Shown here in pieces: positions 1-64,000 of a DNA stretch of 64,000 bases (positions are counted from its first letter, which is position 1; every line of letters starts with the position of its first letter). The translations under genes were made by a program, and so were the position numbers. The notes below the pieces were generated by a model. It searched no databases, was not told the DNA's origin, and saw only the letters and a program-made list of their open reading frames with translations. This stretch comes from Bremia lactucae (lineage: Eukaryota; Oomycota; Peronosporomycetes; Peronosporales; Peronosporaceae), in the NCBI RefSeq assembly GCF_004359215.1, contig NC_090622.1:1701750-1765749 (forward strand), given 5' to 3'.

Positions 1-1280
1 ATTTATTTGCCAACACTTTTCGCTTATCTACAAGTGGCTGATTAAAAAACGTAGCCATCTCCGTGTACACCTGTGAAATGAGCACACTGGAGATGCCGTG
101 GTTAATTAAATAGAAGAAACCAACGTCGGTGCAGGCGGCACGCAACTGTTCTGATGCATTAGAGGAGGAGAAATCGACGATGGGAAGCGCTAACATATTT
201 TGATTTTAACTAGTTTTAACATGGTAGTAAAGTAAAGCTCGTCAAATGGCTACACTTGCAGCATAATCTAAATAAAGATCGCATTCTGATAAATAACTAT
301 TTTCTGCCCGCACCTTTGCGAGTTAAAACTGTTAGCCACTGTATGGTGGAGGTTAAGTTGAAACTCAAGCAATCTCTATGTGCACACGTTGGAAAAGGGA
401 TTGAGTAACCTCAGTTGAAATATTGTCTCTTTAGACTCGAAATTCTTAATCTACCCCTACTTTTTCAAAATCTCAAAATATGCTTCTCTTTTCCATACTA
501 TGAACTAGCTAATACCGAGGGTATACGGGCGGGGTTATCGCACTGCCCTGCGTGTTTAAGCTGTCGTTTTTTGCGCGGGAACGACAGCTCACGGCTGGTT
601 CTATCCGATCCATCAAATGCTGCTATCAATAGCAACTCATGGTACTCGTTGGCGTGTACAAATTTGACGGCACTGCGATGACTTCGGTTCAAAAATTCAC
701 GACAAGTTAAATCGTAATAAATATTTAAATACATATTTTTAATATTACCATAACATATACGATTGTAAAATAACAATTAATAAACACCACCTAAAAACAA
801 ACCAATAGTGGCAAAAATAGCTGTTGTGGTATTATCCTCAAAAATACTAGTTAATATCAGAATTTCACCAACAAAGCTACTTGATCCCAAGATTGACATG
901 TTTATTATTAAAATAATATTACTTTAACAAATGGTTCTTCCATTAAAATAACATCTGTTTAATTTAAAAAACTATCAATTAAACCTTAGAATATTTAAGA
1001 AAACTAAAACTGTTATAAATATTGACAATCAAAATAAATTATCTTTCACAAAATTTTTTTTTAATAGTATGTATGATATGTACGCATACAAATGCTAAAA
1101 CTATTAAAAGTATTAAAAAATATTTTATTCAAAAACGTATTTCGCGTAATAAGCGTCCTTTTAAATTTAAACCTAAAACTAAAAATACAAAAAAATAATT
1201 TACTACTATACGAATAAAAACCAATATAAAATTAAAAGAACAACAAACAAAAATCTTTTAATTTTAGCCAATTAACATAT
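1..1280. other. AT-rich stretch without recognisable gene
   Basis: No protein similarity could be recognised on either strand. The open frames here are short and of AT-rich, low-complexity composition; none has a convincing start context or domain. It is probably intergenic or heavily decayed repeat DNA. Confidence 0.5.
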
Positions 1281-1560
1281 TACAGCAAGTTTAAGAGGAG
1301 AAGGCGTGTAAGAGCGACGCTCCTGTTCCTCATCCTCTGATGGAGCGTGACTTTCAAAGCCCACTATTCCATCATCGTCGATGAAGGTGCTAAGAGTCTG
1401 TGACTCACGCTTGATTGTCATGAGACAAAGGAAAGAAAACCACAACCGAACGGTTAGCTGTTTATTTTCCAACCTCAAAAAGGGATGAAGCGAATATTGC
1501 CACTCCATGTCAACAATCTGATGGGGGAGGATGTAACGAAGCACAAATTTAAAGATCCGT
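1281..1560. repeat. Dispersed block also present at 7800-8045
   Basis: The stretch with 'gagcgtgactttcaaagc', 'gtgactcacg' and 'ggttagctgttt' has diverged counterparts in the same order near 7838-7960 ('gagtgtgattttcaaagt', 'gtgatccacg', 'ggttagctgttc'). At 7800 the block follows a gypsy integrase remnant. This copy is therefore inferred to be the 3' end of another decayed gypsy element whose pol is gone. A 90-codon minus-strand frame covers it but is not recognisable as a protein. Confidence 0.45.
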
Positions 1561-1861
1561 TGTCGTAAATTTACTTTAATATGGGTAAATTGCCCTTTTG
1601 TCCAATTCTAAAAAAGGTAATTATACTTAATTCCCAATTTTAAGGGGTAACAAATGTTATCGCCGCCAGATGTAAATCTGGAGGCCAAATCTATTTTTAA
1701 ATTAGCCAAGGTAAAGTTTTAGATTATATAATCAAAAAATTGCAGTTTCCCGGTTGACATAAAGCGTCAAGTGCCTTCCTAAGGCACTCAGCATGGCCAA
1801 GATGGTCTTTGATGGTCTTCAGTGGAAGTTTTACGTCATGATTGCTCTCTTAAGGCATCAG

Positions 1862-2304
1862 TGTAACGGGGTGTATCGTTACATGAAAATTACACGTAAA
1901 TGTTGTTAACTAATATATTATCTAAAAAAGGTACGTAATAATTGTAGAATATTTCTTTACATAGTTATATTCGGAAAACTTATCCATTGGTAGATATAGA
2001 CCATTATATCTACTTGCTTCGCGGTCCAGTCAGCGCTGGACGCGCGCAAAGAGAGAGACAGATAAGACTTTTATTACATGTTAAGTATTAGTATATAATT
2101 AAGTTAGTATAAATAGATAGAAAACATACGACCTTAATTATATTAAATACAGTTATCTTTAATTCTCTATAAGACAAGTTTTTCAAAGAGAGTCTTCCTC
2201 TGCACGTACTAGTGTACGTGAAGTGGCGTGAGGCACCACTCGCACTGAGGCAGTGCGGAGGGGACTTGTACTGAAGGAGTACAAGTCGGCAGTGCCCCGT
2301 TACA
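1862..2304 (+). repeat. Long terminal repeat (443 bp), probably a 5' LTR
   Basis: The block starts TGTAACGGGG and ends CCCCGTTACA, so it has the TG...CA ends and terminal inverted repeat of an LTR. Its first 22 nt fold back on themselves (TGTAACG...CGTTACA). Its last 100 nt hold three near-perfect hairpins (2203-2220, 2242-2256, 2264-2286). No target-site duplication is visible and internal-looking sequence follows, so a 5' LTR of a degraded element is more likely than a solo LTR. Orientation is inferred from that only. Confidence 0.7.
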
Positions 2305-3040
2305 ATTAGCGTAAGCTTCGCCTATCTGGATCGAAGAACCAACGGACCAAAGTGTCCAAGCCTCTTCTTGATACAATGCCAACGTGATGCGAGGATTGTG
2401 GACGTCGTATTCCTCGTTGCACGATTCGATTGACGACGCGCTCTTGTCCGATGGTCGTTTACAAGTGCCTTAAGTCGACCAGGTCACGACGAATTCAAAC
2501 TCTCCGACGATTGAAAATGCAGACCTTTCCAATAAAATTGCGGTGCAGGTATTGTGGCATTAACTTAATAAGAGAGCTAGAAGGATTAAAGAAGGAAGCG
2601 CTTGCTGTCACGAATGAAGACACTAAGACATTCTGTATCAGCACGATAGTCGCTTATAGATCCCATGAGATATTGTCGCCTGAGTCTCCACGAGCCGCGA
2701 TAATTGGCGTCGCCGCAAGCTAAAAACATTTATATATTATCTGTTGTTTGAAGACTTATTGCCTTAATTCTGTCATTTTTGCGTGTTCACTGGATGGTTT
2801 GAATGGTTTGAATGTTTTGAATATGATGTTATGGCTCGTCAATAATATATATCAGAAAGAGTGGCGAATTGTGTTTTTTCTTAAGAGAATAGGGGTAGAT
2901 AGAAAAATCTTTTCAAACGAGGCATTTAATGAATTTTCTCATAAAATTACTAAATCGACGTACCAAAATTACTAAATCGATAAGGGTACGATTTTTTTAT
3001 ATTTTCAACAGCAAATATGGTTCAGGTCCTCTTTTGATCT
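2305..3040 (+). other. Remnant of LTR-element internal region, no intact gene
   Basis: The DNA directly after the LTR contains a 97-codon open frame (2430-2723) and a 75-codon frame (2748-2975), neither recognisable. The sequence becomes AT-rich towards 3000. It is probably the truncated start of the element owning the LTR at 1862-2304, but no gag, protease or RT motif could be identified. Confidence 0.35.
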
Positions 3041-3189
3041 GTTAGGGTTAATTTTCTTGCTGAGGCTTGCGCTGTGGTCTCTGAGAGTACCAAGTCGTCC
3101 TAGGGTATATACTCTCGAGCATTAGTTGCCACTTGGTTTTACGAACCACTTGAGTCCCTTCAACTAGAATCAACAAGCTCTTCGAGCTT

Positions 3190-3300
3190 GTATGACTTCT
3201 TGAGCTGTTAAACTTCTTAATTTTTAGAACTAAGTGACTCGATAATCCTAAAGTCTCTCTCTGACTCAATGAGCGAGGTAGCTCCACTACTCCTGCTAGT
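3190..3300 (+). repeat. Putative end of the 5' LTR of gypsy element A
   Basis: The sequence around 3240-3280, with 'cctaaagtctctct', 'ctgactcaatg' and 'agcgaggtagctcc', recurs at about 8190-8222 after the integrase of the same element ('tctaaagtctctcgctgac', 'agcgaggtagctcc'). A block flanking both sides of a gag-pol remnant is best explained as the 3' part of its LTRs. LTR start positions could not be fixed because of divergence. Confidence 0.4.
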
Positions 3301-3339
3301 ACTTATAGTCAATCGAAGTCTGAGTCGTTATAAGGCTAA

Positions 3340-4640
3340 GCCTCTGCTGAAATAGATACTCCCCCGAACTTTCAGGCTCGACATGCGCAGCGTTTAAAAA
3401 ATAAAAAAACTTGTTTGAGCTAGACCACATAGATTACATCATACCCCGGGGCCCTGAGGTTCTTGATGCATGGCGCGAAGCCATTATGCAACATGAAATT
3501 CAGGTCTAGGACCACTTAGCAGGATCCATGCCAATTCGTTACATTCCTGTACCTGATCCGAAGCCTAAGGCTTGCCCTTTTCTGGTCAGTGATAAGACAT
3601 ACGAGGCAAAGAGGGAGAAACTCTCCTTTTTTATCAAGCAGATGGAAAGGCCATAGCATCCGCCACTTTTCTTAGCAGAAAGTTAAAAATGGTCATGGCT
3701 ATTTTAAGCTCGTTGGTAAAGCTTGCGAGAAGACACTCATATGTCGCACATCTGTAGACGACGCTTTTCCCAAGTGGGATATGCTGAAACAGCAACTGAC
3801 TTGCTGCACCGCCTGATCAGGCTTTTCGCACACAATCACGATTTGTAGCGGCTCGTCAGGATAAATGAACTTTAAAGGACCATGTCCAGTAGTTGAGAAC
3901 TCTTATTACCACTATGGAACAATACTTATTGCAAGAAGTGGTATAATATCCAGATTTATGGATTGTTTCAATGCAGGCGTTGCCCGGACGAATCCCACTG
4001 ATCCCATCTCACTACTTTTGAGGCGGCGCTTACCATGGCGTTACAGGCTGAGTTCGACTTTAAGTTCTATCGTGTTGGAACGCAGGAACGCCATGGAAGC
4101 TCTCGAGCAAATTGGATTCGTCCTATGAACCAAAACAATGGAATTAAGCCTCCCTGAGGAAGAAGAAGAAGATATTTTTAAGCTGTGAGGCAGCATAGAA
4201 CCATCCATAGATGCTATATGTGCGGGGGCACTTAGAACTTGCGCCCAGCTTGTCCGTTTAACAACACGCGCAAAACCTGAAAGAGCAACAACGCTACTTC
4301 AAACTAGAAATATGGTTTGGTGCGGGAAAACGCCGATACCCAGTTGGGGCGAGGCCACCTTCTGGGGAAGAACTTGGCTTTGTGAAAGTAAAGATCAAAA
4401 CGGCCAAGCCCAAAATAGCTCTGAGCTTAATAGCACGGGGCGTGAATACAAACTCGGCTCGTAAGTCACAAGCGCGACTGGTAATGGCTTCGATAAGCCA
4501 TGGTCAATTTTAAATGACTCAAGAGCGTCCTACCAAATATGCTCGACGTCGTTTCCTTGAAGAAACACAGCGATATGCTTAGACGCTTAAAGCGCATGAA
4601 GGCGATTTGGTCACTGTTCGCTTAGCGATTGGAACTACCT
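3340..4640 (+). pseudogene. Ty3/gypsy element A gag, decayed
   Basis: Gag is the structural capsid polyprotein of an LTR retrotransposon. This region aligns by eye over its whole length with the better preserved copy at 43439-44660. Shared segments include the text around 'gttgcccggacg' (3979) and 'gctgagttcgactttaag' (4048), the latter encoding the AEF(D/E)FK-like stretch common in oomycete gypsy gags. A zinc-knuckle-like C-Y-x-C-G...C is readable near 4213-4247. Stops and frameshifts are frequent; the longest uninterrupted frame is 87 codons. Protease, RT and integrase remnants follow in the expected order. Non-functional. Confidence 0.7.
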
Positions 4641-4669
4641 AAAGTTTTATTGAATTGAATATTCGTTTT

Positions 4670-4900
4670 TTTATTTGACAGTATGGAACACTGTCTTATC
4701 CTCGACCTGGACTCGAGATATTATCGAAACATTGGTATGACCTGGCTGTAATGCCATAAGCCATGGATTGATTGGAGGTCTAAGACCGTAGACGCCACGC
4801 GCAATGTCTTATTGATGCTTTGGAGAATCATAACCAACCTTCGCTAGGCAACAAAGGCGGTCTAGCGTAGGCCACTGGCAGAATCTGTCAGTGTGTTAGA
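4670..4900 (+). pseudogene. Ty3/gypsy element A protease remnant
   Basis: Translation near 4690-4750 gives a segment ending IGMTWL, preceded by LILDLDSRYY. This matches the C-terminal hydrophobic G-M-x-W-L block of gypsy retropepsins and the parallel copy at about 44815-44900 (LILGMAWL). The catalytic D-[ST]-G is not confidently readable. Position between gag and RT is the usual one. The frame is broken. Confidence 0.6.
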
Positions 4901-5689
4901 AATTGGCATGTCTGAGTTAATAACTCCAATACTGAAAACATTCCTCGTGAGCGTGACTCATTTATTGGTGAAACGACAAGTACTACGTTAAGGGGTACTC
5001 GTTGTGATGACGAATCTTTAGATGATAAAAACATTGTAGGCCTGTGGCCGAGTCATTTTGGGTATTTTCCAGAAGCACGTGCAGTGGCACGTTCAAATCC
5101 ATCGCCGAGATGGATTTACACTGAGCGTCAGTCGTGATAGTGCTGGCAGAACACCAAGACCAACAGGGCTAAGCTTGTGAAGCGGACGTGAAGTGACACG
5201 AAAATGTTCACTGAACGACGAGTGTGAGTTACGCAAATCCACGATGGATGTTGGATTAAACATTGGATCTTGTTTAGACGAACTAAGTTTGTAGAACCTG
5301 TAAAACTTGGTAGCATTAATGTAATGGCCTCTATCAAATGTGTTTTTTCGACATCGAGACAGCAAAGACATAAATCGGATACGGCTAGATGCGAGACGCC
5401 TACCATGTTACACAATGATATAAGCAAACAGCTATATACACTTGTTAATAGTTTGACTGGTAACGTTGACGGTGACATTAGCTTTGACGCTATCACATCG
5501 TTATACGCTCTATCAGAGCTAGATAAAATGTCTGTAGATGGTTTGGCTTCGCCTGAAAGGCTGATGACTTATCTAAGATGGTGGTCGTTCAACCAGACCT
5601 TGAGTTTTATCCATCGTCGCTTCTGGATAAAGCTGTTTTTGAGGATACAAATGCAACACTTAGTGGTCGAAGAGAATTTTCAATCCTTA

Positions 5690-6945
5690 TAGACCCTTCA
5701 GATTCATTCATTTTTAAGTTAAGACATTCCAAGACGTCGTTTGTTACAACCGAACGTCTGCTTTACCTCCTGAATAACATGTACGTCATGAAATTGACAT
5801 GGTTCTTGGAAGTAATACTGTGTTACACGACAGTGGTCCTTTACCAAAGGAATAGTCTGCGTCATTAACAATGGTACGAGAGAGAAAGTCTCTTCACTCG
5901 ACACCACGTTTTGTGTCAAAACGCTAAATGGTAAATAGTGCATCCTAATAATAAGCTTAATGCTGCTTTTATACCAGCGCAGACACCCATATATACGAAA
6001 AACGTTCTTCAGAACAACATGGTGGGATGTACAATGCACATTGCACTAGACTTAGTCGATGGTTATTTCCAACTGCTCATGCGAGCAAGCGATATCTTGT
6101 TTACAGCGGTCAGCACCCAAGCGGCATGCTATGGGGGGGGTTGGTAATGCCGCATGGGCTTTTCCAATGCCCCGGCTACTTTTATCGTCTAGAGACACAA
6201 TTGTTGCACCCTCGTCGAGCTTATGCTTAGACGTCTTTTCATTACATTATTGCCCATAGTCGTGCGGAGCAGGGTCAATCGGATGTGGAATACCAAATAG
6301 ACCATTTCCAAGCAGTGCTCGAGTGTATGCGCACAAATAACTTGTATGCCGACGCTTCTAAATGCATGTTCAGTGCAGAAGAAATTCATTTTCTGTGAAT
6401 ATCGTTGAAAAACAAGGCCTCAGAACTGATAATGCTAAGGTAAAAGCCATACTTCATTGGCCGGTTCCTCAAAAAAGAAAGAACTCGCGTAATTGGCCAG
6501 GCTTAACCAACTACTTGCACAAGCACAGCAAATATTACGCTGATATGACTCGGTTATTATCCAATCTTCTTAAGAAGGATACGGTTGGTGCTGGACGAGC
6601 TTCGAAAGTAAATCTTTTAAAGCAGGTAAGGAGTGTCTCATCCATGCTTCAATTTGGCTCTGCCAAATCCTAATCGGCCGACCAATGTCGTCTGTGAAGC
6701 ATCTGCTTTTGTCACAGACAGCACTCTGTTTATAACATATGAAATGGGCAGAAACGCATCATTGCGTTTAAGTGTAGGCACCTTAAAATGCTGAAAAGAA
6801 CGACCCAGTTCTGGACAAAGAGCTCCTTACGATGAAGTATGCTCTTGTCAAATTTAGCGTACATCTGCTTTGATTTAAGCCTTTAGTGATCTATACAGAT
6901 CATGCGTCTTTACGCATTGCGACTAAGTTGCCTCAGCGCTCATAG
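5690..6945 (+). pseudogene. Ty3/gypsy element A reverse transcriptase-RNase H, decayed
   Basis: RT/RNase H copies element RNA into DNA. Frames between 5690 and 6660 together read through the RT: an RHEID-like stretch near 5850, then IPAQTPIYTKNVLQNNM, ALDLVDGYFQLLMRASDI (motif A), SGMLW and HGLFQCPGYF. The F-D-D-I box is decayed (HYIIAHS near 6242). Downstream are LECMRTNNLYADASKCMF and NWPGLTNYLHKHS. An RNase H remnant follows (KELLTMKYALVKF and YTDHASLR, 6820-6920). Several stops and shifts separate these pieces. It is related to the minus-strand copy at 13184-14660. Confidence 0.85.
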
Positions 6946-7590
6946 AGAATGCCTCGATGGCTTGATACTTTTTCTTGCGGTCATCTTGCTCGAGAAAGAC
7001 ATACAACACTGTGTACCAGAATTATTGGTGGCCTAAACTCTATAAATGGGTCAGCACCTATGTTCGCACATGCGAGACTTGTCAAGGGGTCAAACCCTCG
7101 GCACATGCTACGGACTGTTTGCCAGTTTGCCCGTACCCACTGATTGTTGGGAGTCCATCAGTATGGATTTTGTGTTTGACCTACCGAAAGATTCGGCCGG
7201 TCACACGGTAATCGTGGTCTTTATTGACCGTTTTAGCAAATTGTCGCATCAAGCGGTTGTGTCGGATACCATTGATGGTTAAGGTGCAGCAAGGCTGTTT
7301 ATTTATCGAGTGTTTCGTCAGGACGGGTTGCCGGTGGCAATTGTCTTCGATAGAGAAGTCGATTATTCGAGTGCTTGGCCCAGATTAAACATGTCTATTT
7401 GCGGATCATCCGCAGACAGATGGTCAAACTGGGCGAATTAATCGTGTCATTGAAGACGTTCTGCGCTGTGTGTGCTGAAACACCAAAGCGCTAGAGCACA
7501 ATGTTGAACAACGCTGTGCATGTCTCTAAAGGCTATACTCTGTTCTATGTGTTCCAGACGACCGGCTTGCAGCCCGCAACCTTTTCAAGG
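6946..7590 (+). pseudogene. Ty3/gypsy element A integrase, decayed
   Basis: Integrase joins element DNA to the chromosome. The zinc-binding HHCC region is readable as NYWWPKLYKW followed by VRTCETCQG (7015-7090). The start of the catalytic core is readable as SMDFVFDLPKDSAGHT and VVFIDRFSKLSH (7160-7250), containing the first catalytic Asp. Farther on, around 7400-7430, the 'HP(Q)TDGQ'-type segment can be traced, and NNAVH...FYV appears at 7501-7560. The frames alternate, so it is dead. Confidence 0.8.
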
Positions 7591-8430
7591 CGCTCCTACA
7601 CACTAAGTTGGTATGAATATTTAATAATTGCTTTTGCAAGGGCCGCCTCCCTGAAGATATTTTGTTCTTGCTCTTATCGAGCGGGTTTCGTCATTATATT
7701 GGCCTCCAGGCGAGGTGTCTTGCGTAATGCGGTCAAAGCATCAGCAACATCACGTTCTGGGAACGGATTGAGAGCCTGCCGAGACTCGTTGTCACGCTGA
7801 CGCGTGTTAGCTTTAAGCTCCTCACCTCTTCATCAGACGGAGTGTGATTTTCAAAGTCTGCGATGTCGTCGCCTTCAAGAAAGGAGGCAATGGTCCGTGA
7901 TCCACGGTTGGATGTTAAGAGAGAAAGGAATGTTATAACAACCGTGAGGTTAGCTGTTCGGTATCCAACCTTAAGGAAAAAATCTGATAACAGTATGATG
8001 CGGTGTTATGGGGCACACTTCGTTTAATAAGCCGTTAATGTGTAACTATTCACATTATGGGCTAAATATAGTTTACGTAAGAAAATAGGTAATACCATTA
8101 TAAATCCCGTATATTATGGGTAATGTGAATGCAGCCACCAGTTTTTTTACTTCTAAGTTCTATAGAACTAATTGTCTCTTTAATTCTAAAGTCTCTCGCT
8201 GACTTAAGGAGCGAGGTAGCTCCGCTCCAGACGCGACCTCACCTGGTACTCGCACGCGCCTCCCTCATGATGACGTGCACTGGTGACCGTATGATCTTGT
8301 TTCGATGGTCAGGCACGAAGGTCGTGCTGGCAATCTCCGCGCCAGACGCCACGTGTACGTTCGTTGCATTTTCCCATAAATCAAAAAAATAGAATTAAAA
8401 AATTGCTAATTTATATTGTTTGCCGAAGCC
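7591..8430 (+). repeat. 3' end of gypsy element A including putative 3' LTR
   Basis: This follows the integrase remnant. It contains the block shared with 1281-1560 (7800-8045) and then the block shared with 3190-3300 (about 8190-8222), interpreted as the LTR. Around 8040-8125 a short inverted repeat ('taactattcacattatggg' and 'attatgggtaatgtgaat') is visible. No open frame here is recognisable. The right boundary is approximate. Confidence 0.4.
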
Positions 8431-8439
8431 GTTGAGTCG

Positions 8440-9640
8440 GGGTTTCTACTGCGCAGTACAATCCAAGCCTGCTTCAAGGCTATAGAAAGATCCAGCCCAG
8501 TAACGTTGTTGCTCAACTCAGACCTCTAGGATAAAAAACGCCAAATATTGGTGGTGGTGGGTCCTGAGGCTAAGAAGAGCTGCGCCGTTGTTGGGATGGC
8601 CGACAGCATGGTACAAGCTGGCTTAAGAGAGAGCTGCTGGGTTGCCATCCACGTTCACCGATTCCAACAAACAGTCTCTTAAACCCGGTGTGCGAACACT
8701 GGCAATTCCACGATGAATGTCCATGAAGTCACCGAGGATGCCTGTTGCGCACGGATCGCTGCAGTGTATCTCGTAGCCCTTCACGCTGGTCTGTTGTGTA
8801 CAAGCGTCGCAGAAAGAGCCGATATGCGCCACAAACATTTGTTAAAACAACGTGTAGTGCTGCAAGCGTCGGCGTTGGATGACGTCCGTCAAAAAGGCAA
8901 TAAGGCGGTCAGAACCGATCAAGTGAAGTGTCACCGCTCGGAGAACGTGCTAAATTTTTTTAGCAACGACGGCTTACGCACCTTTCCATTCGTCATGAAC
9001 ACACATATCCTATGCGAGAGCAATATCGAGCCAGACGGGCCGATGTGTATAAAATCGTGCCGACATAACAAGCACCTGCAGCCACAGTCCTTTCGCGAGC
9101 GTACACTCAAGGAGAAAGTGCTGCTCATTGTCGATCGCATTGCATCCAGCACGAATGCAATAGCGAATGCGTGGGTAAGATGCCGCACTGCAGGTCTTCA
9201 GCACAGGCAGCAGAAACTTCTGACGATAACTTCTGACATGCTTGCCGTATTCCACATGCGTCTTAATCTGCTCTGCATCAGCACGATGGGAGTGCACGGT
9301 CATCGTGCGTGGCTTCGTCGGTGATTTTGGCGGCCGGCAGAGCTGCAGGGACGAAATACTTCTTCGCTGCAGCGTTGCTACCCACGTGGGGAAGAGTTCG
9401 TCGCGCGCCGCATCAAGACTGCAGAATGAGCTCTCTCGCGCCGAGCCGCTCAACAGTCTCTGTAGTCTCTTTGTATAGCATTTTGCCTGATGACCTTAGG
9501 TGTCAGCCACGTGAACGTGTCGTAGGATCTTCCTGTAATTCTAAATTTTCGAAAATACATTTTTTTGCCGCAGCGAATAAACCCGGTCTGCATCAATGCC
9601 ATGTAACCGGTCCTGCTCAGTAACGATTTGCTTAATCCAG
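8440..9640 (-). pseudogene. L1-like LINE, 3' part of ORF2 (copy E)
   Basis: The minus-strand frame 9010-9453 encodes a segment with CVIR-free C-terminal features: SYPRIRYCIRAGCNAIDNEQ followed by HFLLECTLAKGLW, a zf-RVT-like Cys/His cluster found near the C terminus of L1-type ORF2 proteins. The same stretch is recognisable in copy D at 37914-38210 (SYPRIRNCVRAGCIAI). Frames 8623-8838, 8931-9188 and 9450-9662 continue the similarity on the same strand with shifts. The upstream RT and endonuclease are missing, and an LTR abuts its 5' side at 9642. Non-functional. Confidence 0.65.
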
Positions 9641-9641
9641 A

Positions 9642-9920
9642 TGTGACAGGGTCACACAGCAACTCACAAAGGTAGTTATAAATTGAGATCTTTAAGCAGC
9701 CTACTACAATATTAAATCAGGCTACTAAGCGCTACTAATCTAGTACTACTAACTATCAACACTCCGTACTTCAGGTGCCGACACGTGTCATTCGTACCTA
9801 TCTGCGTCATAACGATAATTAAGCTATATTCTCTGATGTACTAATACACATCCCGGCTATATGACATAGTCAAACTATCCTTAGTGTGCCAGTACACCAG
9901 TCACATGTGACCCCGTTACA
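9642..9920. repeat. Long terminal repeat (279 bp), second type
   Basis: It starts TGTGACAGGGTCACA, itself a hairpin, and ends GTGACCCCGTTACA, so it has TG...CA termini with inverted-repeat ends. The flanking pentamers (ccaga and cactc) do not match, so no target-site duplication is seen. It lies between a LINE fragment and an unrecognised coding-like stretch and could be a 5' LTR of a truncated element. It differs in sequence from the LTRs at 1862 and 46864. Confidence 0.6.
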
Positions 9921-9948
9921 CACTCCCACACCCAAATAGGAAACACTG

Positions 9949-11710
9949 TTTGCTGGAAGAGGGGACCCGAAGGGAATTGATACAACGAGTCTGCCACGCT
10001 GGCACCGACACACGCAGAACCACCGCAGCGACCACAATGGCGACAGACGTCACGACGCCCAACGGGTATGCCGAAGAAACATCACTTGAGCTGTCAAACT
10101 CCGTGCGTGATAACCCACCGGATACTACGACATCATCTCCACGAGAAGCAGCTCACGAGGACGCAAACAACTCTGATGCGAAAGATCATGAGCGAAACGA
10201 CCTACTCGGCAAGCTGCGTCGCAGGGCTTCACGCAACGCGCTGCTCAAACATCACTCGAAAAAAACCCACGTGGTATGCCAGCTCTGCGAACTGCCGCAA
10301 GCCGCAAGAGCATGCACAAGGACTGAAGCGTGCTCGCGCGTCCAACACACCACCGTCATCCCTGGTTTTTACCAACGTTCATCATGCCCCACTTGAGACG
10401 ATTACTGCCGACACCCCTTTATCAGAAACAAAACCACATTGTGCGAGTGAAACACGTGACGACGTTCCCATGAGACCCACAAGTTCGAGCCATACCGGCT
10501 AGCAAGACTTCCACTGTGTCCATCGGACCCCCAAGGAGACCACAAGCGTCGTCGTGATACTTGACTCCCACGGACAAGTGACCAGCTACTTGCAGTGAAG
10601 GTTTGGCCCGTGGCCGACTACGCGGAAAACCTCCAACGATGTCGAGAGCGAGGAAGACCTATGGAGCAGGTCGATGAATGCCCACTCGTTCTTGATGACG
10701 ATACTGACGTCGGCCGACAGGCTTACGAATACCAATTCCGCCAGTGGCTCACCGCCATAGGATATCCCATCCCGAAGTCTCTAACATGCCGCATCGGCTC
10801 GACTGGTTGGCGCTTCGACGTCTTCGATATCACATGGCCAAGGCGGTTGCTGATCGGCGGTGGGATGTCTATCGTTGTATCGACCGAGACAGTCCCACCC
10901 CGACGTTCATTATCAAAGAAGTCATCATAAAAATTCTATAGGGGAGGCCACCCCACGACATCGACCCGAAGGGCCCTTTAGGCCCGGTTAGCGCGGACCA
11001 ATTGAGTGGAAATGCCTATAAGCATTCAAGAGGTCCGCGCAGTCCTCCATGAGGTGGTCCTCCGGTTTAAACGTATTATGGACCTTCGGGCAGCCACGCC
11101 ACTTTACCCAGAACTCCAGCCGTCCCGCCTTACTGCGATGTCCGACCTATTTTTCCACATGAATTTATCGCTCCCCGTCGTGACCCAACAAGGGTTCAGG
11201 AGGACAGATCAAATCCAGCATGGTTCATCGCGTTCGTCTGGGGAGTTACGACCCCTTCAGTCACTGGCTTCCTGCCAGGATCGCTTGGCTGTATGTCGAA
11301 ACAACCTATCTGCCTTGAGGGATCATGTCCGCGTCCTCGAGGACCATGATCATGCTGATGATCGTCGTGTAAACCATTGTGAGGAATCACAGAGCCGTCA
11401 TCGACATCGCTTAAAACAGCTTGCGACACAGCTCGGCACAGGATGGGGTATTTGACTGCGACGATGAACAAGGACTTGAATGACCATCAGCGTTGGCTGG
11501 CTTCGTTTTTTTTGATCGGGTGGAGATCCTTGAGCGCCACCTTGCGAGCTCAACACAGGCTCCTGCACCTCGTTCGCGCCATTTTGCGTACCCCTTCGGT
11601 CATCCGTCGTACCCTTCGGGACCAACTGCGAATCCTTCATGGACAACCGGTCATCCACCAAGTGAGGAGTCTGCTGCGCCCGAGCGACCGGTAACCTTCG
11701 TCAGATGATG
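9949..11710 (+). pseudogene. Unrecognised decayed coding region, possibly gag-like
   Basis: Base composition rises to GC-rich and several long overlapping frames occur on this strand (9950-10396, 10068-10502, 10595-10930, 11006-11455), unlike the AT-rich flanks. The 11006 frame ends in a heptad-like, charged stretch (CRNNLSALRDHVRVLEDHD), suggesting a coiled coil. Position directly after the LTR at 9642-9920 would suit a gag. However, no zinc knuckle, capsid or protease motif was recognised and the frames are not continuous. Function is not assigned. Confidence 0.35.
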
Positions 11711-11895
11711 GGAGAATTTTGGCGTCTGCTTCAGACCGTCCGCCGGATCAAGACTAATTAAAGGGAAATATTTAAATTGGTAAAATAATAGTCTCCAAAA
11801 CTATGTTGATTATATTCCGGCAATATTGTTAAATTTTTATTAGTTATTCCTATCCACTTTTTTTAAATTATTAACTAATAAATATACCAAATGAT

Positions 11896-13183
11896 CTATC
11901 CTAACCACAAATCATCTCGATATTTTGCCATGTAGCAAAAAAGGTAGGCCTTGAGCATGCTAACATAGAATGCCTGGTGCGTTGCCATAGCCGATGGCAA
12001 GTTCAAGGTGTAGCCGTTGCCGTGCACGCTAATGAACGTGAACGGTCCCACGAAATGCTTCGTACTCCCGACAGATGATACCGCGTGCATAGGTAGGTTT
12101 TTAGCATTAAGTATAACCAAATCACCAATCTAAAACACTTGCGTATTCCAACGACTATGACTGTCACTGTTTTCCTTTTGAAGGTCTTGAGCAGCAGCCA
12201 TAGCGTCCCTGACTCGTAGCCTAGTGGCTTCACCAGTTTCAATAAACGTCAGCATCTTGCGTTTTCACCGGTGGTCGAACCCCATTTAGGCCTCTCAGGT
12301 CATCGGCGACAGCCACCTCCCCATCCACATTAGAAGTTATTGGGAGCGATAGGGGAGTACGCAGATGTTGCAACCCATTTACATAGAACGGTGAACACCC
12401 TGTTGATGAATGCACCGCATTATTCATTGCGAATTCCGCTTGCGCTAACTGCGCACTTCATTGGGATAGCTCATCCACACAAACACTGCGACACACATCC
12501 TCCAAAACACGGTTGACTCGTTCGGTCTGACCATCGTCTGCGGATGATCCGCCGTCGACATATTCAGTCGAAAAAAATGTTGCCAAAAGGCGGACACGAA
12601 CCGAGGATATCGATCACTCACGAAAGACTCCAAAGTTCGTGATGTCGGAACACGTTGTCGATGAACAGCGATGCCGCATGCGGTGCCGTAATGCTTCGGC
12701 GAACCGCCACTAGTCACACCATCTTGCTGAGGCGACAAACAAACACCATAATGCCTGTACGGCCATGCCTATTTGCTGGAAGATCGAAAATGAAGCCCAT
12801 GCTCACTGACGCTAGCAGTCCACGGGACCGGCAAGCGTTGTAGCGGCGCTGCCGAAGACGAGAGAGGCTTCACTCGTTGACAAGTCTCGCACGTCTTGAT
12901 TTACGACCGGACCCACTTGTACATGTGGGGCCACCAGAAGTCATGTGCCATAGACGTACGTATTTTCGCGCCCCAAATGTCTACTATTCGGCGTATTATG
13001 TGTCTCATAAAGGATTCGGTGACGTAAGTCTTCGTCGTTAGGGACGACCACGCGTGTTTCTGCCCCCAGATTCACACTGTACAACAGGAGTCCATCGGAC
13101 AGACTATACCGATAGAAATGTGCCTGCCGGCGCTTCGTCAACTTGACGGCTTCCGAAGTGGCGCTCAACGACAATACAATCAC
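11896..13183 (-). pseudogene. Ty3/gypsy element C integrase, decayed
   Basis: Read on the minus strand, 12941-13183 holds the zinc-binding region (VVVPNDEDLRHRILYETHN, then HLGRENTYVY). Next, 12445-12738 has core motifs SDRYPRFVSAFWQHFF and MSTADHPQTM, the typical gypsy catalytic Asp-to-Glu stretch. Then come NNAVHSSTGCSPFYVNGL (12370-12427) and, in 11896-12120, the C-terminal KHFVGPFTFISVHGNGYTL and FYVSMLKAY. The order is canonical, but at least three frame changes break it. Upstream on the same strand lie its RNase H and RT. Confidence 0.88.
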
Positions 13184-14660
13184 TTAAAAATCGGGGTCTT
13201 GAACATACGCGTTGCGTATAAGCTCGAACACTGATGATTGAAGATTCACAACGTCTGCCAGTTCGTAATCAGGACGTCTCGACAGGGCGTCCGCTAGCAC
13301 ATTCTGCTTTCCTGGCTTGTAAGCCACCGAAAAGCTGTAGTTCGCAAAAAACGACAACCATCGTGCCATGCGCTGTGACAAATCGGGTGAATGAGTCGCC
13401 GTCCTCAATGAGGCATGTCGGTATAGACGACAAAGGATTTGCTGCCCAGCAGGTGAACCCGAAACTTGACAAGGGCGTACTTCATTGCTAGAAGTTCCTT
13501 GTCGTGCACTGGATAATTCTTCTCAGCGGCCCTGAGCTGCCGCGATTAAAGCAAAATTACCCGTTCATTACCATTGGCATCGCGCTGCAACAGAGCACAG
13601 CCAATGGCAAAGTCTGATGCATCACAGACCACACTAAATGGACGATCCTAGTCCGGCAACGCTAATATTGGTGCCCACTGTAGGCTCAACTTAATAGCTT
13701 CAAAAGCTTGTTGGGCCTCCTCAGTCTACGACCAGACCATATCGTTCTTTAGCAAGTTGGTCAAATGCCTGGCCATATTTGCGTAATTCTCGCTGTGCTT
13801 GTGGAAACAATTCTCGAGACCCAATCACTTGCGTAAATCCTTCTATGATGACGGCGTTGGCCAGTGTGCAATTGCACAAATCTTCTCTGGATCCGCACGG
13901 ATTCCACCCTTCCCATTCCAAAAAATGAATATTTTTCGCCCCAAAGAGGCACTTGTTGATATTCTCGCGCATACACATCAACATCGCTCGAAGGTGCTCG
14001 ATATGCACCTGAACATCCCTATTACCCCCTTCAGCCTTGCTGTGAACGAATATATCGTCGAAATGCGTCTGCGCGAAGTGCCGCATCGGCGGAAAGAGCT
14101 GCGTAACCAGCCTATCAAACGCAGCTGGTGCTTGGAAAGCCCCTGGGGCATGGCAACCATTCCCACAACATCCCACTGGGAGTACTCACTGCTGTGAGAG
14201 GAATATTTTATTCCATCATGAGTAATTGATAATAGCCGTCGACCATGTCGAGTGCGCTAGAAATACTGCATCCGGCCATGTTGCTCTGCAACACAATTTT
14301 CTGAGGAAATGGCGTAGATGCCGGAATTGTGACCGCAAACATCTTTTAAAAGCATGAACATGCGCAATTTCCCATTGGGTTTACGCACCCAAAACGTCGG
14401 CGACGAGTGTGGCAATTTTGACTCTCGGAGACAAGGCCTGCTGGGTGCTTTTCCGCAAAGAATGCGTCAATAGCGTCCACTTGCTCCTTGGGCAGTGGAA
14501 ATTGGCGTGTCGTAGAGTACTTTGTACCCGGCTCCAGATCAATCTCGTGGCGTTTACCCCGATCTGGAGGTAGCATCGAAGGAGGGTATTCCGAGACCAC
14601 ATCCGCAAAGTCCGTCAACAGAGAATAAAATGGATCCCTTGGATCTTTCAGGATGGTCAA
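13184..14660 (-). pseudogene. Ty3/gypsy element C reverse transcriptase-RNase H, decayed
   Basis: The N-terminal RT lead-in reads DPFYSLLTDFADVVSEYPPS, then RHEIDLEPGTKYSTTRQF (14346-14660). The palm is preserved as HFDDIFVHSKAEGG near 14050, an intact F-D-D catalytic box, followed by HIEHLRAMLMCMREN and CLFGAKNIHFLE. RNase H gives SQRMARWLSFFANYSFSV and YKPGKQNVLADALSRRPD (13250-13390), the classic gypsy RNase H end. Stops and shifts separate these blocks, so the element is dead despite the intact FDD box. It is the same superfamily as elements A and B. Confidence 0.9.
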
Positions 14661-14817
14661 GCCGCTCCTCTACTGTTGATGAGCCTTGCTCTACTCTGGT
14701 GCTGGCCAAAGGGATAACGACGAATTTATCGATTCTCCGAACAAGAAAAATTGCGGCCGCAATACGAAGACATGCTTTTGAAGCAGTCCTTTTAGCCACT
14801 GAATAACATTGCCTCAC

Positions 14818-15150
14818 CCAACTTCCTTCAGGCTCTCCTGACGATGAAAGTCAACTTTGAATCGAAAGCCTTGACTGCGATCCATCAACTTGATGATTGA
14901 ATACGGCCAACAACGTCGTCTGTCATGGAAATGACCGAGTCGATGCTTATTGACCAATAAAGTCGTCTATCATGGAAATGACCGAGTCGTTCTAAACACC
15001 ACGCTTCTCAACAAGCTCTTGACGGTCTTGTGTTTTCATATAAGAATGTCGACGGTGGGTGCAAGCTCCTCAAACATGTCATCTATTATTTATAAAAACA
15101 TTTTTATTTCTAATATAAAATTTTATTATTTTTAGATAATATTAAAATAT
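14818..15150. other. Gene-free linker with a 47-bp tandem repeat
   Basis: The segment 'gtcgtctgtcatggaaatga' plus its continuation occurs twice, starting at 14915 and 14962 with one substitution. The rest becomes AT-rich. No coding potential is recognised. It separates element C from a LINE fragment. Confidence 0.5.
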
Positions 15151-15171
15151 CCGGCCACACTTTAAAAAAAG

Positions 15172-15835
15172 AGGCGGAGTGTCCTCTAGCCTTTAGCAGC
15201 GCTGTGGCACTGCAGATTGCTGATAGTGGAGACAAATTCGCCGAGATCGCACAGCTGCACGTAATAAACTGCGTGCTTTGTGCAACGCGCCCGGATGAAG
15301 TTGCAACATTCCGCACAAAACGGACAAGTCTTATAAGAATGGCGATCCGTCAAAGCGCAAAGATATCTTTGAACGTGTGCAAAGTGGTAGACGTCCTCTG
15401 ACTCGATCTGGGAGCTATCTCGAGCTACTAAGGTCTTATCTATTTTTGAATGTCGATTTTGCGCCAGCCATTTTCACCAACAATCACTGGATTCAGTATA
15501 TCACGCGGCATCCGGTTGAATGGGTTCCAATGCACCACACGCGGCTTCTTCATCCCAAACCCGCTTCTACGCTCTTGCTACGAGACCTTGGATTGTTCTA
15601 CATTGAACAATGGGGTGGAGTTTATTGGCAAGGTTATCTATTAGACGACCTTGAAGAACTTTGCAACCTCGAAGGCTTCCACTCGAAAGACTCTTTGGTT
15701 CTCCAGCTCCAGTTTGTTAACGGTGAGGTGGCGGTGGGAGCAGGCAGCTTACCCGTCATAATCAAATCCTTCTTGGCTCAATCAATACGGACAAACGTCA
15801 GTGCTCTTAATGTAAGCCAAACTGTATCAAAATGA
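15172..15835 (+). pseudogene. L1-like LINE ORF1 C-terminal fragment (copy F)
   Basis: Plus-strand frames encode FSSAVALQIADSGDKFAEIA followed by QLHVINCVLCATRP, then WIQYITRHPVEWVPMHHTRL and WGGVYWQGYLLDDLEEL. These match the ORF1 protein of LINE copy D (41600-42609, minus: AVALKIADSKDKIAEIAQLH, NYHWIHYITG) and copies B and C. A frame change separates the two halves. The 5' two thirds of ORF1 and all of ORF2 in this orientation are missing. Next to it an ORF2 fragment runs in the opposite direction, so this is a separate insertion or an inverted rearrangement. Confidence 0.75.
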
Positions 15836-15959
15836 ATGACCACCTATGTGGCTCGGTGAGCAGGCAGTGATGGCTGTTTAAAAGATCTTTTTGAACTACC
15901 TACACTGGTCGCGTAAGATTAAACACGGCACTGGTCTACTTCATCAAGCCACACGAGGA

Positions 15960-17420
15960 AGAATAGCCCATGCGGTCTAGCAGCCTGAACATGTAATTCT
16001 AATTGACTCGATTGACCGATTTCTAAAAGTCAAGAACACCACGTATGCCTCCTCGTCGAGACTTGCTGCAAGGTCTTGGAGATCAGCAAGAAAACGCACG
16101 TGATGGTGGATTGAGCGGAGCGGACAGTTCAGTTCTGATCAGAGGGGATTTCTTTCCGATATTTTTTGTAGGCGGAACGTCCGCGCTTTTGACAGCATCT
16201 ATACATCGACTTGTATGAGCAATGGGATAGTTGCCTGGATCAAAGCGTGAACCTTTTTGGTGCAATAGGACAACAGCTGACTTTCGCTGCGATGCTAAGC
16301 GTGTCACGCCCGAAGCGATCGTAGAACACCAGAGCGAGACAATCCCGAATGTTGCTGGCGTGACTTGATAGAAAGCCGCAATCAAGCCAAGCCGTCTATC
16401 CCAGGAGACGATGTTCCCTTTATATATCATACACATCACGGTAGTTTTGATTCGGCTCTGTCCGATATCTTACGGCAACTTCGTCAAGTGCAACTCGAGC
16501 GCTATCGACTGCTTCAGTGTCTCCATACGAAGATTCCTGCATATTTTGCAGCTGCTTCTTAATTTTTTTTTACTTCTCCTAAAGCTTGCCTGCGTTTGAT
16601 ACTATGCGCAGCTGATTGCGGATGGCTTCAGCTTGACGCTTATTTGCCGACACGACTTATGGATGCTCAAGAAGGTACCGTGGAAACTTTCAGTAGCCCC
16701 TGCCATGGACCTGAGATCCTGACTTGAAACTGACACTGTGCGCAATGTAGTCACCGGTATGCTTGAGGTTGAAGTACTTGGCATCGTGAAAGACCTGGTT
16801 GGACGATTCAGACATCAGTATGTAGTCTAGTCTTTCAAGGCATAGGATCGGTAAAGCCAGGGGAGTGTTCAAATCACTAAGCACAAAGTGGGTTGCATTA
16901 TCATCAAACCTTCTTGCGTCCAGGCTTAAGTATAATGAATATTGTTTTGTGTGCTTGTCCACAAGAGCTTACGCGTTGTTGATGCAGATAGAAGAAAACT
17001 CAATCATCACTCGCACAACGAAGTAACGGTCAGAAACTGATAAACGCGGAGACTTCGGCAACTGTGTCGAAGCCAGAAAGTAGGAGCGCAGCACTGTGAG
17101 GATGCCATTGGTTCCACCGCTAGTAGGTTGATCCAGCAGTGCTTGTTGTCACTAAAAAAACATTTTGTGATTGAGTGTCGATTCAAGATGGAAGCGGAAG
17201 GTATCGAGAGGGTGACGGTTTGCAAGCTTAGTCTCGTAAAGACAAGAGACAAAGCGCTTGGAGAGCAGCTGTTCGATCAAAGTTGTCCATTTTTTCTCAT
17301 GCCGTTGGTGTTCACTGTCAGATCACTGACATTTTGTTCAGGAGATCTTGGGGGCCAAGAGCGTGTGGTAAGACCGCCCGCTACCACTGCATCGACCTGT
17401 CTTATGTTGAAGATTTATGT
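15960..17420 (-). pseudogene. L1-like LINE ORF2, endonuclease and 5' RT part (copy B)
   Basis: On the minus strand, an APE-type endonuclease remnant (17330 down to about 16700) ends with HFVLSDLNTPLALP, RLDYILMSES and GDYIAHSVSF. It is followed by the RT lead-in between 16439 and 16083 (VVLLHQKGSRFDPGNYPIAH). The matching segments in copy D are VLGDLNTPLNPRLD, LHYVLMSES and VVLLHKKRSRAEPGNYRPIA. It breaks off at about 15960 inside the RT, so the catalytic [YF]ADD region is absent. Stops and shifts are present. Confidence 0.8.
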
Positions 17421-17528
17421 CTTTATCGAAAGTGTTGCGCTTTATGCGTTTGCGTGTATAGGAGAAATATAGCAAGGGATTGTATGACAAGTATAATACG
17501 GAAAAATAGTGTGTGCAAAATCATGCGC

Positions 17529-17760
17529 TGTTGCTCAGTCGGGTAAGGCATGGCAGTGCCATCCCACAGGTCACCGGTTCGATACCCAGCAACGACAAGA
17601 AGTAAAACCTTCGAGAACTGGTGTTTAGGGTTCACCAGCGCTGTACTGCCAGACAGTGACGTCACCCAGTTTATAGTGGTCCACGTATGTGGGAAAGGAG
17701 GTGCATTGAACGATAGGAAAGAGATAACGGTAGGACAGAGTTAACGGTAGGATCGAGATA
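17529..17760 (+). mobile_element. tRNA-headed SINE-like insertion inside LINE copy B
   Basis: A Pol III type 2 promoter is readable: an A-box-like TTGCTCAGTCGG at 17531 and an exact B box GGTTCGATACC at about 17575-17585, about 33 nt apart. GTTGCT and AGCAAC at the ends of the head can pair as an acceptor-like stem. It lies exactly between the start of ORF2 and the end of ORF1 of copy B, adding some 250-300 bp relative to copy D. No clear target duplication was found, so the 3' end is approximate. Confidence 0.5.
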
Positions 17761-17764
17761 ACTA

Positions 17765-20030
17765 AAAATACAACTCACTTTCCGGTTTATAATCTCGACC
17801 GTAAGCCCATCTTCATGCTCATAGGATAACGTAATTTAACATCTTCTACGACCTGTAGCTTCAACACCGATTCATTCATGAGGTATGCACCTTCAAGCTT
17901 GCGCTGCTCTTCAATTTCTTCGAGTAGGTGCCCTTGCCACTGGACTTGACGCCACTGATCCATGCGGAGAGGCTCAAGATCTGAGCGGAGCAGTCTCAGG
18001 AGCGCGTTGGGATGTAGCAGCCGCACATGGTGAGCCGAAACCCATTCGACAGGCTCGCCGGTGACGAACTGAATCTAATGGTCTTTGCCGAAGATCGTCG
18101 GAGCGGCTGACATCAGCGCACTTCTAAAAACAAACAGCGCCTTCGTAAATCGTGTGAGCTCGTGGATCTGATCCATACGTGTCCACCACTTTGCACATGC
18201 CTTATACAAGTCTGTGCACTTGTAAGGAACTGACGATCTCATCACTCTCATCCATTTTGCGCTTAACGTGATGTCTTCGTCTGACATCGTTGCACTTAGT
18301 ACGCGGTTGATCATGTACAGCTGCGCCAGTTCGGCAATCCCTAGAGCGACATCGCACTGTTGAAAAATAATGCTTCCTTCAACACCTTCTTAAGAACGTC
18401 GTCCGGTTTTATTTTTTAGCGTTCTCAGTAATCTTCAGGCGCAAACTACCTTTCCATCGGCTGCCTCGAAAAGTCCAGGAAGCATTAAGTATCGCGGCGT
18501 TCTTATTGTTCATCATCGACTCTGCCACGTTGACTATCGGTGTCGCTTTCTTCACCTTGAGAATTTTTGGCGCTTCTCGACAAAAAAGGCTGCCTCTGTT
18601 GACGACTTAAGAGCATCCGGAATCGCGATGTCGGCTGGGTTTCTCCGGGGACACTTGCCGTACTTGGCTTCGACTGTCGCTCAAATTTCGTGAACGATGC
18701 GTTTATCATTTGTAGTTCCGCAAAGTAATTCTTCGTCGTGATGACGTTAAGTTTGTGTGGGACGTGCTTTGTTATCATGCTGGAAAAGTAGACTTCGCCA
18801 CGCTTGCGCTTTGTCTTATTCTGTGACGGTCGTAAAACCATTTGTAAGCATCAGCGTCGGTTGCGTTTTGCATGTTGGACTTGGGTGGTAGTGAAATTAG
18901 ACCAGAAGACTCTTGGAACGTCGATATCGAGAGTGCGTCGTCCAAGTCAATTGCCTCTTTTGCAAGCTGATGAGTCGCAGCTTTGCGACCACGTTGAGCT
19001 CTTAGGTCGAGCTGGTTTTTCCCGTTCTCATCGATTTTTGAGTGGACTACGCTGCGAAAATCGAAGAAAAAGGGGAAAACCAGCTCGACATAAGAGCTCA
19101 ACGTGGTCGCAAAGCTGCGAATTGGTATGAGTAGCGTGCAGCACTGGTACCTTAACGAGACGCTGTGGTGATTTTGGAATTGCGCTTGCCTTGAGTTTGG
19201 CTGACTGGGCTGCACGGGTTGGTGCAGAAGGAACTGATGCGGACGGCTTCGGTTGGACACAGAGAGCGCATCCAGGTTGACCTCATGGTGAGATCAGAAG
19301 CCGGATGGAAGACAATCTGACTAAGACGGTGCATCTTTGCCGTGAGCTGGATGGAGCTTGTTGTCGACGATGACCTGGTCGGAGACTGAGTAACGGGGGA
19401 CACTTGACGGATCTAAAGAAGACACGCCAGGTCGCAGACGTGAGATCTGTTGCTGAATTTATATCGCGGAACGTGTCGTCGGTATAGCATCAGGTTCATG
19501 TCTGCGTCGAAGCCATCGTTCGAGATATCCAGGTAGAACTTGTTCGCGAGGACATCAAACGTTTTGAAAGGGCAGATACCTACGAGAATGTTAACAGACG
19601 TGCGCTCGAGGAGTAAGCACGCAGACTGTGACTTTATTTTTCGACGCAGGTTATCGCCCGGCATCTTAGAAACTTGACCAACGAGGAACTCGCTGCACAG
19701 CTAGTCGAGCACGAGAGTGCCGTGCATCTTACTCATGAGTGTGGCCATAATGTTTGGAGGGGTAACGTAGTCAACGCCTTCCCGCTCTCAATCACCACGT
19801 CGAACTTGGCGCGAGGGAGTCGGTATGGGCGAGATTGAATGATACGAGCGCTAATACAGGACCAGTCACCACCAGCTGCATAGTGACGCTCAATCGTCTC
19901 GATCGAAAAAAACGCAAGAGGCATTGAAGCCTCAACTCGACAGCGGGCTGTGTCAAAGGAAGACTTGTCTCGGCAAATGGTCTCGTGATGAAACAACAGT
20001 TCGACGATTGTCGGCCGCGACTTTCAACTG
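17765..20030 (-). pseudogene. L1-like LINE ORF1 (copy B), decayed
   Basis: Reading down the minus strand: DTARCRVEASMPLAFFSIET followed by ERHYAAGGDWSCISARI (19733-19996), then ACLLLERTSVNILVGICPFK (19413-19664), KRKRGEVYFSSMI (18503-18841) and ITLSAKWMRVMRSSVPYKCT (18075-18314). The last part is HPNALLRLLRSDLEPLRMDQ followed by WRQVQWQGHLLEEIEE (17787-18026). The same order is present in copy C (26945-29278, plus). It is split over at least six frames. ORF1 proteins of L1-like LINEs bind element RNA; the fold of this one was not recognised. An inverted repeat sits inside it at 18975-19120. Confidence 0.75.
18975..19120. repeat. Inverted repeat, 48-nt arms, about 50-nt spacer
   Basis: Arm 1 (18975-19023) starts TCGCAGCTTTGCGACC and runs to GGTTTTTCCC. 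Arm 2 (19073-19120) is its reverse complement with one substitution and one single-base indel. The spacer itself contains CGATTTT...AAAATCG, giving a nested hairpin. It lies inside the dead LINE ORF1 copy B. Confidence 0.95.
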
Positions 20031-20044
20031 AGCTATATATGGGC

Positions 20045-20125
20045 CTAGCAGCGGTTGTATAGCTCAGTCGTACACCCCACTTCTAATAGTGCTGCGGCTC
20101 AGGGTTCGAGCCCGTGTATGACCAT
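20045..20125 (+). repeat. Degenerate tRNA-like sequence
   Basis: The string 'gtatagctcagtcgtaca' resembles a tRNA D-arm/A box, and 'gggttcgagcccgtg' is a good T-arm/B box 45-50 nt farther on. A full cloverleaf with a 7-nt anticodon loop could not be drawn convincingly, so this is called a tRNA relic or SINE head rather than a gene. Confidence 0.4.
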
Positions 20126-20238
20126 AGCGGTTCTCCTCGTCAGACGAAATTTAAAAGTCACTGTAGTGGGGCAGATGCAAATTTAAACGGTCACAATTAA
20201 ACCTTCTCTATGCTTGTCGATGAATCCCACTTAAAAAG

Positions 20239-20530
20239 GGTCCGGCCCTAGTGCAGTGGTCAAGGACCGAAATGGTGTGCCATAGGTCATGGGCTTAAAA
20301 CCCGCTCCAACCAAATACAGCAAATGCAGCAGACTTTCCGATACCCTTGGGACCCCTGGTATCGTTGAGCACAGATAAGCCCCAGGGCTAGAAGTAAAAA
20401 AAATCAGAATTTAATAAACTGAAAGAAAAATTCAGATTTAAAAGGATGAGTTCTATAGTATCTTAGCCAAAGACGAGTAGGTATAGGTTGTGTTAACGAT
20501 AAATGTACGACCGACTTGCAACTGAGCTAG
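20239..20530 (+). mobile_element. SINE family A, inverted single copy
   Basis: The tRNA-like head has an exact A box TAGTGCAGTGG (about 20249-20259) and a weak B box GGCTTAAAACC. The body shares with the units at 20903-21737 the segments for 'ggtatcgttgagcacagataagccc' (in two parts here), an A-rich stretch, and the distal 'gttgtgttaacgataaa'. Near its end, 20460-20484 is the antisense of a U2 snRNA 5'-end-like sequence. It then runs into 'acttgcaactgagctagacg', the antisense of a tRNA 5' half. Orientation is opposite to the three copies at 20903-21737. Confidence 0.65.
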
Positions 20531-20902
20531 ACGGGCACTTCACAATTTGTCAGCTAACCCAAATGTCGACTTTGAGACGAACCCAGCCCAAGATTCCAGC
20601 TTTTTCTGCCCCAGCCGTCCGTTCTTTGCGCTTGCACGATGAAGAATCCATCTGCCGCCCCTTCTCTACCCTTTGCCGACGAGACGACCCTTGTCGCGTC
20701 TGGACCGGATCTTGTTCTTAAAACTTTCTCGAAGGAGAATCCAGCGATCGCGTCTTGTTCTGTCGCTCCTGGACAGTCTCTCGCTCACAAAGTAAATATC
20801 CAGTCCAAACCTGTCGCTTTTCTTGAACCCGCTCCTAACAGAAACTTTGAAATGCTCCCTCCTCCAAGTGACCCGCGGAGGCTTTGACCAATTCTGCCAA
20901 CA
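20531..20902 (+). other. Unique cassette between inverted SINE A copies
   Basis: This GC-richer stretch is bounded on both sides by the same end of SINE family A in opposite orientation. An 82-codon frame (20639-20887) beginning MKNPSAAPSLPFADETTLVA and a 72-codon frame (20503-20721) overlap it. The 82-codon product is rich in Pro, Ala and Ser and ends PPPSDPRRL. No family was recognised. It could be a captured exon or an ORF1 piece. Confidence 0.3.
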
Positions 20903-21737
20903 CGGTCGTATGTTTATCGTTAACACAACTTATACTTACTCGGCTTTGGCTAGGATATTCTACAAATTACATTTTTAGTCTATTTTTTTTCAGATTCTTT
21001 TTTCTAATTTTAATTATAGCCCTAGGGTTTATCTGTGCTTAACGATACCCGGGATCCCAAGAGTACCGGAAAGTCTGTTTCATGCATAATTTTTAGCTGA
21101 TGCGGGAATCAAATCCATGACATAGTCGATCCTTAAGCACTACATCAAGTAGGACACCTTGACCCCTGTAGCTCAGTTGCAAGTCGGTCGTGTAATAATC
21201 GTTAATACAACCTATATTTACTCGGCTTTGGCTAAGATATTAAAAAACTCATCCTTTTAATTTTGTGTTTTTTTTAACTTTTTTAATCCTGATTTAAATT
21301 CAAGCTTTATAGCTTGTCTGTGATCAACGATGCCCGGGATCCCAAGAGTACCGGAAAGTCTGTTTCATGTATATTTTTAGTTGATGCGGCAATCAAATCC
21401 ATATCCTAGTCGATCCTTAAAATCTACACCAAGGCAGGACACCTCGGCCCCTGCAGCTCGGTTACAAGTCGGTCGTATATTAATCGTTAACACAACCTAT
21501 ACCTACTCGGCTTTGGCTAAGATATTAAATAACTCATCCTTTTAAATTTGATTTTCTTCCAACTTTTTTGATTCTGATTTAAATTCAAGCCTTAGGGCTT
21601 ATCTGTGCTCAACGATACCCGGGGTCCCAATGGTATCGGAAAGTATCCTGCATATGCTATTTTTGGTTAGAGCGGGGGTAAATCCCGTGGTCTTTGAGTC
21701 AACATGTCGGTCCTTGACCACTGCACCAGATCGGACG
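20903..21737 (-). repeat. SINE family A, three head-to-tail 285-bp units
   Basis: The 'cccgggatccc' landmark recurs at 21048 and 21333, with a variant at 21618, so the period is exactly 285 bp. On the minus strand each unit has a tRNA-like head, with an A-box-like sequence and a B-box-like GGATTTGATTCCC in unit 1. Each then has a T/A-rich body and ends 'gttaacgat...cgaccg'. Each contains on the plus strand a U2 5'-end-like segment at 20932-20956, 21214-21238 and 21499-21523. Exact periodicity points to tandem duplication rather than three independent insertions. Confidence 0.75.
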
Positions 21738-21740
21738 CCT

Positions 21741-21912
21741 GCCCGTCTAGCTCATTCAGTAGAGCGCAAAACTCTTAATTTTGTAATCGTGTGTTTAAGC
21801 CCCAAGGTACGCGCTCGGATTCCAAGGTTGCTTGCTATCGTGCCACGTGCTTACCCTGCTAACTGCGCCGCTGACCTATATGCCCCTTTGCCGTCATAGC
21901 ACGCTGGTGGAG
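21741..21912 (+). mobile_element. tRNA-Lys-derived SINE, dispersed copy
   Basis: The head (21741-21813) is a degenerate tRNA-Lys: GCCCGTCTAGCTCATTCAGT at the 5' end and CTCTTAA in the anticodon loop, so anticodon CUU is kept. The T arm is mutated (GTTTAAGCC). It is followed by about 100 nt matching the DNA downstream of the tRNA-Lys genes in the 34361-37913 array ('ccaaggttgct', 'gccgctgacc', 'tatgcccctttg', 'gtcatagcac'). Similarity ends at GGTGGAG, just before the TTTT found in the array units. Interpreted as a retroposed read-through Pol III transcript. Confidence 0.75.
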
Positions 21913-22100
21913 GATGATGGTATACATACAGGCAAATGTAAGATCACCCACCAATGCTTTAAGCTAGGTGCATGGGTTCTAATTGGCCGTCTATCTCAGT
22001 TGAAAGGCTGTCTTTATTAGTAAAATTAGACAGTATGACCTATCAGTCGCCGTGCTTCACCGGCGGCACACTTGTCACTTATGTGCCTTGTCGGGCGTTC

Positions 22101-23669
22101 TCAACGCGTCCGCTTTTTCTTCTTCGCTGGGGCTTGCTCCAACTCATTAAGAAATGCCGCGGTCTGTTCTTCTACGCGCTGGTGGTGAGCTTCGGGGCTG
22201 TTGTTCGATTTCGTCGGGTGTTTCGGGTCTTCCACGAACATGATCTGGTACACACCGTTCACTCCGGTCAAGTAATCGTTCACGTCTGACATTCCCACCC
22301 ACTCGCCTTCATCCCAGACTTGGTGGAACCTGCCAGTGACATCTAACGCCATCCAATGACGGCGTCCCGTCCCGAAGTAACAGTCCACCAAATACTGTCC
22401 AGTTTCTAACTCCAACTCATAGAGAGCCAGTACGGTCCCCTTCTCCATCCCTCGAAACAAATTTCTCTTGAGGGTTTTCCGGTGCACCTCGCCTGCTGTC
22501 CCGGGGTTTAACTTGCCCACCTCGTACAGAAACGCGGCGACCTTCTGCATACGGAGCCCCTCTCCAGGCGTAATATTCTTCGACTTCGTAAACTTCTTCC
22601 ACAGATCGGTCAAAATGATACCGGCTCTCCCCGTGACCTCGTACACGGCCCGGACAGCGTCCAAAGCACAGTTGCCTTCCTCGCTCGCTGTCATCAGCCG
22701 GTGCCCGTTAGCATGGCTGCGGACATATCGCTCGAATTGGACATTGCGGTTCGTGCCGACAATCCACTCATCGACCATGTCACATATACTCCCCAGTCTG
22801 TCCTCAGGTGGGGTTTTCCTCGGCGTCCATAAAACTTCTGCCAAGGAGCCGGTGTACCGAGCAAGGTAAAAGTAATCTTCGTAGTGCTTTCGTCGGTCAC
22901 AAATGTCTTCAACTGGAAACTTCTTTCTCGTCACCTGTGTAAGGGTTCCCATGGCCGCTATCGCTCGTGGGGCGAGTGGTCTCCGCAATGCCCCCCCAGT
23001 TGACCTTGCGGCTGTTTGATTCGTTCGAATGTCGCCCTTGCCGCCCCGCAAGCCTCGCGCATATGCTACCCTTGTCTTTCGAACCTTCGGCGCCGGTGGC
23101 GTCTCTTCGTCTCCTTCAGCGTCTTTATTCTCTTCGTTCCCCAAACCGACACATCCCACGTCCGCAACCGCTGGCACACGCTGTGGCGCCGTTGCCAATG
23201 GCGGGGTGTCCTCGAGAGTCTTCCCCACCGGACGGGCTGTTTCGGCAAGGGGCTTGGACTTCGCAACTCCAATCTCAACTTCCCGGACGCGCATCGTTTT
23301 CGCTTTCGCCGGTGCAGACAGTATTTTAACCAATCGGGCGGCGCATGCCTTTGTTGAGTCAGCACACAATTGGCCAGTGTCTTCGCTCTTCGACTCCTCG
23401 GCTGCCGCCTCCCGTGGCTCGGGCACGAATTCAAAGGACCGCATCAGCTCTTCGGATTCTTCCTCGGACGGCCCATCGTCCAAAGGCTCGGGCTCGCCGC
23501 TGACCGCCTCTTCAAGACCCAGTGGGCGGACCCCCCCCGTTTCCGGCGATAACCCGCGCGCGATAGGGTCTTGAATTGGCGTAGTTGACTTCTCCGAGCC
23601 CTGGTCTGATGGCGCCGGCGCATGCGGTCTCGTGGAGCTTGACGGTCCGTTGGTGTTCGTTCCTGGCAT
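22101..23669 (-). CDS. Chromodomain-like / cysteine peptidase-like protein (intact)
   Basis: The frame is open to 23744. The chosen start is the ATG at 23669 (MPGTNTNGPSSSTRPHAPAP), because upstream codons look like leader DNA that also resembles the leader of the relative at 32900. The product is about 522 aa. Residues 1-240 are acidic, Pro/Ala/Ser-rich and probably disordered. A chromodomain-like block follows (FPVEDICDRRKHYEDYFYLA, then VLWTPRKTPPEDR). A thiol-peptidase-like domain comes next: EGNCALDAVRAVYEVTG with candidate catalytic Cys, and RRHWMALDVTGRF with candidate His and Asp, reminiscent of OTU-type enzymes. The C terminus is a nuclear-signal-like KKKKRTR. No neighbour is co-oriented. 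It could be a transposon accessory gene or a host gene; activity is inferred only from motifs. Confidence 0.7.
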   Translation of the reverse strand: MPGTNTNGPSSSTRPHAPAPSDQGSEKSTTPIQDPIARGLSPETGGVRPLGLEEAVSGEPEPLDDGPSEEESEELMRSFEFVPEPREAAAEESKSEDTGQLCADSTKACAARLVKILSAPAKAKTMRVREVEIGVAKSKPLAETARPVGKTLEDTPPLATAPQRVPAVADVGCVGLGNEENKDAEGDEETPPAPKVRKTRVAYARGLRGGKGDIRTNQTAARSTGGALRRPLAPRAIAAMGTLTQVTRKKFPVEDICDRRKHYEDYFYLARYTGSLAEVLWTPRKTPPEDRLGSICDMVDEWIVGTNRNVQFERYVRSHANGHRLMTASEEGNCALDAVRAVYEVTGRAGIILTDLWKKFTKSKNITPGEGLRMQKVAAFLYEVGKLNPGTAGEVHRKTLKRNLFRGMEKGTVLALYELELETGQYLVDCYFGTGRRHWMALDVTGRFHQVWDEGEWVGMSDVNDYLTGVNGVYQIMFVEDPKHPTKSNNSPEAHHQRVEEQTAAFLNELEQAPAKKKKRTR

Positions 23670-24773
23670 GGTGTCGAGGCTTAGAACCTCGCTCCGCGGC
23701 AAATTAAAAAGTGAGAATAATAGGAGGAGGCCTGAACACCACACATTAACAAATACCTTCCGATAAGATCTTCAAAATTCGAGTGTTCTCTCCGCGGAAA
23801 ATGAATAATAAGAATTGTGAAATAAAAAGAGGATAAGGGAGTATAGTCTGCACCAGTCGTTTCAAGTAACATTCGGGTGACCTATACCTCTGTAATCTTA
23901 TAACCCGCAAAATTACAAATACCTTAGAATATAATTCATCAGCTCGCCCTGATATTCCTATACTTTATATTTGATGTGTGACACCCAAAAAAAATGTTGT
24001 GGTCCACACGATCCAATTTTTTCGGGTCCAATTCTTCCGGCTAGGATAACATTCACTTTCGTCAATCGAATATGCTACTTCTCTAGGAGAAAACGGGTGC
24101 TTCCATGAGTGTACTGCCGCTTGCCCACATTTAAGTCTTGTATTGACGGTCATCGCCAGGGCCGCAAGGGTGACTGTCCGCCAGATCCTAACTCTGATAT
24201 GGAAAGTGCAGTTGACTCTCGTGCGGGCCATCTATGAAAGGCATCACGTCACGTCGTGTCACAGAAGTCGGGGGTACAAACCTCAACTCCGAAGAGGGAG
24301 TATCAACTCCGAATACAGTAGCGGCAACTGCAGATTATTGCATGGTTACGTACAAACTTCTTCGGGAAGTATACGTACTGTAATCGGATTTGTCTGTACG
24401 AAGTCGTGAAAAAGTTGGTGTTGGTGCATCATCCTGACGGTAATGTTTGCTTATGTCGCCTGCTTGTCAGGGTCGTAGCGACATCGAAAGTTTACTGGAA
24501 GTGGGCGCAAGTTGCCGAGAAAATGACCGTTAAGGCAGGGAGCGCTGATGTCGGCAGCCGTTCATCGAAGAGGCACTGGTTGCGATCGGTCCAGAGAAAG
24601 TGGATTGTCACCGCTCAAAGCGTGTGCCAGACGTCGTCAAGCAGCACTTCGCTGTCTCTCCACTATTTTCTTACTCTTTGTTTTGTCGCCATCACAATAT
24701 TCAGACAAGTTAGACGCAACAGAAAAAAAGGAGTCACTAACCGAGTTACATGCTCCCAGAGCTGCACGACAAG
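23670..24773. other. Gene-free stretch upstream of the chromodomain-peptidase gene
   Basis: 23670-23760 is the probable 5' leader of the minus-strand gene and shares an 'aatttgccg' neighbourhood with the leader of the related pseudogene at 32890. The remainder has only short frames (longest 126 codons at 24406-24786) without recognisable domains, and small palindromes near 24345-24375. Nothing else is seen. Confidence 0.4.
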
Positions 24774-25288
24774 TATAACGGGCTGAAGTTGCCCTATTTT
24801 ACACAGCACGTTAAGTACGCTTTATGTACTAAGCTATATGGTCAATTACTTCATGTGAAGTACTTAGACCTGCCAGTTGGGTGTGGTACCCACCCTTGTG
24901 TATGTGATGCGCATAGGTGTATTCAAATTGAAGGGATGACTACTTGCAGCATCCGTAATCCGAGGTTTTCAGAATAACATGCTCGCAATGTAGGGATGCA
25001 CATTTATAGAGGTGGCATCCATTGAATGGTTAAAAGTATTGATATTTAATTTGATTAAATATAAATCAGTCTTAAATTACTTTCTAGTGAACAAGTGCGC
25101 ACGTGAAGCCGAATTGCCGTTTCCGTGTTGTCACTTGTACTAAGGTTCTGAATTCACTGGGTGCGGTCGCCTAGGCGTTCACCAACTACCTTACCGCACG
25201 TTAGAGGAGATGGTCAAACCGCTTCCTCACTGTGCATGAAGGTGTACGCGAAAGTAGAGCGTGGCTGCTATAGTAGCGCCCGCCTACA
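24774..25288 (+). repeat. LTR of gypsy family G (older copy)
   Basis: It aligns with the LTR at 46864-47416 along its length: the start (TATAACGGGCTGAAG against TGTAACGGGCTAGAG), 'gttgccct', 'gtgtggta', 'aatataaatcagtct', 'gtgcgcacg', 'accgcttcctc', and the end CGCCTACA followed by a similar primer-site-like stretch. The first base pair has decayed from TGTAAC to TATAAC. It stands 57 bp upstream of the corresponding gag. Confidence 0.7.
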
Positions 25289-25344
25289 CTTAGTAGCACT
25301 AGTAGTCCTTTCAACGGCCCGTCTCTCTGAGCGTGTCAGCGAAG

Positions 25345-26471
25345 ATGAGCCTCAATAGCGGTTAAGCTCATTTCCACCACCTCTCTAAACATCATCGGGA
25401 GGTGGCAGGGCACTTGGCGCAGGGACTTGGTGAGCAAGCCTGGCCAGGCTCTTGGTGTGTTACACCGGACTTGCCCTTCAATTGATGATTGGTTAGTTTT
25501 TGTATTTCTAATCAATACACCTTTTTGGGTGCACAGGACAAGACCACCTCCCATTATACTTTGGAGAATTTGTCGGCCCCGGGTATCGAACCCGGGACCT
25601 CCCGGTCCTGAAGTGAGTGGCGGACCACTACACCACCAGGATCGGTTTGGCCAGGCTCTTGGGCAGTCCTCCTGAGCAACATGTTGCTCAGTTGGGGAAG
25701 TTTTTGAGGTCTTCATGCTCGGACAAAGAAGGGCTGCTGGGCGTATGGAACTGTTGTTTGCTGCTCGATACCTACAGCTTCGTAGAAAGACTTGATCGAA
25801 CTTGTCGCGAACTCCCGAGCTCCATCGTGCCTCACAAATTTGGAGACTTGTAATTAGGCATTTGTAAGGCAGCGAGTCAGTCTCGATGGCAAACATGAAA
25901 AGAATTCTCGCGTGCCCGTGAGCGCCTGGAATGCGTCACTGGAGCAACTGGAAGCCCTCGAGACGGCCATTGTGTGCAAAAGGAAGTAAATTGAACAATA
26001 TTGCAAGAGGTTTCGACGCAATTGGTTTCGAGGGCGCGATGGATGGACACGGCTTGGATGGAGGTGACGAGGCACAAGGCCATGCTGCAGCGGAGTCCGT
26101 CACTCAGACTCAGGATGAGCTGAGGCATCAACAGGCTCGGAGCGAGGCTCTCAACTGGACTGTTGAGATGCTCTCTGCCCGGCCATATCAGCCGAGGCCC
26201 ACTCGGATGGATCCGCCCAAATTCGATGGAACTGCAGCGCACACGATTGTCCACTGGCTTCTAGCCGTGGAGCAATGCGGTGTCGCGCAGCTCATTGAGG
26301 ACGACAGCCGGATGGTGTCGTTCGCCATTTCGCATTTGCGCGGTAAGGCCTTAGAGTGGACTTACTCGATGCTTATGGCGGACGTTAAGGCGTTCCATTC
26401 ATTGGCGATCTTTAAGACAAAGCTTCGCGCCATGTACTAGTCGCCGAAAAACGAAGTGTTGCTTCAGGCTA
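25345..26471 (+). pseudogene. Gypsy family G gag, disrupted by two SINEs
   Basis: From the ATG at 25345 (MSLN then a stop) the translation follows the intact gag at 47473: QTQDELRHQQARSEALNWTV, PKFDGTAAHTIVHWLLAVEQ, CGVAQLIEDDSRMVSFAISH and LEWTYSMLMADVKAFHSLAI. A 192-bp SINE is inserted at 25456-25647 with a 15-bp target duplication. A tRNA-Lys SINE truncates it at 26472, where the intact copy continues with LLQARFFGARQ. Early stop codons add to the damage. Confidence 0.85.
25456..25647 (-). mobile_element. tRNA-headed SINE with 15-bp target-site duplication
   Basis: The direct repeat TGGCCAGGCTCTTGG flanks it exactly (25441-25455 and 25648-25662), and the undisrupted gag at 47570 shows the empty site. 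On the minus strand the head has an exact A box TGGTGTAGTGG and an exact B box GGTTCGATACC about 31 nt apart, so it is Pol III-type. The insert is 192 bp. It ends without a long A tail. Confidence 0.9.
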
Positions 26472-26644
26472 CTCCATCAACGTGCTATGACGGCAAGGCG
26501 GCATAAAGGTTAGCGCCGCAGTTAGCAGGCTGAGCACGGTGACACGATAGCGAGCAACCTTGCGCTCCAAGCGCCCACCGTGGGGATCGAACCTACGACC
26601 ACAAGATTGAGAGTCTTGCGCTCTACCGACTGATCTAGACGGGC
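26472..26644 (-). mobile_element. tRNA-Lys-derived SINE, dispersed copy with CUC anticodon
   Basis: The head (26572-26644) matches the array tRNA-Lys but carries four or more substitutions. The anticodon loop has become CTCTCAA, so the anticodon reads CUC (a Glu anticodon). A D-stem pair and a T-stem pair are broken. The 100-nt tail matches the array ('cgtgctatgacg', 'cataaagg', 'gctgagcacggtgacacgat') and ends at 'actccatcaac', one step before the oligo-A/T terminator of the array units. It interrupts the gag of family G. Confidence 0.75.
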
Positions 26645-26944
26645 AAACATCTCAATTTGCCGGCAACCGCACCAGTCGACTCTTCAGAAATACCTTCTCC
26701 GCAACCCTCTGTCCTGGTTTTTTCATGAACACCAGCTTCAGCCTCCCAGAGAATCGTCGTACACGTGGTACGTGGCCTATCTAACCCGAAGCCTAGTGTC
26801 GCAAGCGGTATCCAGTCCTGAACCGTGTTCAAACCATCCCCCTGTGAAAAATAGGAGGGAACTGGATGTGTGACCAAGCCTCGCCGTCCAATCATCTCAG
26901 TCTTCGACTACGCTTACACCGCTTGCGCCAGCGCAGACGGGACC
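26645..26944. other. Junction DNA between SINE and LINE copy C
   Basis: No continuation of the gag is seen after the SINE, so a deletion or rearrangement is likely. The stretch may include the 5' UTR of LINE copy C. No coding motif is recognised. Confidence 0.35.
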
Positions 26945-29278
26945 TGATGACGATTATGACGTAACGATGGAGACGAAGCCGATGGAGACTACGACGCCCC
27001 TCCTCAGCTCCGGTCCTGACGATATGCCAAGATAAGTAGTGGGATACCCCGCGCTCTCACCTGCTGACGCAGACACCAACATCGCTGCCTCGCGTTCGAC
27101 AGTGGATCCACGGCCAACCAAGGCTGACGTGATCGAGCAGCAAGAACATCTCCGTCGTGACCAAGCCGAATCTGACGCGGCGCGCCGTCGTGTGGAAACG
27201 TCGAAACCACTCGCTTGCGACATCGAAGCGATTAAGCGACAATATGCTGCCGGAGGCGACTGGTCCTTCATCGCGACTCGTATGGAGCAAGCGCAGCCAC
27301 TATGCGCTTCCTAGCGCCCGGTTCAATATGGCGATCGACACCGGCCGCACGTTCGCGAAGACCCCGCTGCAAAAAATAGACGACATTGTCTGGCAAGTCT
27401 CACGGCATCGACGCTCTTGAGAAACTGTATGGCACGTTCGAGATCAGCCAGGTCTTTAAACTCCCGGGCGGCAACCTCCGTATCAAGGTACAATCATAAG
27501 AGGCTTGTTTTGCACTTAAACGCGCGAAGGTGAACATCCTTCGGGGTGTCTTCCTGCTTAAGGAGTTTGATGTGCTTGGCGGGAAATATTTCATCGATAT
27601 TTCCAATGTCGACTCGGACACATAACGGACGTGATGTTGGACCGACTGTTCCTTTTGGGCTGTAAGCCGATGTACGACACGTTCCGTGAAGTCAACCTCG
27701 CAACTGGAATCACATCTGCCACCTGGCGATGACCTGGCGAGCACAACTTGTCCCAGTTCCTTGATTGTGAATGGTTCTGTGTTGTGACCAGGTCCTGTTC
27801 GACAACAAGCTACACCCTCTGCACGGCAAGAATGCTCCGTTTCAGTCTGAGAACCAACCGTTTGGCTACCGTTCGCACCACTGTATTGAGCTTGCGACGA
27901 CCGATGACGCGTTTTCTCGCTCATTACGTCCACGGGCATCTAATCCGCAGCAGCAGTAGCAACCAGCTACTTTGTACGCGTAAGCCGCCAGCGCTAAGCC
28001 GAAGGAAACCTTTCTCCAACGGAATCTCAGAGAGTCCAAAAAAAGTGATGGTCAGCTCCAAAGTAGAGATAACTAGTCAGCGATCTGCTGCTACCCAGCT
28101 CGCGAACCCACCCTGTAACCGAGATGATGTGTTGTCATTATAAATCTTAAATAGCTCGACCAGTCTAATCTCGCCACCTAGCAGTCCGAAGCATACGTCT
28201 TAGCCCCTGCTTCTCTCTAGTGATGGCTTCACCACCGTTGCGAAGAACGAGAAAAAGCGTGGACGCATGGGCGTTGTCTTCACCGCTCTAGTGAAGCAAC
28301 AACCTCTGTCACTGGACGGCATTGCTACCGCGAACTACTTTCAAGCGCTTCAGTCGATGGAAGTCATGTTTGAAGCGAAAAATGTGACGGCCGACCCAAC
28401 ATACGGTGCACGTTTTCAGATCGCCCCTGTCGATGTGAAGCGCCTTAAGGCCGTGAGGAATGCGATCGAGTCCGCGTTCTTCGTCGAGAAGCACCACACA
28501 AATATTAAAAAGGCGTTGCAGGCGTCTCCCCTATTGGAAGTTACCGAATCGATGCTGAACGAATACTGCCCTGCTTGACATCCTTCCGGATTGTCTCGCA
28601 GCTATAGACACGAAGGTCGGTTTTTCGTGCAAACTGGTTGAGAACGCGACTAATCCGGACCACATCACAAATACTGCGACCGAGTGTCCGCTTGCCTTCA
28701 CCAGCGCGATGTCGTTAAAGATCGGGAAGCAGCACGGAGGTTGCGGATCTTGCGCAGCTCCATGTAATTAATAGCGTCTTCAGTGCGACGAGCGTGGGCA
28801 AAAACACGACGTTTGCACGGAAATGGAAGAAGGTGATGAAAACGACGGTTTCTTCTAAGCGTCTGGAAATCTTCAGGGCTTGTGCGAAATGATGACACCA
28901 CTCTCTCATGATTCGAGAGCTGTGCTGCAACCAGGGCGATAGGCTTGTTTGATCTTGCGCTGATTTTCTGTCGCACCGATGCTGTTCACCCATGATCACT
29001 GGATTCAGTAAATCACTGGTCAGCCAGCGGCGTGGATTTTAGCGCACAACACGCGCTTGCTGCAACCAAACATGCTCCTGAGGATCCTGTGGTTGGACCT
29101 CGGTGAGCACTACATGCATCAATGGAAAGAGGTGCAGTGGCAAGGCTACTTAGTTGATCTCGAAGCGCTTCGGCAACTAGACGGCTACTACCCGGAGGAA
29201 GCTTTCGGGCCAAAACATCACGTTGCTGCGGACGGCACGGTGTCGCCAGTCGCAGGCGGCTTGGCCACTCGCTTCTAA
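26945..29278 (+). pseudogene. L1-like LINE ORF1 (copy C), decayed but nearly full length
   Basis: Order of readable blocks: an acidic N-terminal stretch; AIKRQYAAGGDWSFIATRME (27230); an Arg/Lys-rich stretch with VNILRGVFLLKEFDVLGGKY (27530); LFDNKLHPLHGKNAPFQSEN (27790-27860); PLSLDGIATANYFQALQSME followed by SAFFVEKHHTNIKKALQASP (28267-28560); and MLLRILWLDLGEHYMHQWKE (29070). These correspond one to one with copies B and D. At least five frame changes or stops are present. ORF2 follows within about 30 bp, as in copy D. Confidence 0.8.
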
Positions 29279-29999
29279 GGGCTCCTCGACATAGCACTTG
29301 GAGCTTCGTCAGTGTTTGGACGGTCAACACCAACAGCATCAAGAAGAACGGCAACTTGTTTATCGATAACATGCTTTGTAAATACTCTCTGTCGTGTGTC
29401 TAAGAAACTAAGCTCGTAAATTGCATGCACCTTTCCACTTTTAAGTTTCATCTCGCCATGAGCGTCACCCACAAGGTCTTCTTGAACGGTCCTAACTTGC
29501 TGCTGGATCGGCACACGCGGGGCCGAAGCGGTGGAGTGCTTACGATGCTTAGATCCGACTTTCCCGGCTTCGCCTTGGCTGTCGAGAATTCGAGTCTCGC
29601 AGTCCCAGGTCGCTCTCTCGTCGTTAAGCTGGTTCTGGACAGTGTTCCACTCTACATTCACAACGTGTACGCTCCTGTGGACCGCCAAGAGAAAAGGTAG
29701 TTCCTCTCAAGCTTGGCGACCACGTGGTTTAAGGATCACGGGACCCACTTTGTGATGGGCGACCTCAACACTCATTTGGATCCGAGACTCGACTCTTGAA
29801 CCCCCAACCTGCACTAAGACCCTAGTCGCGCCAGTTGTCTTGAGTGGTTAGCGACTCTTGGGGTAGTTGACACATGGCGGATTCACTTCGACACCAAGCG
29901 TGTGTTCGCTGGGTGTCACTTCCCCGGAAGAACCGGCAGGACTACATATCGCTGTCCAGGGCACACTGTGAACGCTTCTACGCTAGCTCCAAGTATTTT

Positions 30000-30155
30000 C
30001 TACCGTCGCACGCTGGCGATCATCTCGCACACTCTGCTCGTTTCAGGTCTGGCTTGCAGCTACACGGCAGGGGGTGTTTCCTACCGTCGCACGCTGGTGA
30101 TCATCTCGCACAGGCTGTTCGTTTCAGGTCTGGCTTGCAGCTACGGCAGGGGGTA
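30000..30155 (+). repeat. 81-bp tandem duplication in LINE copy C
   Basis: The segment beginning CTACCGTCGCACGCTGG starts at 30000 and again at 30081, the second copy differing at a few positions (for example 'ggcgatc' and 'ggtgatc'). It lies where the endonuclease domain joins the linker. Copies B and D have a single version (GDYIAHSVSF in B). Confidence 0.9.
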
Positions 30156-30581
30156 ATGAAAGTTTCCGCGTTACCTGCTCGAATACCCTGTGGTGGTGTC
30201 AACAATAGAGAAAGAAACCAAGCTGGTCGGCAATAATCTACGCAACTCTTCAAACCCGGGTAAAGTTTAGGAAATATGGAAGGCTACCATTAAGGCGCAG
30301 CTGCAAGACGTGCAAAAGAAGCTTCACCAGCAGAATACACGGGCAGTTGAAGACGCGCGTGTCGCACTGGATCAGGCAGCCGCGCAAATTCGAACGTCGG
30401 CTCGTGGTGATGATTGTGATTTTTTCGATGAGGCCTTGAGGAATTACAAAGAGACGGTGACTCGTAATAGCTAGTTCAACCAGGACGGTGCGTTCGATTT
30501 CCAAGCTGCCAACGATGAGCACTTTTTCCGTCCGTTGGATACGAGCTTGAAGAGTGTCTCGATCGATGAAGTTGTGACACC

Positions 30582-30582
<1 letters not shown>

Positions 30583-30620
<38 letters not shown>
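30583..30620 (+). repeat. Homopolymer of 38 T
   Basis: An uninterrupted T run sits inside LINE copy C. The corresponding region of copy D (about 40320-40345) has ordinary sequence. It is either a microsatellite expansion or an assembly artefact. Confidence 0.9.
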
Positions 30621-30622
<2 letters not shown>

Positions 30623-32899
30623 TGGTAGTGTCTCGACAAACCCTCATGAGATATCTCTGCGCTTCCCGGAGCACTGGGGGTCTGAGATAGGAAACCCTAA
30701 CAGTCCGGCAGGAAGGGCTCCTCTACCCAATGACAACATGCAGCGTAAGCTCCTCGACACGATCGTTCGCTTCGTCTCGGATGTTGACCACGCGATCTTG
30801 AACTCACCGGTCACATGCAGCGGACATGGCTAGTGCTATCCAACACATGAAGGCGTGGCATGGACGGACTGACCGCTGATTTCTACCAGGTGGCTCCGGA
30901 TGTGTTTGGCGAGTGCTTAAGCATAGTCTTTGCCGACCGTCTCATAAGTAGTATGTTGCTTCCATCACAGCGCAAGTCAGCCATTGTGCTGCTACACAAA
31001 AAGGAATCGCGTGCCAAGCCGGAAATTACCGACCCATCGCACTCGTACAAATCGATGTGAAGGTGTTGTCGTTAGCACTGACGTATCGTCTAAAAAGCAT
31101 TGCCCCCAACTTGATTCATCCCGATCAGAAAGAGTTTGTCAGAGGTCGATCCATTCGTCATCATATCCGGTTCCTCGCGGATCTTCAAGACTTGGTCACG
31201 AGTCGCGACGACGATGCGTATTCGATCTTTCTGGACTTTCAGAAGGCGTCTAATCGCGTCAATTGGGAATACATATTCTAGCTGCTTGAGCGCATGGGTT
31301 TCGAGATAGCTTTTCTCTAATGTATCAAGCTGCTGTACACCGACCCCCAAGCGCATCTTGTCATCAACCAGAACATTCAGCCCGCGCTGCACCCGACAAG
31401 AGGACTGAAGGAAGGTGACCCGTTGTCTGCTCTGCTTTTCGTCTTGACGATCGAGCCGCTTGGCAACTTGCTGCGCTCGCATGAGGAGTACGGTGTGTGT
31501 TTTAATCAGAACTACAGCGCTACGAGCATCTTTATTGCAGATGACTCAACTCTTCTTGGTGGCTCGACCAAACCTACAAGCTCAACTGAAGATCTTAGAG
31601 GAGTACTGCGAAGGCTCTGGCGCAAAAGTGATATTATCCAAGTCCGTGCTTCTGACGCTGAATCGGAACCACGTCTGTCCGTTGCTTCCTCGAGTGCGCG
31701 TGGTCGATTGTACCGAGACTGTGAAGTATCTTGGCATCCCGTTTGGTCAGTCACCTGTCGTTGACGTCATCGCTGACTTTCTGAATCAGCGATTCTACGA
31801 CGGTTCAAACGTGGTACAGATGGGGCGAGGACACTTCGTGGCCGGCTTGCGTAGTAGAAGCTGCATGCTGGAGAATGAATCTGAATTAGCGAAATTTGTG
31901 GAAGACTTCATTGCATTGCTGGTGGCTCAGACGATGGTGCTCTGCCGTCTATGGCACTACATACAGCACGTCTCGATTCCTGCTGCAGTGGTGAAGCGGT
32001 GACAGTCGATGCTGAATCGATTTATTCTGAGTAGGAAGCACGACCGCGATGTGTATCACGTTCAGCTCACTCCACGGGAGTTCTTGTACCTCCCCAAGCA
32101 TGATGGTGGCCTCGGTATCACGTGCTTAGTTGCCCAGCTTCAACGACAGCGTCTTTCACTGCTGCTGCAGTTTATTCGTGCGGCAACCAACGAAGGTTCT
32201 TGGAACTGGACGACCGCCAGCGTTGAGCTGCTGACGTCGATACTTCCCCGATACGGGAAACGACATGCGTTAGATCGCCTGGTGATCTCTTCGCTACGCC
32301 ATGATGCAGTGATTAAATGGTGCTTGGTCTCGCCGTGGTAGAAAGCAACCTGGCTCTGGTGGTACAAGACTCGGTGGGAGATGACGTGGTATGGCTTCAG
32401 TTAGAGGAGCAAGCTGCATACGACCTTCACCAGCTGTTCTGGTTCCATTCAAACGATGCACTGCACTACGAACAGACTGCACGGACCCACACCAGCTCAC
32501 AGCATCGACGATGTCTTGGGATGGTTCCTAAACCGCAACGCATCTTTCGCCTTAACGTGTCCAGGGTCTTCGGCGTGCGCTACAAGGCTGACTTCATGCG
32601 TGATGGTTGTGCGTGGCCGGCGCAATGCGACTTTGTTGAACAGCACATCGGCTTCACGCTCATGTCCACGATGCCTTTGCAAAAGGCGAAGTGGCTGAGA
32701 CTGCTGTACACTGAATCCACGCTACAGCGTCCCTCGCTGCGGTTGTAATAAAGTTGCTGTCTCAACCGGTTTTCGGTCGGTATACCGAATCACGTCCTGA
32801 TATTTCCGAATTCGTTTCTCTAATTCGTGCGCTTAAATTTACCCATTATTATTCGTTTTATTTTTTTTCGACACGTGTTCAATTCTCCCACTTTCGAAT

Positions 32900-34136
32900 T
32901 TGCCGGCTCAAGACCAAGATCTTCTCCTGGCTGAAAGTGACGGGGGGCATCTGCCCGGGAGAGAGTTCGCCTGACAGATTGGCTGAGGATGGTCTCAGTG
33001 TGAATGAAGAGTCTGGTGGCTGTGGCCTAATGCCACTGGCCACAGACTGCGGGACTGCTCCTGGGAACCCTGCAACGACGGACCCGTCCGAGCTTCTACT
33101 GGCCAGCCAAGACGCCGCGCCGGAAGTTTCTGACGGCTTGACTGCGTGTGGCCCTGACACTGGCGGCTCCGCGGTCAGCGCTGTCGATGTCGAAACCATT
33201 AGCGGTGGCGCTAACGCCGAGCTAACTGGCCAGCCAGCCTCGAATGACACTCCTCCGGCCGCGGCATAGGGTAATGTTATTTCAGGGTCAATGCCTCTTG
33301 TACCTGCGTACGCTTTACGTAAAAGCCCTGCCGAACAACTTGCAGCAATGCGTCCGGTCAAGCGTTCTCGGCGAGAGGCACCATCACAGGAACTCCACGA
33401 CTCGAATGCATCGCGGACCGGCGGGATGCAGAGACTGGAGTTAAATACCTTGTGTCCTGGGTTAACGATTCGAATCCGACTTGGTTACCGCGAGATCAAC
33501 TGGTGGCAACTGGCGTTCAGAATCTTTTTACGACGCTCGACGCGTACTTGCTCAGCCATCCCAACCGCGAGGTCCCGTATCAAGCCTACAGCAGCCGGAA
33601 CGCTCGCGTCCACAGTGCAATCGCCGACGGGGTAACAATGCGGGCCTACCACACGCTATCCAGATGGCATTTGAGTTACTCGGCTACCAGAAACAGAGCG
33701 AGCGACTCCCAGCAATTCGGAAGGGGTATCTGCAGGATGCAATCGCCGCTAACGTTCCGCTTCATGACGGCTTCCACCGGACGCGCGAGATTGTGCGCTA
33801 TTGCTCCAAAGCGGTCCGTCGCTGTGGGGTAGAAGTCAACATCGCTGCTTTTCGCAAGAACCTTTACGACGGATGCGGTGCAGGCCTTATGGCAATTGTG
33901 AGGCGTGTCCTTCCTGAGAGCAAGGGCATTCGTGTGCTTCCACCTAGGGTCTACCTTGTCTGCCAATACAAGCGCAATATGCGCGCCCAATGGTTTGCCA
34001 TAAAGGTCACGGCAGAGGAAGACGTCATCGTTCGTAAAGATTATGTTGACTCTGGGATCGGAGACCAGACATGGCTCCGGACAATTAAGCTCATCCGTCA
34101 TCTCGTGGTTCACATATGCGGGGCGTCTAACCCGTA
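32900..34136 (+). pseudogene. Chromodomain-like / cysteine peptidase-like gene, broken relative
   Basis: It is similar in layout to the intact protein at 22101-23669. A Ser/Ala/Pro-rich acidic N-terminal part occupies 32930-33266 and ends at an in-frame TAG at 33267. A basic stretch follows (VKRSRREAPSQE). Then comes a clear chromodomain-like sequence in another frame: LECIADRRDAETGVKYLVSW, then PTWLPRDQLVATG (33401-33520). The peptidase-like part is in a third frame (HAIQMAFELLGY near 33650, AQWFAIKVTAEEDVIV at 33990). Where the intact copy has GNC the reading is GNNA, and H is replaced by Q, so both candidate catalytic residues are lost. One stop and two frameshifts are visible. Confidence 0.6.
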
Positions 34137-34834
34137 AGGGTTCTAAGTCTAATCACATGATTACTACTTCCCGCTCCAATTCATTTATGTATCTAAGAGG
34201 AGTGTCTCTACGTCTTTTTATTTGAGAGGCACAGCCACGGACGCTGCATAAATACGGCCCTGACTTAAGTTCGTACGTACCATAGCATCTGTAACATTTT
34301 TGCACACGTAGGCTCGGTAGATTAAAACGTCACTCTATAACTTCTTGAAGTCTCTTTAAACTGAGTAAGACGGGCAATAAGTACCACTGCACGCCAAAGT
34401 CAACAAATTTGATTGCACAAATGGTGCATTGAGCGGAGCTGAAAAATGCTCGCATTCACAGCAAACACTAGCAAGCTCTCATTAAATGCACGCGACTGAC
34501 GCTAAAGCCTTATCTGCAGTTCCAATCTTGCAATTCGTCATACTTTTATCTTATACAGTATTCCTCGTGTTGCCACGATTAAAAGCCTACTCTCGAATGT
34601 GAAGCCGCGCTAACACGTACAAAAAGACATATTCTTAATGGGTCCGCCATACTACCAAACTCACCTTCAGCTTCACACCTAGCTTAAAGCATTGGCGGGT
34701 GATCTCACATTTGCATGTGTGTCAACCACCTATATCCACCAACGTGCTATGACGGCAAAAAAACATAAAGGTCAGCGCCGCAAGCTAGCAGGCTGAGCAC
34801 CGTGATATGATAGCGAACAAGCTTAGGATCCGAG

Positions 34835-34907
34835 GGCCCAACGTGGGGCTCGAAACCACGACCACAAGATTAAGAGTCCTGTACTCTACCGACTGAGCTA
34901 GTCGGGC
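34835..34907 (-). tRNA. tRNA-Lys(CUU), degenerate, probably pseudogene
   Basis: It is the first complete copy in the array. The anticodon loop still reads CTCTTAA, but the acceptor stem, T arm ('cgaaaccacg') and anticodon-side positions carry substitutions relative to the perfect copy at 37434. This divergence at the array edge fits reduced homogenisation. Confidence 0.6.
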
Positions 34908-35371
34908 AATTAGTACTATTACACACCACAGTCAACAAAGGTCGATTACAAATAGGGTGCATTGAAGTTGCGTTGTGGAATGCTCGCATTCACAGCAAAC
35001 ACTATCAAGCTCTCATTGAATGCACGCGACTAAAGATAAAGCCTTATCTGCAGTTCCAATCTTGCAATTCGTCATACATTTATTTTATACAGTATTTCAC
35101 GTGTTGCCACGATTGAAGTCCTACTCTCGAATGTGAAGCCGCGCTAACACGTACAAAAAGACATATTCTGAATGGGTCCGCCGTACTGCCAAACCCACCT
35201 TCATCGCTTCACACATAGGTTGAACCAATGGCGGGTGATCTCACATTTGCGTGTGTGTCAACCACCTAAAACTCCACCAACGTGCTATGACGACAAAGGG
35301 GCATAAAGGTCAGCACCGCAGTTAGTAGGCTGAGCACGGTGACACGATATCGAGCAGCCTTTGAATATGAG

Positions 35372-35444
35372 CGCCCACCGTGGGGTTCGAACCCACGACC
35401 ACAAGATTAAGAGTCTTGCGCTATACCGACTGAGCTAGACGGGC
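35372..35444 (-). tRNA. tRNA-Lys(CUU), near-perfect
   Basis: 73 nt, with the same sequence as the copy at 37434 except for a D-stem change (GTAGAGC to GTATAGC) and a T-loop base (GAG to GAA). B-box equivalent is exact. The lost D-stem pair may lower function. Confidence 0.75.
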
Positions 35445-35908
35445 AATTAGTACCACTGCACGCCACAGTCAACAAAGTTCATTTGCAAAAAGGGTGCATT
35501 GATGCTGCGTTATAGAATGCTCGCATTCACAGCAAACACTAGCAAGCTCTCATTTAATGCACGCTACTAAAGATAAAGCCTTACCTGCAGTTCCAATCTT
35601 GCAATTTGTCATACATTTATTTTATTCAGTATTCCACGTGTTGCCACGATTGAAGTCCTACTCTCGAATGTGAAGCCGCGCTAACACGTACAAAAAGACA
35701 TATTCTGAATGGGTCCGCCGTACTGCCAAACCCACCTTCATCGCTTCACACATAGGTTGAACCAATGGCGGGTGATCTCACATTTGCGTGTGTGTCAACC
35801 ACCTAAAACTCCACCAACGTGCTATGACGACAAAGGGGCATAAAGGTCAGCACCGCAGTTAGTAGGCTGAGCACGGTGACACAATATCGAGCAACCTTGG
35901 AATATGAG

Positions 35909-35981
35909 CGCCCACCGTGGTGCTCGAACCCACGACCACAAGATTAAGAGTCTTGCGCTCTACCGACTAAGCTAGACGGGC
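35909..35981 (-). tRNA. tRNA-Lys(CUU), near-perfect
   Basis: 73 nt. It differs from the copy at 37434 by one T-stem base and one D-arm base (CTCAGT to CTTAGT). The anticodon loop CTCTTAA is intact. A Pol III T-run terminator lies well downstream rather than directly after the gene. Confidence 0.75.
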
Positions 35982-36267
35982 AATTAGAACCACTGCACGC
36001 CACAGTCAACAAATTTCATTTGCAAAAAGGGTGCATTGATGCTGCGTTGTAAAATGCTCGCATTCACAGCAAACACTAGCAAGCTCTCATTTAATGCACG
36101 CTACTGAAGATAAAGCCTTATCTGCAGTTCCAATCTTGCAATTCGTCATACATTTATTTTATACAGTATTCCACGTGTTGCCACGATTGAAGTCCTACTC
36201 TCGAATGTGAAGCCGCGCAAACACGTACAAAAAGACATATTCTGAATGGGTCCGCCGTACTGCCAAA

Positions 36268-37025
36268 NNNNNNNNNNNNNNNNNNNNNNNNNNNNNNNNN
36301 NNNNNNNNNNNNNNNNNNNNNNNNNNNNNNNNNNNNNNNNNNNNNNNNNNNNNNNNNNNNNNNNNNNNNNNNNNNNNNNNNNNNNNNNNNNNNNNNNNNN
36401 NNNNNNNNNNNNNNNNNNNNNNNNNNNNNNNNNNNNNNNNNNNNNNNNNNNNNNNNNNNNNNNNNNNNNNNNNNNNNNNNNNNNNNNNNNNNNNNNNNNN
36501 NNNNNNNNNNNNNNNNNNNNNNNNNNNNNNNNNNNNNNNNNNNNNNNNNNNNNNNNNNNNNNNNNNNNNNNNNNNNNNNNNNNNNNNNNNNNNNNNNNNN
36601 NNNNNNNNNNNNNNNNNNNNNNNNNNNNNNNNNNNNNNNNNNNNNNNNNNNNNNNNNNNNNNNNNNNNNNNNNNNNNNNNNNNNNNNNNNNNNNNNNNNN
36701 NNNNNNNNNNNNNNNNNNNNNNNNNNNNNNNNNNNNNNNNNNNNNNNNNNNNNNNNNNNNNNNNNNNNNNNNNNNNNNNNNNNNNNNNNNNNNNNNNNNN
36801 NNNNNNNNNNNNNNNNNNNNNNNNNNNNNNNNNNNNNNNNNNNNNNNNNNNNNNNNNNNNNNNNNNNNNNNNNNNNNNNNNNNNNNNNNNNNNNNNNNNN
36901 NNNNNNNNNNNNNNNNNNNNNNNNNNNNNNNNNNNNNNNNNNNNNNNNNNNNNNNNNNNNNNNNNNNNNNNNNNNNNNNNNNNNNNNNNNNNNNNNNNNN
37001 NNNNNNNNNNNNNNNNNNNNNNNNN
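36268..37025. other. Assembly gap (758 N) inside the tRNA-Lys array
   Basis: The phase of flanking units implies one or two more 537-bp units in the gap. The N length is about 80 bp short of a whole number of units, so it is an estimate. Long open frames called across it are meaningless. Confidence 0.99.
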
Positions 37026-37433
37026 ATTGATGCTGCGTTGTGGAATGCTCACATTCACAGCAAACACTAGCAAGCTCTCATTTAATGCACGCTACTAAAG
37101 ATAAAGCCTTATCTGCAGTTCCAATTTTGCAATTCAACAAACATTTATTTAAAAAGTATTCCACGTGTTGCCACGATTGAAGTCCTACTCTCGCATGTGA
37201 AGCCGCGCTAACACGTACAAAAAGACATATTCTGAATGGGTCCGCCGTACTGCCAAACCCACCTTCATTGCTTCACACATAGCTTGAATCATTGGCGGGT
37301 GATCTCACATTTGCGTGTGTCAACCACCTAAAACTCCACCAACGTGCTATGACGACAAAGGGGCATAAAGGTCACCACCGCAGTTAGCAGGGTGAGCACG
37401 GTGACACGATATCGAGCAACCTTGGAATATGAG

Positions 37434-37506
37434 CGCCCACCGTGGGGCTCGAACCCACGACCACAAGATTAAGAGTCTTGCGCTCTACCGACTGAGCTAG
37501 ACGGGC
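37434..37506 (-). tRNA. tRNA-Lys(CUU), structurally perfect
   Basis: A full cloverleaf can be drawn. The acceptor stem is GCCCGTC/GGTGGGC with two G-U pairs, the D stem GCTC/GAGC, the anticodon stem CAAGA/TCTTG with loop CTCTTAA, and the T stem GTGGG/CCCAC with loop TTCGAGC. The discriminator is G. No intron is present. It delivers lysine at AAG codons. No T-run follows within 100 nt, so the primary Pol III transcript should extend about 100 nt past the tRNA unless terminated otherwise. Confidence 0.92.
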
Positions 37507-37913
37507 AATTTGAACCACTGCACGCCACAGTCAACAAAGTCCGATTGCAAAAAGGGTGCATTGATGCTGCGTTGTAAAATGCTCGCATTCACAGCAAACA
37601 CTAGCAAGCTCTCACTTAATGCACGTTACTAAAGATAAAGCCCTATCTGCAGTTCCAATCTTGCAATTCGTCATACATTTATTTTATACAGTATTCCACG
37701 TGTTGCCACGATTGAAGTTCTACTCTCGAATGTGAAGCCGCGCTAACACGTACAAAAAGACATATTCTGAATGGGTCCGCCGTACTGCCAAACCCACCTT
37801 CATCGCTTCACACACAGGTTGAACCAATGGCGGGTGATCTCACATTTGCATGTGTGTCAACCACCTATCCCCACCAACGTGCTATGACGACAAAGGGGCA
37901 TAAAGGTCAGCAT

Positions 37914-40900
37914 CTTGATCGCAATGCATCCAGCACGTACGCAATTGCGAATGCGTGGGTAAGACGCTTCCAGGAACCAAAATCGCGAGCGCACTGGAAG
38001 AAGCCGAAACGCGAGGCGGAATTGATGGTCTTCAAACACAGGGAGGAGAATCTTTTGCAGATGATTGCAGTAATTTACATACGACTTGATCTGCTTTGCA
38101 TCTGCACGCTGGGAGTGCAAAGTCATCATCGGATGTGACTTCGTCGGTGTTGTCGGCTGCCAGACCACACATAGCAGCGCTGACCGCGGAATTGCAGGGA
38201 ATAAACACACCTTTGTATCAGTTTAGCAGCCCACGTGGGGAAGCGATCGTTGCGTGCTGCATGGGGACTGAATGAGCTCTTTCGCGCCGAGCCGCTCAAC
38301 AATCTATGTGGTCTCCTTGTATAGCACTCTCAGCCATTGTGTCTGGCGGCCAGGCGTCACAGACGTGAGTGTAAAGTCAATATAACGCTGGACGAAGACT
38401 TCCTGGGAAGGCCAAGTATTCCCTTCGCGCATGAAGTCGACTAATGACCGCACTCCAAATATTCTCGACACGTGCAGTCTGAAACTCCGTTGCGGTTCGA
38501 CCACCATACCGATACAGCGACGATGTGCAGCAACGGTGTTGATTCTTGGAGTCTGCTCATAGTGAAGTTCAGCGTCTGAGTGAAACGAGACTGGCTGCCG
38601 AAGACCATACCATGCGCGCAACTCCATATGCAGATCTTGCCACGTGACTTCCCAGCGTATCTTATACCACCACATCCATGTCGTTTTCCACCAGAATGAA
38701 GTTAATTTCCACTTGATTAGGTCACCGTAACGGAGCGGAGAAACTGATAAAAAAAGTCGAGGGCGGAGCTGTTACCCGTGTGAGGAAGAACCAGCTTCAG
38801 CAGCTTGCAGCTCGCTGTCGTCCAGTTTTGCGTCTCTTCTTTACGGGCAGCACTAATAAATTGTAGAAGCAGCTGGAGACGCTGGCGTTTGAGGTGTGCC
38901 GCCAAGCTTGGCACCCCCAGACCACCGTCACTTCGTCTCTGGAAAGGAAATCAGCCGGACTTAACTGAATATGCGACGCATCTCGTTCGTGTTTCCGACT
39001 CAGCAAAAAGCGGGTTAGCATCGACTGCCGCCTCTGTACGACTCTCGCTGGGACAGACACATGTTGTGTATAGTGCTACAATCGGGAGAGCACCATCGTC
39101 TGTGTAACTAAAAGCCGACCACGAAGTGTGCGTGCGCGTCGATACCACAATTGGAAGCCTTCATAAAAACGCTGGTCATGCCATTCAAGAAGATTGTTGT
39201 CCATGTGCGGTTGACCGAACGGAATACCAAGATACTCGACTGTCTCCGACTGATCAAGCACTTGAACGCCTTGTAACGAAGGACAGGTCTGGCTTCGATT
39301 GAGTGCAAGAAAGAACGGACTTGGTCAGATTAAGCTGGGCTCCAGAGCCGCCACAAGATCAAGCTGTCCTTGTATATTCACAAGCAAATTGCCGAGAAGG
39401 GTCGAGTCATCCGCAAGAACATGTTGGTGGCCGTTTGGTCTGCATTTAAGCATACGCCATACTCCTCGTGGGTGCGAAGCAAAATGCCTAGTGGCTCAAT
39501 CGTCAGAACAAATAGAAGCGCAGACAATGGGTGTCCTTGTTTTACTCCTCGTATCGGAAGCAGTGCAGGCTGTATGTTTTGTTCAATAAGCAGGTGTGCT
39601 TGCGGGTTCATGTACAACAGCCTGACCCCATCGAATGAATGAAGCACCGAATTCCATCCGATCAAGCACCTGAAACATGTAATCCCATTGACTCGATCAT
39701 GCTTTCTGAAAGTCTAAGACTAGCGCATGTGCTTCTTCATCGCGAGCCGTTACCAGGTCTTGCAGGTCAGCAAGAAATCTGACATGGTGGTGAATCGACC
39801 GACCTTTGACAAACCCTTTCTGATCAGGGTGAGATCCAGAATAACCATCTGAAGTCTGTGTGTCATAGCCTTGGACAAAACTTGACGTCAACTTGGATAA
39901 GTGCGATAGGTCGGTAGTTGCCTGGCTCGGCGCGGGATCTCTTTTTGTGGAGAAGTACGACGGCAGATTTCTTTTGTGATGCTAGTAGCTCACCGCGTTG
40001 AAGTCGGTCATTAAATACAACGCTTAAGCATTCACCAAATATGTCAGAAGCGACTTGGTAGAAAGCAGCGGTCAAGCCGTCCATGCCAGGTACTGATGTC
40101 GACTTCGTGTGACGAATCGCGCGTGCCAAGTCAGCAGACGTGACTGGAGCGGTCAAGAGGGTGCGATCGACGTCTGACAAGACGCTAACAATCGAGTCGA
40201 GAAGGTTTTACTGAATGAAGACGTAAGGTGAAGAAGCTCTTCTCCCTGAACGTTTAGGGTTCCCAATTCTGTCCCCCAATGCTCCATAAAACGAAGAGAG
40301 ATATCGTGTGAATTTGACGACAAACTTCCATTTGTTGTGACGACTTCCTCAATTGAGACGCGTCTCAAGCTCGTATCCAGCGGGCGGAAAGTGCTTGGTC
40401 GATTTTTCGGAGTTGGTAACTTGAAAGTCAAAAGCAGTATCTTGGTTGTACTGACTCGTCCTCAGGACGACCTCTTTGTAGCTTCTCATGGCTTCATCGA
40501 AATGCTCACGATTTGGACTGTCCGAGAAATTGCGGTACCGAGCAGAAGCTTGGTCAAGTTATACTTGAGCTTCTTGGACCACCTGTGCGTCCTGTTGCCG
40601 AAGCTTCTTCTAAACGGCCTGAAGCTGAGCCTTCATGCTGACTTTCCAATTTCCCAAACTTTTCCTGGGTTGGAAGCGGCGTGCAATTTGTATAAGACCA
40701 ACTCGGCTTCTTTTTCAATCGCTGTTACTACGTCTGGGTACTCCAGTAGATATCGAGGAAACTTCCAGTAGCCTTGGCCATGAAGCTGCTCACCACACCT
40801 TAAGCTCACACTATGTCCAAGGTGGTCGCCAGCATGCTATGGCAAGAAATACCTCGAGTCACCGTAGACGTGTGTGTAAAGTGACTCCGACATCAATACA

Positions 40901-41540
40901 TAGTGTAGCCAATTTTTTCGAGGGAGTGGACCTGTGAATACTCGTTTGCTGTCATAGTGAATCCGCCATGCATCAACTACTCCCACCTTTGCCAGCCACT
41001 CGAGACAGCTGGACCTACTTGAGTCATAGCACAGGTCGTGGGAGCAACAGTCAAGTCGAGGATTTAGAGGAGTGTTTAAGTCGCCTAAAACCAAGTGTTT
41101 TGCATGATCTTCAAACGCCTCAGTTTCTAGGCTTAAGAAGAACTGTTGCTTTCTTGCCGGTCAACGGGTGCATAAACGCTGTGAATGTAGATGGGAGTTC
41201 GCTCGACAATGACTTTAACCACAAGGTAGCGACCAGCGAACGATAAGTCAGGGATATCGATAGCCGTCTCGAAGCCGGGAAAGTCTGGTCGGAGCACTGT
41301 GAGCACCCCATTGCTTCTTCCACGGGTGGGTCGGTGAAGCAGACATTTTGGATCGTTCACAAAGACCTTGTGCTTAAAGGTCGAGTCTAGATGTAAAATA
41401 AAGTTCGACAGATGCGTATTGTCGCCGAACTTCGTTTCTTGGACACACGATATTGAGTACTTGGAGAGCATGCTCTCAATAAATTGGTGGCCGTTCCTTT
41501 TAATCCCGTTCGTGTTTACGGTAAGAGCACTAACGTTGCT
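37914..41540 (-). pseudogene. L1-like LINE ORF2 (endonuclease-RT), copy D, decayed
   Basis: On the minus strand the endonuclease starts near 41530 and reads SISCVQETKFGDNTHLSNFI, GRSNGVLTVLRPDFPGFETA, YIHSVYAPVDRQES and VLGDLNTPLNPRLD. The RT reads VPGMDGLTAAFYQVASDIFG, VVLLHKKRSRAEPGNYRPIA, DQKGFVKGRSIHHHVRFLAD, GHPLSALLFVLTIEPLGILL and TVEYLGIPFGQPHMD. A C-terminal part follows to 37914, where SYPRIRNCVRAGCIAI marks the start of the Cys/His cluster. The last part of the cluster and the 3' UTR are missing at the junction with the tRNA array. Several stops are present. Confidence 0.88.
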
Positions 41541-41599
41541 CCATGTTGACCGAGTCGAGAATGGTTTAGTAATGACGGGTTAAACCCCCTGCTACTACT

Positions 41600-43380
41600 T
41601 CACCATTGAGAAACTGGATCTGGATCACTGAAGAGTTTTCCAAGTAAAAGCCATCGAGCTTGCGAAGTTCTTCAAGGTCATCCAACAGATAACCCTGCCA
41701 TTGTACTTCGCTCCATTACTATATGCAGAACGATCCAAGGTCTGATCGCAAGAGACGCAGGAGTGTGTTTGAATAAAGAAGTCGCGTGTAGTGCGCCGGA
41801 ATCCATTCGACCGGCTATCCTGTGATATAATGAATCCAGTGGTAGTTCATGAAAAGGGTCGGCGCAATCGACATAATTGCGATCTCGGAAATACCTAAGG
41901 CCTTGGTGGCTCGAGATAGCTCCCGGATCGAGTACGACGACGTCCACCACTTTGCACACGTTTTAAATATATCCTTGCGCTTCGACGGGACTGTCATACC
42001 CATAAACCTTGTCCATCTCGTGCTGAATGTTATGTCTTCGGCCGGTTGCGAGGCACATAGCAGGCGGATTATCACGTGCAGCTGTGCGATCTCGGCAATT
42101 TTGTCCTTACTATCAGCAATCTTTAACGCAACTGCGTTGCTAAAGGCTAGAGGACACTCCGCTGCTTTTTTGATAATGTGGTCGGGATTCGTTACGTTTT
42201 CGAGAAGCTTGCACACACCATCGACCTTATTGTCTGTTTTCACCAGACAGTCTGGGAGTGTGTTGAGAAGTGCGGTGTTCTCGTCATCTAGCATCGACTC
42301 GGTCACTTCCATTATACTCGAAGCTTTTGATGCTTTCTTAATCTTGGTGTGGTGCTTTTCGATGAAGAAAGCAGACTCGGACGAGGCTTTCACCTTGTCC
42401 GGGCGCTTCACGTCAATAGGAACCACTTGGTAGCAAACACCGTATTTCTTGTCAGCCGTCACGTTCTTTGGCGTAAACGTTACCTCCATCATTTGGAGCG
42501 CTTGTAAGTAGTTGGTCGTGGCTATGCCATTTAGAGGAAGCGTCTCTTCCTTCACTGTCATGTTGGAGAAGTCGAAACCGTTGCGCGCGCGCTTCTTCTT
42601 GTTTAACACGGTCGTAAAGCCGTCATCCAGATCATTAGTGAGGACGTGACGTTTCTATACATTCTTCAAGCTACTGAGCGGAGTAATCCTTCCATTAGAG
42701 CCGCTGCAAGTTGTAATAGACAACGCCTCAGTGGTGTTTAGAGGCTTGGTTATATCAGTGACAGCGAGTTACTGTCCGTGCTGAGCCCCATGCTGAAGCT
42801 GACCTTCCTTTTGTTTAATTTGCTCAACTGCTCGCTGCAGTGAGGTTGAACTCAAGGCTATATTCAGCTGCACATCTGCATCCGCGGCTTGTGCGTTACT
42901 CGTTGATTGCAGTCGTTTAGGCTGCCCAGTCTTAGGAAGGCCAGTCTTAGGAACAACATTTGGCGGAGGAAAAACGTCTGCAGATGCACCAAGATCAATT
43001 CCATGGTGGGAGCGATAGCGGTGCGGTAAACGCTCAGACTGGAACAAAGCGTTCTTGCCATGTGCAGGGTGCAGCTTATTGTTGAAGCACACTTGATCGC
43101 AAACAGATCTATTTATCATCAGCGCGCTTGGACACGAGGATGACAAAAAATACACTCGCCAAGTTGCGAGCAAAATACCAGTCGCCAGATTTACTTTGCG
43201 AAACGTGTCACACACCGGTTTGCATCCAATGAAGAACAAGCGTTGCAAAATAACGTCAGTTTCCGTGTCCGAGTCGACATTGGAGATGTACCGTCTGCCG
43301 AGAATGTCAAATTTCTTGAAAGTGTAGACACCACCAAGTATATTTACTTTCGTGCGCTCTAAGCTCAGACACGCGTCCCC
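41600..43380 (-). pseudogene. L1-like LINE ORF1 (copy D), partly intact
   Basis: It contains the longest surviving ORF1 stretch: 264 codons (42609-41815) beginning MLNKKKRARNGFDFSNMTVK and running through SAFFIEKHHTKIKKASKASS and NYHWIHYITG. A 206-codon upstream piece (43389-42769) carries VNILGGVYTFKKFDILGRRY and CFNNKLHPAHGKNALFQSER. Stops separate the pieces and the N-terminal ~100 codons are missing where gypsy element B begins. RNA-binding is the role expected of an L1-type ORF1; no RRM, zinc knuckle or coiled coil is obvious, so the ORF1 type is unassigned. Confidence 0.78.
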
Positions 43381-44660
43381 TGGTAGCACTCGTAGTCAAT
43401 TTACGCCTGAGTCCTTACAAGACTAAACCCTCGCTAAAATGGAAGAGTTTCCAGATTTTTCAGAGGCGCAAAGCGCAATTTATAACAAGCTCAAACTTTA
43501 TTTGGGCTTGAACATGTAGAGTTCATTATATGCCGGAGACCAGAGGCCCTGCATACAAGGCTTGAAGACTTCATGCGATATGGATGCTGCTTGATCAGCC
43601 AGGTACAAGATCACCTTGCGGCATCGATGCCAACCCGGTACATCTCCGTACCTGGTTCAGATCCGAAGGCTCGCCCTCTAGCTGTCAATGTAAAGACATT
43701 TGCGGGAAAAGAGGGAGGAAATTTCCCTTTTAGGATTAAGCCAATGTCTAATGACTCCGCCTTGTTCTTAATAGAACGGCAAAAGGTGGCTATGGCCATT
43801 GCCAAACTCGGATGTAGAGCCATGGAGTGGGCACTATCGTGCACCACGTCCATAAACGACGCTTTCCCTCATGGGATCCGCTAAAACAGCATTTGACTAG
43901 CATGTTTGCCCCGCCTGCTCGGGCTTTTCGCATACGAAGAACGGCTCCTAGCAACTCGACAGGGTAAACGAACCCTAGGGGACTATGTCCAAGAGTTGAG
44001 AACTCTCATTGATATATGCATCAAGACCCGGTGCAACAAGCAATTGTCGTAACAATCTTTATGTAGGGTCTCAGTGAGGGCGTTGCCCGGACGGAATTTT
44101 CCCGATCTCATCCTGCTACTTTCAAAGCGGTAGTCACCATAACGCTACGTGCTGAGTTCGAATTTAAGTTTGCTCGAGTCAGCACGCCTGTTTACCGAAC
44201 AAGCTCTTCGAGCACATGAGTACTGCCTAATCGACCGGAGCCCATAGTTCTAAGCCTCGCTGAGGAAGAAGAAGAGACATTTCAAGCTGCGCAACAGCAT
44301 AACAATATCAGTAGGTGTTATTTACGAGGAAGCACAAAACATTTACGTTTGGCCTGTCCCCTACGAAATACGCGTAAAGTCGAAAGAGCACCAATTCCGA
44401 CCTCTATTAGAAATCTGGTACGGTGCGGGAAAAGGTCGATACGCAATAGGAACGGGTCGCCCTACTGGGGAAGACATAGGCTCTGTCGAACCTCTAGGAG
44501 GTGAAAGTAAACAGGACCTAGCCCCAAATTAGCTCGGTACGTAATGGCACCGAGCGTGAGTAGAAGCCTGGCTTGTTAGTCGCTCAAGCCACTGTGAAGG
44601 GCTTTGATAAGCCATGGTCAATTTAAAAACTCAATAGCTTATTGCAATTAAGAGCGACGT
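43381..44660 (+). pseudogene. Ty3/gypsy element B gag, decayed
   Basis: The probable start is the ATG at 43439 (MEEFPDFSEAQSAIYNKLKL), which stops after about 26 codons. Frame 43573-43884 then gives KTFAGKEGGNFPFRIKPMSN, LFLIERQKVAMAIAKLGCRA and MEWALSCTTSINDAFPHG, a typical gypsy gag capsid stretch. Farther on, GVARTE-like and AEFEFKF-like segments (44080-44175) and a zinc-knuckle-like RCYLRGS...C (about 44310-44360) are readable. It is co-linear with element A at 3340-4640. Confidence 0.75.
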
Positions 44661-44789
44661 CTTTCCCTTGGAGCAAGTCAACAATACGTTGAGGCGCTTG
44701 AAGCGCAAATATGATACAAACACTGTTCGCTTAGCGACTGGGACTCGTGTTACTGCTCCTAAGGTTCCATTGAACTAAGGCAAAACGTT

Positions 44790-45321
44790 TGTGGACTTTG
44801 ACAGAATAGAAACGCTGTCTTGTTCTTGATTTGGATTCAAGATATGATCTCATCCTTGATTTGAATTCGAGATATGATCTCATCCTTGGTATGGCCTGGC
44901 TTGAACGCCGTGAGTCATGGATCGATTGGAGGTCTAAGACCTTAGGCGCCACGCGCAATGTTCCTAGCAGAGTTCTGGAAAGTCATGAAACCACCTTTGC
45001 AAGGCAACAAAAGCGCTATTGGCGCGGATCATTGACTGATTCTGTCAGCTTTTGACATTGCAGTCTGCGTTTAAAGACTCCACTGTTCGAAACAATAATT
45101 CTGAGCCCGACTCAGAAGAAGGAAGTAGAACGGCACGTACCTTGTCGAGTGACACTCGTTGTAATAACGATATACTGAAGCCGAAAGCATTATTGGCCTA
45201 AGGCCGAGTCATTTATCCCTGAGCTACGGCAATATCCCTGAGATACGTGGATTGGCACGTCTAAGTCCACCGAGTTTGATAGGCCGAGGTGGCACCATAC
45301 TGAGTGTCACTAGTGACACTA
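44790..45321 (+). pseudogene. Ty3/gypsy element B protease region, cut by gap
   Basis: Translation near 44815-44900 gives LDSRYDLILDLNSRYDLILG followed by MAWL. The block is the C-terminal part of a retropepsin, with a 30-bp tandem duplication. Element A has a single version. The sequence runs on with element-A similarity until 45321, where 100 N begin; RT and integrase are not seen beyond the gap. Confidence 0.65.
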
Positions 45322-45421
45322 NNNNNNNNNNNNNNNNNNNNNNNNNNNNNNNNNNNNNNNNNNNNNNNNNNNNNNNNNNNNNNNNNNNNNNNNNNNNNNN
45401 NNNNNNNNNNNNNNNNNNNNN
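45322..45421. other. Assembly gap (100 N, unknown size)
   Basis: Exactly 100 N, the usual placeholder for an unsized scaffold join. Element B does not continue after it, so sequences left and right need not be close in the genome. Confidence 0.99.
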
Positions 45422-46863
45422 GGGGGTTTTAATGCTATTTTCCAGTTTAAAAAGATAAGTGTTTTATGCATTCTGTGAATTGTACGACATTTAAGGTTTA
45501 ACAACCGAAGTGTACATCCTTCCTTGTCAGACCTTTGACGCCGAGTGCGGCATTCGCCTTCATTTCCTCTTTAGGGTCTGGTACGAAACAGCTACCCTAA
45601 TGGTTGTAATTTGCATGCCTTTGTCTTATGACATTTTCACCTGAGTCACCGACTCTTAGTTCCATTCTCGAATACAATAAGTACTATGTGAGGTAGAAAG
45701 AAAACTGATATTTAAGCTGTGCTGTTCTGCTAACTTCTTTTTCGTTACCGCTTCGACAAGTCTCTTCCTGCTCTTCCTCAACTGCAACCTTCTTCATGCA
45801 TCATAAATGATGGCTACATCCTTCGTACGTATATACAAATAGACACCAACACCGTTTCAGCAGGCCTATTTCTTTCCTAAACGATAGGATGCGATATGGA
45901 GACAAACGTGCTTCCCATCGCGACTGCTCGGCGGCCTTCATCTTCATGTTTAGCAGAACCCGCTCGATGAAAAGCTGTATTCAAAGAGGAGCAAAATCGT
46001 CGTCGGCCTAAAGCCCTTGCGGAAAGAAAAAGAGCATAGTGAGTGTGGATTGACGCGGCTTAGTGTAGAAGGGCGCCTGCAAGAGGTTGCCAGCCGATCC
46101 TTGGCATTTTAGACTTCTGGATCAAAGCGAAGACGCCGGTGGAGCTAGCTACACGCATCGCTACATTTCTTTACTGTTTTGTGTCACCACGTCTGTATCT
46201 GATGCGTCTGCGCAACCATGCGCGTTGTGCCTATTTGTCCTCTGAGGGAATTTACTATTTTCTTGTGCTCGTTGCCTTCAAAGTATAAAGACACGGCGAT
46301 GCGGCCGATTTTCGTCTTTATCAAATTTTGCTATAATTTTGCGAAGCTAAAGGCCAAAAAATCAATCCTGTGCGGCGTATCGGCCATCATGCTAGGCTAG
46401 GACTAGCCTGTACTCTGATTCTTCAGTTGCGCATGCAACCCAGGATCCGCGCTAAGGTTGAAGAACCGTTCATTCCAAGCTCTATTGGTAGGCGTCATTC
46501 AACGCTAATTGACCTCGAGCTTGGCGCTCAAAACGTTAACCGTGTAAGTGGAATCTTGCCGAAGGGATACCTCGTACTCTCAAAAATTTATGACAAGGGG
46601 TAATCCAACTATTTAACCCGGTACTGGTATTGACCCTTGCAATGACGTCACTTTAGAAGTCTGAAACTTAAAACGACTATTATTTTGCTCGACGAGCAAT
46701 GAAGAAGGGGGTGAAATTGCAAGAAGAGCCTTTGTTGCTTTTAATTACGAGGTGCAACTATTTCGTGAGACTCTTGCTTGAAGTTAGAGCACCCTCGACG
46801 CGACCCAAACTATTTTTTAACGTTGGAGCATCATCAACCTCGTTTAGAGGGCCAGACGACTTC
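45422..46863. other. Stretch without recognised gene
   Basis: The longest frames are 60-77 codons (46218-46400, 46370-46603, 46699-46887), with no recognisable domain and overlapping each other. No LTR, tRNA-like or LINE similarity was noticed. It may be unique host DNA, including non-coding flanks. Confidence 0.4.
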
Positions 46864-47416
46864 TGTAACGGGCTAGAGTTGCCCTAATGTTACACAGTCC
46901 CCATTAAAAACATTTGGTACTTAAGGGGATGGTCAATTACTAAATAATAGTAATTAGACCCAACACTCGGGTGTGGTGCACATTTGTGACCAACCCTTGT
47001 GGATGTGATGCACATGGGTGCATTCACATTAGGAGGGATGACGCCCAGCGTCATCCATGATGACGGCTAGCGTCATCAGTTACGCGAGGTATCTATAAAG
47101 ATACGCTCGCAATACATATTAAATGATATCTATAGAGATATCATTTTAATTGGTAAAAATAGGTATTTGTATTTAATTCTATTAAATATAAATCAGTCTG
47201 AAATTTACTACCTACTTGGTAAGTGCGCACGAGGAGACGGATTACCGCTCCCGTGACGTCACTTCACCAGAGTTCTTAGTGTGTTGGGTGAGGTCGCTTG
47301 CGCGCCCACCACAACTACCTCACTGCACGCAAGAGAAGCAGGTGCAAACCGCTTCCTCGCTGTGCTAGGGTGTGTGCTAAGTAGAGCGTGGCCGCATTAC
47401 GACGTGCCCGCCTACA
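46864..47416 (+). repeat. LTR of gypsy family G (553 bp), well preserved
   Basis: It begins TGTAACGGGC and is taken to end at CGCCTACA, just before CTTGGTAGCACTTG, a possible primer-binding region, and 57 bp before the gag ATG. The first 31 nt form a hairpin (TGTAAC...GTTACA with GGGC/GCCC). Between 47037 and 47150 four consecutive hairpins occur. The older copy at 24774-25288 shares the flanking sequence but has different stems there. The right end is inferred. Confidence 0.7.
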
Positions 47417-47472
47417 CTTGGTAGCACTTGAAATCCTTCCCACGACCCGCATCTCTGCGTGTGTACGTGAGG

Positions 47473-48379
47473 ATGAGCCTCAACATTGATTGGGCTCATT
47501 TTCCCCACCTCTCCGAACATCATCGGGAGGTGGCAGGGCTAATGGCGCAGGGACTTGGTGAACAAGCCCTGGCCAGGCTCCTGGGTAGTCCTCCTGAGCA
47601 ACATGTTGCTCAGTTGGAGCAGTTTGAGGCATTTGTGCTCGGACAGCGGAGGGCCGCGTCCGAGGCACAGAGCCATGCTGCGGCGGAGTCCGTCACTCAG
47701 ACTCAGGATGAGCTGAGGCATGAGCAGGCTCGGAGCGAGGCTCTCAACAGGACTGTTGAGATGCTCTCTGCCCGGCCGCATCAGCCGAGGCCCATTCGGA
47801 TGGACCCGCCCAAGTTCGATGGAACTGCGGCGCACACGATTGTCCACTGGCTTTTAGCCGTGGAGCAATGTGGTGTCGCCCAGCTCATCGAGGACGACAG
47901 CCGGATGGTGTCGTACGCTATGTCGCATCTGCGCGGTAAGGCCTCAGAGTGGGCTTACTCGGCGCTTATGGCGGACAGAAAAGCGTTCCCCTCATGGGCG
48001 ATCTTTAAGGATAAGATTCGCGCCATGTACCAGCCGCCGAACAACGAAGTGTTGCTTCAGGCGCGCTTCTTTGGGGCGCGACAGGCGAAGCGATCTCTGC
48101 AAGAGTATGTGCAAGAGATGCGCTCGCTGTCCGCATCCATAACCGTAGGTCCGATTCCGGAGCACATTAAGGTGCCCACGTTTATGAACGGACTACGGCA
48201 TGGCCCATCGCGACAGGCCCTTTTTAGAAAGGTGCCGTCGACGATGGAAGAGGCAATCCAAATTGCCTTAGTTGAGGAGCAATCCTACAACAGTGCCTCG
48301 GCGACAGCTTGGTATAAGCCGTCGGCCGAGAGGACAGATGCCACTCCTATGGAGTTGGGCAATGCAGACGTGGTCTGTT
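47473..48379 (+). CDS. Gypsy family G gag, intact but cut at an assembly join
   Basis: The start is taken at the ATG at 47473 (MSLNIDWAHFPHLSEHHREV), matching the start of the decayed copy at 25345; a longer frame would need a non-ATG codon. About 302 codons are open to the N at 48380. An Ala/Gln-rich N-terminal part is followed by a retrotransposon gag capsid region: PPKFDGTAAHTIVHWLLAVE, SHLRGKASEWAYSALMADRK, FKDKIRAMYQPPNNEVLLQA, SLQEYVQEMRSLSASI, KVPTFMNGLRHGPSRQALFR and MEEAIQIALVEEQSYNSA. ATPMELGNADV follows, usually just ahead of the zinc knuckle, which is not reached. Truncation is probably an artefact of the join. Confidence 0.85.
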
Positions 48380-48380
48380 N
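48380..48380. other. Single-N join between gypsy gag and the U2 locus
   Basis: The base after it begins TTGGTAATATATT, which is the 3' terminus of Utopia (compare 55807 and 63297). The sequence before it is gag. Two unrelated contigs meet here, so the neighbourhood of gag and U2 is not established. Confidence 0.85.
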
Positions 48381-48398
48381 TTGGTAATATATTTGTTT

Positions 48399-48542
48399 TA
48401 TCTGTTCTAATCAGTGTGAAAGCTGGTTTTCGCCTTTTGGCGGACGTTTTTTCACATTTATTTTTGAACTGCCTGACCGCGCGGCTTGCCGGCAGCGGTT
48501 AGGACGGTCTCCGGGGGCGTTCACCTTTCCCCCGTGAGGCCA
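48399..48542 (+). ncRNA. U2 snRNA, 3' part (nt 37-180), occurrence 0
   Basis: It starts TATCTGTTCTAATCAG, the conserved U2 segment that follows GUGUAG. A stem GTGTGAAA/TTTTCACA and an inner hairpin come next, then an Sm site (ATTTTTG). Two 3' hairpins follow: CCTGACCGC/GCGGTTAGG, and CGGGGG/CCCCCG with GGTCTC/GAGGCC. Ends are inferred from the fold. The upstream 18 nt are Utopia 3' sequence, so this gene was also occupied. Confidence 0.85.
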
Positions 48543-49090
48543 GCGAAACTTTTGCTTCAATTTCTGTATTTATATGTTTGCGTATCATTTAAAGCTCATC
48601 GACCCTGTCCGTTATTACATTTGCCCACTATAAGCTTCTTTTGAACAATCAGTCGACTCGCTGTCGACAATCTGCTTTCTTCTCGCAAGAAGCAATTTTG
48701 TCTCGATGGCGACAAGTTACCTACACTGCAGCGACATACAGGCGACTTGGACTCACACAATTCTTGATACCAACAAGGCTTGAACCCAGTCCGTGTCGTA
48801 AAAGAGTCTGCTTATAGTCCTCTCAATTTGCATTGACAAAAAACGCTCGGTTGTTAAGCTGGAATCATTAGCCTTTATTTACGAAGTGGTGCAATGGAAT
48901 TGCATATACTTTTAGATTGGCCGTGTCCACTATTTACGGATCGATAAATTTAGTACGAAGCGAAGCCGGTTCTTCTATGGAACAATGAATTGTAAAAAAT
49001 GAGATGCGACCAACAAATCACAATTAATCTTTTTTCTTTCGTGAAGGCAGCTACAAGGTATAGTATTGAATCCTTACTGTACTGTAATCC
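48543..49090 (+). other. U2 intergenic spacer, variant a
   Basis: It joins the end of one U2 to the start of the next and must contain the upstream U2 promoter, though no element was identified by sequence. Diagnostic bases of variant a are 'cgacaatctgctttcttctc' and 'gatggcgac'. The same variant lies at 56135-56580. No open frame is credible. Confidence 0.7.
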
Positions 49091-49126
49091 ATACCTTCTC
49101 GGCCTTTTGGCTAAGATCAAGTGTAG
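49091..49126 (+). ncRNA. U2 snRNA, 5' part (nt 1-36), upstream of Utopia copy 1
   Basis: It begins ATACCTTCTCGGCC and continues TTTTGGCTAAGATCAAGTGT then AG, nearly identical to the universally conserved U2 5' end. It stops at G36. Next comes AACC of Utopia instead of TATCTG. The branch-point-recognition hexamer GUAGUA (33-38) is thereby split after its fourth base. Confidence 0.95.
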
Positions 49127-49235
49127 AACCTTTTTATTTTTACCTCTTTTTCCTTTGTGCTAAGAGTTGATTTAAAATCTATACTTGTGTCTTTAATTTT
49201 TGTTGTCCCTTTTCTGGCCACTCTGCACTCCTGGG

Positions 49236-52200
49236 ATGCGTATTTGGTGGCCAGACTGGCAGCCTCGCGAGCGCTCGCTGTCTTCTGACAGTGACGGCTC
49301 TACGGCTAGTCATTCCAGTCTCGCCAGCGATGCGTCCTTTTATGACGCACCGTCTGCCGCAGAGTCTGGTATGGACGATGATTTGATCCCGCTCCCACCT
49401 GACTTGTCATCAATTGATGGGTCCAGGGTGGGACAAGCGCCGTTCTTAGAACGTTCGCCCCCCTTTTATGAACATGGAGAGGGTCGATACGAATTGGGAC
49501 GGGGCGACCTGGGATGGGGCGACCTGGGACAGGCGCACGATGGAAATTCTGTCTTTTCCGTTGCGGCCTTCGCGGGGTCTGAATATGGGCCCTGCGCGTC
49601 TCCACGGGCGACACCGCTTCGCGGCGGTGACACGGATTTGGACGCCGCCACTTCGGGCACGGGCACGGAACCCGCTTCGCCCCTGGCCTCCGTTGTGCCA
49701 GCGCGCGTCGACGTCTGTGACGTGCGCGAGGCCTTCCGGTCTCCGGTCCCGGCTTTAGATACCGTCGAGACCTGGCGACGTACCGTTGCGCACCCTGAAG
49801 GTACCTTCGGCCCTATACTTGGTTTAAGTATAGGGGTCGCCGTTCGGGCAATTCACGATGGCGCGGCGGGCGCCGGCCCCGTCCGGGCCCCAAGTTTTTT
49901 CGCCTCCTCCTCCGCGCGGCTCTCGGCTCCCCCCACCTCTCCGCCGGCCCGGTGTGGCCTCGAGGAACCCAAGGCGTATGTTTTCGTACCCGGCAGGGCG
50001 GGCGTTATGCTGTCCGACAGGGTATCGAACCAATGTCAAGAGAGCGACGGCTCCCCGGGGCTCCACACGCATCCCCCGGGTCCTGCAGCGTGTGTCAAGG
50101 ACGGAACCGCTTCCGTGAGCGCCCTTCCAGACGTAGAAGCGGCTCAAGAGCAAACGCATTTGGTATCTCGGCCCGGCAGGGCGGGCGGCATGCTGCCCGA
50201 CCGGGTGCAGCACGCACAAACTCAGAGCATCTGCTCTCCGGGAGCCCACAGGCAGCACCCGGGCCCTAACGCGGTCGAGTTGGCTCCCATTGCCCTTCCG
50301 CTCACCCATCAAGCCCCCGCCGCTGCCCAAGCTCAAGCGAAAGTTATTTCTCGACCCGGCAGGGCAGGAGGCATGCTGCCCGACCGGGTCAACTTTGGAT
50401 CAGCGCTGGTAGCCGCTACGGCTCGCGCACTGGGTACCTTTAGCGACGGCGAGGCCCCGATAAGCGACGATGCCGCAAGTGATGACGACCGGTTCGGCGG
50501 GGTAGCTACGGAGCTGCCCGGTCGAGCTGGATACACTGCAGTGGCCGCGGCCTACACCTCGGGCACGCCCGACACCTTTCCAGAGGCCGCCTCCACTGCA
50601 GCAATTGTTTATGGCCAACTCCTACAGGTTAATGACGACCGCCTCGGCTGGCAGGCTCTTATGCTGCCAGACCGAGTCGGGTACGGAAGATTTCCGCCTC
50701 GCGGCGATGGATTCAATGATTCCTCCGGGGCAACACCCGACGATGATGCTTGCGCACCCGGCAGGGCGGCAGACATGCTGCCTGCCGGTGCAGCATCTGC
50801 CATGGCCAGAGCAGTGCCCATGGACGTCGACCAAGGCTGTCCGTGGTCATTCAGCATCCCCGACCCGCTCCCCTCGCCGTTTACCCAACGCATTGGGGGG
50901 AAGCGCCGCCGCTTGAACGACGTCGACGGTGGTAACCAGCGCGAGCACGCCGAGCAACTGCTGCTCGAGGACGTTGAGGCTGGGTCTCTGAACTCCGTGC
51001 TTAAGCCATTCGCGGCCAGCGCATCCTCAGCCTCCGTCCTGTCCGTGTATGCACACAACGCGCAGCGATTCACGTGCACGCTATGTGCATACACGGCATC
51101 TAGCTTTGCCTTGCTGCGCCGCCACCGGGACTCAAGGCACCGTCACATCGCCTTTACGGACCGGTTTTCGGCAGGTTGCGCGTGCGGCATCCCGTTTGTG
51201 TCGAGGCTGGCTGCAGCAAACCATGCGCACGCATGTGCCAGCCTCCATGACACCCCGGCTGCGACTGCACCAGCAGCAGGGAGTTTAAGCCCCACTGCCG
51301 GTGCAGTCAATGCAACCGCTACGGTGGCCAAGACTCAAGACCGACTGCCCGATCACGACCCCCCGGTGCTCGCCGTGTCCCCCACACAGGCGAGCACCAC
51401 CGATGACAACAAACCTCAGGCAGCGCGGTGGAGCTCTCCGCTCCCAAGAGAGCTGGTCGCTTCGCGGATCGCAGCCCGCCTCGGCACGATTCCTGCTCCC
51501 CGCTGGGACCCACCACTGCCTCGCAGCGTGGTCGCGTCCAGAATTGCTCTCCGCCTTCTCCCGCCGGAACGAAAGACAGAGAAAGAGTCCAAGGCCGAGG
51601 AAAACTCCGCCAAGGACAAGGCCACCGCCGAAGACACTGGCGGAGAGTGGCTACTGCGCTTCGACGGCGCCTGTCGGTCTAACCCTGGACAAGGCGGCGC
51701 CGGAGCTGCACTGTTCAAGCCTAGCGGCCCCGTGGTGTGGACTTGTTCCCACTACATGCCGAGCAGCAGTGAGACCAACAACACTGCCGAATACACGGCG
51801 CTGCTGCTCGGCACACGGGCCGCCGCCGACCATGGCGTCAAGAACTTGAGGATCGAGGGTGACAGTAGCCTCATCATCCAGCAGGTGCGTGGCATTTTCG
51901 CCACGCGCAACAGGCGCCTCCGGCAGCTTCGGGTCGCGGTCAAGGCGGAACTGGCGCGGATGGAGCGGGCCACGCTCCACTCCATCGACCGCCAGGCCAA
52001 TGGTCATGCCGACCGCCTGGCAAACGCCGCTCTAGACCGTCGCGCGACCAAGCTGGAGTGCGGGGTGCACGCCGATGGACATGGCTGCACCTCCACTACC
52101 ACGACGGGTCCAGCGCCCGTCGACGCACCCCAGCCGGCCTCGTCACCCGTCCTGCCCGCTGCCCCACCCAGCCCCGTCGATGACGACGATATGGGCGACA

Positions 52201-55200
52201 TCGACGATGGAGAAATCTATGCGCCGATGAAGATAGGGCCTCATGCTATTCCTCAACGCCGCCCGCGCCTCCGCCTCCGCGAGCTGGAAGACAGCGAGCA
52301 AGAGGCGGCGGCGGCAATTGTAGAGCGGCTAGCGGCGACGCTGGCGGCCAAGATAACGGATGCTGACGACTGGGAGGAGGCAGAAGGATACATCACAGCC
52401 CTTCCGTACACTCTGTACGACAAGCTGCAGCCTTTCTCCCAGGCCCAGCGCCGCAACCCGCCTCACCCACAGCGCCAGCGCAGCGCCCCTTCAGCCCCAT
52501 CCCCGGTTGCGCCGCAGGCCTCACAGCCTCGTGGCACTCGCTCTCGCCGTCGCCGTGGAAACTTCGTTGGTGGAAAGAAGAAGCGTCGCGCTCGGCCACC
52601 CCGTGTGACCCGCCACCACCGTGAGCACCGGCTCGATGAAGCTCTGGACGACATGCACGCGGTGGAGCGTAGCGAGCCAGGCAACCGGAAGGCTGTCGCG
52701 AAGGCACGACGGCGTGTGGGCAGGATCAACTCGTCCATCGTCCAGCAGCGTCTCCGCCACCTCTTCGATACGTCGGAGAAGGAGTGCGTGCATAGAATTC
52801 TAGAGACAGCACGGAGAGGACGTGCTGCGCCCAATGATGTGACCATGGGCATGGAGGAAGCTCTAGCGGGTGCCGAGGAGGGGCCAAAAGAAGGTACTTG
52901 CCCAATCAAGGGCGAGAGGCTTCACGAATTCTTCACGACTGTGAATTCACCCGTGAGTTCATTTGACGTGATGGCCCCTGCTGGTGCGCAGTTCCGCTTG
53001 GCTCTCGCGAGCCTTCCGGCCGCTACCAATGGCACGGAGCTTCTCCAAGAGGCCCCTAGCGCTGAAGAGGTCGAGAACCAAGTACAGCATGTACGGGCTA
53101 GCTCAAGCCCAGGCCTGGATGGGGTCGGGTACGATATCTACAAGGTGTTCGCTACCCAACTCCTCCCCGCGCTCCATGCCGTATTCGCGTGCTGCTGGAA
53201 GTTCAAGCGCGTGCCTGGCAGTTGGAAGACCAGCGTGGTACGTCTGCTGCACAAGAAGGGCGATCGTCTCGACCCGTCCAACTGGCGGCCGATCTGCCTG
53301 CAGCAGGCTATCTACAAGCTTTACACTGGGGTCTTGTCACGCAGGTTCACGAGCTGGCTCGACGCCAATGGCCGCCACGCCGAGGCCCAGAAGGGATTTC
53401 GAGCGATGAATGGGTGCGGGGAACACAACTTCCTCGCTGCCATGCTCGTAGACCAGGCCAGGCGCAAGCGCCAAGAGCTGCATGTTGTGTGGTACGATTT
53501 TGCCAATGCATTCGGCAGCGTGCCACACGACATGTTATGGGAAGCGCTCGAGCGACAAGGTGTCCCACCAGAGTTCGTCGCTTGCTGCCGTGGTCTGTAC
53601 GCCGGCGCTTCGTTTACGATTGGGAACGCGGCGGACGGGACCACGGCGCCGATTGCGCTGCAGGTGGGAGTGTTCCAAGGCTGTCCACTCAGCCCACACC
53701 TCTTCACCGCCGCAATTGCGCCATTGCTCCACGCGCTCAAGGCCTTACCAGGCACAGGGGTACAGCTCACCAGCGTTGACCGTCCCGGTGCTGCGGCTTA
53801 CGCCGACGACTTGAAAATTTTCAGCAGCACCGTGGATAGCATCAAACGTCAACACTCGGTGGTGAGCGACTTCCTTCGCTGGACTGGCATGCGGGCAAAC
53901 CCGCAGAAGTGCAGCGCCATGTCAGTCCAGCGCGACTCACGTGGAGTGCAGATAACCCAGGACATTGGGCTGCAGCTGGATGAAGCCATGATCCCCGCGT
54001 TAAGCGCCTCGGACTCGTACAAGTACTTGGGGATTGGAGATGGGTTTGACCATGTGCGCCGGCGTGTAGAGCTCGCCCCTGCTCTCACGCAGCTCAAGCT
54101 CGACGCCACTGCGCTCATGCAGTCCGGGCTGGCGCCATGGCAGGTGGTGAAGGCCGTCAAGGTTTATCTTTACCCGCGTGTCGAATACGCTCTTCGGCAC
54201 CTGCGCCCATTCGCACAGCAGCTGGAGGGCTTCGACCGCCACCTTGTTCGTGGCCTTCGCCACCTACTCCGACTACCCACCAGCTCCACGACGGCATTCT
54301 TTTACGCGCCGGTTTCGCGTGGAGGATTGGGGTTTCTACCCTTGACAGAGCTGCATGGAGCATTGCAAGTGGCTCATGGGTGGCAAATGCTACATTCTCC
54401 AGACGCTGCCACCCAGCGCATTGCACGCCAGCAACTCCGTCAAATTGCAGAGGCTCGTTACCGGCTTGATGCTCAGCGGTGGCAAGACCGCGAGGAGGAG
54501 CTAGCCGAGCTCTTCCTCAACAGCAAGCTCGGGACGTCGGACGCAGCCCTACCCAAGCGACGCAACGGTGATATTGGGTCGCTGTGGTTCGACGTCCGCG
54601 GCCACCTCCACCGCTTCGGCTTGACATTGGAATTAGCGCCGGCGGTGGAGGCAACTGGTACGGCGGCAAAACGGTTGCAGCTTCGCGTGCCGCACCACGG
54701 TGCATGGCTGGGGCATCGTGACATTTTAAGGCACTTGAAGTTGCACCTCAAGAACAGGCACTGGGCGCGGTGGGCCGCCATGAAAGACCAAGGGAAGGCC
54801 GCTCGCACGCTCGGGGGTGCTGGGAGCGGCTTCCTGTCGCGGCCTCAGGGATTGTGGGAGTCCGACTACCGCTTCGCGGTGGCCGGTCGCCTCAACCAGC
54901 TTGACACTCACAGTGTCTTGAAGCGCCGTCGCCTCCGCGTCCACGACAAGTGCCGACTCCCTGGGTGCGCGCGGTCCGAGACGCTGGCGCACGTGCTCAA
55001 CCACTGCGCCGGCACGATGGATGCGATCCGTGCGCGCCATGATGATGGGCTGAAGATGATTGAGCGTGCTCTCACCTCGGCGGTGGGTACCCGCGAGGAG
55101 CGAGTGGAGGTACGAGTTAACCAAACGGTACTATCCCTCCCGGGCCCAGCGCTCCGGCCAGATCTGCAGGTCTACAACCACACCCGACGTATGGTGTCGG

Positions 55201-55640
55201 TGGTAGACCTTGCGGTGGCTTTTGAGGAGCAGCTATCGGACGACCCAGGAACGTCCTCGCTTGCGCGCATTGCAGCGCTGAAGCAGGCCAAGTACGACTG
55301 CATCAAGCGTCACCTTGAGAGCGAAGGGTGGACTGTACACCTTTCGGCGCTCGTTTACGGCTCGCTTGGTGCAGTCGCAGGTGGCAACCTCAAAGTTTAT
55401 ATCGACCACCTTGGCCTGCTCAAGCGCGATGCGAAGCGGCTAGACCGGCAGCTGTCCGCAAGCTGCATTCAGTCTAGCCGCCGCATTTGGAACTTACACT
55501 GTGGACAGCACCGCGCGCGCCAGCAAGGCCAAGAAAAAGGAAAGGGGCAAGACCAAGTTCGCGGTAGTTCAAGGCGAAGACCAAGGGGCAGTCGGGTGTC
55601 GGAGTTCGGGGGGACTCCGCCCCACCAAGGCCGCCACTAA
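49236..55640 (+). CDS. Utopia polyprotein: zinc fingers, RNase H, RT, endonuclease
   Basis: 2134 codons from the ATG at 49236. An in-frame TAA at 49194 rules out farther upstream starts except near-cognate TTG. Residue positions are approximate. 1-600: low-complexity region with PGRAGGMLPDRV-type repeats. 613-640: C2H2 finger (CTLC...HRDSRH). 647-667: CxC...H-x3-C finger. 805-936: RNase H with RFDGACRSNPGQGGAG, NNTAEYTALLLG, EGDSSLI and NGHADRLANAALD, keeping the Asp/Glu/Asp/Asp catalytic set. 1290-1600: RT with SSSPGLDGVGYDIYK, VVWYDFANAFGSVPHD, VFQGCPLSP and AAYADDLKIF. About 1905: CCHC (CRLPGC...H...C). About 1974-2030: restriction-like endonuclease, RPDLQV...VVDLAVAFE with K and Y downstream. 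The basic tail is Gln/Arg-rich. All catalytic motifs are intact, so it is a complete element for target-primed reverse transcription. Confidence 0.95.
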   Translation: MRIWWPDWQPRERSLSSDSDGSTASHSSLASDASFYDAPSAAESGMDDDLIPLPPDLSSIDGSRVGQAPFLERSPPFYEHGEGRYELGRGDLGWGDLGQAHDGNSVFSVAAFAGSEYGPCASPRATPLRGGDTDLDAATSGTGTEPASPLASVVPARVDVCDVREAFRSPVPALDTVETWRRTVAHPEGTFGPILGLSIGVAVRAIHDGAAGAGPVRAPSFFASSSARLSAPPTSPPARCGLEEPKAYVFVPGRAGVMLSDRVSNQCQESDGSPGLHTHPPGPAACVKDGTASVSALPDVEAAQEQTHLVSRPGRAGGMLPDRVQHAQTQSICSPGAHRQHPGPNAVELAPIALPLTHQAPAAAQAQAKVISRPGRAGGMLPDRVNFGSALVAATARALGTFSDGEAPISDDAASDDDRFGGVATELPGRAGYTAVAAAYTSGTPDTFPEAASTAAIVYGQLLQVNDDRLGWQALMLPDRVGYGRFPPRGDGFNDSSGATPDDDACAPGRAADMLPAGAASAMARAVPMDVDQGCPWSFSIPDPLPSPFTQRIGGKRRRLNDVDGGNQREHAEQLLLEDVEAGSLNSVLKPFAASASSASVLSVYAHNAQRFTCTLCAYTASSFALLRRHRDSRHRHIAFTDRFSAGCACGIPFVSRLAAANHAHACASLHDTPAATAPAAGSLSPTAGAVNATATVAKTQDRLPDHDPPVLAVSPTQASTTDDNKPQAARWSSPLPRELVASRIAARLGTIPAPRWDPPLPRSVVASRIALRLLPPERKTEKESKAEENSAKDKATAEDTGGEWLLRFDGACRSNPGQGGAGAALFKPSGPVVWTCSHYMPSSSETNNTAEYTALLLGTRAAADHGVKNLRIEGDSSLIIQQVRGIFATRNRRLRQLRVAVKAELARMERATLHSIDRQANGHADRLANAALDRRATKLECGVHADGHGCTSTTTTGPAPVDAPQPASSPVLPAAPPSPVDDDDMGDIDDGEIYAPMKIGPHAIPQRRPRLRLRELEDSEQEAAAAIVERLAATLAAKITDADDWEEAEGYITALPYTLYDKLQPFSQAQRRNPPHPQRQRSAPSAPSPVAPQASQPRGTRSRRRRGNFVGGKKKRRARPPRVTRHHREHRLDEALDDMHAVERSEPGNRKAVAKARRRVGRINSSIVQQRLRHLFDTSEKECVHRILETARRGRAAPNDVTMGMEEALAGAEEGPKEGTCPIKGERLHEFFTTVNSPVSSFDVMAPAGAQFRLALASLPAATNGTELLQEAPSAEEVENQVQHVRASSSPGLDGVGYDIYKVFATQLLPALHAVFACCWKFKRVPGSWKTSVVRLLHKKGDRLDPSNWRPICLQQAIYKLYTGVLSRRFTSWLDANGRHAEAQKGFRAMNGCGEHNFLAAMLVDQARRKRQELHVVWYDFANAFGSVPHDMLWEALERQGVPPEFVACCRGLYAGASFTIGNAADGTTAPIALQVGVFQGCPLSPHLFTAAIAPLLHALKALPGTGVQLTSVDRPGAAAYADDLKIFSSTVDSIKRQHSVVSDFLRWTGMRANPQKCSAMSVQRDSRGVQITQDIGLQLDEAMIPALSASDSYKYLGIGDGFDHVRRRVELAPALTQLKLDATALMQSGLAPWQVVKAVKVYLYPRVEYALRHLRPFAQQLEGFDRHLVRGLRHLLRLPTSSTTAFFYAPVSRGGLGFLPLTELHGALQVAHGWQMLHSPDAATQRIARQQLRQIAEARYRLDAQRWQDREEELAELFLNSKLGTSDAALPKRRNGDIGSLWFDVRGHLHRFGLTLELAPAVEATGTAAKRLQLRVPHHGAWLGHRDILRHLKLHLKNRHWARWAAMKDQGKAARTLGGAGSGFLSRPQGLWESDYRFAVAGRLNQLDTHSVLKRRRLRVHDKCRLPGCARSETLAHVLNHCAGTMDAIRARHDDGLKMIERALTSAVGTREERVEVRVNQTVLSLPGPALRPDLQVYNHTRRMVSVVDLAVAFEEQLSDDPGTSSLARIAALKQAKYDCIKRHLESEGWTVHLSALVYGSLGAVAGGNLKVYIDHLGLLKRDAKRLDRQLSASCIQSSRRIWNLHCGQHRARQQGQEKGKGQDQVRGSSRRRPRGSRVSEFGGTPPHQGRH
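49988..50793 (+). repeat. Five hairpin-forming coding repeats in Utopia copy 1
   Basis: Imperfect inverted repeats lie at 49988-50023, 50172-50205, 50355-50390, 50643-50676 and 50754-50793, each encoding a version of PGRAGxMLPDRV or GWQALMLPDRV. Stem tips differ but stay complementary: CCCGG/CCGGG in the second, CTCGG/CCGAG in the fourth, GCAC/GTGC in the fifth. A PGRAG remnant near 50515 has lost the stem. The same repeats occur in copy 2 at 57478-58283. Confidence 0.85.
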
Positions 55641-55824
55641 GCGGTTATTTCGGGCCCATAGCGGCCGACAGGGCCATACCCAGGTAGGGAACCGCCCTTA
55701 AACCCAACCGGTACGTTGAAGTTCATTGCAATGTGTTGCAACCTACACACAACAAACACACCACATAGAGTCATATTTTATGACACCTGAATTAGAACTT
55801 AACTGGTTGGTAATATATTCGATT

Positions 55825-55968
55825 TATCTGTTCTAATCAGTGTGAAAGCTGGTTTTCGCCTTTTGGCGGACGTTTTTTCACATTTATTTTTGAACTGCCT
55901 GACCGCGCGGCTTGCCGGCAGCGGTTAGGACGGTCTCCGGGGGCGTTCACCTTTCCCCCGTGAGGCCA
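55825..55968 (+). ncRNA. U2 snRNA, 3' part, downstream of Utopia copy 1
   Basis: Identical in layout to 48399-48542: TATCTGTTCTAATCAG, Sm site, two terminal hairpins. Together with 49091-49126 it would reconstitute a 180-nt U2 with no bases lost or duplicated at the insertion point, as far as the canonical U2 sequence allows one to judge. Confidence 0.9.
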
Positions 55969-56580
55969 GCGAAACTTTTGCTTCAATTTCTGTATTTATA
56001 TGTTTGCGTATCATTTAAAGCTCATCGACCCTGTCCGTTATTACATTTGCCCACTATAAGCTTCTTTTGAACAATCAGTCGACTCGCTGTCGATAGTCTG
56101 CTTTTTTCTCGCAAGAAGCAATTTTGTCTCGATNACAATCAGTCGACTCGCTGTCGACAATCTGCTTTCTTCTCGCAAGAAGCAATTTTGTCTCGATGGC
56201 GACAAGTTACCTACACTGCAGCGACATACAGGCGACTTGGACTCACACAATTCTTGATACCAACAAGGCTTGAACCCAGTCCGTGTCGTAAAAGAGTCTG
56301 CTTATAGTCCTCTCAATTTGCATTGACAAAAAACGCTCGGTTGTTAAGCTGGAATCATTAGCCTTTATTTACGAAGTGGTGCAATGGAATTGCATATACT
56401 TTTAGATTGGCCGTGTCCACTATTTACGGATCGATAAATTTAGTACGAAGCGAAGCCGGTTCTTCTATGGAACAATGAATTGTAAAAAATGAGATGCGAC
56501 CAACAAATCACAATTAATCTTTTTTCTTTCGTGAAGGCAGCTACAAGGTATAGTATTGAATCCTTACTGTACTGTAATCC
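55969..56580 (+). other. U2 spacer with a single-N join at 56134
   Basis: The part before the N carries variant b bases ('cgatagtctgcttttttctc'), as at 63570-63600. The part after repeats the preceding 62 nt in variant a form ('cgacaatctgctttcttctc'), as at 48650. Two contigs therefore abut here and the 62-nt repeat is not a biological duplication. Confidence 0.85.
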
Positions 56581-56616
56581 ATACCTTCTCGGCCTTTTGG
56601 CTAAGATCAAGTGTAG
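56581..56616 (+). ncRNA. U2 snRNA, 5' part (nt 1-36), upstream of Utopia copy 2
   Basis: Same 36 nt as at 49091-49126, ending GTGTAG and followed by Utopia AACC. Confidence 0.95.
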
Positions 56617-56725
56617 AACCTTTTTATTTTTACCTCTTTTTCCTTTGTGCTAAGAGTTGATTTAAAATCTATACTTGTGTCTTTAATTTTTGTTGTCCCT
56701 TTTCTGGCCACTCTGCACTCCTGGG

Positions 56726-59700
56726 ATGCGTATTTGGTGGCCAGACTGGCAGCCTCGCGAGCGCTCGCTGTCTTCTGACAGTGACGGCTCTACGGCTAGT
56801 CATTCCAGTCTCGCCAGCGATGCGTCCTTTTATGACGCACCGTCTGCCGCAGAGTCTGGTATGGACGATGATTTGATCCCGCTCCCACCTGACTTGTCAT
56901 CAATTGATGGGTCCAGGGTGGGACAAGCGCCGTTCTTAGAACGTTCGCCCCCCTTTTATGAACATGGAGAGGGTCGATACGAATTGGGACGGGGCGACCT
57001 GGGATGGGGCGACCTGGGACAGGCGCACGATGGAAATTCTGTCTTTTCCGTTGCGGCCTTCGCGGGGTCTGAATATGGGCCCTGCGCGTCTCCACGGGCG
57101 ACACCGCTTCGCGGCGGTGACACGGATTTGGACGCCGCCACTTCGGGCACGGGCACGGAACCCGCTTCGCCCCTGGCCTCCGTTGTGCCAGCGCGCGTCG
57201 ACGTCTGTGACGTGCGCGAGGCCTTCCGGTCTCCGGTCCCGGCTTTAGATACCGTCGAGACCTGGCGACGTACCGTTGCGCACCCTGAAGGTACCTTCGG
57301 CCCTATACTTGGTTTAAGTATAGGGGTCGCCGTTCGGGCAATTCACGATGGCGCGGCGGGCGCCGGCCCCGTCCGGGCCCCAAGTTTTTTCGCCTCCTCC
57401 TCCGCGCGGCTCTCGGCTCCCCCCACCTCTCCGCCGGCCCGGTGTGGCCTCGAGGAACCCAAGGCGTATGTTTTCGTACCCGGCAGGGCGGGCGTTATGC
57501 TGTCCGACAGGGTATCGAACCAATGTCAAGAGAGCGACGGCTCCCCGGGGCTCCACACGCATCCCCCGGGTCCTGCAGCGTGTGTCAAGGACGGAACCGC
57601 TTCCGTGAGCGCCCTTCCAGACGTAAAAGCGGCTCAAGAGCAAACGCATTTGGTATCTCGGCCCGGCAGGGCGGGCGGCATGCTGCCCGACCGGGTGCAG
57701 CACGCACAAACTCAGAGCATCTGCTCTCCGGGAGCCCACAGGCAGCACCCGGGCCCTAACGCGGTCGAGTTGGCTCCCATTGCCCTTCCGCTCACCCATC
57801 AAGCCCCCGCCGCTGCCCAAGCTCAAGCGAAAGTTATTTCTCGACCCGGCAGGGCAGGAGGCATGCTGCCCGACCGGGTCAACTTTGGATCAGCGCTGGT
57901 AGCCGCTACGGCTCGCGCACTGGGTACCTTTAGCGACGGCGAGGCCCCGATAAGCGACGATGCCGCAAGTGATGACGACCGGTTCGGCGGGGTAGCTACG
58001 GAGCTGCCCGGTCGAGCTGGATACACTGCAGTGGCCGCGGCCTACACCTCGGGCACGCCCGACACCTTTCCAGAGGCCGCCTCCACTGCAGCAATTGTTT
58101 ATGGCCAACTCCTACAGGTTAATGACGACCGCCTCGGCTGGCAGGCTCTTATGCTGCCAGACCGAGTCGGGTACGGAAGATTTCCGCCTCGCGGCGATGG
58201 ATTCAATGATTCCTCCGGGGCAACACCCGACGATGATGCTTGCGCACCCGGCAGGGCGGCAGACATGCTGCCTGCCGGTGCAGCATCTGCCATGGCCAGA
58301 GCAGTGCCCATGGACGTCGACCAAGGCTGTCCGTGGTCATTCAGCATCCCCGACCCGCTCCCCTCGCCGTTTACCCAACGCATTGGGGGGAAGCGCCGCC
58401 GCTTGAACGACGTCGACGGTGGTAACCAGCGCGAGCACGCCGAGCAACTGCTGCTCGAGGACGTTGAGGCTGGGTCTCTGAACTCCGTGCTTAAGCCATT
58501 CGCGGCCAGCGCATCCTCAGCCTCCGTCCTGTCCGTGTATGCACACAACGCGCAGCGATTCACGTGCACGCTATGTGCATACACGGCATCTAGCTTTGCC
58601 TTGCTGCGCCGCCACCGGGACTCAAGGCACCGTCACATCGCCTTTACGGACCGGTTTTCGGCAGGTTGCGCGTGCGGCATCCCGTTTGTGTCGAGGCTGG
58701 CTGCAGCAAACCATGCGCACGCATGTGCCAGCCTCCATGACACCCCGGCTGCGACTGCACCAGCAGCAGGGAGTTTAAGCCCCACTGCCGGTGCAGTCAA
58801 TGCAACCGCTACGGTGGCCAAGACTCAAGACCGACTGCCCGATCACGACCCCCCGGTGCTCGCCGTGTCCCCCACACAGGCGAGCACCACCGATGACAAC
58901 AAACCTCAGGCAGCGCGGTGGAGCTCTCCGCTCCCAAGAGAGCTGGTCGCTTCGCGGATCGCAGCCCGCCTCGGCACGATTCCTGCTCCCCGCTGGGACC
59001 CACCACTGCCTCGCAGCGTGGTCGCGTCCAGAATTGCTCTCCGCCTTCTCCCGCCGGAACGAAAGACAGAGAAAGAGTCCAAGGCCGAGGAAAACTCCGC
59101 CAAGGACAAGGCCACCGCCGAAGACACTGGCGGAGAGTGGCTACTGCGCTTCGACGGCGCCTGTCGGTCTAACCCTGGACAAGGCGGCGCCGGAGCTGCA
59201 CTGTTCAAGCCTAGCGGCCCCGTGGTGTGGACTTGTTCCCACTACATGCCGAGCAGCAGTGAGACCAACAACACTGCCGAATACACGGCGCTGCTGCTCG
59301 GCACACGGGCCGCCGCCGACCATGGCGTCAAGAACTTGAGGATCGAGGGTGACAGTAGCCTCATCATCCAGCAGGTGCGTGGCATTTTCGCCACGCGCAA
59401 CAGGCGCCTCCGGCAGCTTCGGGTCGCGGTCAAGGCGGAACTGGCGCGGATGGAGCGGGCCACGCTCCACTCCATCGACCGCCAGGCCAATGGTCATGCC
59501 GACCGCCTGGCAAACGCCGCTCTAGACCGTCGCGCGACCAAGCTGGAGTGCGGGGTGCACGCCGATGGACATGGCTGCACCTCCACTACCACGACGGGTC
59601 CAGCGCCCGTCGACGCACCCCAGCCGGCCTCGTCACCCGTCCTGCCCGCTGCCCCACCCAGCCCCGTCGATGACGACGATATGGGCGACATCGACGATGG

Positions 59701-62700
59701 AGAAATCTATGCGCCGATGAAGATAGGGCCTCATGCTATTCCTCAACGCCGCCCGCGCCTCCGCCTCCGCGAGCTGGAAGACAGCGAGCAAGAGGCGGCG
59801 GCGGCAATTGTAGAGCGGCTAGCGGCGACGCTGGCGGCCAAGATAACGGATGCTGACGACTGGGAGGAGGCAGAAGGATACATCACAGCCCTTCCGTACA
59901 CTCTGTACGACAAGCTGCAGCCTTTCTCCCAGGCCCAGCGCCGCAACCCGCCTCACCCACAGCGCCAGCGCAGCGCCCCTTCAGCCCCATCCCCGGTTGC
60001 GCCGCAGGCCTCACAGCCTCGTGGCACTCGCTCTCGCCGTCGCCGTGGAAACTTCGTTGGTGGAAAGAAGAAGCGTCGCGCTCGGCCACCCCGTGTGACC
60101 CGCCACCACCGTGAGCACCGGCTCGATGAAGCTCTGGACGACATGCACGCGGTGGAGCGTAGCGAGCCAGGCAACCGGAAGGCTGTCGCGAAGGCACGAC
60201 GGCGTGTGGGCAGGATCAACTCGTCCATCGTCCAGCAGCGTCTCCGCCACCTCTTCGATACGTCGGAGAAGGAGTGCGTGCATAGAATTCTAGAGACAGC
60301 ACGGAGAGGACGTGCTGCGCCCAATGATGTGACCATGGGCATGGAGGAAGCTCTAGCGGGTGCCGAGGAGGGGCCAAAAGAAGGTACTTGCCCAATCAAG
60401 GGCGAGAGGCTTCACGAATTCTTCACGACTGTGAATTCACCCGTGAGTTCATTTGACGTGATGGCCCCTGCTGGTGCGCAGTTCCGCTTGGCTCTCGCGA
60501 GCCTTCCGGCCGCTACCAATGGCACGGAGCTTCTCCAAGAGGCCCCTAGCGCTGAAGAGGTCGAGAACCAAGTACAGCATGTACGGGCTAGCTCAAGCCC
60601 AGGCCTGGATGGGGTCGGGTACGATATCTACAAGGTGTTCGCTACCCAACTCCTCCCCGCGCTCCATGCCGTATTCGCGTGCTGCTGGAAGTTCAAGCGC
60701 GTGCCTGGCAGTTGGAAGACCAGCGTGGTACGTCTGCTGCACAAGAAGGGCGATCGTCTCGACCCGTCCAACTGGCGGCCGATCTGCCTGCAGCAGGCTA
60801 TCTACAAGCTTTACACTGGGGTCTTGTCACGCAGGTTCACGAGCTGGCTCGACGCCAATGGCCGCCACGCCGAGGCCCAGAAGGGATTTCGAGCGATGAA
60901 TGGGTGCGGGGAACACAACTTCCTCGCTGCCATGCTCGTAGACCAGGCCAGGCGCAAGCGCCAAGAGCTGCATGTTGTGTGGTACGATTTTGCCAATGCA
61001 TTCGGCAGCGTGCCACACGACATGTTATGGGAAGCGCTCGAGCGACAAGGTGTCCCACCAGAGTTCGTCGCTTGCTGCCGTGGTCTGTACGCCGGCGCTT
61101 CGTTTACGATTGGGAACGCGGCGGACGGGACCACGGCGCCGATTGCGCTGCAGGTGGGAGTGTTCCAAGGCTGTCCACTCAGCCCACACCTCTTCACCGC
61201 CGCAATTGCGCCATTGCTCCACGCGCTCAAGGCCTTACCAGGCACAGGGGTACAGCTCACCAGCGTTGACCGTCCCGGTGCTGCGGCTTACGCCGACGAC
61301 TTGAAAATTTTCAGCAGCACCGTGGATAGCATCAAACGTCAACACTCGGTGGTGAGCGACTTCCTTCGCTGGACTGGCATGCGGGCAAACCCGCAGAAGT
61401 GCAGCGCCATGTCAGTCCAGCGCGACTCACGTGGAGTGCAGATAACCCAGGACATTGGGCTGCAGCTGGATGAAGCCATGATCCCCGCGTTAAGCGCCTC
61501 GGACTCGTACAAGTACTTGGGGATTGGAGATGGGTTTGACCATGTGCGCCGGCGTGTAGAGCTCGCCCCTGCTCTCACGCAGCTCAAGCTCGACGCCACT
61601 GCGCTCATGCAGTCCGGGCTGGCGCCATGGCAGGTGGTGAAGGCCGTCAAGGTTTATCTTTACCCGCGTGTCGAATACGCTCTTCGGCACCTGCGCCCAT
61701 TCGCACAGCAGCTGGAGGGCTTCGACCGCCACCTTGTTCGTGGCCTTCGCCACCTACTCCGACTACCCACCAGCTCCACGACGGCATTCTTTTACGCGCC
61801 GGTTTCGCGTGGAGGATTGGGGTTTCTACCCTTGACAGAGCTGCATGGAGCATTGCAAGTGGCTCATGGGTGGCAAATGCTACATTCTCCAGACGCTGCC
61901 ACCCAGCGCATTGCACGCCAGCAACTCCGTCAAATTGCAGAGGCTCGTTACCGGCTTGATGCTCAGCGGTGGCAAGACCGCGAGGAGGAGCTAGCCGAGC
62001 TCTTCCTCAACAGCAAGCTCGGGACGTCGGACGCAGCCCTACCCAAGCGACGCAACGGTGATATTGGGTCGCTGTGGTTCGACGTCCGCGGCCACCTCCA
62101 CCGCTTCGGCTTGACGTTGGAATTAGCGCCGGCGGTGGAGGCAACTGGTACGGCGGCAAAACGGTTGCAGCTTCGCGTGCCGCACCACGGTGCATGGCTG
62201 GGGCATCGTGACATTTTAAGGCACTTGAAGTTGCACCTCAAGAACAGGCACTGGGCGCGGTGGGCCGCCATGAAAGACCAAGGGAAGGCCGCTCGCACGC
62301 TCGGGGGTGCTGGGAGCGGCTTCCTGTCGCGGCCTCAGGGATTGTGGGAGTCCGACTACCGCTTCGCGGTGGCCGGTCGCCTCAACCAGCTTGACACTCA
62401 CAGTGTCTTGAAGCGCCGTCGCCTCCGCGTCCACGACAAGTGCCGACTCCCTGGGTGCGCGCGGTCCGAGACGCTGGCGCACGTGCTCAACCACTGCGCC
62501 GGCACGATGGATGCGATCCGTGCGCGCCATGATGATGGGCTGAAGATGATTGAGCGTGCTCTCACCTCGGCGGTGGGTACCCGCGAGGAGCGAGTGGAGG
62601 TACGAGTTAACCAAACGGTACTATCCCTCCCGGGCCCAGCGCTCCGGCCAGATCTGCAGGTCTACAACCACACCCGACGTATGGTGTCGGTGGTAGACCT

Positions 62701-63130
62701 TGCGGTGGCTTTTGAGGAGCAGCTATCGGACGACCCAGGAACGTCCTCGCTTGCGCGCATTGCAGCGCTGAAGCAGGCCAAGTACGACTGCATCAAGCGT
62801 CACCTTGAGAGCGAAGGGTGGACTGTACACCTTTCGGCGCTCGTTTACGGCTCGCTTGGTGCAGTCGCAGGTGGCAACCTCAAAGTTTATATCGACCACC
62901 TTGGCCTGCTCAAGCGCGATGCGAAGCGGCTAGACCGGCAGCTGTCCGCAAGCTGCATTCAGTCTAGCCGCCGCATTTGGAACTTACACTGTGGACAGCA
63001 CCGCGCGCGCCAGCAAGGCCAAGAAAAAGGAAAGGGGCAAGACCAAGTTCGCGGTAGTTCAAGGCGAAGACCAAGGGGCAGTCGGGTGTCGGAGTTCGGG
63101 GGGACTCCGCCCCACCAAGGCCGCCACTAA
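56726..63130 (+). CDS. Utopia polyprotein, copy 2
   Basis: 2134 codons from the ATG at 56726, with the same domain order and motifs as copy 1: PGRAG repeats, two zinc fingers, RNase H, RT with AAYADD, CCHC, and endonuclease RPD...D. It differs by one residue: near position 301 copy 1 has DVEAAQEQ and this copy DVKAAQEQ, in the low-complexity region. No stop or frameshift. With two intact, nearly identical ORFs the family was probably active recently, unless the copies are one locus assembled twice. Confidence 0.95.
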   Translation: MRIWWPDWQPRERSLSSDSDGSTASHSSLASDASFYDAPSAAESGMDDDLIPLPPDLSSIDGSRVGQAPFLERSPPFYEHGEGRYELGRGDLGWGDLGQAHDGNSVFSVAAFAGSEYGPCASPRATPLRGGDTDLDAATSGTGTEPASPLASVVPARVDVCDVREAFRSPVPALDTVETWRRTVAHPEGTFGPILGLSIGVAVRAIHDGAAGAGPVRAPSFFASSSARLSAPPTSPPARCGLEEPKAYVFVPGRAGVMLSDRVSNQCQESDGSPGLHTHPPGPAACVKDGTASVSALPDVKAAQEQTHLVSRPGRAGGMLPDRVQHAQTQSICSPGAHRQHPGPNAVELAPIALPLTHQAPAAAQAQAKVISRPGRAGGMLPDRVNFGSALVAATARALGTFSDGEAPISDDAASDDDRFGGVATELPGRAGYTAVAAAYTSGTPDTFPEAASTAAIVYGQLLQVNDDRLGWQALMLPDRVGYGRFPPRGDGFNDSSGATPDDDACAPGRAADMLPAGAASAMARAVPMDVDQGCPWSFSIPDPLPSPFTQRIGGKRRRLNDVDGGNQREHAEQLLLEDVEAGSLNSVLKPFAASASSASVLSVYAHNAQRFTCTLCAYTASSFALLRRHRDSRHRHIAFTDRFSAGCACGIPFVSRLAAANHAHACASLHDTPAATAPAAGSLSPTAGAVNATATVAKTQDRLPDHDPPVLAVSPTQASTTDDNKPQAARWSSPLPRELVASRIAARLGTIPAPRWDPPLPRSVVASRIALRLLPPERKTEKESKAEENSAKDKATAEDTGGEWLLRFDGACRSNPGQGGAGAALFKPSGPVVWTCSHYMPSSSETNNTAEYTALLLGTRAAADHGVKNLRIEGDSSLIIQQVRGIFATRNRRLRQLRVAVKAELARMERATLHSIDRQANGHADRLANAALDRRATKLECGVHADGHGCTSTTTTGPAPVDAPQPASSPVLPAAPPSPVDDDDMGDIDDGEIYAPMKIGPHAIPQRRPRLRLRELEDSEQEAAAAIVERLAATLAAKITDADDWEEAEGYITALPYTLYDKLQPFSQAQRRNPPHPQRQRSAPSAPSPVAPQASQPRGTRSRRRRGNFVGGKKKRRARPPRVTRHHREHRLDEALDDMHAVERSEPGNRKAVAKARRRVGRINSSIVQQRLRHLFDTSEKECVHRILETARRGRAAPNDVTMGMEEALAGAEEGPKEGTCPIKGERLHEFFTTVNSPVSSFDVMAPAGAQFRLALASLPAATNGTELLQEAPSAEEVENQVQHVRASSSPGLDGVGYDIYKVFATQLLPALHAVFACCWKFKRVPGSWKTSVVRLLHKKGDRLDPSNWRPICLQQAIYKLYTGVLSRRFTSWLDANGRHAEAQKGFRAMNGCGEHNFLAAMLVDQARRKRQELHVVWYDFANAFGSVPHDMLWEALERQGVPPEFVACCRGLYAGASFTIGNAADGTTAPIALQVGVFQGCPLSPHLFTAAIAPLLHALKALPGTGVQLTSVDRPGAAAYADDLKIFSSTVDSIKRQHSVVSDFLRWTGMRANPQKCSAMSVQRDSRGVQITQDIGLQLDEAMIPALSASDSYKYLGIGDGFDHVRRRVELAPALTQLKLDATALMQSGLAPWQVVKAVKVYLYPRVEYALRHLRPFAQQLEGFDRHLVRGLRHLLRLPTSSTTAFFYAPVSRGGLGFLPLTELHGALQVAHGWQMLHSPDAATQRIARQQLRQIAEARYRLDAQRWQDREEELAELFLNSKLGTSDAALPKRRNGDIGSLWFDVRGHLHRFGLTLELAPAVEATGTAAKRLQLRVPHHGAWLGHRDILRHLKLHLKNRHWARWAAMKDQGKAARTLGGAGSGFLSRPQGLWESDYRFAVAGRLNQLDTHSVLKRRRLRVHDKCRLPGCARSETLAHVLNHCAGTMDAIRARHDDGLKMIERALTSAVGTREERVEVRVNQTVLSLPGPALRPDLQVYNHTRRMVSVVDLAVAFEEQLSDDPGTSSLARIAALKQAKYDCIKRHLESEGWTVHLSALVYGSLGAVAGGNLKVYIDHLGLLKRDAKRLDRQLSASCIQSSRRIWNLHCGQHRARQQGQEKGKGQDQVRGSSRRRPRGSRVSEFGGTPPHQGRH
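57478..58283 (+). repeat. Five hairpin-forming coding repeats in Utopia copy 2
   Basis: Same five inverted repeats as in copy 1, shifted by 7490 bp, without changes in the stems. They encode the PGRAGxMLPDRV motifs of the N-terminal region. Confidence 0.85.
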
Positions 63131-63314
63131 GCGGTTATTTCGGGCCCATAGCGGCCGACAGGGCCATACCCAGGTAGGGAACCGCCCTTAAACCCAACCG
63201 GTACGTTGAAGTTCATTGCAATGTGTTGCAACCTACACACAACAAACACACCACATAGAGTCATATTTTATGACACCTGAATTAGAACTTAACTGGTTGG
63301 TAATATATTCGATT

Positions 63315-63458
63315 TATCTGTTCTAATCAGTGTGAAAGCTGGTTTTCGCCTTTTGGCGGACGTTTTTTCACATTTATTTTTGAACTGCCTGACCGCGCGG
63401 CTTGCCGGCAGCGGTTAGGACGGTCTCCGGGGGCGTTCACCTTTCCCCCGTGAGGCCA
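63315..63458 (+). ncRNA. U2 snRNA, 3' part, downstream of Utopia copy 2
   Basis: Same 144 nt as 55825-55968, with Sm site and both 3' hairpins. No uninterrupted U2 gene exists anywhere in the window. Confidence 0.9.
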
Positions 63459-64000
63459 GCGAAACTTTTGCTTCAATTTCTGTATTTATATGTTTGCGTA
63501 TCATTTAAAGCTCATCGACCCTGTCCGTTATTACATTTGCCCACTATAAGCTTCTTTTGAACAATCAGTCGACTCGCTGTCGATAGTCTGCTTTTTTCTC
63601 GCAAGAAGCAATTTTGTCTCGATAACGACAAGTTACCTACACTGCAGCGACATACAGGCGACTTTGACTCACACAATTCTTGATACCAACAAGGCTTGAA
63701 CCCAGTCCGTGTCGTAAAAGAGTCTGCTTATAGCCCTCTCCATTTTGCATTGACAGAAAACGCTCGGTTGTTAAGCTGGAATCATTAGCCTTTATTTACG
63801 AAGTGGTGCAATGGAATTGCATATACTTTTAGATTGGCCGTGTCCACTATTTACGGATCGATAAATTTAGTACGAAGCGAAGCCGGTTCTTCTATGGAAC
63901 AATGAATTGTAAAAAATGAGATGCGACCAACAAATCACAATTAATCTTTTTTCTTTCGTGAAGGCAGCTACAAGGTATAGTATTGAATCCTTACTGTACT
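63459..64000 (+). other. U2 intergenic spacer, variant b, running off the window
   Basis: It differs from variant a at several sites ('cgatagtctgc', 'gataacgac', 'gactttgactc', 'tagccctctcc'). The next U2 5' end would begin about a dozen bases beyond the window edge. Confidence 0.75.

Follow-up and report, generated by a model that had tools for sequence, protein, structure and literature searches.

A tRNA gene-preferring SINE family of Bremia lactucae with a conserved antisense block resembling the 5' end of U2 snRNA

SINEs with snRNA-derived parts occur in crocodilians, and in the published snRNA SINE the snRNA part is said to form the 5' head and promoter. Among oomycetes, tRNA-related SINEs have been described in Phytophthora infestans as the infSINE families (Whisson et al. 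2005), of which 15 are mentioned and to one of which the family treated here may be related. Small-RNA genes also serve as targets for LINEs. Utopia is described as a LINE that targets U2 (Kojima and Jurka 2015, PMC4640811), and the same paper names NeSL-1_TV, LIN15_SM and LIN25_SM as tRNA-specific relatives and says that U2 5' fragments ahead of Utopia were not found in Phytophthora, where their deletion was inferred.

The stretch of DNA analysed in the present study (64,000 nt, hereafter the window; G000:C13:1701750-1765749) belongs to the 115.9-Mb assembly of Bremia lactucae, which was the genome searched. An earlier note on this DNA had drawn attention to four repeat copies sharing a short segment similar to the 5' end of U2, and all four segments are indeed present, so that the observation is confirmed. 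The best of them, 21499-21523, aligns with U2 nt 1-27 at a score of 38, the alignment containing a single mismatch and a 2-nt gap, and the remaining three score 33, 29 and 28. All four belong to a SINE some 285 nt long, one end of which resembles a tRNA-like promoter of the Pol III type. The copies of this SINE in the window are collected in Table 1 together with the other features discussed below.

Table 1 Coordinates of the SINE copies, their U2-like blocks and the associated features (unprefixed positions refer to the window)
Feature	Position	Strand	Basis or remark
SINE copy a	20238..20527	(+), promoter-to-tail	BLAST with member L068: 2-284 of 284, 79.8%
SINE copy b, without 3' end	20908..21158	(-)	BLAST with L068: 1-265 of 284, 77.4%
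SINE copy c	21171..21454	(-)	BLAST with L068: 48-284 of 284 at 21171-21407, 77.8%; initial ~47 nt (up to 21454) assigned by eye
SINE copy d	21456..21739	(-)	BLAST with L068: 1-284 of 284, 80.8%
U2-like block of copy a	20460..20484	(-), U2-sense strand	U2 score 33
U2-like block of copy b	20932..20956	(+), U2 sense	U2 score 28
U2-like block of copy c	21214..21238	(+), U2 sense	Score 29; U2 nt 8-27 aligned
U2-like block of copy d, best	21499..21523	(+), U2 sense	Score 38, U2 nt 1-27
Degenerate tRNA adjoining copy d	21741..21813	(+)	RF00005, 28.5 bits vs gathering 29, E 0.0029
LINE-like tail ending at tRNA A-box site	21995-22048	(-)	
LINE-like tails ending at tRNA A-box site, other loci	L015, L056, L112, L113		
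LINE-like tails downstream of RVT_1	C3:1661163, C3:1588745, C5:2069135, C4:5608468, C3:1061780, C3:1039134, C3:41553		
U2 1-36/Utopia junctions	49091-49126, 56581-56616; L050, L086, L110		
U2 1-36 family	L082-L111; e.g. L089		22 loci without U2/Utopia ones

The 21-mer of the U2-like block was found at no fewer than 39 places of the genome at one mismatch or less, against none for its reversed control. Merging this search with the full-length one (42 rows; the best 40 of 115 candidates were scored) gave at least 58 SINE places on 20 contigs, or at least 44 without 14 copies situated in one identical repeat unit. The element is thus short (about 285 nt), dispersed and multi-copy (at least 58 places), as is expected of a SINE. 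The sampled loci contained 85 SINE HSPs, which were reduced to 42 by the removal of duplicates, and the consensus of all 42 likewise keeps the U2-like block, many of these HSPs having been retrieved via the block itself and the full-length query also containing it. In copies L071, L073, L078 and L079 the 5' part is missing and the 3' end preserved; in L052, L065 and window copy b, the 3' end is absent instead.

A repeat unit at L021-L030 includes tRNAs and a U6 gene (89 bits) along with one SINE copy. Nine of these ten loci share 3,273 bp at 100% identity, L024 agrees at 99.4% over about 2.57 kb only, and ten site pairs are spaced exactly 8,373 bp. The unit may be an array, a young element or an assembly artefact. 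An early reading that placed the identical SINE copies of this type inside LTRs found no support.

Read from promoter to tail, the SINE consensus begins GGGGTCCCACCCTGGTGTAGTGGTTAAGC, contains the B-box-like GGGTTCGATTCCCG and ends CTTTCAAC ahead of TGAGC. The A- and B-box-like motifs, recognised by eye, lie at one end of the SINE, and it is because of them that the head is regarded as tRNA-like. The tRNA searches gave weak signals: a tRNA-clan match (RF00023) on the head of L006 with 21.4 bits, under the gathering score; a weak Val call by ARAGORN on the consensus at lowered threshold, accompanied by a competing call on the opposite strand, with no tRNA at default; and, among the tRNAs compared with the head, a best match of E 0.033 over 20 nt. 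On the promoter strand TTTT occurs 10 times in total (in 9 of 32 copies) versus 159 occurrences of AAAA, a skew that is partly due to composition, the strand being A-rich. The U2-like block occupies positions 219-243 of the 286-nt consensus, about 40 nt from the 3' end, and directly precedes a conserved 3' hairpin. With the promoter-like end on one side of the SINE and the U2-like block on the other, the block is antisense to U2 and near the SINE 3' end. The view of the block as a head has consequently to be given up, the promoter-like end being at the other side, and no snRNA sequence forms a sense 5' head in this SINE.

Insertion sites were informative with respect to the tRNA that stands beside the block. 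TSDs of 11-21 bp, another property expected of a SINE, were found for 18 of the 38 HSPs having a 3' end. The antisense A-box motif GAGC lies inside 13 of these 18 TSDs, the other five being not tRNA-like, and the joined empty sites rebuild an ARAGORN tRNA gene in four of the 18 cases (one Thr, one Ala and two Phe, the last two lying 0.7 kb from each other and possibly representing one duplication). Among the 20 HSPs without a detected TSD, TGAGCTA is located on the 3' side in six. Within the window, the degenerate tRNA, an old SINE target, is preceded by copies c and d, one after the other. The TSDs, the restored tRNA genes and this arrangement in the window together identify the tRNA beside the U2-like block as target DNA; the SINE's own tRNA-like head lies at the far end. 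Of the tRNA/U2 composite SINE proposed in the earlier note, the tRNA-like end and the block resembling the U2 5' end have been retained, but the adjoining tRNA is the target and not a module. By its preferred site the SINE is a tRNA gene-specific retroelement, with a preference rather than a strict specificity because five of the 18 TSDs lie elsewhere. It often inserts at the 5' end of tRNA genes, at the A box and antisense to the gene, probably by target-primed reverse transcription with the help of a LINE, for which there is a candidate.

This candidate is a LINE-like family that has its last ~8 nt and its target in common with the SINE. Its tails stop just before TGAGC at all 16 scored places, and 7 of the 16 sit, judging by coordinates, 2-5 kb downstream of a same-strand RVT_1 match when the best 150 of 5,625 RVT_1 candidates are used; about 0.05 such pairs are expected under random placement by simple arithmetic. 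The tail family looks like a tRNA-targeting LINE, and such a LINE may mobilise the SINE. Pfam gave no match for the 96-aa C-terminal frame adjoining the tail in L015. The tail of this LINE was also considered as the source of the U2-like block and was rejected, since the tRNA-targeting LINE tails examined do not carry it.

The statistical support for the resemblance itself was evaluated on the family level. When the 23 HSPs of the full-length search are combined, their consensus is identical to U2 nt 1-27 at 24 of 25 nt, with one 2-nt gap and a score of 38, so the resemblance proposed in the earlier note survives, as that note had required of it, in a consensus of many copies. The match starts exactly at nt 1 and ends at nt 27. 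None of 5,000 dinucleotide-shuffled versions of member L011 reached the score of 38 (maximum 36, both strands), and the Gumbel fit to these shuffles gives P = 1.6e-5 for a single comparison; the chance level would be near 1e-3 if about 75 RNA-by-repeat pairs, an estimated and not a computed number, were open to a reader. With real sequence, the maximum score against U2 was 31 among 720 chunks of 290 nt (401 from the window and 319 from flanks), all taken outside the U2 and SINE zones and from loci free of a second SINE copy, with one of the ten near-identical loci retained. Control alignments of the consensus peaked at 18 with reversed U2 and at 16 with U6, and those of its body at 18 with a set of 26 distinct tRNAs. 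On the other hand, a search with the Rfam U2 model at a threshold as loose as E ≤ 10 left the block unreported in three loci and in window 19900-22200.

Two minor observations belong here. The top non-SINE chunk, window 18996-19140 (score 31), is within the chance range and overlaps an inverted repeat at 19000-19095. The divergent copy L031 is separated from U2 by a 1-nt rather than a 2-nt gap, but has more mismatches, which is too little to count.

The block is the most conserved part of the element. Agreement with the consensus in 22 HSPs of the full-length search was 0.97 in the block, 0.92 in the tail behind it and 0.87 in the rest (Wilcoxon, block above rest p 2e-5, block above tail p 3e-4), and in the consensus of 23 HSPs the block takes rank 1 among 263 25-mers. 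Old copies follow the same pattern, eight copies with agreement of 0.72-0.80 in the rest holding 0.84-1.00 in the block. Behind the block there is an 8-bp stem, GGTTGTGT / ATACRAYC. Across 34 distinct rows, 243 of 265 cells are paired, whereas shifting one side by 1-3 positions leaves only 27-61% paired. Two of the stem pairs are often variable (G-U to G-C in a ratio of 16 to 14, and U-G to U-A of 16 to 16), and no change of both partners of a pair was seen among these rows. A U2-like stem-loop fold of the block was also considered and rejected; RNAalifold gives a different, weak hairpin without compensatory changes.

The occurrence of U2 5' ends in other repeats of this genome has a direct bearing on the origin of the block. 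Weak Rfam U2 matches elsewhere were found to belong to a separate family containing U2 nt 1-36 with three changes in its common form. In 20 of its 22 loci, this U2 piece is flanked on both sides by CATATCTCTTCATG-like direct repeats of 14-16 bp (by eye), and the right-hand repeat is lost or partly lost in L082 and L087. A MULE transposase domain (E 4.5e-14) is encoded by an antisense frame of L089, and the family is a MULE-type transposon; an empty, U2-less copy of it was not found at up to three mismatches. The location of U2 1-36 between direct repeats in this family indicates that U2 5' ends get captured in this genome, and their capture and amplification there raise the prior for a U2 capture in a SINE.

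Additionally, at five places U2 nt 1-36 with its upstream flank lies directly ahead of the Utopia 5' end (GTGTAG then AACCTTTTT), and the U2 piece of the MULE-type family ends at the same nt 36. Utopia thus retains a U2 5' fragment here, unlike Utopia of Phytophthora, for which no such fragment is reported (PMC4640811). The reverse transcriptase region of the window Utopia (residues 1330-1830) shares 86% identity with a Peronospora matthiolae protein and 80% with Phytophthora ramorum proteins.

The suggested connection of the SINE with this element could not be upheld. None of the at least 58 listed SINE places (20 contigs) coincides with a listed U2 locus, and the match of the block extends neither further into U2 nor into its upstream flank. 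By BLAST, the SINE and the window Utopia copies show no similarity except for the U2 1-27 stretch upstream of Utopia, and among these copies neither a Utopia 3' end nor the U2 insertion site, which would mark a Utopia-mobilised element, is seen.

Taken as a whole, these data are best explained by a tRNA-targeting SINE that acquired its antisense block in one capture of a U2 5' end and kept it in the 3' module, an explanation that we regard as probable, and a U2 origin of the block, all versions of it together, is more probable still. The capture would have occurred once, in the ancestor of the sampled SINE subfamilies, and the block would have been retained as part of the 3' module used by the reverse transcriptase; it would not be a promoter head, nor would it be left over from an insertion next to U2. 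We infer that the block belongs to what the reverse transcriptase reads, although the tRNA-targeting LINE tails that were read are without it. The explanation is also favoured by the scarcity of TTTT on the promoter strand, the TSDs, the paired 3' stem and the copies that keep the 3' end without the 5' part; the ambiguous ARAGORN outcome, the five TSDs unlike tRNA and the copies without a 3' end count against it. What speaks against this explanation is the match itself, which is only 25 nt long with a 2-nt gap and one mismatch, and it is also the starting point of the main alternative, namely that the block is plain SINE 3'-tail sequence, retained for use by the reverse transcriptase, whose likeness to U2 is accidental or convergent. 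A scar of capture was sought in the form of a direct repeat flanking the block, and none was seen (p 0.15); an extension of the match was likewise rejected, nothing U2-like being present past nt 27 (p 0.95) or, in comparison with the standard U2 flank, above nt 1 (p 0.97). Neither a SINE predecessor without the block nor an intermediate with a fuller U2 piece was found. The missing scar and extension and the silence of the Rfam model all favour an accidental resemblance, as do the score-31 chunk in the window and the LINE tails L056, L112 and L113, in which CTTAGCC and TAGGTA likewise occur at about that position. Among four LINE tails, that of L056 does align with the SINE tail in anchored alignment (p 0.003, against 0.08, 0.39 and 0.52 for the others; 0.155 for the window tail). 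However, the block region of the LINE tails is no better than shuffled sequence in its similarity to the SINE (p 0.09-0.73), the four tails score just 10-18 against U2, none of the 5,000 shuffles attained 38 and all 720 real chunks stayed at or below 31, and an accident would also have to account for a match beginning at nt 1. Accidental resemblance is accordingly judged to be unlikely, albeit a serious competitor.

Two further explanations retain the U2 origin of the block and differ in its history or role. An ancestor inserted antisense in a U2 gene could have taken U2 nt 27 to 1 and the upstream flank as its 3' tail and moved to tRNA genes later, which would fit the antisense U2 5' end near the SINE 3' end in orientation and position, in a genome where U2 is the target of other retroelements (Utopia). 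The SINE sequence 3' of the block, however, is unlike the upstream flanks of seven U2 loci, with which its local alignments reach scores of no more than 12-18 (standard flank, p 0.97), and among the matches listed there is no SINE copy inside a U2 locus, so this history appears very improbable. The other explanation is that the block is kept through pairing of the SINE RNA with the 5' end of U2 snRNA. It is exactly the block that shows the excess conservation, and the duplex predicted with U2 1-40 has an energy of -35.7 kcal/mol versus a mean of -23.0 and a minimum of -34.3 in 500 mononucleotide shuffles, but an antisense block derived from U2 pairs with U2 by construction, and conservation runs on into the hairpin, a part without complementarity to U2. 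Selection for pairing is thus given very little credence. The same low credence applies to the combination it would imply, in which a tRNA-gene-seeking SINE would keep an antisense U2 25-mer under selection for U2 pairing in a genome with at least two captures of U2 5' ends by unrelated elements. Pairing with U2 is the boldest reading of the block's role and membership in the tail module the plainest, and a single capture retained in the 3' module remains the explanation that we prefer.

The open-access literature searched, which does not include the main Phytophthora SINE paper, yielded no such oomycete SINE, and the family itself may be known. In comparison with the described systems, the SINE is similar to Utopia in that both are retroelements of the same window aiming at a small-RNA gene, and differs from it in being non-coding, in aiming at tRNA genes and in having only the U2 1-27 stretch in common with it. 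The excess conservation of the block turns its recognition, by the reverse transcriptase or by U2, into a testable question. With the snRNA-head SINEs, the present SINE shares the presence of one part resembling an snRNA; this part is said to be the 5' head and promoter in those elements, whereas in the present one a 25-nt antisense stretch close to the 3' end takes its place. Provided that the U2 origin is true, this would be a SINE whose snRNA part is an antisense block of the 3' region and not a promoter head, and one that, in addition, prefers tRNA genes.
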